Part shown: positions 1 through 32,282 of the stretch, piece by piece
Layout: every line of letters starts with the position of its first letter
How positions within the stretch are numbered: position 1 is the first letter of the stretch
Assembly (NCBI GenBank): GCA_028280225.1
Contig: JANQMF010000069.1
Span: 1-32,282 of the forward strand
DNA from: Pseudomonadales bacterium
GTDB taxonomy: Bacteria; Pseudomonadota; Gammaproteobacteria; Pseudomonadales; Azotimanducaceae
DNA: 32,282 bases
Direction of reading: 5' to 3'
The notes under the pieces: generated by a model
What the model saw: the letters and a program-made list of their open reading frames with translations, nothing else
The model's database searches: none
Told to the model about the DNA's origin: nothing
Program-made: the position numbers and the translations under genes

Positions 1-363
1 GACCTGATGGCGTTTTGCGGTTTCGATCATGGCCATACATTCCGCGTGATTCAGGCCCATGGGTTTTTCACACAATACCGCCTTACCCGCCTGCAGCGCC
101 CGGAGGACCCAGCAGGCATGTTCGGTGTGCGGGGTGGCGATATAGACCGCGTCAACCTGATCATCCGCCAGCAGTTGTTCATAGCTGTCAAAAACCCGGG
201 CCTGATCCAGGCCCAGGTCCGTGGCATAGGCATCCGCGCCGGCCCGGGAACGGCTGCCCGCAGCGGTGAGATTATTTTTCCGGGAAAGCTTAAGCGCTTG
301 GGCAAAGGTACGGCTGATCCTGCCGGTGCCCAACAGCCCCCAGTTGATAACATCTGTTGGCAT
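1..363 (-). CDS. Gfo/Idh/MocA-family oxidoreductase, N-terminal part (cut by window edge)
   Basis: The first 121 codons read from an ATG at 363 down to the left edge with no stop, so the 3' part lies outside the window. The start reads MPTDVINWGLLGTGRISRTF, a Rossmann fold with the GxGxxS-type dinucleotide-binding motif. Further on are YIATPHTEHACWVLRAL and then CEKPMGLN; the EKP lysine is the family hallmark. These proteins are NAD(P)-dependent sugar, inositol or dihydrodiol-type dehydrogenases; the substrate cannot be told from the N-terminal domain. The start lies 1 bp beyond the stop of the upstream amidohydrolase gene, so the two are probably co-transcribed and translationally coupled. 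Confidence 0.88.
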   Translation of the reverse strand, partial: MPTDVINWGLLGTGRISRTFAQALKLSRKNNLTAAGSRSRAGADAYATDLGLDQARVFDSYEQLLADDQVDAVYIATPHTEHACWVLRALQAGKAVLCEKPMGLNHAECMAMIETAKRHQV

Positions 364-364
364 G

Positions 365-2056
365 TTATTCCCCGGTGTTCCGTGTATAGACGGTCTTGCC
401 TCTGGAGATGGTTTGCAGCACATCAAGGTCCAGCAAGTCCGCCTTGTCCATCAACAGAGGATTTGCCGACAGGATGACCAGGTCTGCCTGCTTGCCGGGT
501 GTGATGGTGCCTTTGTGGTCTTCTTCAAAGTACTGATAGGCGGCGTCAACGGTCATCGCCTTCAACGCTTGTTTAATGTCAACCGCTTGCTCGGGCCCAA
601 GCTCTACCCCACTGCGGGTAAGCCGGTTGGTGGTGGCCCACAGCAGGCGCACCATATCCGGTGGCACAATAGGGGCGTCGTTGTGGACGGTAAAGGGAAT
701 GTTGCGCCGGACGGCGGAGCGGGTTGCGCTGATGCGGCGCCCACGTTCTTCTCCCAGTACCGAATCTCTGTGCCAATCTCCCCAATAAAAGGTGTGGGCT
801 GAGAAAAATGAGGGCACCACCCCCAGGGCCTGAATGGCATCCAATTGGTCCTCGCGCAGGATTTGCGCATGGATCATCACGGTACGGTGATCACCGGGAT
901 CTACCTGGCGACTCAATGCATCCAGTAACATTTGTGCTGCGGCGTCGCCGTTGCAATGTACCAGCATGGGCACACGGTGGGTGATAAAGTATTCAACCCG
1001 TTCGTTGACCGCAGCCTGGGGGATGGTTGGATAACCCCGGTAATCGGCCTGGAGCCCGGCAGGCACAACATGATAAGGCTTGGACAGATAGGCGGTTTTG
1101 CCTTGTGGAGAACCGTCCAGTACCAGTTTGATGCCACCGAATTTTAGCCGCCCGGCATATTCCCCCAATGGGATGTCTGCGGGCACGGCAAAGTCCGGGG
1201 TCATGGCCACCGGATAAACCACAACGTCCAGATTGAGCTCAACGTTTTGCAAAAGCTGATAAATCTCCCAACTTGCGGCCCCATCCTGGACGGTGGTAAT
1301 ACCGTGGCTTGCGTAGGTGTGCAGGGCCTGATCAATCTCGCCCTGGGTGAGGCCACCCCGACCCATGTAGTATGGCCGTAAAGGGGTCAGGGCGGTTTCC
1401 TCCAGCACACCGTTGGGCTCGGAACTGTTGGGCCGGCGCCGGATGATGCCGCCGGCGGGATCCTTGGAGCCGGCGTGTATGCCGGCCAGGGACAGCGCCA
1501 TGGAATTTGCCGTGGCCAGGTGCCCGGACACGTGGATCAGGACAATGGGGTGTGTTGTGCTGACCTGATCAAGGTCGTCCCGGGTGGGGTGCCGGCGTTC
1601 CTCCAGGAGGGAATCGTCATAACCCATGCCCACGACCCACTCCCCGGGTTGCGTGGCCCTGCTGTCCATATAATCCGCCAACGTTTTTTGCAGGTGGGGG
1701 ATGGTGGTGACCGCCCCAACCGGCGGTGAAGCCACATTGGCGAGATTGACGGTGCGGGCCATAAAGGCGAAGTGTCCGTGGGCGTCAATCAGCCCGGGCA
1801 GGAGTGCCCGATTACCCAACTGCACCACATTGGCCGCCGTACCTCTCCAGGCTTCGGCTTGACCCACCCAAACGATGGATTCGCCGGCAATGGCAACTGC
1901 GTTGGCCCCGGCATGCTGGGGGTCCATGGTAACGATATGTTCCCCCACAAACAGCGTATCCGCCGCCAGGTCAGTCTGGTGGATGGTGTTGGGGCCGCTA
2001 CAGGCGGCCAGGCATGGACCCAGGGCGGCGAAAAAGCGTATCAACGTGTGTTTCAT
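365..2056 (-). CDS. Amidohydrolase family 3 (YtcJ-like) lipoprotein
   Basis: From the ATG at 2056 the 563-residue product starts with a short hydrophobic signal ending in the lipobox LAAC (Cys19), so it is probably an acylated envelope protein. An upstream in-frame TTG (2116) would place 20 residues before this signal and is less likely. The metal-site features of the amidohydrolase superfamily are visible: LPGLIDAHGHF (His93, His95), a lysine in the KLVLDGSPQGKTAYL stretch, LVHCNGDA, VMIHAQ and a late Asp in TVHNDAPIVPP. The C-terminal KQADLVILSANP strand is typical of the composite beta-sandwich. Family members hydrolyse amides, imides or formyl groups; the substrate here is unknown. It is followed after 1 bp by the oxidoreductase gene. 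Confidence 0.88.
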   Translation of the reverse strand: MKHTLIRFFAALGPCLAACSGPNTIHQTDLAADTLFVGEHIVTMDPQHAGANAVAIAGESIVWVGQAEAWRGTAANVVQLGNRALLPGLIDAHGHFAFMARTVNLANVASPPVGAVTTIPHLQKTLADYMDSRATQPGEWVVGMGYDDSLLEERRHPTRDDLDQVSTTHPIVLIHVSGHLATANSMALSLAGIHAGSKDPAGGIIRRRPNSSEPNGVLEETALTPLRPYYMGRGGLTQGEIDQALHTYASHGITTVQDGAASWEIYQLLQNVELNLDVVVYPVAMTPDFAVPADIPLGEYAGRLKFGGIKLVLDGSPQGKTAYLSKPYHVVPAGLQADYRGYPTIPQAAVNERVEYFITHRVPMLVHCNGDAAAQMLLDALSRQVDPGDHRTVMIHAQILREDQLDAIQALGVVPSFFSAHTFYWGDWHRDSVLGEERGRRISATRSAVRRNIPFTVHNDAPIVPPDMVRLLWATTNRLTRSGVELGPEQAVDIKQALKAMTVDAAYQYFEEDHKGTITPGKQADLVILSANPLLMDKADLLDLDVLQTISRGKTVYTRNTGE

Positions 2057-2153
2057 GGTGGACAATAAATTGTGTAACCAGGCGCCAGAATGATCCAGGA
2101 GGCCGGGTATGGGCAAGTATTTTGTGGCTTTGAAATCTCAATTTTTTCTCACT

Positions 2154-2193
2154 CAAAATCCCTTTTTGACCCAATTTTAATGCAGGGATTTTG
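2154..2193. repeat. Inverted repeat in the divergent spacer
   Basis: Perfect 9-bp arms CAAAATCCC (2154-2162) and GGGATTTTG (2185-2193) are separated by 22 bp. They lie between the amidohydrolase start and the start of the small exported protein. The site could be an operator or an RNA hairpin; no family signature identifies a regulator. Confidence 0.45.
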
Positions 2194-2203
2194 TGAATAA
2201 TGA

Positions 2204-2704
2204 ATGCTCAAAGCTACCCATACGGGGGTGTTAAACCCGCGTATAGATACATCGCAAAAAGTAAACAATGCCATGAATGCCGTAAATCGAGTTGCCGCCA
2301 CAGGTCAATCCCAGTCCTCCTCCCGCAATTGGGCGGGAAGGATGGCAGTTGGGCTGATCTGCCTGTTGGTATTTGCGGCCCCGGTCCATGCCAATGAGCC
2401 CGGCACCAGCGCGGGATTACAATCAGCCACTTATTTAGCCCATAACCGCGAGCCCATTACCTCATTCCGGCCGGTGTCCCGCGTTCAGACGTTGCAAAGT
2501 GTCAAAGTAGGTAAATCTTATGTTCTGGGGATCAACCGTTTTGACCTGGATACCCACACCGAGATTCTGGGCTGGCAATTGGCCAGGGCCTGGTACCTGG
2601 GCCGCCAGGATGGCCTGGATTCCGGATTAACCCTGGTGTGGCAGCAGGAGGCTAACCAGTTTAGTCTGTCCAAGGACGGCCTGAGAGTCACCCGCCGCTT
2701 CTAA
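2204..2704 (+). CDS. Small exported protein of unknown function
   Basis: The product is not recognised. The longest reading (166 residues, ATG 2204) has a hydrophilic N-terminus before an evident signal peptide, MAVGLICLLVFAAPVHA, with an A-x-A-type cleavage site. Alternative starts are ATG 2273 and ATG 2342; the last gives a conventional signal peptide and has GGGAAGG immediately upstream, though too close to be ideal. The mature part is about 100 residues, with no cysteines, ending in a short basic tail. It transcribes away from the amidohydrolase gene. The function cannot be inferred, and the start is uncertain. Confidence 0.55.
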   Translation: MLKATHTGVLNPRIDTSQKVNNAMNAVNRVAATGQSQSSSRNWAGRMAVGLICLLVFAAPVHANEPGTSAGLQSATYLAHNREPITSFRPVSRVQTLQSVKVGKSYVLGINRFDLDTHTEILGWQLARAWYLGRQDGLDSGLTLVWQQEANQFSLSKDGLRVTRRF

Positions 2705-2807
2705 TCTTCTTCTCGATCCGGCTATCGCGCCAAAACTGCTGTTGTTGCCAACTTTGTCTACACAACTTTGCCTATAATTGTTCCGCCTGGAACATTAAGG
2801 AAAAATA

Positions 2808-3488
2808 TTGACCTCATCCAACCACTTTGGCGTGGCTACCGCGGAACTGATCCGCACAACCTTCGCTGCGGATGTCGACCGGGCTGTGCTGTTAATGCGC
2901 CATTCCGCGCGTACCTTTGACCGTTCGATTCACGACCTGGAAAACCCGCTGACACCCCACGGTCGGCAGCTGTGTGCCAGATTAGGCGAGGTTTTACCCA
3001 AGGACCTGGTGGTTAAAGGTTATGCCAGTCCCCCGGAGCGGTGTATGGAAACCGCCCAGTTGGTGATTGATGCCCACGCCCGGGCCGGAGGAGAAGGCCT
3101 GCGCACCCGTCCCGTGGAAGCTCTTGGGGTGTTTTACGCCCTGGATCAACAGAAAATGTGGAAGGGGATGAGTGAGCTTGGCCTGCGGGAATATCTTGGC
3201 CGTTGGTTTGCAGATGATGTGCCCCGGGATGCCATGATGCCGGCCCCGCTTGCGGTGGATATGGTGGTGCGTGTGCTGGGTGAAAAACTGTCCGCTCCCG
3301 GTGCGCCCCGCCAGCTGGATTTGTGTGTGTCCCACGATATGACCGTTTATACCCTGCGTCATGGCTTGGGTTTGGAACCCGTGGACGGGCCCGATGTGGA
3401 ATTTCTGGATGGCTTGATTCTGTTTGCACGGCAGGGGCAGTTATACATGCGCAGTCATCATGGCGGCGAGGTACGGGTGCGGGCCTGA
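2808..3488 (+). CDS. Histidine phosphatase superfamily protein
   Basis: The 226-residue product carries the branch signature LLMRHSAR near residues 28-35, where the RH histidine is the phosphorylated catalytic residue. A later LCVSHDMTVYTL supplies the second catalytic His. PLTPHGRQLC and YASPPERCMETAQ fit the substrate-pocket arginine pattern of the phosphoglycerate mutase/acid phosphatase fold. The start is TTG 2808, chosen because AAGG lies 7 bp upstream and no earlier ATG gives a better fit. No signal peptide is seen, so it is cytoplasmic. The substrate is unknown. Confidence 0.8.
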   Translation: MTSSNHFGVATAELIRTTFAADVDRAVLLMRHSARTFDRSIHDLENPLTPHGRQLCARLGEVLPKDLVVKGYASPPERCMETAQLVIDAHARAGGEGLRTRPVEALGVFYALDQQKMWKGMSELGLREYLGRWFADDVPRDAMMPAPLAVDMVVRVLGEKLSAPGAPRQLDLCVSHDMTVYTLRHGLGLEPVDGPDVEFLDGLILFARQGQLYMRSHHGGEVRVRA

Positions 3489-3545
3489 CCCGCCGGGGGG
3501 TTGATCAGGCCTGGGTTTTGTCACAAATTGCGGCTTAATCAAGGC

Positions 3546-4112
3546 TTAGCGGTAGTAAGCGGTGTAACGATGGCCGCGGCGGTGTCTTGGCCGGGTGGGT
3601 TCCAGCACCACCTGAATGTTTTTGGTTCGCAGATTCTCTACGTCCAGGGTCCATCGGCCATTGCTGTTAGGCGCGGAGATCCGATGGTAACCGCGATACA
3701 GGGCCACCGGCCGGCTTGAGTACCTGCCTACGTTAAGCTGGGCATAACCGTCACGGCGGCTACGGTTGTGAAAAACGACATTCCGCAGGCGGTAGTTTTT
3801 GAGGTCAATGTTGTAGTGCTGGTTAATCAGCCGGCGCAGGTGGACACGCTCGCTGCCGCGAATGCGAACCGGTAGGTCCAACCGGACAACTTGATTTTGA
3901 TAAGCGCGGTGTTTGGATGTCCAATGATCCTGATACCGTTTGCGGTGGTGATAGTCCCGGCTGTGTGGATGATATGAGTGGAAATCTGAATGTTTGTAAC
4001 TGCGGCTGTGGTCCGGGTGTGCAAATGCCGAATTTACCCAGAAGCCGGTGACAAGAACAGCGGCTAACAAAACTGCAGACGTTAAACAGGCACGGGAGAG
4101 AATCAGTTTCAT
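3546..4112 (-). CDS. Exported histidine-rich protein of unknown function
   Basis: The 188-residue product has a clear signal peptide (residues 1-31, cleavage after AFA). The start ATG has a strong GGAGG ribosome-binding site 7 bp upstream. The mature N-terminus is extremely rich in His, Tyr and Arg: ten histidines between residues 32 and 65, in HPDH, YHPH and YHH clusters. The remainder is an Arg-rich, beta-like segment of about 120 residues with no cysteines. Histidine clusters in an exported protein suggest binding of a transition metal in the periplasm, but this is inference. An 11-bp tandem repeat upstream (4168-4189) may be a response-regulator site. No family is recognised. Confidence 0.65.
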   Translation of the reverse strand: MKLILSRACLTSAVLLAAVLVTGFWVNSAFAHPDHSRSYKHSDFHSYHPHSRDYHHRKRYQDHWTSKHRAYQNQVVRLDLPVRIRGSERVHLRRLINQHYNIDLKNYRLRNVVFHNRSRRDGYAQLNVGRYSSRPVALYRGYHRISAPNSNGRWTLDVENLRTKNIQVVLEPTRPRHRRGHRYTAYYR

Positions 4113-4167
4113 GGTTTTGCCTCCAAACCAAATTTACACAGTGCAGGCAGACTAAGGTTTTATTGCT

Positions 4168-4189
4168 GAACTCTTAGTGAACTTAAACT
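4168..4189 (-). promoter_or_regulatory. 11-bp tandem direct repeat upstream of the His-rich protein gene
   Basis: GAACTCTTAGT (4168-4178) is followed directly by GAACTTAAACT (4179-4189). On the gene strand this reads AGTTTAAGTTC-ACTAAGAGTTC, beginning about 55 bp upstream of the start codon. Direct repeats with an 11-bp period are how OmpR/PhoB/PmrA-class response regulators bind DNA. The TTTAAG core resembles PmrA/QseB boxes, but the match is partial. Confidence 0.4.
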
Positions 4190-4236
4190 AAACGGCGGCT
4201 GAACCGGACATAAACACAGGCTGAACGATGCCTGGT

Positions 4237-4791
4237 TCAGGCGTCGTTGACGGGTTCGCGCAGCAGCGTAAAGGTATAAAGGTAGCCGTACAGACCGGTA
4301 AAAAATATGCTGGGGGCCACGGTAAGCCACAGGTTGGGTGTACCGTTGAGGACGTGTACGCCGATGGCCAGCAGGCTTTGTGCGGTCAGAGGGGCGAGGG
4401 GTGCCAGCAGGGTGCCCGGTACACGCAAACCTTCCAGTTTTTTTGCGGAAAGATCCAGGGCGGCCCGAAACGTGCGAAAAATGGCACGGTTCTGCGGGGT
4501 ACTGGAATGAACGTTGCACAATATGGGCGTGATGAATATCAGCGAAAAGCAGTTACCGCCAAACGCGCGCACAGCCCTTTCGAGGCCATAGGTAAACAAC
4601 AGTGTTACCGTGCCGCTGAGTAGTCCCTGCACCGCCGCTGCACGCATCAGCATAGCTTGGTCGTCGGTGACCAGGCTGTTGGCCCAGTAAGTCCACGAGG
4701 CGTAGAACAGCATGGCAACAGCCGCGGAGAGAAACAGGCGCAGGCGCGGGGACAAGGCGGACTCCGGTGTTTGTGGCAATATACAAGCCAT
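4237..4791 (-). CDS. Integral membrane protein of unknown function
   Basis: The 184-residue product has about four hydrophobic segments: around residues 17-38, 53-70, 80-92 and 155-178. A more polar central stretch has SAKKLEGLRVPG, and LLAPLAPLTAQSLLAIGVHVL could form a further membrane segment. The C-terminus is short and charged. It stands alone in its neighbourhood on the minus strand. No family is recognised from the sequence. Confidence 0.6.
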   Translation of the reverse strand: MACILPQTPESALSPRLRLFLSAAVAMLFYASWTYWANSLVTDDQAMLMRAAAVQGLLSGTVTLLFTYGLERAVRAFGGNCFSLIFITPILCNVHSSTPQNRAIFRTFRAALDLSAKKLEGLRVPGTLLAPLAPLTAQSLLAIGVHVLNGTPNLWLTVAPSIFFTGLYGYLYTFTLLREPVNDA

Positions 4792-4884
4792 AGTACCAGG
4801 TGTGCCGGGGGACAGGATAGGTCGTCCCTGACCTGAGAATATCTCCCTATTGCATCACGCAAAGCCGTCCTGGGCTCAGTCGCT

Positions 4885-4934
4885 GGTGCTGTGCAGCACC
4901 TTTCCTTGAGAAAATACCTCGGGCGTCCTGCCCG
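4885..4934. terminator. Two adjacent GC-rich hairpins, possible terminator
   Basis: GGTGCT-GTGC-AGCACC (4885-4900) and CGGGC-GTCCT-GCCCG (4920-4934) both lie in the 180-bp gap downstream of the rhodanese gene. The second hairpin is followed by AGGTATTTTC in the minus-strand direction and by TTATTT in the plus direction. The U tracts are imperfect, so termination is plausible but not certain. Confidence 0.35.
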
Positions 4935-4972
4935 TTATTTAACGCTAGTACAGTCCCCGGGGATGTCCAATC

Positions 4973-5842
4973 TCAAGGTTGTGGACCTTCGGTTAACGGG
5001 CGATTTTCATCCTGGACCCACTCGGACATGGAGCCATCGTACACCCCCACATTGTCTTGCCCCAGCAGTTTGGCGGCAAAAGCATCCAGGGTGGCGGCAA
5101 TACCCCCGCCGCAGTAGGTGATAACCCGGTCTGCGTCCAGTATACCCAGTTTGTTTAAGGCGTCAGCCAGTTGTGGGGCCGGCAGAAAACACTCGTTGTC
5201 CAACAGGCTGTCGTAAAAGAGTAAGTGACTGCCGGGGATGTGCCCCCGGCGTTGGTAATAGAAATCACCGCTGCCCTCGTAGAGAGACTGGGTGAGCGCG
5301 TTGACGGTACACACCTTACCGTGCATGCCGGCTTCCACTTCATTGGTGTCGGCAAAGGCCCCGGTCCTGGGCAAGGCGCTAAATTGGCTGCGCGGATAGT
5401 TTTCGGTCCCTGAGACCAGCGGTAAATTGGCTTGTTTCCAGCCGCTGAGATTACCTTGCAGAATTTTCACATCGTTATGACCGGCATAGTGCAACAGCCA
5501 CCACGCCCGGGTTGCCCACATCAGATGCCCGGAAGAATAGAGCACCACGGTATGGTCATTGCTGATCCCGCTGGCTCCAATGGCTTCACACAAACTTATC
5601 AGCGGTGGCAAGGTAAAATTAAGGCCCGGACTGGGTGTCGCCCAGGCTTCGATCAGATCGATGAAGCCGGCACCGGGAATGTGTGCCTGTTGATACCGGT
5701 TAAGGCCGCTTTCCACCTGATATTGACCATTCCCGCTGGGGGTCAGAAATACACCTGCGTCAAAGACCCTGAACTTGTCCCGGGCCAGTTGCGTTTGCAG
5801 GGTTTGAGGGTCGATTAGATATTCCGGATGGCTATAGTCCAT
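4973..5842 (-). CDS. Two-domain rhodanese-type sulfurtransferase
   Basis: The 289-residue product is the normal size for SseA/TST-type tandem rhodaneses. An inactive N-terminal rhodanese domain (FRVFDAGVFL, AHIPGAGFIDL, VVLYSS) is followed by a catalytic one (GHIPGSHLLFYDSLL, VITYCGGGIAATL). Cys244 in the CGGGIA loop is the persulfide-carrying residue; the loop differs from the CGSGVTA of mercaptopyruvate sulfurtransferases, so donor preference is open. YDGSMSEW near the end is the usual closing motif. The start overlaps the 3' end of the AlkX-like gene by 11 bp, so the two genes are probably translationally coupled. Confidence 0.88.
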   Translation of the reverse strand: MDYSHPEYLIDPQTLQTQLARDKFRVFDAGVFLTPSGNGQYQVESGLNRYQQAHIPGAGFIDLIEAWATPSPGLNFTLPPLISLCEAIGASGISNDHTVVLYSSGHLMWATRAWWLLHYAGHNDVKILQGNLSGWKQANLPLVSGTENYPRSQFSALPRTGAFADTNEVEAGMHGKVCTVNALTQSLYEGSGDFYYQRRGHIPGSHLLFYDSLLDNECFLPAPQLADALNKLGILDADRVITYCGGGIAATLDAFAAKLLGQDNVGVYDGSMSEWVQDENRPLTEGPQP

Positions 5843-7100
5843 TGTCGGTTCTCCTGTTGATGATTTGCTCCAGGTGGCTTACCAGAGGGGCTTTGAGGGT
5901 GGCCGGGCTTACGGATGTCAGGCGCCAGGTTGCGCAGCCCTGAAAGGTCATAAAGTTGTCCAACGCTTTTGCAAAGGCGTCCATGATCGCGTCTTCCGCA
6001 AAGGGGTGATCACAAAAGTGAACCGCCACCAGTTCCAGGGTGTTCTGTTTACGGTGGGCTTTTGCATCCAGTCTGCCGACAAATTGATCCCGATACAGTA
6101 GGGGCAGACAGAAGTACCCGTAGCGGCGTTTTGCGGCGGGCACGTAACATTCAATCTGGTAGTCAAAATTAAACAGACTTTGCAAGCGGGGGCGTTGAAT
6201 CACGGCATTGTCGAAGGGTGACAAAATAACCAGGCGGTGGGCGGTTCTGGGCCCGGCACTTTCCCAGGTTCCGGCAGGTGCAAAATATATTTCCCCGCTG
6301 GGCAGCTTGAGTTGTTCCAGTTCTCCAGCCTGCACGGCGTTGTTAACCTGCTGCTTAACAGTTTCACGCAGGCTGGGGTTCCGGCGCAGGTAGGTGATAC
6401 CTTTAAGGGAGGCAAAACCGTGACAACGGAGCTGTTGTGCAATCAGGTGCGCGGCAAACTCCCCGTTCTCCGGCAGGCCAAGTTCAATACCCGCGGGCAG
6501 CACCCGTTCAGGCAGGTCGTAGGTTTTCTGGAATCCGTCTCTGGCGGCGACCATAAGATCACCTTGCATATACAGTTGCTCCAATGCCCGTTTTGCCGGT
6601 TTCCAATCCCACCAGCCGGCACCGGTACCCCTGGCCTGGTCAACATCCCGGGAACGTAAGGGGCCTTCAAGCCGGATCCTGTCCAGCAGCGCTTGCATCA
6701 GTTTTTTGTCCCGGCTTTTAAACCAGTGTTGCTGACCGGATGTTATGGCCTTTTTATAAGGCAGGGAGAAACGGAAGTCTTTTATGGGTAAAAATGCGGC
6801 GGCATGAGACCAGTACTCGAAGATCTGCCGCTTGGCCAGCAGTTTGGTCAGCATATCCGGGTGATAGTTCGGCACCCGGCTGTGCCAGACATGATGGTGG
6901 GCACGCTGGACCACCGAGATGGTGTCAATCTGTATGTAACCCAGGTGTTCGATGGCCCGGCGCGCGCCATTCAATCCCTGACCAAAGGGTTTGTTTTGTA
7001 ACAGCCCCTGGGCGCCCAGGGCCAGGCGGCGCAGACGCTTAAAATCTTCGGCCCGGGTGAGGGCAATAGCTGGCTTGCTGCTTGCTGGGGCTTTAGTCAC
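5832..7100 (-). CDS. AlkX/YcaQ-type DNA glycosylase (interstrand crosslink repair)
   Basis: The 422-residue product matches the winged-helix HTH_42 family of E. coli YcaQ (AlkX, 410 residues), which unhooks interstrand crosslinks and excises bulky N7-alkylguanines. Residues 53-60 read LGYIQIDT; QID (57-59) is the catalytic Gln-x-Asp motif of the AlkX branch, unlike the Gln-x-Gln of the AlkZ branch. Other conserved blocks are YWSHAAAFLP, LLYRDQFVGRLDAKAHR and LSPFDNAVIQRPR. A basic N-terminal tail precedes the fold. The downstream rhodanese gene overlaps by 11 bp; linked expression of a crosslink glycosylase and a sulfurtransferase is suggestive, but unproven. Confidence 0.88.
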   Translation of the reverse strand: MTKAPASSKPAIALTRAEDFKRLRRLALGAQGLLQNKPFGQGLNGARRAIEHLGYIQIDTISVVQRAHHHVWHSRVPNYHPDMLTKLLAKRQIFEYWSHAAAFLPIKDFRFSLPYKKAITSGQQHWFKSRDKKLMQALLDRIRLEGPLRSRDVDQARGTGAGWWDWKPAKRALEQLYMQGDLMVAARDGFQKTYDLPERVLPAGIELGLPENGEFAAHLIAQQLRCHGFASLKGITYLRRNPSLRETVKQQVNNAVQAGELEQLKLPSGEIYFAPAGTWESAGPRTAHRLVILSPFDNAVIQRPRLQSLFNFDYQIECYVPAAKRRYGYFCLPLLYRDQFVGRLDAKAHRKQNTLELVAVHFCDHPFAEDAIMDAFAKALDNFMTFQGCATWRLTSVSPATLKAPLVSHLEQIINRRTDNGL

Positions 7101-7181
7101 AATCCACCTCGGGCTTGGCCGGCCACCGCCGGATTGAGCGATGCCCGGCTCTGTATTGTCTTTGGTCCATTAAGGATGTTC

Positions 7182-8933
7182 ATGAAATTTTTGATGTTTT
7201 CCGCCACCTCAAGGGTTCTGTTTTACCACGTTCTGTGTCTGGTTCTAGTGACCTCGGTAGTTAGCAACAACCCGGCTCGTGCTGCAAGTCCCCAGGCTGA
7301 GTTCAGCCGGCAGGGGATGGTGGCAAGCCGTTCCGGCTGGGCTTCGCAAGTGGGTGCGGATATCCTGGCAAAAGGGGGCAACGCCGTGGACGCAGCGGTA
7401 GCGGTGGGTTTTGCCCTGGCAGTGACCTATCCTTCAGCAGGAAATCTGGGTGGTGGTGGCTTTATGGTGATTCGTCTGGCGGACGGCCGCTTAATCACCA
7501 ATGACCATCGGGAAAAGGCGCCCCTCGCCGCCGACAAAGATATGTACCTGGATGCAGAGGGGGAAATTGTTGAGGGGTTGTCCACCCGGTCCCACCTGGC
7601 GGTGGGTGTTCCCGGGACCGTGGCGGGCCTGCTTGATGTATTGGCGGCTTATGGCACGCTACCTCGGGCTCAAGTGATTCAGCCGGCCATTGATCTGGCG
7701 CAACGTGGGATTATTCTGGACCGCGATCTGGCTCAGCAATTTCAACGCCGCTTAAAGGATTTTGCAGCCTATGCTTCGAGTATGGCGGTCTTCAGCCGGG
7801 ACGGACAAGCCTGGCGCCAGGGTGAACGTTTTAAACAACCGGATTTAGCGGCCACCCTGAAGCGGATCAAAAAATACGGCAAAGCGGGGTTTTATGGCGG
7901 TAAGACCGCTGACCTGCTGGTTGCGGAGATGACCGCCAATGGTGGTCTGATTACCCACGAAGATTTATTGGCCTATGAGTCCAAGTGGCGCAAGCCGGTG
8001 ACCGGTACCTATCGCGGGCATACCATCGTCTCTATGCCGCCACCCTCTTCGGGCGGGGTCCTGCTGGTGCAGATGCTAAACATGCTTGAAACTCTGGACC
8101 TGGGCACCATGGGGTATGGCAGTGCGGCCAGCATCCATGCCATGGTTGAAGCCCAGCGCCGCGCTTATGCTGATCGGGCTGAATATCTGGGGGATCCGGA
8201 TTTTTATCCGGTCCCCGTGGCAAGACTGATCAGCAAGACGTACGCAGCCCAGCGTTACGCTGACTTCGACCCCCAGCGTGCCGGGGTGAGCAGTGTGGTC
8301 AAGCCGGGAAAAATCCCCCTGGAGAGTATGGAAACCACCCATGCCTCGGTTATGGATGCTGCCGGTAATGCCGTCGCCTATACCTCAACGTTGAACCTGA
8401 GTTATGGATCAAAGATTGTCGCCGGAGGTACGGGATTTTTGCTGAACAATGAAATGGACGACTTTTCTTCCAAGGAGAATGTGCCGAATTTTTATGGATT
8501 GTTGGGCCGACGGGCAAATGCCATTGAACCGGGTAAGCGTATGCTCAGTTCCATGACTCCGACCATTGTCCTGAAAGGTGATCAACCTCTGCTGGTGACC
8601 GGTTCACCGGGAGGCAGTACGATTATCACCACAACTTTGCAGATCATATTAAACGTCATTGATCATGGCATGACGCTCAACGATGCGGTGGCGAGCCCGC
8701 GCTTCCACCATCAATGGCAGCCGGACCGCATAGTGCACGAGACTTATGCGTTTTCCCCGGACACCCGGGCAGTACTACACCGGATGGGGCATCAACAACT
8801 GTTTACCATTCCCGCCTTTCTGGGCCGGGGTATTGGTGACGCAAATTCGGTATTACGCACAAAAGAGGGTATATTCGGCATGTCTGATCCGCGTAATGCA
8901 GGACGCGCGGTGGGTGTTCCCGTGACACCCTGA
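7182..8933 (+). CDS. ggt: Gamma-glutamyltransferase (exported)
   Basis: The 583-residue product is a full-length gamma-glutamyltransferase. ATG 7182 was chosen because it has an AAGGA ribosome-binding site at proper spacing and starts a signal peptide that ends near ARA-AS; an upstream TTG (7134) is unlikely. Thr385 in ESMETTHASV is the autocleavage site and nucleophile of the small subunit. GNLGGGGFMV, PSSGG, LNNEMDDF and TGSPGGSTI are the other family motifs. It would cleave glutathione or other gamma-glutamyl compounds in the periplasm. A divergent spacer separates it from the AlkX-like gene. Confidence 0.95.
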   Translation: MKFLMFSATSRVLFYHVLCLVLVTSVVSNNPARAASPQAEFSRQGMVASRSGWASQVGADILAKGGNAVDAAVAVGFALAVTYPSAGNLGGGGFMVIRLADGRLITNDHREKAPLAADKDMYLDAEGEIVEGLSTRSHLAVGVPGTVAGLLDVLAAYGTLPRAQVIQPAIDLAQRGIILDRDLAQQFQRRLKDFAAYASSMAVFSRDGQAWRQGERFKQPDLAATLKRIKKYGKAGFYGGKTADLLVAEMTANGGLITHEDLLAYESKWRKPVTGTYRGHTIVSMPPPSSGGVLLVQMLNMLETLDLGTMGYGSAASIHAMVEAQRRAYADRAEYLGDPDFYPVPVARLISKTYAAQRYADFDPQRAGVSSVVKPGKIPLESMETTHASVMDAAGNAVAYTSTLNLSYGSKIVAGGTGFLLNNEMDDFSSKENVPNFYGLLGRRANAIEPGKRMLSSMTPTIVLKGDQPLLVTGSPGGSTIITTTLQIILNVIDHGMTLNDAVASPRFHHQWQPDRIVHETYAFSPDTRAVLHRMGHQQLFTIPAFLGRGIGDANSVLRTKEGIFGMSDPRNAGRAVGVPVTP

Positions 8934-9010
8934 CAGCAATAGCGTTATCAACAGCAAGCGCGGCGTGGGAGGTCCCTTGCTGGCATCGAACACCATCGGG
9001 AGGGTGGAGT

Positions 9011-9670
9011 ATGAAGCCAAAATTTTGGCTGGAACGCTGGCAAAAAAACCAGATTGGATTTCACCAGGCTGAGCACAATAAGCTGCTGCTGGAGTTCTGG
9101 CCAAGATTGGATATACCGCCGGGAAGCCGGGTCTTTGTGCCACTGTGCGGCAAGTCCATGGATATGCGCTGGCTGGAGCGCGCGGGTCACTCTGTTGTGG
9201 GCGTGGAGCTTGCGGAAATTGCGGTGCAAACTTATTTTGCCGAAAGTGGGGAGTGCGCGCAGACCCGGGCGGTAGACCGTTTTCTGCTGCACCAGGGTCC
9301 CATGACCAGTATCTATCATGGCGACTTTTTTGATTTAACCTCCAGCTTGTTGGAAGATGTGCGGGGGTTATTCGACCGCGGTGCTCTGGTGGCGCTGCCG
9401 CCGGACATGCGTTTTCGCTATGTGGACCACTTGCTGCGGATTATCCCGGACGGCACACGCATATTGCTGCTCACCTTTGAATATGACCAAAATCTGGTGG
9501 CGGGGCCTCCTCATTGTGTGATGCCGGAAGAGGTAGAGGCCTTGTTTGGTACCCGGTGTCAGGTGGACCTGATTGAGTCCATTGTCACCAGCCTGCTGCC
9601 CCCGCACTTTGAAAGTCACGGCGTTTCCCAGGCGGTGGAGAGCGTGTACGTGATTACCAAAAATGACTGA
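9011..9670 (+). CDS. tpm: Thiopurine S-methyltransferase
   Basis: The 219-residue product is the usual length for bacterial Tpm, a SAM-dependent class I methyltransferase; bacterial members also methylate selenium and tellurium oxyanions. It starts with FWLERWQKNQIGFHQ, the conserved N-terminal substrate-side motif. VFVPLCGKSMDMRWL is the SAM-binding loop, followed by GVELAEIAV and FDRGALVALPPDMR. The start has GGGAGG upstream. A rho-independent terminator follows within about 10 bp. It is likely transcribed alone or with ggt, which ends 77 bp upstream. Confidence 0.93.
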   Translation: MKPKFWLERWQKNQIGFHQAEHNKLLLEFWPRLDIPPGSRVFVPLCGKSMDMRWLERAGHSVVGVELAEIAVQTYFAESGECAQTRAVDRFLLHQGPMTSIYHGDFFDLTSSLLEDVRGLFDRGALVALPPDMRFRYVDHLLRIIPDGTRILLLTFEYDQNLVAGPPHCVMPEEVEALFGTRCQVDLIESIVTSLLPPHFESHGVSQAVESVYVITKND

Positions 9671-9679
9671 TCGTGAGAC

Positions 9680-9701
9680 AAGGGCCGTGACGGCCTTTTT
9701 T
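9680..9701 (+). terminator. Rho-independent terminator after tpm
   Basis: Stem GGCCG-TGA-CGGCC, extended by a G-U and two A-U pairs, is followed by six T. It begins 10 bp after the tpm stop codon and separates tpm from the alpha/beta hydrolase gene. Confidence 0.85.
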
Positions 9702-9727
9702 GTACGTTAGCTTAGCAGGTCAGGATT

Positions 9728-10549
9728 ATGCCCAAGGCTCCCGTTAATCACGTGTCCCTCGAATATGATGTACTGGGTGACCCGCGCCATCCGGCCATTG
9801 TCCTGATTCGAGGGCTTGGCACCCAAATGATCGAATGGCCCAGAGAGTTTTTGCAGGCCCTGATTGAAGCTGATTTATCGGTGGTTATTTTCGACAATCG
9901 CGACGCGGGCATGTCAAGTCAGTGTGAAGCAGACTATCCGCTGGCGGCAATGGCTGCGGATGTAGTGGGTTTGTTAGATCATTGCGGCATACAACGCGCC
10001 CATATCTTTGGCATCTCCCTGGGCGGCATGGTCGCGCAACTGGTTGGGGTGGAATATCCCCAGCGGGTTAACTGTCTATTTTCCGTAATGTCTTCCAGCG
10101 GCAACCCACAGGTGCCCACGGTTGCCCCGGGGATGTTGCCCTATCTGATAGAAACCGCGGAAGGCCGCGAGGCAGTGATTGAGCTGAGCGTGCGCAACCG
10201 GGCACTGTTTGGCAGTCCGGCTTATCCGGAGTCCGAAGGGGAGCGGCGGCGTCAGGCTGCCGCGGCTTATGACCGGTGTTACAACCCGGCGGGGACCACC
10301 CGGCAGATGCGTGCGGCTACCGCTGATGGCAGCCGGGTGGAGCGCCTGAGGCAAATTACCGCACCCACCCTGGTGATTCACGGCGAGGATGATCCGCTGG
10401 TATCCGTCGAAGCGGGGCGGGATACCGCCCGTCATATTCCCGGTGCCAAGTTGCATACCATCCAGGGTATGGGGCACAACATCCCAGCCGGCCTGGCCGC
10501 ACCCCTGGCCGACCGGGTCACTGAATTTATCCGGGCAAATTCGGGTTAA
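9728..10549 (+). CDS. Alpha/beta-fold hydrolase
   Basis: The 273-residue product has the complete alpha/beta-hydrolase layout: IVLIRGLGTQ (oxyanion-hole region), VIFDNRDAGMSS, nucleophile Ser97 in GISLGGMVA, acid Asp in LVIHGEDDPLV and His in IQGMGHNIP. FDNRDxGxS is common in esterase and haloperoxidase-like members. No signal peptide is seen, so it is cytoplasmic. The substrate cannot be told. Its stop overlaps by 4 bp the stop of the convergent split-barrel gene. Confidence 0.88.
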   Translation: MPKAPVNHVSLEYDVLGDPRHPAIVLIRGLGTQMIEWPREFLQALIEADLSVVIFDNRDAGMSSQCEADYPLAAMAADVVGLLDHCGIQRAHIFGISLGGMVAQLVGVEYPQRVNCLFSVMSSSGNPQVPTVAPGMLPYLIETAEGREAVIELSVRNRALFGSPAYPESEGERRRQAAAAYDRCYNPAGTTRQMRAATADGSRVERLRQITAPTLVIHGEDDPLVSVEAGRDTARHIPGAKLHTIQGMGHNIPAGLAAPLADRVTEFIRANSG

Positions 10550-10968
10550 CCCGCACGCCCGTAGTCGACCGCCAGCCAACGCTCGGGTTTGACCGTAACC
10601 GTCACCTGATCCGCTAAATTGCTGTTGTCGGCATAGGCCCGGCCCTGATCTTCACCGAGGTAGCGCACGGCCATGGCCGTTAACGTTTCTTTGTCCGCCG
10701 GGGTAATTGAATCTACCACACCCTCAACACTGACATATTTGTAAGGTAGGGTTTCGTTCTGGGCGGCAAGGCTGAGGCGGGTGCCTACATTGATCAGCTG
10801 GCCCTTGCGGGAATTTGTGCCGGTGATCATCCACAGTTTTCCGCCCGGTGTGTAGTCATACCAGATGGGTACGGTCAGGGGGCCCTGGTCCGGGACATTC
10901 AGCCCCAGAACACCCACATGTAGCTGACTGAGAAATTCCATTTTTTCGTCTTGGGTCATTTTTGTCAT
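10546..10968 (-). CDS. Pyridoxamine 5'-phosphate oxidase-like (FMN split-barrel) protein
   Basis: The 140-residue product has the single-domain split beta-barrel pattern of the PNPOx/F420 family. It opens with a start-up helix, LHVGVLGLN, then GPLTVPIWYDYTPGGKLWMIT and KGQLINVGTRLSLAAQ, and later YVSVEGVV. Such proteins bind FMN, F420 or haem-type ligands and act as reductases; the cofactor is undecidable here. It converges on the alpha/beta hydrolase gene with a 4-bp overlap of stop codons. Confidence 0.78.
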   Translation of the reverse strand: MTKMTQDEKMEFLSQLHVGVLGLNVPDQGPLTVPIWYDYTPGGKLWMITGTNSRKGQLINVGTRLSLAAQNETLPYKYVSVEGVVDSITPADKETLTAMAVRYLGEDQGRAYADNSNLADQVTVTVKPERWLAVDYGRAG

Positions 10969-10981
10969 ATCAGTTGTCTCT

Positions 10982-11010
10982 TTTTCCTAATTTTTGTTTT
11001 CCTAATTTTT
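10982..11010. repeat. 14-bp direct repeat in AT-rich spacer
   Basis: TTTTCCTAATTTTT occurs at 10982-10995 and again at 10997-11010, in the divergent spacer between the split-barrel gene and the heat-shock gene. It may be an AT-rich upstream element or simple slippage duplication. Confidence 0.6.
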
Positions 11011-11063
11011 TGCTTCTTTTGGGCGCCATTTTTTCCTGGGGATAATAAATTTTTTTTCAAGGG

Positions 11064-11091
11064 CTTTGAAAATATCTAATAGCACCTATTA
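11064..11091 (+). promoter_or_regulatory. Possible heat-shock (sigma-32-like) promoter of the Hsp20 gene
   Basis: CTTTGAAA (11064-11071) and CCTATTA (11085-11091) are separated by 13 bp. They resemble the sigma-32 elements CTTGAAA and CCCATnT with mismatches. The site is 53 bp upstream of the start codon. The match is partial and rests mainly on the gene it precedes. Confidence 0.3.
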
Positions 11092-11144
11092 ACCGTGGCG
11101 TAGGCCGATAAACCGATGGCCGGTAAAGCATATAGGAGATAACG

Positions 11145-11564
11145 ATGAACGTAGTTCGATGGAGCCCTTTTAGAGAGTTTGACAACTTATTTCAATCCTT
11201 TGAGCGGCCGACCCCCAACGTAAGGCGTGCGGATTGGCTGCCCCTGGTTGATATTCGCGAAAAAGAAGACAGCTATCAGATTGATGTGGAAGTCCCCGCG
11301 GTGGCGTCCGAAGACTTATCCGTTTCCGTAGCGGATGGTGTGCTCAGCGTCAGTGGTGAGCGCAGAGTTTCTGAAGAGAGTGATACTGAAGGCCGCGTGC
11401 ACCGGGTTGAACGCAGGTATGGAAAATTTGTGCGTAATTTTCAACTACCGGACGATGCCGACGATGAGTCCATCAGCGCTGAAAGCCGGGATGGCGTGCT
11501 GTATTTGACCATCGGCAAAAAAGCCAGCTCGGTTTCCCGCAGCATCGACGTAAAAATCAACTAG
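11145..11564 (+). CDS. Hsp20/alpha-crystallin small heat-shock protein
   Basis: The 139-residue product starts MNVVRWSPFREFDNLF, the typical N-terminal arm of class A-like small heat-shock proteins. The alpha-crystallin domain runs from about residue 30 to 130: PLVDIREKEDSYQIDVEVP, GVLSVSGERR, FVRNFQLPDDAD and the GVLYLTIGK strand (A-x-x-x-G-V-L motif). The C-terminal IxI-type tail reads SIDVKIN. It acts as an ATP-independent holdase chaperone in the cytoplasm. A TAGGAG ribosome-binding site lies upstream. A GC-rich hairpin follows at 11576-11611. Confidence 0.93.
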   Translation: MNVVRWSPFREFDNLFQSFERPTPNVRRADWLPLVDIREKEDSYQIDVEVPAVASEDLSVSVADGVLSVSGERRVSEESDTEGRVHRVERRYGKFVRNFQLPDDADDESISAESRDGVLYLTIGKKASSVSRSIDVKIN

Positions 11565-11575
11565 ATCTCTCCACC

Positions 11576-11611
11576 ACCGGCAGGGGCGGTATTACCTTGC
11601 CCGCTGCCGGT
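11576..11611 (+). terminator. GC-rich hairpin after the Hsp20 gene
   Basis: ACCGGCAG (11576-11583) pairs with CTGCCGGT (11604-11611), and GGGC pairs with GCCC inside past a single bulged G. It lies 12 bp after the stop codon. No T tract follows, so it may be a processing or protective stem rather than an intrinsic terminator. Confidence 0.4.
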
Positions 11612-11867
11612 TCTCCATTAACATGCCGCTGCACAGGCCCGCATAAGTCGATTGTCTGGTGTGTCTGGTTTTCTCATGGGGTGGTTTGTGGAGGAGCTTG
11701 TCAAGCCAGTTCCGGCTTGACCCTTCTGTTTAATGTCACATATTGCGGACAATATAATTTGAATACTGGCGGCTTGTTGTGAATTTACGGTGTTTTGAAA
11801 TCACGACCACAAACAGGTCCTCTGAGAGTGTGTACTCTCAACGCTAATCCAAGCGTAACCTTGTACT
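11612..11867. other. Gene-free gap at the left edge of the accessory region
   Basis: No convincing reading frame is seen. Two hairpins stand out. GTCAAGCC-AGTTC-CGGCTTGAC lies at 11700-11721. TGAGAGT-GTGT-ACTCTCA lies at 11823-11840, just past the 3' end of the ribbon-helix-helix gene. A TATAAT hexamer at 11753-11758 has no good -35 element. Confidence 0.5.
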
Positions 11868-12128
11868 CTACTTCCGACGGTCCAAAAGATCGCGGTCAGT
11901 CACGTCCAATCCCTTGTCTCTGAGTGCCAGCAATATATAGCTGCGCATTGTCATATCGCATTCGTTTGCTTTTGTCGCCAGCTCCTTTCTTAGAGACTTG
12001 CGTAGGGTGAACGAAAACTGTTTGGTATCTTCTGTATCCTCAAATTCCTCATCTATCGTTTGATGTGGATTCAGCGAACTCGAAAGTGCGCGGTACAAGT
12101 CAGACGAACGTCCTGTTTGACCTGCCAT
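11868..12128 (-). CDS. Small ribbon-helix-helix-like DNA-binding protein
   Basis: The 86-residue product has an acidic, disordered N-terminal half (residues 25-36, DEEFEDTEDTK). A C-terminal half follows with the layout of a ribbon-helix-helix fold: strand KQFSFTLRKS, helix LRKELATKANECDM, turn, helix TMRSYILLALRDKGLDV. RHH proteins of this size are usually autorepressors of small operons or partition/antitoxin proteins. The start has AAGGA 7 bp upstream. Just upstream, at 12153-12174, is an inverted repeat fit to be its own operator. It is divergent from the winged-helix gene. No toxin partner is visible. Confidence 0.65.
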   Translation of the reverse strand: MAGQTGRSSDLYRALSSSLNPHQTIDEEFEDTEDTKQFSFTLRKSLRKELATKANECDMTMRSYILLALRDKGLDVTDRDLLDRRK

Positions 12129-12152
12129 CCGGTATTCCTTTTTCGAAATCCA

Positions 12153-12174
12153 ATTGTCTCATATTTAAGACAAT
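12153..12174. promoter_or_regulatory. Inverted repeat, candidate operator of the ribbon-helix-helix gene
   Basis: ATTGTCT (12153-12159) and AGACAAT (12168-12174) form perfect 7-bp arms with an 8-bp AT-rich spacer, 25-46 bp upstream of the start codon. The 7-8-7 layout is repeated, with other arm sequences, at 13050-13071. Confidence 0.5.
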
Positions 12175-12422
12175 GTTGTTCGTGCAAGGAATATAGCGCC
12201 TGAAATGAGATAACACAAGTGTTGTAATCTGCCTGCCGGAGGAGTCGCTGGGATGTTGCGCAATTGTAAAAATATTCCGATTGAATACTGAAACACGCTC
12301 AATTTGGTGTTTAATTGGTCCTATCATCCAACCCGGTGCGGTCTTTATGGGTGAAACCAGATAGAACACCGCTCCGCGACAGGGAGCAGAACATAGTCAA
12401 TAAGTAAGTAGGGCCGGAAGCA

Positions 12423-12854
12423 GTGGATACAGTCGAAGTCAAGGTGAATAAACCCGCCAAGATCAGAGATTACAAGCTAATGCTGAATACTCTGGCTGAA
12501 CAGACAAATCTTCAAGTTGATCACTTTGGCGGAAGCATGACAATGAACCAGTTGGCCGTGTTTTTTGCGGTGGCAAGCGCGCAGGCATGCGGGTCTTATA
12601 CGACAACAACCGACATTCGTATAAAGCTTGAAATGGACAGAAGAGCGGTATCCCGATATCTGACGGCCCTGAGTCAACACAAATACGGTAGCGCAAAAGG
12701 CTTGCAACTCATCGAGTTTGTGGAAAGTGTGACTGACAAGCGCGTAAAACACATTGCGTTAACACGCAAAGGTGAGGAACTTGCGCTCAGACTTGCACAT
12801 CACCTTCAAGAAATCGCCATCCGCCATATGGCTCAACAGGGTACAGGCGCTTAA
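12423..12854 (+). CDS. Winged-helix (MarR-like) transcriptional regulator
   Basis: The 143-residue product starts at GTG 12423 with GGAAG upstream. Its layout is that of a MarR-type winged helix: MNQLAVFFAVASAQACGSYTTTTDIRIKLEMDRRAVSRYLTALS contains the HTH (about residues 55-85), and LIEFVESVTDKRVKHIALTRKGEELA is the wing plus following helix. The phrase VxDKRxKxIxLTxKG is characteristic of the family's wing. The N-terminal 35 residues are charged. It is divergent from the ribbon-helix-helix gene and lies 316 bp upstream of the FleN-like operon, in the same direction, so it may regulate one or both. The effector is unknown. Confidence 0.75.
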   Translation: MDTVEVKVNKPAKIRDYKLMLNTLAEQTNLQVDHFGGSMTMNQLAVFFAVASAQACGSYTTTTDIRIKLEMDRRAVSRYLTALSQHKYGSAKGLQLIEFVESVTDKRVKHIALTRKGEELALRLAHHLQEIAIRHMAQQGTGA

Positions 12855-12857
12855 TCT

Positions 12858-12925
12858 GACCGTTTTTGTTATGGCGCTGGATGACTGTTATGTCCGGTCG
12901 TTATAACCTGGTATTATAAACGGTC
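12858..12925. repeat. Inverted repeat after the winged-helix gene
   Basis: GACCGTTT (12858-12865) and AAACGGTC (12918-12925) form perfect 8-bp arms around a 52-bp interior that contains the palindrome GTTATAAC. It lies between the winged-helix stop and the FleN-like operon and could be a paired regulator site. Confidence 0.45.
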
Positions 12926-12947
12926 AGGGCGATATATCTTCGGCTGG

Positions 12948-12965
12948 GTGGGCTAACGAGCCCAC
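12948..12965. terminator. Perfect 7-bp hairpin between the winged-helix gene and the operon
   Basis: GTGGGCT-AACG-AGCCCAC is a strong short stem-loop. No T tract follows, so intrinsic termination is doubtful. Confidence 0.3.
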
Positions 12966-13049
12966 GGTAGCGAATCGAGGACGCGTGACGGCCGCATATT
13001 TTCCCCGCAGCAACATCGGAGCTTCCCGGCGTGAACAGACTTCTAGTCT

Positions 13050-13071
13050 CATAGTTTTCTATCTAACTATG
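13050..13071. promoter_or_regulatory. Inverted repeat, candidate operator of the FleN-like operon
   Basis: CATAGTT (13050-13056) and AACTATG (13065-13071) are perfect 7-bp arms with an 8-bp AT-rich spacer, 100 bp upstream of the operon's first start codon. It has the same geometry as 12153-12174. Confidence 0.45.
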
Positions 13072-13139
13072 TTTTCATTTGCTTATGTTCTTAGCTTCAT
13101 ACGTATCTCTAGCGGGATCTCAGATCTTACTTAGACTTC

Positions 13140-13170
13140 ACTCCACAAGCAGAGCACGCGTGGAGTTTTT
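13140..13170 (+). promoter_or_regulatory. Stem-loop enclosing the ribosome-binding site of the FleN-like gene
   Basis: ACTCCAC (13140-13146) pairs perfectly with GTGGAGT (13160-13166), which contains the GGAG ribosome-binding site. TTTT and then the ATG at 13171 follow directly. The structure could hide the ribosome-binding site or, with its U tract, act as an attenuator. Confidence 0.5.
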
Positions 13171-13977
13171 ATGGAGAATCAATCAACACAACAACCGATG
13201 GTTGCGGTTGCAGTAGCCGGCGGCGGTGGCGGTGTCGGCCGAACCAGTATCGCGGTTGAGTTGGCGATTGCCTTTGGACGTATCCACGAATCAGTCTGGT
13301 TATTGGACGCAAGCCTGGGATTTGGCCAGGTTGACCTGGCATTGGGTATGCTCCCCACAAATGTTATTGAGGATGTCTGCAGCGGTAACGCATCGCTTGA
13401 CAAGGTGATGGTTCAGCATCCCACCGGCATCAAGGTGCTGCCCTCGTCCCGCACACCGTCCGAGCAACCCACGGTATATACTGTTGCGGCTATTGTCGAA
13501 AGTTTGCGGGAACTTGAGCAACCGCCCGAGGTGCTCGTGATCGATTGCCCGGCATGGTCAAATGAGGTTACAGCCCTGATGGAAAGCTGCGCGGATTTTG
13601 TTCTGCTGGTTGTCAGGGATGATCCGGTGTCTATACAAGACAATATTATTCAGGCGAAGCGCCTTCAGGTACAGTACGGCATTCGAAAATTTGGCGTGTT
13701 GATCAATCAATACACACGCAACGACAATGGCGCATCATTCTTCAATCTCTTCCGAAGCACGGCAGAACGCTTCGTCGACGCTGTATTTTTGCACTACGGC
13801 ACTATTACGGATGATCCCGCGTTCGCCAAGGCGCGTCGCAGTCAAAAGTCTCTGGCAGAGCGTTATCCGTTAAACCCCAACGCGCAAACCTTTAACAAAG
13901 TCGCGCGGCAAATTCTCATGTCTCCCTTCACTTCAACTGACGGCAGGCTTTCGTTCAGCAAAGTGTCCGGGCACTAA
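13171..13977 (+). CDS. FleN/FlhG-like MinD-family protein with degenerate ATPase motifs
   Basis: The 268-residue product follows the FleN/FlhG plan along most of its length: P-loop region (17-26), LLDASLGFGQVDLALGM (44-60), VLVIDCPAW (121-129), then VLLVVRDDPVSIQDN and KFGVLINQY. FleN/FlhG proteins set flagellar number and bind the flagellar regulators. Here the deviant Walker A is altered: the usual GGKGGVGKT reads GGGGGVGRT, so the signature lysine is Gly19 and the P-loop lysine is Arg24. The DAD element is DAS (Ser48), and the switch-II TAAG is CPAW. The N-terminal DQAxxLR helix that activates FlhF is absent, and no flhF is present. It is probably a nucleotide-binding-impaired or pseudo-ATPase. 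It starts a three-gene operon; the sigma gene begins 1 bp after its stop. Confidence 0.85.
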   Translation: MENQSTQQPMVAVAVAGGGGGVGRTSIAVELAIAFGRIHESVWLLDASLGFGQVDLALGMLPTNVIEDVCSGNASLDKVMVQHPTGIKVLPSSRTPSEQPTVYTVAAIVESLRELEQPPEVLVIDCPAWSNEVTALMESCADFVLLVVRDDPVSIQDNIIQAKRLQVQYGIRKFGVLINQYTRNDNGASFFNLFRSTAERFVDAVFLHYGTITDDPAFAKARRSQKSLAERYPLNPNAQTFNKVARQILMSPFTSTDGRLSFSKVSGH

Positions 13978-13978
13978 C

Positions 13979-14662
13979 ATGACCCACAACAAAAATAGCA
14001 AGCAGGTCGAACAACTCGTGCAAGAACATCTTGAAGCAGTTGCTTTGATCGCACGCGCGGTGATCTACCAATGTCCACCAGTAGTCAATCGGGATGACTT
14101 GTTCCAATCCGGGTGTCTGGGTCTTGTTCAAGCTGCACGTCGCTACAAGGCAGACAGCAACGTACCGTTTCTGGCGTATGCAAGAAAACGCATCCGGGGT
14201 GCGATGTATGATGAGATTCGCCTGGCAACACCGCTGAGCCGGCGGGATTGGCAGCGGGTACAGGATACGGCTCGGGTTCAGGAGTACTTGCAGGGTAAGT
14301 CCGAGCACCAGGTACGCGCGGCCATGGTTGCCGAATTTATGGGGTCTGGTTTGGACCAGTACCTCAGCTTTGAAGCCATGGCACAGCGGGCAAGACAGCC
14401 GGAACCGTTCGAGGAAACCAATGCGCCGCCGGCGCTCACACCAACCCCGGACTCTGCTTACGACAAAGAAGAAACCCTTAAAAGGCTCCGGCTCGCGGTG
14501 CGTGGATTAACCACGCTCGAGCACGATGTACTCATACTCCACGATTATCGCGAATTGCCTCTAAAAAAAATTGGTTTGATGAAGGGGCTGTCCGAATCAC
14601 GTATCAGCCAAATACGCAGCCGGGCCATTGCCCGGTTGAAAGAGGGGTTTCTTGAAAACTGA
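13979..14662 (+). CDS. FliA-like (sigma-28 group) RNA polymerase sigma factor
   Basis: The 227-residue product matches FliA in length and order. Region 2 (about 39-81) reads DDLFQSGCLGLVQAARRY and RIRGAMYDEIR, the latter nearly the FliA signature. A region-3 segment follows (90-120), then an acidic/proline linker (about 137-160) and region 4 (176-220), with a helix-turn-helix in LPLKKIGLMKGLSESRISQI. FliA sigma factors transcribe late flagellar and motility genes. No flagellar gene, and no anti-sigma FlgM, is present here. Translation probably couples to the upstream gene (1-bp gap, weak ribosome-binding site). Its 3' end overlaps the DUF1631 gene by 11 bp if that gene starts at TTG 14652. 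Confidence 0.9.
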   Translation: MTHNKNSKQVEQLVQEHLEAVALIARAVIYQCPPVVNRDDLFQSGCLGLVQAARRYKADSNVPFLAYARKRIRGAMYDEIRLATPLSRRDWQRVQDTARVQEYLQGKSEHQVRAAMVAEFMGSGLDQYLSFEAMAQRARQPEPFEETNAPPALTPTPDSAYDKEETLKRLRLAVRGLTTLEHDVLILHDYRELPLKKIGLMKGLSESRISQIRSRAIARLKEGFLEN

Positions 14663-16583
14663 GGTTACTAAGTCCATGGAAAAACAGAGTCAACTGGTAT
14701 CAACCCGAAAATCTCTACATAAAGTCCTGCTTGCGGCAATGCACAAGTTGTGTGATGACATTTGGCAGTCCTTACCGGAAGTTATATTTACCAAGTCAGC
14801 AAACACAGATTCGGACATAGCACGGGCTGACTACCTGGAGTACATCCCTCATGTCCGATCTAATCGGTCGCAAATCAAAACGGCAATCGCGGAGGGGGTT
14901 CAGGCTGCATTTGATGCGGACAATACGCGGAAGGCGGATTCCGCATCCAGCTCGATGTTGCAGATCCTTGCGGAAGATGAAGAAATCGAAACCTCTATTC
15001 TCGTGACCAGTCTTGTTACAAGACTACAACTTGATCATACAACCGTGCTTGAAGCCATCAAAAGGTCCATCACCAGCCGGATGCCCGGATCGGCTAATCC
15101 GGTTGATCCTCACCGCATGATCAGCGTCTTTGTGCGGGCGATAGGACAAGAACCGCCGCGCCTGCAGGCGGTGATTGTGGAGGAGCTAAGCAGGGTTGCC
15201 CCCAAGGTATTTGCACAACTTCTGAGCAAAGTCACTGCAGTCCTTCAAATTGAGGGGTCGGGTTCGCGGCGCAACACCGCAACGGTTGAGCCGCATGGAA
15301 GCCGGCGTGGTGGTCGTGGTAGTGATGAATCGCCAACGATTCCTGAGGTGGCCGTACAACAGCTTGTGCAGTTGCAGCAGTTGGTTCCCAGCCCACCCGT
15401 TTCAGATAATCCGCTACATTGGAGCAATTGGGTGCACAGCCGTCACGAACAACTGGCAAATGTTACCCGTAACCTCAGCCCGGCGGGGCAACAAGCTTTT
15501 GAAGTGGCGGCTCAGGTGATCAATTCTGTGCTGACAGACTCAGACCTGTCCGTACCCGCCAGGCTGTTGATCGCGCGCCTGCAAGTCCCCGTAATCAAGT
15601 TGGCGATTGTGGACCCGGGTTTCTTGGAAAACGACCAGCACCCGGCCCGCTTATTCATGAACCTGCTGGCCGGGTGTGGGGTTGGCTGGGACGACGACCT
15701 GGAACGCACCGCAACCGACCGCTTGTACAAGAATTGCGAAAATGTTGTTAATTGGCTGGTAGAGACCTTTACAACGGACATTGACGTTTTTATTACGGCG
15801 GCGGAGAAGCTGCGCGCCATTCTTGCCTTGGCCAAAAAGCGGCAACAACTCATCGACCAACGTCTGGTCGAAGCAACAACGGGCAACGAGAAATTGACCG
15901 TGGCAAAAGAACATATTGACGGCATCATCAAACGGGTGACAAAAAACATTGACCTGTCGGCTGATCTTAAAGCGTTTGTTGACCACACTTTACATCGGGC
16001 ACTTGTCTTCGTGTACGTCCGCCACGGTGCCGTCAGCCAGGAATGGGAACAAGCCGCGGGAACTCTAAACAAGTTGGTACACCTGGAAGCATCCACGACG
16101 ATAGCACCGGTTGAGGCTGATGCGTTGCTCGAGTCCCTGCGTTACTGGTGCAAATTCGCCGGACTTCAAGACCTGGACGTCCAACAACAGCTCAACAACA
16201 CCCGCACTTATTTTGAGAACAGATGTAAGCATCAGAAAAAGGGTATTGGATACGAACTGCAAGAAGTCCCCGTGGAGAATCCCATTGAGCTTGAAGGTGT
16301 ACCGCAGGTGGAGCCCTTCCGCGCAGCGGAAGAGTTTATAGACTACCTGGACGTTGGCGACCTAGTTACCCTGACGACCAACCAGCAGGCCACCGAAGCT
16401 GTGCTGACAAAGATAAATGCGGACAAATTCACCTTTGCGTGCAAAAACGAAAAAGTGGAAATTCAACTGACCCGTGCAGAGATCGTAAAAATGTTTCGCC
16501 TTAACCGGATCTACTATACCGATGCAAACCTAACCATCTCCTCCCGCCTGGACCAATTGATCGGACACCTGATCCAACCCTAG
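14652..16583 (+). CDS. DUF1631 family protein
   Basis: The 643-residue product is recognised by its central block at about 299-346, LSVPARLLIARLQVPVIKL and then FLENDQHPARLFMNLL and GVGW, the core of DUF1631. Family members are often mislabelled thymidine phosphorylase, and their function is unknown. The N-terminal 200 residues are helical and less conserved. Residues about 203-225 form a basic Arg/Gly-rich linker. A C-terminal beta-rich segment (about 565-625, starting DVGDLVTLTT) resembles the PilZ-like end of the family but lacks the RxxxR and D/NxSxxG c-di-GMP motifs. The start is uncertain: TTG 14652 (AGAGGGG upstream, overlapping the sigma gene) or ATG 14676. It ends the operon and is followed by tandem repeats. 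Confidence 0.83.
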   Translation: MKTEVTKSMEKQSQLVSTRKSLHKVLLAAMHKLCDDIWQSLPEVIFTKSANTDSDIARADYLEYIPHVRSNRSQIKTAIAEGVQAAFDADNTRKADSASSSMLQILAEDEEIETSILVTSLVTRLQLDHTTVLEAIKRSITSRMPGSANPVDPHRMISVFVRAIGQEPPRLQAVIVEELSRVAPKVFAQLLSKVTAVLQIEGSGSRRNTATVEPHGSRRGGRGSDESPTIPEVAVQQLVQLQQLVPSPPVSDNPLHWSNWVHSRHEQLANVTRNLSPAGQQAFEVAAQVINSVLTDSDLSVPARLLIARLQVPVIKLAIVDPGFLENDQHPARLFMNLLAGCGVGWDDDLERTATDRLYKNCENVVNWLVETFTTDIDVFITAAEKLRAILALAKKRQQLIDQRLVEATTGNEKLTVAKEHIDGIIKRVTKNIDLSADLKAFVDHTLHRALVFVYVRHGAVSQEWEQAAGTLNKLVHLEASTTIAPVEADALLESLRYWCKFAGLQDLDVQQQLNNTRTYFENRCKHQKKGIGYELQEVPVENPIELEGVPQVEPFRAAEEFIDYLDVGDLVTLTTNQQATEAVLTKINADKFTFACKNEKVEIQLTRAEIVKMFRLNRIYYTDANLTISSRLDQLIGHLIQP

Positions 16584-16612
16584 TCACCCCGCAACCCTCA
16601 ACCACCTCCACA

Positions 16613-16942
16613 CCCAGCAAATGGTCACCGAACCTCAAATCAGTCCCCAATCACCTCACCACCCAGTGAATGGTTAAATACCCGAGCCTAAATTCAGCCC
16701 CCGATCACCCCACCACCCAGCAGGTGGTTAAACACCGAACCTCAAATCAGCCCCCGATCACCCTACCATCCAGCAAATGTTCAAATACCCGAGCCCAAAC
16801 TCAGCCCCCGGTCACCCCACCACCCAGCAAATGGTCAAATATCCGAGCCTAAATTCAGCCCTCGATCACCCCACCACCCAGCAGGTGGTTAAACACCGAA
16901 CCTCAAATCAGCCCCCGATCACCCTAACCCCCAGGCAAGTGG
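16613..16942. repeat. Tandem array of six 49-54 bp units plus a partial seventh
   Basis: Units begin at 16613, 16662, 16716, 16769, 16823 and 16877, with a broken unit at 16930. Two sub-types occur in the order B-A-B-A-A-B. Type A carries ATACCCGAGCCTAAATTCAG and type B carries ACACCGAACCTCAAATCAG. All share a CCCAGCA..TGGT start and a CCCCGATCACCC end. The array is C-rich on the plus strand and has no spacers. Unit lengths are not consistently multiples of three, so it is not a coding repeat. It lies immediately past the DUF1631 stop. Confidence 0.9.
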
Positions 16943-17004
16943 CGCGCGTGAACCCTCCCCAAAAAAGGAAATGGGGACAATCTCTCAGCAGGCAAAGGCG
17001 GTGT

Positions 17005-17099
17005 TCAGGGTAAGCTGTTTTCAAACCGTCGGCGACAGGACGTCGCCGCCGGAGCGTACAGGGATGTATTCACAGCGATTTGAAAACAGCTTACCCTGA
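17005..17099. repeat. 95-bp palindromic intergenic element with 21-bp perfect arms
   Basis: TCAGGGTAAGCTGTTTTCAAA (17005-17025) is the exact reverse complement of 17079-17099. Nested inside is a second hairpin, CGGCGAC-AGGAC-GTCGCCG (17030-17048). The layout (long perfect arms, nested GC-rich hairpin, intergenic place) is that of REP/MITE-like elements. No second copy was seen in the window and no transposase is near. Confidence 0.85.
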
Positions 17100-17198
17100 T
17101 CACAGCCACTCTCTACCAGAGCCAGAGCCATCACCCATCACCCATCACCAACCCCCAACCCCAAGCCATTCCTCCCCATTTCCCCTAAACTACCCCTC
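17100..17198. other. Low-complexity spacer before the K+ channel gene
   Basis: It is C/A-rich with a CATCACC microsatellite (CATCACCCATCACCCATCACC, near 17130-17150) and CCCCAACC runs. No clear promoter or ribosome-binding site was seen before the ATG at 17199. Confidence 0.5.
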
Positions 17199-18050
17199 AT
17201 GGAATTCAACAAACAAACCGTCCGCACCATTATTTTCGAAGCAGATACCCCCGCAGGTAAGGCTTTTGATGTCTGGCTGATTGTTCTGATCCTGCTCAGC
17301 GTGGCAGCGGTGATGTTGGATACGGTGGATGAAATCCATGCCAAGTACGGCACTTGGTTGTATGCGGCGGAGTGGATCTTCACCATCATTTTTACCATCG
17401 AATATGGGTTGCGGCTGTGGTGTATTCAAAACCCGGGTCTGTATGCCCGCAGTTTTTATGGCATTGTTGATCTGTTGGGCATTTTGCCGACTTATCTGAG
17501 CCTGTGGCTGGCGGGCAGCCAATATTTTCTGGTGGTGCGTGTTATCCGCGTGTTACGGGTTTTTCGGGTGCTGCGCATGGTGCGTTATGTGGGTGAGGCA
17601 GAGCTGATCTCCCAGGCCCTGCTGGCCAGCCGGCGCAAAATTACGGTATTTGTCTGTTCGGTCCTGGCCCTGGTGGTGATCTTCGGATCACTGATGTACT
17701 TGGTTGAAGGGGGTAACAACCCCGGCTTTGCCAGTATTCCAGACAGCATTTATTGGGCCGTGACCACTATGACAACGGTAGGGTACGGGGACATTACGCC
17801 CCACTCCCCCATTGGCAGAGGCCTGGCCACGATTATCATGATCATGGGTTATGGCATCATCGCCGTGCCAACGGGTATTGTGACCCTGGAGCTGAATGAA
17901 GCTAACCGCCGTCGGGCCAATACCCGTACCTGTCCGGCCTGCTCCGCGGAAGGCCACTCCAGGGAGGCGGCGTTCTGCTGGCGGTGTGGTCAACACCTGT
18001 TCCGGGAAGTTGCCCCTGCCCAGGCCCCCACGGACGACAAGACCGGATAA
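17199..18050 (+). CDS. Voltage-gated potassium channel (ion transporter family) with C-terminal zinc ribbon
   Basis: The 283-residue product is a six-transmembrane channel subunit. S1 is around residues 24-41 and S2 around 52-73. The S4 voltage sensor (114-129) reads [16 protein letters not shown], with an arginine at nearly every third position. The pore helix with selectivity filter TTVGYGD (192-198) marks K+ selectivity. S6 follows. After S6 a cytoplasmic tail carries CPAC...CWRC, two Cys pairs spaced as a zinc ribbon. It would be a tetramer in the inner membrane. The zinc ribbon occurs in some gammaproteobacterial relatives, but its role is unknown. The gene starts the housekeeping stretch right of the repeats. 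Confidence 0.92.
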
Positions 18051-18109
18051 TTTGGGGAAATTTCAGGCAAACTATTGCCTTCCAACTGCATACCTATCGG
18101 CTGTTAAAT

Positions 18110-20773
18110 ATGAGCTTAAATTCCTTTAAATCCAAACAAACCCTGACCGTAAACGGCCGGGATTATGACTATTTCAGCCTGCCCCATGCCCGGGGGTTGG
18201 GTGATATCTCCCGGCTGCCGGTGACGCTGAAAATCCTGTTAGAAAACTTGTTGCGCCACGAAGATGATAATTCGGTTAAGGCGGAGGATATTGAAAAACT
18301 CAGCGGTTGGGCGGATGCCCCCCCGGCGGCAGAGGAGATCGCTTATCGCCCGGCGCGGGTGTTGATGCAAGACTTTACCGGCGTGCCCGCGGTTGCAGAC
18401 CTGGCGGCCATGCGCTCGGTGGCGGTGGATGCCGGATATGATCCTGGAATTATTAATCCACTGTCGCCGGTGGACCTGGTCATCGATCACTCGGTCATGG
18501 TGGATAAATTTGGGCATGAGGATGCATTTGCGGCAAACGTGGCTCTGGAGATGTCCCGCAACCGGGAACGTTACCGCTTCCTGCGCTGGGGACAGACTGC
18601 CTTTGAAAACTTCAGCGTGGTTCCGCCGGGTACGGGTATCTGTCATCAGGTTAATTTGGAATTTCTGGCCAAGGCCGTGTGGACCAGGGAAGAAGACGGC
18701 CGCACGGTCGCCTACCCGGATACCCTGGTCGGCACAGATTCCCACACCACAATGATTAACGGTTTGGGTGTTCTGGGCTGGGGAGTTGGTGGTATCGAAG
18801 CTGAAGCGGCCATGTTGGGCCAGCCCATATCCATGCTCATCCCCGAGGTCGTGGGGTTTAAGCTCACCGGCAAAACCCGGGACGGCATCACCGCCACGGA
18901 TGTGGTATTGGTGGTGGTTGAAATGCTGCGTGCCAAGGGTGTGGTCGGCAAATTTGTGGAGTTTTTCGGCAGCGGGCTGGATAACCTGACCTTGGCGGAT
19001 CAGGCCACCATCGCCAACATGGCACCGGAATATGGTGCAACTTGCGGCTTTTTCCCCATTGATGCCGAAACCCTGAACTATCTGCGTCTGACTAACCGGG
19101 ATGAGCAGACCGTTGCCCTGGTGGAAGCATACGCCAAGGCCCAGGGTATGTTCAGGGATACGGATTTTGTCGACCCGGTATACAGTGATACGTTGGAGCT
19201 GGATCTATCCACCGTGGTGCCGAGCCTGGCCGGGCCAAAAAGGCCCCAGGACCGGGTTGCCATGAACCGTATGAAACAGGCTTTTGGCGACGGCCTGGCG
19301 CTCCAGGGGCGCACGGAGTTACGCTCGGTCCCGGTATCGGACAAGGACTATGAGCTGACTGATGGTGATGTGGTCATTGCCGCAATTACATCCTGTACCA
19401 ATACCTCTAATCCGGCGGTGATGTGTGGTGCCGGTCTGGTTGCCCGCAAAGCTGCCGCCAGGGGTCTGAAGGTCAAACCCTGGGTCAAAACGTCATTGGC
19501 ACCCGGCTCCAAAGTGGTCACCGAATACCTTGAAGCGACGGGCTTGCAGGACGCGCTGGACAATTTGGGTTTTAACCTGGTGGGATACGGGTGCACCACC
19601 TGTATTGGCAACTCCGGTCCGCTGCCGGAACATATTTCCGCGGCCATTAACTCGGGTGACTTAGTGGTTTCGTCGGTATTGTCCGGTAACAGAAACTTTG
19701 AAGGCCGGGTTCATCAGGAAGTGCGCAGCAATTGGCTGGCTTCGCCGCCCCTGGTCGTGGCTTATGCCCTGGCAGGTACCACAAGCATTAATCTGGATAC
19801 CGAGCCCCTTGCTCAGGACCCGGATGGCAATGATGTGATGTTGGCGGATATCTGGCCCAGCAACGATGAAATTGCTGAAGTGGTCAAGGAAGTGTCCATG
19901 GACATGTTTGATCAGCAGTATGCGGATGTATTTACGGGTCCGGAAGAGTGGCGGGCCATTGAAGTAGAATCCGCAGGCACCTATGGCTGGGAAGATTCCA
20001 CCTATATCAAACAACCGCCTTTTTTCAGTGTTGGCGGGGATCTGGACCAGCAGATCGGGGTTCAGGGGGCACGGGTGCTGGCCTTGCTTGGAGATTCGGT
20101 GACCACGGACCACATTTCTCCCGCCGGTGCCATCCAGCCGGACAGTCCGGCGGGTCACTATCTCCAACAACACGGTGTAGACGTAGTGGACTTTAATTCT
20201 TATGGCTCCCGCCGGGGTAACCACGAGGTTATGATGCGGGGCACCTTTGCCAATATTCGTATTCGCAACGAAATGGTCCCGGGGGTGGAAGGCGGGTATA
20301 CCCGCCATGTACCCAGCGGTGACCAGTTGAGTATTTACGATGCAGCCATGCGTTATCAGGGTGAGGGCACCCCCCTGGTGGTGATTGGCGGCAAGGAGTA
20401 CGGCACCGGTTCCAGCCGCGACTGGGCAGCCAAGGGCACACGCCTGTTGGGGGTCAAGGCGGTGCTGGTGGAAAGTTACGAACGTATCCACCGGTCAAAC
20501 TTAATTGGCATGGGTGTCCTGCCGCTGCAGTTCAAAGCCGGCACAAACCGCACGAGCCTTGGGCTGACTGGGGATGAAATTATTGACATCAAGCTGCTGG
20601 ATGCAACGGAAAAACCTCGTCAGGAAATTGAGGTGACCATCCACCGGGCAGCGGGTGGACAAGAGAAAATTCTGGTGGATAGCCGCCTGGATACCGATAA
20701 CGAAATTGCCTACTTTAAGAGTGGTGGCATCCTGCAGTACGTGCTCAACAACTTGATATCACAGGCAAATTAG
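18110..20773 (+). CDS. acnA: Aconitate hydratase A
   Basis: The 887-residue product is close to E. coli AcnA (891). ATG 18110 was chosen because [25 protein letters not shown] matches the family's N-terminus; a longer reading would run into the channel gene. Cys429 ([10 protein letters not shown]), Cys495 and Cys498 ([14 protein letters not shown]) are the three [4Fe-4S] cluster ligands. [25 protein letters not shown] and [15 protein letters not shown] are substrate-binding and swivel-domain motifs. It converts citrate to isocitrate in the TCA cycle. The ribosome-binding site is weak. A HAD phosphatase gene starts 20 bp downstream, likely in the same operon. Confidence 0.97.
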
Positions 20774-20793
20774 TCACAAGATCCGAGAATAAT

Positions 20794-21462
20794 ATGTCCT
20801 TTGTTCCGGAAGGTGTCATATTTGATATGGATGGCACCCTGCTGGACTCCGAACGCCTGGCGCGGGCCTGTTTCTTGCGGGCCTGGCAGGACCTGGACCT
20901 GGGTGAGGTCGATATTGAAATCTACAACCGGTGCATTGGCTGTACCGGTGAAGAGTCCCGGCGCATTATGGAGGCGGGTTTTGGGCCGGACTTTGACTAT
21001 GTCGCCATGGAAGCGCGCTGGTCGTACCACTATCACGCTTGCCTCGACCGGCAACCCGTACCGGTGCTGCCCGGAGTGGAAGACCTGTTGCAACACCTGC
21101 GGGCACTGGGCATTCCCATGGCAGTGGCAACCTCCAGCCGTCGACCAACCGTGGAAAAGAAGCTTGCCGGTGCCGGTATCGCCGGCTACTTTTCTTACCT
21201 GGTGTGTGGGGGAGAAGCTGCCCGGGGAAAACCCTTTCCACACCCCTATCTCAGAGCGGCGCAACAATTGGCTTTACCGGCACAACGCTGTTGGGCGGTG
21301 GAAGATTCGGAGAATGGGGTGCGCTCGGCCAGGGCGGCAGGCATGGTGGTGTTTCAAATACCCAACGAAATTGCACCCAACCAGGCGCTTGTTAACCTGG
21401 GTCACCACATCCTGCCCTCGGCAACAGATCTGCTGCAACGTCTAAAGTCTCTGCGGCGCTGA
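20794..21462 (+). CDS. HAD-superfamily phosphatase (beta-phosphoglucomutase/phosphoglycolate phosphatase-like)
   Basis: The 222-residue product has the four HAD motifs: FDMDGTLLD (nucleophile Asp11, acid Asp13), AVATSSRRP (motif II Ser/Thr), the lysine of GKPFPHPYL (motif III) and VEDSENGVRSARAAGM (motif IV). A four-helix C1 cap sits between motifs I and II. SSRRPTVEKKL and GKPFPHPYL resemble the YniC/GPH-type subfamily. The physiological substrate is unknown. It lies 20 bp after acnA. Confidence 0.9.
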   Translation: MSFVPEGVIFDMDGTLLDSERLARACFLRAWQDLDLGEVDIEIYNRCIGCTGEESRRIMEAGFGPDFDYVAMEARWSYHYHACLDRQPVPVLPGVEDLLQHLRALGIPMAVATSSRRPTVEKKLAGAGIAGYFSYLVCGGEAARGKPFPHPYLRAAQQLALPAQRCWAVEDSENGVRSARAAGMVVFQIPNEIAPNQALVNLGHHILPSATDLLQRLKSLRR

Positions 21463-21745
21463 GAACACTGTCACAACCTGTCCGGTTGCTTGTCGCAAGC
21501 AGCGATAATGTGAAACGGGTCCGGGGCCGGCACTAAAGGTTTGGACTATGGTCTAACCACAGGATTTATGTTGTACCTGCCGAGAGTATAGTTGTGATTA
21601 ATCGTAATCAGTCCCGCATGATCGCCCAGGAAAGGCGTAACATGTCACCCTACCGAAAACAAAAAACCGCTTACGCCGGGGTCAGACACCCGCATAATCA
21701 AGGCAATCAGCCTGTGCAAAGGACCGTCCACCCAAACGCTAATCG
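21463..21745. other. Convergent spacer with one short palindrome
   Basis: There is no credible gene in the 283 bp. The one notable element is TGATTA-ATCG-TAATCA at 21595-21610, of operator size, but both flanking genes end here, so its role is unclear. Confidence 0.4.
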
Positions 21746-22528
21746 CTAAACTTGACGTTTACGCGCGGTGGGTGATTTGCGGCCGGCGGCTTTTGGCCCT
21801 GCCGGTTTGCGGTGTGTTTTTGCCTGATCCAGGAATTTGGCGGCAAGTTTGGGTCCAACCCCGGCGTCTTCGTGTTTAAAAAACACATAAGCCTGCTTGG
21901 CGCCACCGGTTGAGATTGCGTTGTGCCATTTAGCCAGGGCAGCGGGGGTATACTTGGTGGCCCGCAACCGCACGTAAAGCAGGTCAGCCTTGGGTAGCAA
22001 CAGTTTTTGCCGGCGGGGTGAAGCGTCATCATGAGAAATCACCCGGGCATGGCCATGGTCCAGCAATATGTCATCAACGCCAGGCTCCAGCCAGGATTCG
22101 TGTCTGAATTCAAAAGCTGCGGGAAAATCCGCGGGTAAAAGCGCCATAAACGTTTTTAAGCGCTCATCATCCCGTTTGAGATTAGGGGGTAGTTGAAACA
22201 GCACCGCGCCCAGCTTTGTGCCTAAAACTTCAGCGCGCTTGACCAGATATTCTGTAGTTTCTCCAGCATCCCGTAACCGGCTGAAGTGTGTTATGCGGCG
22301 GGAGGCCTTAATCACAAAGCGGAAATCAGCCGGAACCGCGTCCCGCCAGGCTTCCACTACATGGGTTTTGGGCATGCGGTAAAAGGTGTTGTTAATCTCC
22401 ACCGTGGGTAGTTTGCCCGCGTAGTAGGACAACCACTGGGCTTGGGCAAGGTTGGCCGGATAAAAGTTACCCTGCCAGCCTTTGTAGCTGTAACCGCTTG
22501 TTCCAGCACGAATTTTTGTTGCCATCAT
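21746..22528 (-). CDS. DUF72 (YecE-like) family protein
   Basis: The 260-residue product has the TIM-barrel-like DUF72 pattern: IRAGTSGYSYKGWQGNFYP at the start, VEINNTFYRMP, FRFVIKASRRITH, LGAVLFQLPPNLKRDDERL, AAFEFRHESW and YVRLRATKY. The function of the family is unproven. The last roughly 25 residues, rich in Lys/Arg/Pro/Ala, form a basic tail that may bind nucleic acid. Start ATG 22528 is followed by a second ATG one codon on. Confidence 0.88.
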   Translation of the reverse strand: MMATKIRAGTSGYSYKGWQGNFYPANLAQAQWLSYYAGKLPTVEINNTFYRMPKTHVVEAWRDAVPADFRFVIKASRRITHFSRLRDAGETTEYLVKRAEVLGTKLGAVLFQLPPNLKRDDERLKTFMALLPADFPAAFEFRHESWLEPGVDDILLDHGHARVISHDDASPRRQKLLLPKADLLYVRLRATKYTPAALAKWHNAISTGGAKQAYVFFKHEDAGVGPKLAAKFLDQAKTHRKPAGPKAAGRKSPTARKRQV

Positions 22529-22625
22529 CCACCTCCCGGCCGGGTCTCATCCGGTGGGCTGAAGATACGCTTTTTTAGCGGTTTTGCAATCTTGTGCGCT
22601 GCGCTGGTTTTCGGCTGTCCTGGGC

Positions 22626-23066
22626 CTAATCCTCCGGAATTAAGCCCATTAACTGTGCCGGGGTCAGGGACAAGGAGTTGACAACGTCGTTAAAGAAGGA
22701 AATTTCTCGATCGCTTACCCGCCCGTCAGCGTTAATCACCTCGGCCAGGGCCTGAGCAATGGCCAGCCGGTCGTCGGGTCCCAGTTTTTTGGCTGAGGTA
22801 TTCAGATACTTGTCCAGCGGGGCTTTTTCGTAAATTCTGGAATTGGCGGCCACCCGGACATCAGCGGCGGGAAAGTCCTCTCCGGTTTTGGCCTGCAGCA
22901 CCTCCCGTACTTTTTCGACCTCAATGGCCTTGATGTTGGTATCTGCTGCCGTGGCCCGGGCCAAGGTCATCAGCATCACCTCTTTTGCGAGTTGGGCTTG
23001 TTCTTCCGGCGTAGGATCGGTACCGCCGAAAATTTTCAGTACACCCGCCAAGCTCGCAATGCTCAT
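22626..23066 (-). CDS. TerB-family protein
   Basis: The 146-residue all-helical protein has the TerB pattern: VMLMTLARATAADTNIKAIEVEKVREVL and, near the end, AEVINADGRVSDREISFFNDVV, with the acidic ADG-x-x-S-x-x-E metal-like loop. TerB proteins accompany tellurite resistance and membrane stress genes but also occur alone, as here. No ter operon is near. There is a 77-bp gap to the YceI gene on the same strand. Confidence 0.82.
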   Translation of the reverse strand: MSIASLAGVLKIFGGTDPTPEEQAQLAKEVMLMTLARATAADTNIKAIEVEKVREVLQAKTGEDFPAADVRVAANSRIYEKAPLDKYLNTSAKKLGPDDRLAIAQALAEVINADGRVSDREISFFNDVVNSLSLTPAQLMGLIPED

Positions 23067-23143
23067 AATCTTCTTCCATTATGGTTTTTCGTACCGCTAT
23101 TCTTTCGCGATGTGGCCCTGGGAGTCAATGTGAGATTAGCAAA

Positions 23144-23794
23144 CTATTCCCTGCCATTGGGGCCGGTTTTCCCGGCGGTTTTGTACCCCTGCCGGACGAA
23201 GGTACCGTCAACCACCACCTGAACCTGATCCGGCGCAAAACCCGGCAGGGCGCTCATATCGTAGCTGGAGCGTTTAAATGATCCTTCCGCGTGAAAGACC
23301 ACATGGTCCGGCGGGTCGGCTAAGTCCGGCATCCCCGCAGGGAAGGTTACCGTTAAGGTCAGGGGTTGGTTAATCGCCTTAATTTTAAGTAAACCCTCCA
23401 CTTGCACAGACCCCTGGGGGGTGGGGGTTAACCTGGCGTTCGGGTTGGTCCTGAACAGCGCCAGGGGGTGGTTGTTTGAGTCGAACCATTCACGGCCCCG
23501 CAACATGTTTTCAACCAGAGGATTCAAAACGTCAACGCTGGCCGTGGCCAGAGTCACTTCCAGTACCCCGGCAGCCAGGTTGTGCTGGGGAAAACTTAAT
23601 CGTGCATCGGCCACACGAAATTTGCCCCGGGTTTGTCCTACCCTGAAACGTACCTGGGTCTGCTCACGATCCAGATTGTAGCTGAGCTGAGCATCCTGGT
23701 AAGCAACGTTGGCCAGATTGTTTTCCAGCAGCGCAATGTCGGCACATGCGGACAACAGCACAACCACGGGTAAGATCTTTGGTGCAATACTCAA
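23144..23794 (-). CDS. YceI-like lipoprotein
   Basis: The 216-residue product begins with a lipoprotein signal ending LLSAC (Cys17). The rest follows the YceI beta-barrel pattern: YNLDREQTQVRFRVGQTRGKFRVADARLSF, VEVTLATASVDV-like strand, LRGREWFDSNNHPLALF and VEGLLKIKAINQPLTLTVTF. YceI proteins bind isoprenoid or lipid ligands in the periplasm. It is divergent from the DUF3750 gene with a 68-bp spacer. Confidence 0.85.
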   Translation of the reverse strand: MSIAPKILPVVVLLSACADIALLENNLANVAYQDAQLSYNLDREQTQVRFRVGQTRGKFRVADARLSFPQHNLAAGVLEVTLATASVDVLNPLVENMLRGREWFDSNNHPLALFRTNPNARLTPTPQGSVQVEGLLKIKAINQPLTLTVTFPAGMPDLADPPDHVVFHAEGSFKRSSYDMSALPGFAPDQVQVVVDGTFVRQGYKTAGKTGPNGRE

Positions 23795-23862
23795 ACGGGC
23801 CGCCGGGTGGGTTACAATGGGCTTTTATGGTACGCCAATGTTTGTGAACAAAAACCAAACAG

Positions 23863-24474
23863 ATGCGTCCAAAGGTCATGCATAAACGTCATTGGGTAAA
23901 ATCCGTGTTGCTTTCGTTGATGGTCATGGTAGGTATCGGATCAGTTTCAACCTGGGCCATCTCCAGAGCGTTGATACCTACGCCGGTGGGTGAGGCAAAA
24001 GCTCCGGACCCGCACGCCTTCAGCAGCGCCGTGGTCCAGGTATATGGTGCTGATGTCTGGGGTGTTCGTGGCCGTTTTGCGATCCATACCTGGATTGCAA
24101 CCAAGGCAAAAGGGGATTCCACCTATCGTATTTACCAGGTAATCGGCTGGCAGCTGCAGCGCCGGGGCACGGTGGTTTCCATCACCGAAGGCATGCCGGA
24201 TCGGCCCTGGTTCCGCTCTGCCCCCATATTGCTGCATCAGATTACCGGGGAGCGGGCACAGCCCCTGGTCGCAAAAATTCACGACGCTGCCCTGCGTTAT
24301 CCCTATGCCGGTGAATACACCATGTGGCCGGGCCCAAACAGCAATTCATTTACCGCCTGGGTGGGTTTGGAAGTTCCGGAACTGGGGCTGGATCTGCCGG
24401 CCAAAGCCCTGGGAGATACCTGGATGCAAGTTGAGCACAAGCGCAGGTATGGCGCCAGCCCACCGCCTACTTAA
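23863..24474 (+). CDS. DUF3750 family protein, membrane-anchored
   Basis: The 203-residue product has an N-terminal hydrophobic segment (about residues 11-32) acting as anchor or signal. The DUF3750 core follows: VQVYGADVWGVRGRFAIHTWIATK, YRIYQVIGWQL, RYPYAGEYTMWPGPNSNSFTAWV and LELPATALG-like LDLPAKALGD. The His in AIHTW and the Asn-rich NSNSF suggest an enzyme site, but the family has no known activity. An internal ATG (23878) is an alternative start. The stop overlaps the convergent zinc-ribbon gene by 8 bp. Confidence 0.82.
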   Translation: MRPKVMHKRHWVKSVLLSLMVMVGIGSVSTWAISRALIPTPVGEAKAPDPHAFSSAVVQVYGADVWGVRGRFAIHTWIATKAKGDSTYRIYQVIGWQLQRRGTVVSITEGMPDRPWFRSAPILLHQITGERAQPLVAKIHDAALRYPYAGEYTMWPGPNSNSFTAWVGLEVPELGLDLPAKALGDTWMQVEHKRRYGASPPPT

Positions 24475-24889
24475 ACAAATCGTCCAGCTTCTTTTTGGCC
24501 AGGGCTTCTTTGTCCAGGGTTTTATTATCCAAGAGCTGATCCTGGTCTGCACCTTCGTCGGAGTTGTCCCGGTCTGTGTTGTCCTCTTCGGCCATGCTGC
24601 CAAACAGTGCGTCCAGTTCCTTTTTGGCACCGCTGCTGCGATCCACGGTTTGTTGGGAAAAAGCGTTTGTACTGGGTGAAAAAAAGTCACAGAAGTTTGC
24701 GTTTTCCTTTTGCAGGGGCGGGTCGGCTCGGTCTTCAAAACACTGCATGCTGCGCTTGGGGTCATAGTGCCGGCACATGCGGCAACAATGAAGTTCGTTA
24801 AAACAACCGTCACAGGTTGCATGCCGGCTGATAGGCCGGGGCACATCTTCCAGGCTCCTGCCACAGTTCCAACACAGCAGTTGTTTCAT
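24467..24889 (-). CDS. Cysteine-rich zinc-ribbon protein with acidic tail
   Basis: From ATG 24889 the product has 140 residues. The N-terminal third holds paired cysteines: CWNC, CDGC, CCRMC and later C in MQCFED and FCDFF. This looks like one or two zinc-binding knuckles. The C-terminal part is acidic and low in complexity (EEDNTDRDNSDEGADQDQ), ending in LAKKKLDDLFK, a possible short peptide-binding motif; a similar KKELDALFG occurs earlier. It could be a protein-interaction or quality-control factor, but no function is assignable. It converges on the DUF3750 gene with an 8-bp overlap. Confidence 0.75.
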   Translation of the reverse strand: MKQLLCWNCGRSLEDVPRPISRHATCDGCFNELHCCRMCRHYDPKRSMQCFEDRADPPLQKENANFCDFFSPSTNAFSQQTVDRSSGAKKELDALFGSMAEEDNTDRDNSDEGADQDQLLDNKTLDKEALAKKKLDDLFK

Positions 24890-24929
24890 TTCCAATTGCC
24901 TTTACGAAATTGCCTTAGTTTGATCATAG

Positions 24930-25892
24930 TCACAGCTCAACATCTCCCTCAATCCAGGTCCGGATCAGATGATGGGCAATGGCCAGGTTACCGGGAATGC
25001 GTAATTCGCTATTCTCCTCCGCCACGGCCCGGGCCACTTCCGCCTTGTTAAACCATCTCACGTCAGCCATTTCAACCGTGTCGAAGTTGATATCCTGGGT
25101 AGCGGCAATACCGTGGCAACCGATCATCAGTTGTGACGGGAAAGGCCACGGCTGGGATGAATGATAGTGTACGTGACCCACCCGTATACCGGCTTCTTCC
25201 CAAACCTCCCGGCGCACTGCTTCCTCTAAAGATTCTCCCTGGTCGAGAAATCCCGCCAGAGCGGTGTAGAAGTTGTTGATTGCGATACGTCCATGGGGGC
25301 GGCCCAGCAGACAGCGATCACCACCGGGTTTGTCGATGATCAACATAATCGCCACCGGGTCTGTGCGTGGAAATGTATGTTTGTCACAACGATCGCAGCG
25401 GCGGATCTGACCACCCCGGGCCGGGTGGGTTGTGGTCCCGCATTGTGCGCAGAACGGATTTCGTTTGTGCCAGTCGAGTTGGGCGCGGGCCTGGGCGAGG
25501 ATGCCGCTGTCGGCAACGGGCAATTGCCCGGCCAACATGCGGCAGTCGGCAAAGTCGCCTGATTCCGTCGTGGTCAGGGCCACGGCAAAGCGCGGCTGAC
25601 CGTTGTCCAGGCCCAGAAAAATCACTTCTTCGCAAGCGGCCGGGTCCAGGCTGTTGGGGGTTATCCAGTTGAGTTGCTGGCTGTTGTCAGCAGCGGTCTT
25701 CACCCCAACACGCAGATTGTTGAAAGGCAAAAAAAGTGCCCCGGGGTGACGGCGCATTTCCAGGAGTGCCGTTTCGTCGCGACGCAGGGCTTCGGCCCGA
25801 TCAAGAGGATTGCCGGCAAAAGTATGCACAAGTTCGTTTATCTGATCAGCCAATACAGTTTCTTGATGCATTTGGTGGTAGCAGCTTAACAT
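24930..25892 (-). CDS. nudC: NAD(H) pyrophosphatase NudC
   Basis: The 320-residue product has the NudC order: N-terminal domain, a four-cysteine zinc ribbon (CAQC and CDRC), YPRTDPVAIML-like FPRTDPVAIMLI, and the Nudix box GFLDQGESLEEAVRREVWEEAGI, an exact GX5EX7REUXEEXGU fit. SQPWPFPSQLM marks NADH diphosphatases. The enzyme hydrolyses NADH and removes NAD caps from RNA. It follows the zinc-ribbon gene by about 40 bp on the same strand. ATG 25871 is an alternative start. Confidence 0.93.
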   Translation of the reverse strand: MLSCYHQMHQETVLADQINELVHTFAGNPLDRAEALRRDETALLEMRRHPGALFLPFNNLRVGVKTAADNSQQLNWITPNSLDPAACEEVIFLGLDNGQPRFAVALTTTESGDFADCRMLAGQLPVADSGILAQARAQLDWHKRNPFCAQCGTTTHPARGGQIRRCDRCDKHTFPRTDPVAIMLIIDKPGGDRCLLGRPHGRIAINNFYTALAGFLDQGESLEEAVRREVWEEAGIRVGHVHYHSSQPWPFPSQLMIGCHGIAATQDINFDTVEMADVRWFNKAEVARAVAEENSELRIPGNLAIAHHLIRTWIEGDVEL

Positions 25893-26180
25893 GTCTGCCG
25901 GGCTGAGATCTATTGTACAACAGTATCAATAAGTGGAAAATGAGAGGTGCCCGGTATGAATTCCACAAGGACAATATCAAGGCGGGACCAGCTTTTTTCC
26001 AGCTAAAACCGTCACTAGTGTCTGTTTTCTGATGTTGTTTCTTGGCTGGATTACCGGTAGGTTAAATGGCAACGGTGGCGTTTTATGTGCAGGACGCCGG
26101 GTAAAAAACAATCCATCCAACACGAATCAGTAGGCAAGCCAATTAAAACCGCAACACATAACCGCAAAAAAGAGACGCGG

Positions 26181-26849
26181 GTGACAGAAACTTCGTCTGC
26201 TTCCATGCAAACCCCCGCCAAAAGAAAATATGAGTCCGCGCGCCAGCTTGCACGTCAGGCGGGCATATTGGCTTCAACCCGGGAGATGTTGGCGGAAGTG
26301 GGTTATAACGCCACCACCATACGTGGTCTGGCGGATCGGGCCGGTGTTGCTCCAGGTACGTTATACAACCTTTACAACAGCAAGGATGAACTGGTGCTGG
26401 CTGCGGTTGAGGATCTGTTGCTGGATATTGGTTTGCGGGCGAATGCCCAGGCTCCGGTAGGAATGCACCGCATTATTGCCCTGGCGGACCGCACCGCAAC
26501 GGTGGTGGTTGAAAACCCCCAATACGCGGAGGCTATGGCTCGGGCATTGTTCCGGGTTGAGGCGGATGATCCGCTGACCGGTTTACTCTATGCGCGCAGC
26601 CTGCCGTTTTTAGTGCAACAGATGAAAACCGGGATCAAACAGGGTGAATTTGCTGAAGGGACCCAGCCGCAAACCATTGCTGAGCATCTGGTTGCGCAAA
26701 GCTGGGGCATTACCCTGGCTTGGGTGATGGGCATGATCAGTACTGATGACCTTTACAAAGAGTACATGCGCAGCCAGATGATGTTGTTGTCAGGGGTTGC
26801 TGTGGGTGAGGCGAAGAACTTACTTGGGGAGCGGCTGGCCAAGCTATAG
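26181..26849 (+). CDS. TetR-family transcriptional regulator
   Basis: The regulator has an N-terminal helix-turn-helix, GYNATTIRGLADRAGVAPGTLYNLYNSKDELV, the TetR hallmark, and an all-helical ligand-binding domain. The likely start is GTG 26181 (222 residues); an upstream ATG 26085 adds a basic, low-complexity 32-residue extension, and ATG 26205 is also possible. It is convergent with the SDR gene and starts the catabolic block, so it probably controls one or more of the SDR, CoA-transferase, DUF35/thiolase and LLM genes. The palindrome at 29028-29046 is a candidate site. Confidence 0.88.
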   Translation: MTETSSASMQTPAKRKYESARQLARQAGILASTREMLAEVGYNATTIRGLADRAGVAPGTLYNLYNSKDELVLAAVEDLLLDIGLRANAQAPVGMHRIIALADRTATVVVENPQYAEAMARALFRVEADDPLTGLLYARSLPFLVQQMKTGIKQGEFAEGTQPQTIAEHLVAQSWGITLAWVMGMISTDDLYKEYMRSQMMLLSGVAVGEAKNLLGERLAKL

Positions 26850-26888
26850 CCTGGACTACTCTTTTCATGGATCGTCCAGACCGGTCCG

Positions 26889-27680
26889 CTACAGGGTCAG
26901 CCACCCGCCATCACAGGGTAAATAAATCCCGGTGACAAAGTCACTCATCGAAGAGGCGAGAAATACCGCAGCCTTGCCCTGTTCCATTGGATCGCCCCAG
27001 TGACCCGCGGGTAGACGCGCAATGCGATCCGCAACGGTATCGGACAACGGATCCCCGGAGGGAGAGGGTTGATTCCCCCGGGTGGGCGGTGGGCTGCCTT
27101 CACGCACCCAGGTTGGCCCCGGGGCCAGGGCGTTAACGTTGATTTTGTGTGGTGCAAGTTCCAGCGCCAGCACCTTTGTCATTTGGGCGACTGCTGCCTT
27201 TGATCCGTCATAGGTGACCCCCACCCCCGGAGTGATCGCCTGGGTGGAGGAGATATTGATGATACGCCCCCCTTGCCCGGCCTTAATCATGATATCCGCG
27301 GCAGCCCGGCAGCAATAAAATACGCCATCCACATTCACGGACCACAGCTCGCGCCAGGTCTGGTCGGTGATGGTGCGCACCGGACCGCCGTGCTGTGCAT
27401 ACAGGCCGGCATTGTTAACAAGGATGTCCAAGCCACCCAGTTGTTCCGCCGTGGCTTGCATGGCACGCTCCACGGCGGCGGAATCGCTCACGTCCAGCGC
27501 CATGGCACTGCCGCTGATCTGGTTTGCGGTGGCTTGTGCACCGGGCAGATCAAGATCGCTGACCATCACGGTGGCCCCGGCCATGGATAAAGCCCGGGCG
27601 ATAGCCTGACCAATTCCCTTGGCCCCGCCGGTGACATGGGCAACCTTACCCGAAAGGTTAATCCAATCTGCTGCTGACAT
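26889..27680 (-). CDS. Short-chain dehydrogenase/reductase
   Basis: The 263-residue classical SDR has TGGAKGIG (17-24) for the dinucleotide, NNAG (89-92) and the catalytic triad Ser144, Tyr157, Lys161 (YDGSK). An Asp at residue 42 after strand 2 favours NAD(H). An insertion with REGSPPPTRGNQPSPSGD (about 203-220) sits in the substrate-loop region. Close relatives act on steroids, fatty acyls or cyclic alcohols. It is divergent from the CoA-transferase gene with a 76-bp spacer. Confidence 0.92.
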   Translation of the reverse strand: MSAADWINLSGKVAHVTGGAKGIGQAIARALSMAGATVMVSDLDLPGAQATANQISGSAMALDVSDSAAVERAMQATAEQLGGLDILVNNAGLYAQHGGPVRTITDQTWRELWSVNVDGVFYCCRAAADIMIKAGQGGRIINISSTQAITPGVGVTYDGSKAAVAQMTKVLALELAPHKINVNALAPGPTWVREGSPPPTRGNQPSPSGDPLSDTVADRIARLPAGHWGDPMEQGKAAVFLASSMSDFVTGIYLPCDGGWLTL

Positions 27681-27756
27681 GGTGGCTTCGCCCCGGTGTT
27701 TGACCCTTAATCATTGTGCATGTTTCACTGAAGTTGTCACCCAAAGAGAAGTTTTT

Positions 27757-28953
27757 ATGCAAAACCAACCCCTGACGGGCATTACGGTATTAGATTTTGG
27801 CCAGGTATATAACGGCCCCTATTGTGGTTTTTTGTTGGCCCAGGCCGGGGCACGGGTCATCAAGGTAGAGTCGTTGGTGGGTGAGGCATTGCGTGCCCGG
27901 GGGATCAGCTCAGCAAGTTATCCCTTTGCCCTGCTCAACAGCAACAAGGAGAGTATCTCCCTGAACATAAAGACGGCCGAAGGTCAGGCTTTGCTCAAAC
28001 GCATGGTCATGAATGTAGATGTTGTCTTTGAAAATTTCTCTCCCGGTACCATGAACAGATACGGGATCGGTGCGGAAGTGTTGCGTGGGTGTAACCCGAA
28101 ACTCATTTATGCTTCAAGTACCGGCTATGGGGTAGGTGCGGGCCCCTATCGTGAGTTCCTGGGTATGGACATCACCCTGCAAGCCATGACCGGGGTTATG
28201 AGTATTACCGGTGAACAGGGGGGCGCGCCGCTGAAAACCGCTGCCGCTTTTGCCGACTTTATTGCCGGCACCCATCTTTATGCCGCCATTGTTTCAGCTT
28301 TGTATGAGCGTACCCGGTCTGGAGAGGGGGCAACGGTAGACATTTCCATGCAGGACTGTGTCTTTCCAACCCTGGCCACCGCCCTGGGTTCGTTCTACGT
28401 CGCCGGAGAACAACCGCCCCGGGCGGGCAATCGTCATCCCGGTGGCAGCCTGGCGCCTTACAACGTTTATCCGGCAAAAGACGGCCATGTGGCCATTATC
28501 TGCATCCGCGAAGGCCATTGGCGAAAAGTCTGCCGGGCCATGGGGCGGGAGGCTTTGCAGGATGACCCGCGTTTTGTCGACTTTGCGGCACGGTCGGCCA
28601 ACATGGATGCCTTGGATGCTGAAGTAAGCGAATGGACCAGCCGCCACAGCCGGGAGGAGATCTTTGCCACGGCCCAGGCCCACGGTGTGATTTGTGCGCC
28701 GGTGCAAAGCCTGTCCGATGTGGTGAACGATCCCCACCTTAAAGCCCGGGGCTCCCTGCAGATGCGTCCACATGAGGATTTTGGGGAAATTGCGCAGTTA
28801 CAGACCCCAATACGGTTTGCCGATATTGAGCCACCGGCGTTAACCGATCCACCGGCCCTGGGGCAGCACACCGGGGCGGTCTTAAAGGAATTGGCTGATG
28901 TTGCGGCGGATGAACTGGTGGAACTTGTTCAGGCGAAGGCTATTTTACCCTGA
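27757..28953 (+). CDS. Family III (CaiB/BaiF) CoA-transferase
   Basis: The 398-residue product starts at ATG 27757 with AGAGAAG upstream; longer readings extend into the SDR promoter. It opens LTGITVLDFGQVYNGPYCG, the CaiB-type start. Asp138 in FLGMDITLQAMTG aligns with the catalytic Asp of formyl-CoA transferase. The GNRHPGGSLAPYNVYPAKDG turn and GVICAPVQSLSDVVNDPHL are family motifs. It would transfer CoA from a donor to a carboxylic acid, activating the substrate of this block. Confidence 0.92.
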   Translation: MQNQPLTGITVLDFGQVYNGPYCGFLLAQAGARVIKVESLVGEALRARGISSASYPFALLNSNKESISLNIKTAEGQALLKRMVMNVDVVFENFSPGTMNRYGIGAEVLRGCNPKLIYASSTGYGVGAGPYREFLGMDITLQAMTGVMSITGEQGGAPLKTAAAFADFIAGTHLYAAIVSALYERTRSGEGATVDISMQDCVFPTLATALGSFYVAGEQPPRAGNRHPGGSLAPYNVYPAKDGHVAIICIREGHWRKVCRAMGREALQDDPRFVDFAARSANMDALDAEVSEWTSRHSREEIFATAQAHGVICAPVQSLSDVVNDPHLKARGSLQMRPHEDFGEIAQLQTPIRFADIEPPALTDPPALGQHTGAVLKELADVAADELVELVQAKAILP

Positions 28954-29069
28954 CGGCACCTGCGGAGAGTTGTCTGGGGATGAGCGGGTCGACTGCTAGT
29001 TTCCCCGCGAAAAGTCATGTATAAAACATGTTCTAAATTTGAACATAAAACAACTTGGGGCAGATTAGG
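28954..29069 (+). promoter_or_regulatory. Promoter region of the DUF35/thiolase pair with palindrome ATGTTC-N7-GAACAT
   Basis: At 29028-29046 the palindrome ATGTTC-TAAATTT-GAACAT overlaps a second one, AACATGTT (29025-29032). The region is AT-rich, 24 bp upstream of the start codon. The 19-bp size and symmetry suit a TetR-family operator. Confidence 0.55.
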
Positions 29070-29513
29070 ATGGCAGTGAGTATTGCGGATCAGGTACCCA
29101 TAGCCGAGGGGCTGTTTACCTGGCCCTCAAACGACCCGCGGTTGATTGGGTCAAAGTGCAATAACTGTGGGGTGGTGACCTTCCCGGCGCAGAATAGCTG
29201 TCCTGCGTGTTCCGGGTTTGATACCGAACCGATAGAACTGGCGCGGCGGGGCACCCTGTGGACTTATACCATTCAGTGTTTCCTGCCTAACCGGCCACCT
29301 TATGACGGCCCGGAAACCGCTGAAACTTTTCAGCCTTTTGCGGTGGGTTATGTGGAACTGCCGGACCAGACCCGGGTACAAACCAGAATAAAAACCGATG
29401 ACATCACCAAACTGAAAGTGGGGATGGAATTGGAACTGGTGGTGGAAAAATACATCGAGCGGGACGGCAAAGATGTTGTTGCCTACTTCTTTCAACCGGT
29501 TGATGAACTGTAG
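29070..29513 (+). CDS. DUF35 (zinc-ribbon plus OB-fold) acyl-CoA-associated protein
   Basis: The product is about 147 residues from ATG 29070 (alternatives TTG 29055 and GTG 29076). A rubredoxin-like zinc knuckle, CNNC...CPAC (about residues 30-48), is followed by an OB-fold: LWTYTIQCFLPNRPPY, VGYVELPDQTRVQTRI and LKVGMELEL. DUF35 proteins pair with thiolase-fold partners, as ChsH2 does with Ltp2, giving an acyl-CoA aldolase or thiolase complex. The thiolase gene follows 46 bp downstream, supporting such a pair. Confidence 0.87.
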   Translation: MAVSIADQVPIAEGLFTWPSNDPRLIGSKCNNCGVVTFPAQNSCPACSGFDTEPIELARRGTLWTYTIQCFLPNRPPYDGPETAETFQPFAVGYVELPDQTRVQTRIKTDDITKLKVGMELELVVEKYIERDGKDVVAYFFQPVDEL

Positions 29514-29559
29514 CGGCAAGAATAGCGGCGGACAGACAAAGAGATAAGAGGAGCACAAG

Positions 29560-30702
29560 ATGGATGTAGCAATTGTCGGCATAGGCATTCACCCCTTTGG
29601 ACGCACCCAAGGGGTCACCGGACTGGAGCAGGGGGTAGCGGCAGCCCGCATGGCGCTGGACGACTGCGGCCTGGAATGGCCGGATATGCAATTTGCTTAC
29701 GGCGGGACTGGTGCGGCGGAAAAGCCGGACACCATGGTCTCTAAGCTGGGTCTGACGGGTTTACAGTTTATCAACGTCACCAACGGCTGTGCCACAGGCG
29801 GAAGTGCGCTGCAGTCTGCCTACATGGCCATTAAATCCGGCATGTTTGATATTGGCGTGGCGGTGGGCTTTGATAAACACCCGCGTGGTGCCTTTACCGT
29901 GGACCCTGAAGGCAGTGGCCTGGGTAAGTGGTACGGTGACATTGGCATGGCCCTGACGCCGCAATTCTTCGGCATGAAAATCCAGCGTTATATGCATGAA
30001 TTCGACATCAGTGAAGAAACCCTGGCCCGGGTGGCGGTCAAGAATTTTAAAAACGGGTCCATGAATGAAAACGCCTGGCGCCGGGAAGCCTTCGGCTTTG
30101 ATGAGGTTATGCAATCCCCCATGGTCTGCGCCCCCTTGCGCAAGTACATGTTCTGCTCTCCGGCTGAAGGGGGGTGCGCGATGATTTTGTGCCGCGCTGA
30201 CAAGGCCAAACAGTACACTAAGAATCCCGTTTATCTGAAGGCGGCGGTGGTTAAAACGCGCAACTTTGGATCCTTTGAAGTATTTTCCCAGAATCAGGCT
30301 TTGCAACGTGCGGATTCGCCAACGGTGCAGGCATCCCGCGCAGCCTTCGAAATGGCGGGTTTGGGTCCCGAAGACATCAACGTGGCTCAATTGCAGGACA
30401 CCGAGTCCGGTGCCGAAGTTATGCACATGTCTGAAAACGGTTTCTGCAAGGATGGTGAACAGGAAGAGTGGCTGGCCAACGGCTGGACTGAAATTGACGG
30501 CAGATTGCCGGTGAACACCGATGGGGGATGTATTGCCAATGGTGAGCCCATTGGCGCATCCGGATTGCGTCAGGTTTATGAAATTGCCTTGCAGCTACGT
30601 GGTGGTGCAGGCAAGCGGCAGGTTCCTGATGAGCCTAAGGTAGGTTATACCCATGTTTACGGCGCGCCGGGACTATCCGGGGTAACCATTTTATCCCGTT
30701 AG
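29560..30702 (+). CDS. Thiolase-fold lipid-transfer (Ltp2-like) protein
   Basis: The 380-residue product has a strong GAGGAG ribosome-binding site. The thiolase fold is plain, with Cys77 in the NGCATGG loop. Two other catalytic sites differ from true thiolases: the GHP histidine is Glu329 (NGEPIGASGLRQ), and the late CxG cysteine is Tyr367 (VYGAPG). That pattern is seen in Ltp2-type retro-aldolases of steroid side-chain breakdown, where tyrosines act. QDTESGAEVMHMSENGFC is also Ltp2-like. With the DUF35 partner it probably cleaves a 3-hydroxyacyl-CoA; the substrate is unproven. It converges on the LLM gene with a 4-bp overlap. Confidence 0.88.
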   Translation: MDVAIVGIGIHPFGRTQGVTGLEQGVAAARMALDDCGLEWPDMQFAYGGTGAAEKPDTMVSKLGLTGLQFINVTNGCATGGSALQSAYMAIKSGMFDIGVAVGFDKHPRGAFTVDPEGSGLGKWYGDIGMALTPQFFGMKIQRYMHEFDISEETLARVAVKNFKNGSMNENAWRREAFGFDEVMQSPMVCAPLRKYMFCSPAEGGCAMILCRADKAKQYTKNPVYLKAAVVKTRNFGSFEVFSQNQALQRADSPTVQASRAAFEMAGLGPEDINVAQLQDTESGAEVMHMSENGFCKDGEQEEWLANGWTEIDGRLPVNTDGGCIANGEPIGASGLRQVYEIALQLRGGAGKRQVPDEPKVGYTHVYGAPGLSGVTILSR

Positions 30703-31754
30703 TGCCCCACCTGCTCCGCGGTAAAACTCTCGAAAGCGGATGGAATTTTTTGTAGATCAGTGATGAGATCCGGCGGCAGACCGCCGGGCTCATCAACGGG
30801 TGTGCCCAGGGACAGCGTGTCCGTAATCCCTTCGAAACGTTCGCTAATGGCGTTGGTTAGTTCGTCATGCCTCCCAACAGCGGCAAACAAGTGTACAACA
30901 TCATCAGAAACTTCCCGGGTCATCTGCTCCCATTGGTTGGTTTTTGACATGTGGTTGAGCTTTTCGCCAAGATCTTCCAGGCCGTGTACGGCAAATACCG
31001 GCCAGTAGGCACGGGTGGAACCGTAAAACCCAACCCGCATCCGCACCCATTCAAAAGCCTTAGCGACCGCCTCATTGGTAGCACCGGTGGCGACAAAGCC
31101 ACCGCCGGAAATCTGGAAGTGTTTGCGGTGACCCACGCCATCGCCGATAAACTGCTGCAAACGGGGCAGGGCCACGTCCTGCAGATACTTTCTTGTTGAA
31201 AAAGGATGTAAACGGACGCCGTCACAGACTTGTGCCGCCACCTTCATCATGCCGGGACCCACAGCGGCGATAGTGATGGGCGGTGGACGGGACGGGCAGG
31301 GTTCGGGCACAAAATTTGGCGGCATCAGTGTAATGCGGTAGTGCTCACCGTTAAAATTTAACGGTGAGCCGTATTTCCAGTGTGCCCAGGTTGCCTTGAT
31401 GGCGGCAACCAGCTCCCGCATACGTGGCGCCGGCGCGGTCCACGGCACACTGAAGCGGCGTTCGTTATGACCCTTAACCTGGGTGCCCAGGCCCAGCACA
31501 AACCGGCCCTTGGAAGCCCTTTGCAAATCCCAACCTAAATTTGCGTACACCATGGGGCTGCGGGCAAACGAAATGGCAATCCCGGTGCTTAACTCCATAC
31601 GGGTGCTTTGGGTTGCGGCGATCGCCAGAGGCAGAAAGGGATCCTGGCGATTCTCCTGGGTGCTGATGCCGTCGTAACCCTGGGCTTCCACCCGCCGGGT
31701 TGCCTCAGCAACCTGGTTAAGATCATCAAGCGGAATCCCTGTGGTAATTTTCAT
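30699..31754 (-). CDS. LLM-class (luciferase-like/F420-type) oxidoreductase
   Basis: From ATG 31754 the product has 351 residues; an upstream ATG (31796) would add 14 residues and is less typical, as MKITTGIPLDDL is the family-like start. The TIM-barrel motifs are GYDGISTQENRQDPFLPLA, TGIAISFARSPMVYANLGWDLQ, KGRFVLGLGTQVKGHNERRF, YRITLMPPNF and PPITIAAVGPGMMKVAAQVCDGV. Such enzymes use FMN or F420; the presence of F420 in this organism is not shown. It is divergent from the soxC-like gene. Confidence 0.86.
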   Translation of the reverse strand: MKITTGIPLDDLNQVAEATRRVEAQGYDGISTQENRQDPFLPLAIAATQSTRMELSTGIAISFARSPMVYANLGWDLQRASKGRFVLGLGTQVKGHNERRFSVPWTAPAPRMRELVAAIKATWAHWKYGSPLNFNGEHYRITLMPPNFVPEPCPSRPPPITIAAVGPGMMKVAAQVCDGVRLHPFSTRKYLQDVALPRLQQFIGDGVGHRKHFQISGGGFVATGATNEAVAKAFEWVRMRVGFYGSTRAYWPVFAVHGLEDLGEKLNHMSKTNQWEQMTREVSDDVVHLFAAVGRHDELTNAISERFEGITDTLSLGTPVDEPGGLPPDLITDLQKIPSAFESFTAEQVGH

Positions 31755-31814
31755 GGCCTGAACAACTCCAATGCGATCAAGGTATAGTAATGCCATGCTA
31801 CTGGATTAGAGCTC

Positions 31815-32282
31815 ATGGTGGGAAATACAAAAGAGGACCCAAGTCCTCCCGCGGTGGCTGGGAACGGTTTGCTGCCCAGGCGCGTGCTGCTTCAGGGTGG
31901 TTTGAAGGTTGCCGGCGGTCTGGTAGCCGGGGGTATGCTGGGTTTATCCCCGGTGCATGCCCAGGGCCGTCCTCCCGGAGCGCCCTTGTCAACTTACGGA
32001 TCTCCCAGCCGTTACGAAAGTCACGTCAAACGCAGCCATTATTCCAAACAGGCGGGCACCAGCGGCAGTGGGGCGTCCAGAACCCCCTTGCAGTATCTCC
32101 AGGGCACCATCACGCCGGCGAGCCTGCATTTTGAACGGCACCACAGTGGTGTGCCGGATATAGATCCCGCCAAGCACCGTCTGATCATACACGGCAGCGT
32201 GCGCCGTAACTTGCAATTTTCCCTGGCTGACCTGATGCGTTATCCCATGGTAACCCGGCAAATGTTCTTGGAATGTTCGGGA
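31815..32282 (+). CDS. SoxC-like sulfite dehydrogenase, molybdopterin subunit (cut by window edge)
   Basis: The first 156 codons run to the right edge with no stop. A Tat signal carries Arg22-Arg23 in LPRRVLLQGG, followed by a hydrophobic stretch ending near AQ. STYGSPSRYESHVKR, TPLQYLQGTITPASLHFERHHSGVPDIDP and KHRLIIHGSV match the SoxC N-terminus. Cys154 in LECSG is the molybdenum-ligand cysteine of the sulfite oxidase family. The protein would oxidise sulfur compounds in the periplasm with a cytochrome partner (SoxD-like). Whether the partner and other sox genes follow cannot be seen. Confidence 0.88.
   Translation, partial: MVGNTKEDPSPPAVAGNGLLPRRVLLQGGLKVAGGLVAGGMLGLSPVHAQGRPPGAPLSTYGSPSRYESHVKRSHYSKQAGTSGSGASRTPLQYLQGTITPASLHFERHHSGVPDIDPAKHRLIIHGSVRRNLQFSLADLMRYPMVTRQMFLECSG

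Follow-up and report, generated by a model that had tools for sequence, protein, structure and literature searches.

The stretch of DNA analysed here (the window) is one entire contig of 32,282 bases, in which an insert of 5,634 bp (11565..17198) lies between an hsp20 gene and an ion-channel gene. On the minus strand, the insert carries a gene for an 86-aa ribbon-helix-helix (RHH) protein with an acidic N-terminal tail and an Arc/ParG-like core (11868..12128), divergent from a plus-strand operon. A palindrome, ATTGTCT-N8-AGACAAT (12153..12174), is the candidate operator of the RHH protein. The genes on the plus strand encode a phrog_9665-like winged-helix protein (12423..12854), a FleN/FlhG-like protein (13171..13977), a FliA/WhiG-type sigma factor (13979..14662) and a 643-aa DUF1631 protein (14652..16583). 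Directly 3' of the operon, and on the same strand, lies a tandem array with approximately 5.6 copies of a 54-bp unit (16626..16942), followed by an inverted-repeat element with outer arms of about 20 bp (17007..17098), a strong hairpin according to its folding energy (-58 kcal/mol, z -9.8, for 17000-17105).

The open reading frames are placed as in the initial annotation of this DNA. The tight operon described there holds as far as the 1-bp gap between the FleN-like and the sigma factor genes is concerned, but the 11-bp overlap between the sigma factor and the DUF1631 genes exists only with a TTG start at 14652; the DUF1631 protein may instead start at the in-frame ATG 14676, which turns the overlap into a gap. 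The claim that no flagellar cluster is nearby agrees with the Pfam scan of the window, where the 14 flanking proteins scanned were non-flagellar, the remaining ORFs being judged by reading alone.

A second FleN/FliA set and its genomic context

On a different contig (C226), the same genome has an ordinary cluster flhB-flhA-flhF-fleN-fliA-motA, and a single FlhA was counted in the genome. Both the FleN and the FliA of this cluster are 31% identical to their counterparts in the window, with the host FliA scoring 257 bits vs 134 bits for the window sigma factor. The trio as the host's only FleN and FliA is ruled out by these ordinary copies. A position next to flhF in a flagellar cluster, a feature of FleN/FlhG genes, is absent for the FleN-like gene of the window. 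The initial annotation had named three observations that would speak against it, and none was made: another FleN and FliA are present, no flagellar cluster surrounds the trio, and the sigma factor stands apart from the FliA of relatives. Judged by its sequence, the trio is a real, second and divergent FleN/FliA set.

Two of the 40 genomes of the genus, the host and G008, carry the conserved unit, hereafter the cassette, consisting of four genes: the divergent RHH, FleN-like, FliA-like sigma factor and DUF1631 genes. The search for the same trio in other genomes, which had been proposed as a check, found it again in G008, in the same order, with the RHH gene likewise divergent and no flagellar gene recognised adjacent to it. 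As to the "two small regulators" of the initial annotation, the RHH protein belongs to the conserved unit, whereas the winged-helix gene had no match at the G008 locus. The identities between the two copies are 35% for the FleN-like protein, 33% for the sigma factor, 26% for the DUF1631 protein and 54% for the RHH protein. GTDB scans with the FleN-like protein and query A5 returned no relative; these used exact back-translated stretches and may omit the host genome and its near kin. The pattern GGGGVGR/ST occurred in 7 of 369 genomes of the class, the host among them; at the remaining six loci, no protein related to those of the cassette is encoded. Literature searches on DUF1631, PacR, and FleN-FlhG paralogs with sigma factors found no paper on such a cassette.

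The cassette occupies different sites in the two genomes. In four relatives (G008, G009, G010 and G019), the hsp20 and ion-channel genes are 62-86 bp apart, with no cassette between them; in G030, which the tree places as sister to the host's own FleN, the contig ends 278 bp before the channel gene, and no hsp20 was found in that interval. The G008 copy lies inside an accessory region of roughly 97 kb whose GC is low (approximately 0.50 vs 0.60-0.63 further along the contig), beside a GGDEF-EAL gene and HD-type (DUF3391-HD_5) genes. The accessory context claimed initially is supported by the empty hsp20-channel site in the four relatives together with this low-GC region. Recent transfer has no support for the window copy, since no integrase was recognised in its insert and the oligonucleotide composition of the window is host-like. 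Against an accessory cassette, GC3 is equally low in the host's own fleN (0.55) and fliA (0.58) and in the three operon genes (0.575-0.581), and the known copies are only two, far apart in sequence.

The G008 region also bears on the alternative that the genes regulate a mobile element (ICE or prophage-like) and control its own transfer genes, in the manner of SetCD. SetCD reportedly control the transfer genes of SXT elements and, like the genes studied here, are flagellar-type regulators on accessory DNA; they differ in resembling FlhDC, not FleN and FliA. In agreement with this alternative, the low-GC region around the G008 cassette also encodes a tyrosine integrase as well as two TrwB/TraD-like (coupling-type) ATPases, one a weak match, and contains a second match to the palindrome (C21:67029). 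However, the window insert has no recognised gene for transfer or integration, the G008 region consists of mixed accessory genes with its left end beyond what is visible, and IMG/VR scans with queries A5, A6 and A1 gave no relative. Plasmid tblastn returned three records for the FleN-like protein (one annotated fleN, two P-loop NTPase), 40 for the sigma factor and two for the DUF1631 protein, all below 60% identity, and none for the RHH protein; among the 15 of the 40 sigma factor records listed, most are FliA or FliA/WhiG, one is sigma-70 family and some are unannotated. The Aquicella plasmid with both FleN-like and FliA-like genes has them in an ordinary flagellar cluster. The phage search, with three proteins as queries, gave three weak records for the sigma factor, one for the winged-helix protein and none for the RHH protein. 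We regard control of a mobile element as unlikely, and a plasmid or phage origin was rejected, the plasmid and phage matches showing no cassette. A defence system was rejected as well: PADLOC reported nothing for the FleN-like protein, the sigma factor, the DUF1631 protein (both copies) or the RHH protein, and two weak CARF matches for the winged-helix protein.

The FleN-like protein and the sigma factor

The FleN-like protein has the MinD/ParA fold and belongs by overall sequence to the FleN/FlhG antiactivators; its best match among solved structures is Pseudomonas aeruginosa FleN (5j1j; E 4e-36, residues 3-255). It differs from them at the active site. Instead of GGKGGVGKT and the catalytic Asp48 it has GGGGGVGRT and S48 (V48 in G008), which means that three residues central to ATPase activity are missing from both copies (K19G, K24R and D48S or D48V). 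The "FleN type" of the initial annotation is correct for the family but not for the catalytic residues, whose loss indicates that this is not an ordinary FleN and that both proteins are probably pseudo-ATPases. In a control set, GKGGVGK[TS] was present in 54 of 58 loci (some genes being counted twice), the exceptions being the two cassette copies plus L039 and L041, in which it was not located; a second control gave 20 of 22, with one GKGGAGKT and one not found. Among 44 ordinary FleN, 49 columns reach a conservation of at least 90%; both copies depart from it in 21 of these columns, and in nine they do so identically, including K19G and K24R, against a shuffled mean of 1.4 (0 of 2000 shuffles as high). 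According to a study of P. aeruginosa FleN, the K19A mutant dimerises inefficiently and has about 16% ATPase activity left while FleQ binding in cells is kept, and D48A binds ATP without hydrolysis (PMC10723142).

The sigma factor has sigma-70 regions 2 and 4 and FliA/WhiG as its best family (TIGR02479, E 2.6e-39), with a score of 135.3 bits that is below the cut-off of 189.6. In common with the sigma-28 family it has RIRGAMxDExR and SESRxSQ, but the DWxPRSV stretch after region 2.4 is lost. Pfam did not find region 3 in the window copy and matched it weakly in that of G008 (E 6.5e-4). Most FliA-conserved positions are kept, with each copy retaining 35 of 58 columns that are at least 90% conserved; of the 14 columns changed in both, only one carries the same new residue (0.66 on average after shuffling, with 1022 of 2000 shuffles reaching this count). 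In the tree, a branch with support 100 places both copies with FliA and separates them from other sigma factors of the host; the window sigma factor does not group with the ordinary FliA of close relatives. The joining of the two sequences may be long-branch attraction, and the tree tool gave a long-branch warning for both the FleN and the sigma trees.

A consensus scan found no sigma-28-type promoter within the cassette, and two 3-mismatch sites in the window outside it, a number reached in 12 of 100 shuffles. A further promoter scan, likewise negative for the cassette, gave one site each in the window (0, 0 and 0 in shuffles), the G008 region (2, 3 and 1) and the rest of the G008 contig (0, 3 and 1). 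No cassette target gene was found, and the separate regulon suggested initially is putative.

The long branches of both proteins, together with the state of sigma region 3, are what might be expected if the genes were a relic of a second flagellar system, with fleN and fliA drifting after the loss of the structural genes. Yet all frames are open, including that of the long DUF1631 protein, the four-gene order is identical in a distant copy, the FleN-like proteins share nine derived residues, and no flagellar cluster seen here accommodates RHH or DUF1631 genes. A relic is, in our judgement, distinctly improbable.

The RHH protein, the adjacent palindrome and the remaining proteins

The only family match of the RHH protein was a weak one, to the Arc-like phage family phrog_582 (E 4e-5); Pfam gave none, and the PDB nothing above chance level. 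BLAST matched it at seven loci to RHH proteins encoded next to ParA-type ATPases, with 40-52% identity over 54-84 aa. The ribbon-helix-helix assignment of the initial annotation can be kept, with the addition that 11 of 12 other genomes encode this family next to a ParA-type ATPase; in the twelfth none was apparent, and its contig stops within 0.5 kb. All four of the neighbouring ATPases scanned match Pfam VirC1. These pairs are presumably VirC1-VirC2 or ParF-ParG-type ATPase-RHH pairs, with which the cassette protein has in common the core and a C-terminal GLxVTxxDLxDRRK-type motif. This neighbourhood raises the alternative of a ParA-RHH-type positioning or partition system with the FleN-like protein in place of ParA. 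However, no active ParA-type partner adjoins the RHH gene, the FleN-like protein nearby being without both Walker A lysines; the RHH tail is acidic (net charge -5 in the window, -2 in G008) and not basic as in the relatives (+3 to +14, measured in seven of the 12); and it is not evident what a sigma factor would do in a system of this kind. We consider this alternative very improbable.

The palindrome adjoins the RHH gene in both copies and is probably the RHH operator. Within the host genome, the two-site consensus matches only 12153-12174 at up to two mismatches. Compared over 24 bases, the palindrome match is weak: 17 positions agree, which 3 of 30 shuffles also achieve. The second match in the G008 region precedes a DUF6316 gene and a trypsin-like gene.

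The winged-helix protein matches phrog_9665 with E 4.9e-14 and is 33% identical to a Roseobacter phage protein over 57% of its length. The DUF1631 protein matches PF07793 (E 1.3e-59, 202.9 bits, above the cut-off of 33.7), had no relative in the PDB, and belongs to a family of unknown function according to Pfam. Elsewhere in the host genome, one protein combines PilZ-DUF1631-GGDEF-EAL, and a PilZ gene precedes another DUF1631 gene by 129 bp.

A proposed regulatory cassette

The interpretation given initially is partly supported, and we lean, by a modest degree, towards an accessory, horizontally spread regulatory cassette made of a strongly altered fleN-fliA pair, a DUF1631 gene and an RHH gene. 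The RHH protein would bind the palindrome beside its own gene and, as seems fairly likely, repress itself and possibly the operon. After relief of repression, the sigma factor, which we think is probably active, would bring RNA polymerase to the kind of promoter that a FliA-like recognition surface reads. The FleN-like protein should neither dimerise nor cycle on ATP and might act as a fixed binding partner rather than a switch; its partner could, tentatively, be sought among FleQ-like activators, the sigma factor and the DUF1631 protein. It is conceivable that the DUF1631 protein ties the cassette to cyclic-di-GMP signalling. A bolder version, which we rate as rather doubtful, is that the cassette takes over the host flagellar-biofilm switch, with the ATP-dead, non-dimerising FleN holding a host FleQ-type activator in one state, the FliA-like sigma factor redirecting RNA polymerase and DUF1631 serving as the cyclic-di-GMP input.

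The cassette may be a means for acquired DNA to steer host gene expression. It would offer a natural FleN without the residues removed in laboratory mutants and with it a test of the need for ATP cycling in all FleN roles. A factor of the sigma-28 type carried by accessory DNA, away from any flagellar cluster, would show that acquired DNA can supply its own promoter-selecting subunit, and DUF1631 would gain a defined genetic context. The closest arrangement for comparison is the flhA-flhF-fleN-fliA operon of Pseudomonas (PMC6424431): in both, a fleN-like and a fliA-like gene are adjacent in one tight operon, but the cassette has DUF1631 and RHH genes instead of flhA, flhF and flagellar genes, and its FleN has lost the catalytic residues while the host keeps a separate normal copy.

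Cassette layout and the ordinary flagellar genes of the host

All genes named in the initial annotation were found as open reading frames in the window. The altered FleN-like (13171–13977), FliA-like sigma factor (13979–14662) and DUF1631 (14652–16583) genes lie on the forward strand, the ribbon-helix-helix (RHH) gene (11868–12128) lies on the opposite strand, and a winged-helix gene (12423–12854) is located between the RHH and FleN-like genes. The 11-bp overlap described for the last two genes of the trio holds if the DUF1631 gene starts at TTG, but not if the ATG at 14676 is the start. Immediately 3' of the DUF1631 gene there is an array of ~5.6 copies of a 54-bp unit (16626–16942), and positions 17007–17098 form an inverted-repeat element (outer arms ~20 bp, hairpin z −9.8). 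A scan of 184 loci for its arm gave two hits, each overlapping that very position.

The host genome amounts to 4.44 Mb in 242 contigs (96.7% complete), and the window covers contig C186 (32,282 bases) entirely. On contig C226, the genome's one FlhA is adjoined by ordinary FleN and FliA in the gene order fliR-flhB-flhA-flhF-fleN-fliA-motA-type, whereby flhF was named by its position and a weak SRP54 match. The altered FleN and sigma factor, each 31% identical to its ordinary counterpart, are a second set beside this flagellar set; with the pair on C226, the trio does not hold the host's only FleN and FliA, the case in which the initial annotation would have been refuted. A flagellar cluster including FleN-like and FliA-like genes is also present on an Aquicella lusitana plasmid (locus L185, NZ_LR699116.1 72396–89067).

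DUF1631 matches occurred on three further contigs of the host. One of its proteins (1346 aa, L051:1178–5218) has a PilZ-DUF1631-GGDEF-EAL architecture, and a PilZ gene lies 129 bp upstream of another DUF1631 gene. In the second cassette-bearing genome, G008, GGDEF-EAL and DUF3391-HD genes adjoin the cassette. The link of DUF1631 with c-di-GMP is an association, not proof. An MreB-family gene lies next to the G008 cassette together with these two genes (L049:3012–6710).

Recurrence and genomic setting

Within the genus (40 genomes, counting the host), two carry the altered FleN, with 521 and 509 bits against at most 189 for the remaining matches; the same two alone carry it among 206 genomes of the family, where the next match had 190 bits. 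Screening 369 class members with a motif pattern revealed no additional altered FleN, and the RHH profile matched only the host among 390 genomes of the order, a sample from which G008 happened to be absent. The gene order in G008 (locus L049) is RHH (minus strand), FleN, sigma factor and DUF1631; the gene set of the initial annotation thus recurs in its RHH and trio parts, but the winged helix is absent there. Identity between the two copies was 54% for RHH, 35% for FleN, 33% for the sigma factor and 26% for DUF1631; between the ordinary flagellar genes of the two genomes, it was 73–84% for flhB, flhA, fleN, fliA and the motA-type gene and 69% for fliR. Either the cassette evolved very rapidly, or it was derived from different sources. 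The flhF gene (L047:5079–6197) was only 34% identical, against 69–84% for its neighbours.

The distance between hsp20 and the ion-channel gene, which flank the cassette-bearing insert, is 5,634 bp in the window and 62–86 bp in four related genomes (G008, G009, G010 and G019). In G030, hsp20 was not found in the 278 bp before the channel gene, where the contig ends, and in G031 the contig ends within the channel gene. The G008 cassette is placed at 18.7–22.7 kb of contig C21, whose GC content is ~0.50 up to ~97 kb and 0.60–0.63 past 100 kb. Two pieces from its first 40 kb had oligonucleotide correlations of 0.61–0.76 with host-like pieces, compared with 0.93–0.97 among the latter. Among the products of this low-GC accessory region (L123–L127, C21 1–97000) are one tyrosine integrase, a pair of TrwB/TraD-like ATPases, proteins with TIR, RHS and CHAT domains, and multiple trypsin-like proteins. 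Although G008 is listed as 4% contaminated, one contig joins the low-GC stretch to host-like sequence.

Divergence of the FleN-like protein and the sigma factor

Both altered FleN copies carry GGGGGVGRT in place of the GKGGVGK[TS] of ordinary proteins. Relative to P. aeruginosa FleN, the replacements are K19G, K24R (K24 being the P-loop lysine) and D48S (V in G008), position 48 having been set by alignment with the D48A chain 8pb9. In published work on P. aeruginosa FleN, the K19A variant reportedly failed to dimerise efficiently and had weak ATP hydrolysis (about 16%), but FleQ was still bound in cells; D48A bound ATP but did not hydrolyse it (PMC10723142). Among 49 columns at least 90% conserved in 44 ordinary FleN, 21 are altered in both copies. 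In 9 of these 21 the alteration is identical (1.4 on average after shuffling), which supports that the two copies share an origin. A tree made by a quick method likewise joins them, with support 98 and long branches.

Pfam found regions 2 and 4 in the window copy of the sigma factor; region 3 was not found there and was weak in the G008 copy, as opposed to E 9e-10 in the host's FliA. Both copies retain 35 of 58 conserved columns, with the RIRGAMxDExR and SESRxSQ stretches kept and DWxPRSV lost. In the phylogenetic placement suggested earlier, the altered sigma factor falls on the FliA side of a branch (support 100) that separates off four other host sigma factors, three of them entered twice. 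The two copies also join each other (support 97). However, only 1 of 14 doubly altered columns is identical, no more than chance, so this join may be false, and their putative common origin rests on gene order. A sigma-28 consensus search gave no match within the cassette.

RHH protein, candidate operator and proposed regulation

The RHH profile had one match each in the host and G008 and detected 12 further genomes of the family (E 3e-12 or better). Weaker matches beyond these were one at E 0.009 and five at E 0.01–0.06. For 11 of these 12 genomes with strong matches (among loci L111–L122), the adjoining gene encodes a ParA-type ATPase with KGGAGKTT, and all four scanned match Pfam VirC1, hence VirC1-like ATPase–RHH pairs. 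No such ATPase was seen beside the RHH gene of the twelfth (L112), where the contig ends ~0.5 kb away. The cores of cassette and ParA-linked RHH proteins are alike, including a C-terminal DRRK/R motif, but the net charge of the tail is −5 and −2 in the cassette copies and +3 to +14 in seven ParA-linked proteins, two of which are near-copies. Because basic tails stimulate ParA-type ATPases, their loss fits a partner no longer hydrolysing ATP.

The intergenic stretches between RHH and the next gene share one palindromic 24-base match (17/24) between the window and G008, a candidate RHH operator (TGTCTCATATTTAAGACA in the window, TGTCTCACTTATAGGACA in G008), weak by length alone, with 17 reached in 3 of 30 shuffles. 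Its consensus, built from these two sites and hence not independent of them, matched (at most 2 mismatches) one site in the host, three in G008, one in G019 and none in G030, whereas the reversed control had 1 match across the four genomes. Of the G008 matches, one (C21:67029, L126:7025–8823) falls within the low-GC region that also carries the cassette, ahead of DUF6316 and trypsin-like genes.

We read the whole as a self-contained regulatory cassette, in which RHH would act as an autorepressor, the sigma factor as a promoter selector, the altered FleN as an ATP-independent binding partner and DUF1631 as the signal input. It is possible that the cassette takes over the putative FleQ-FliA switch of the host.
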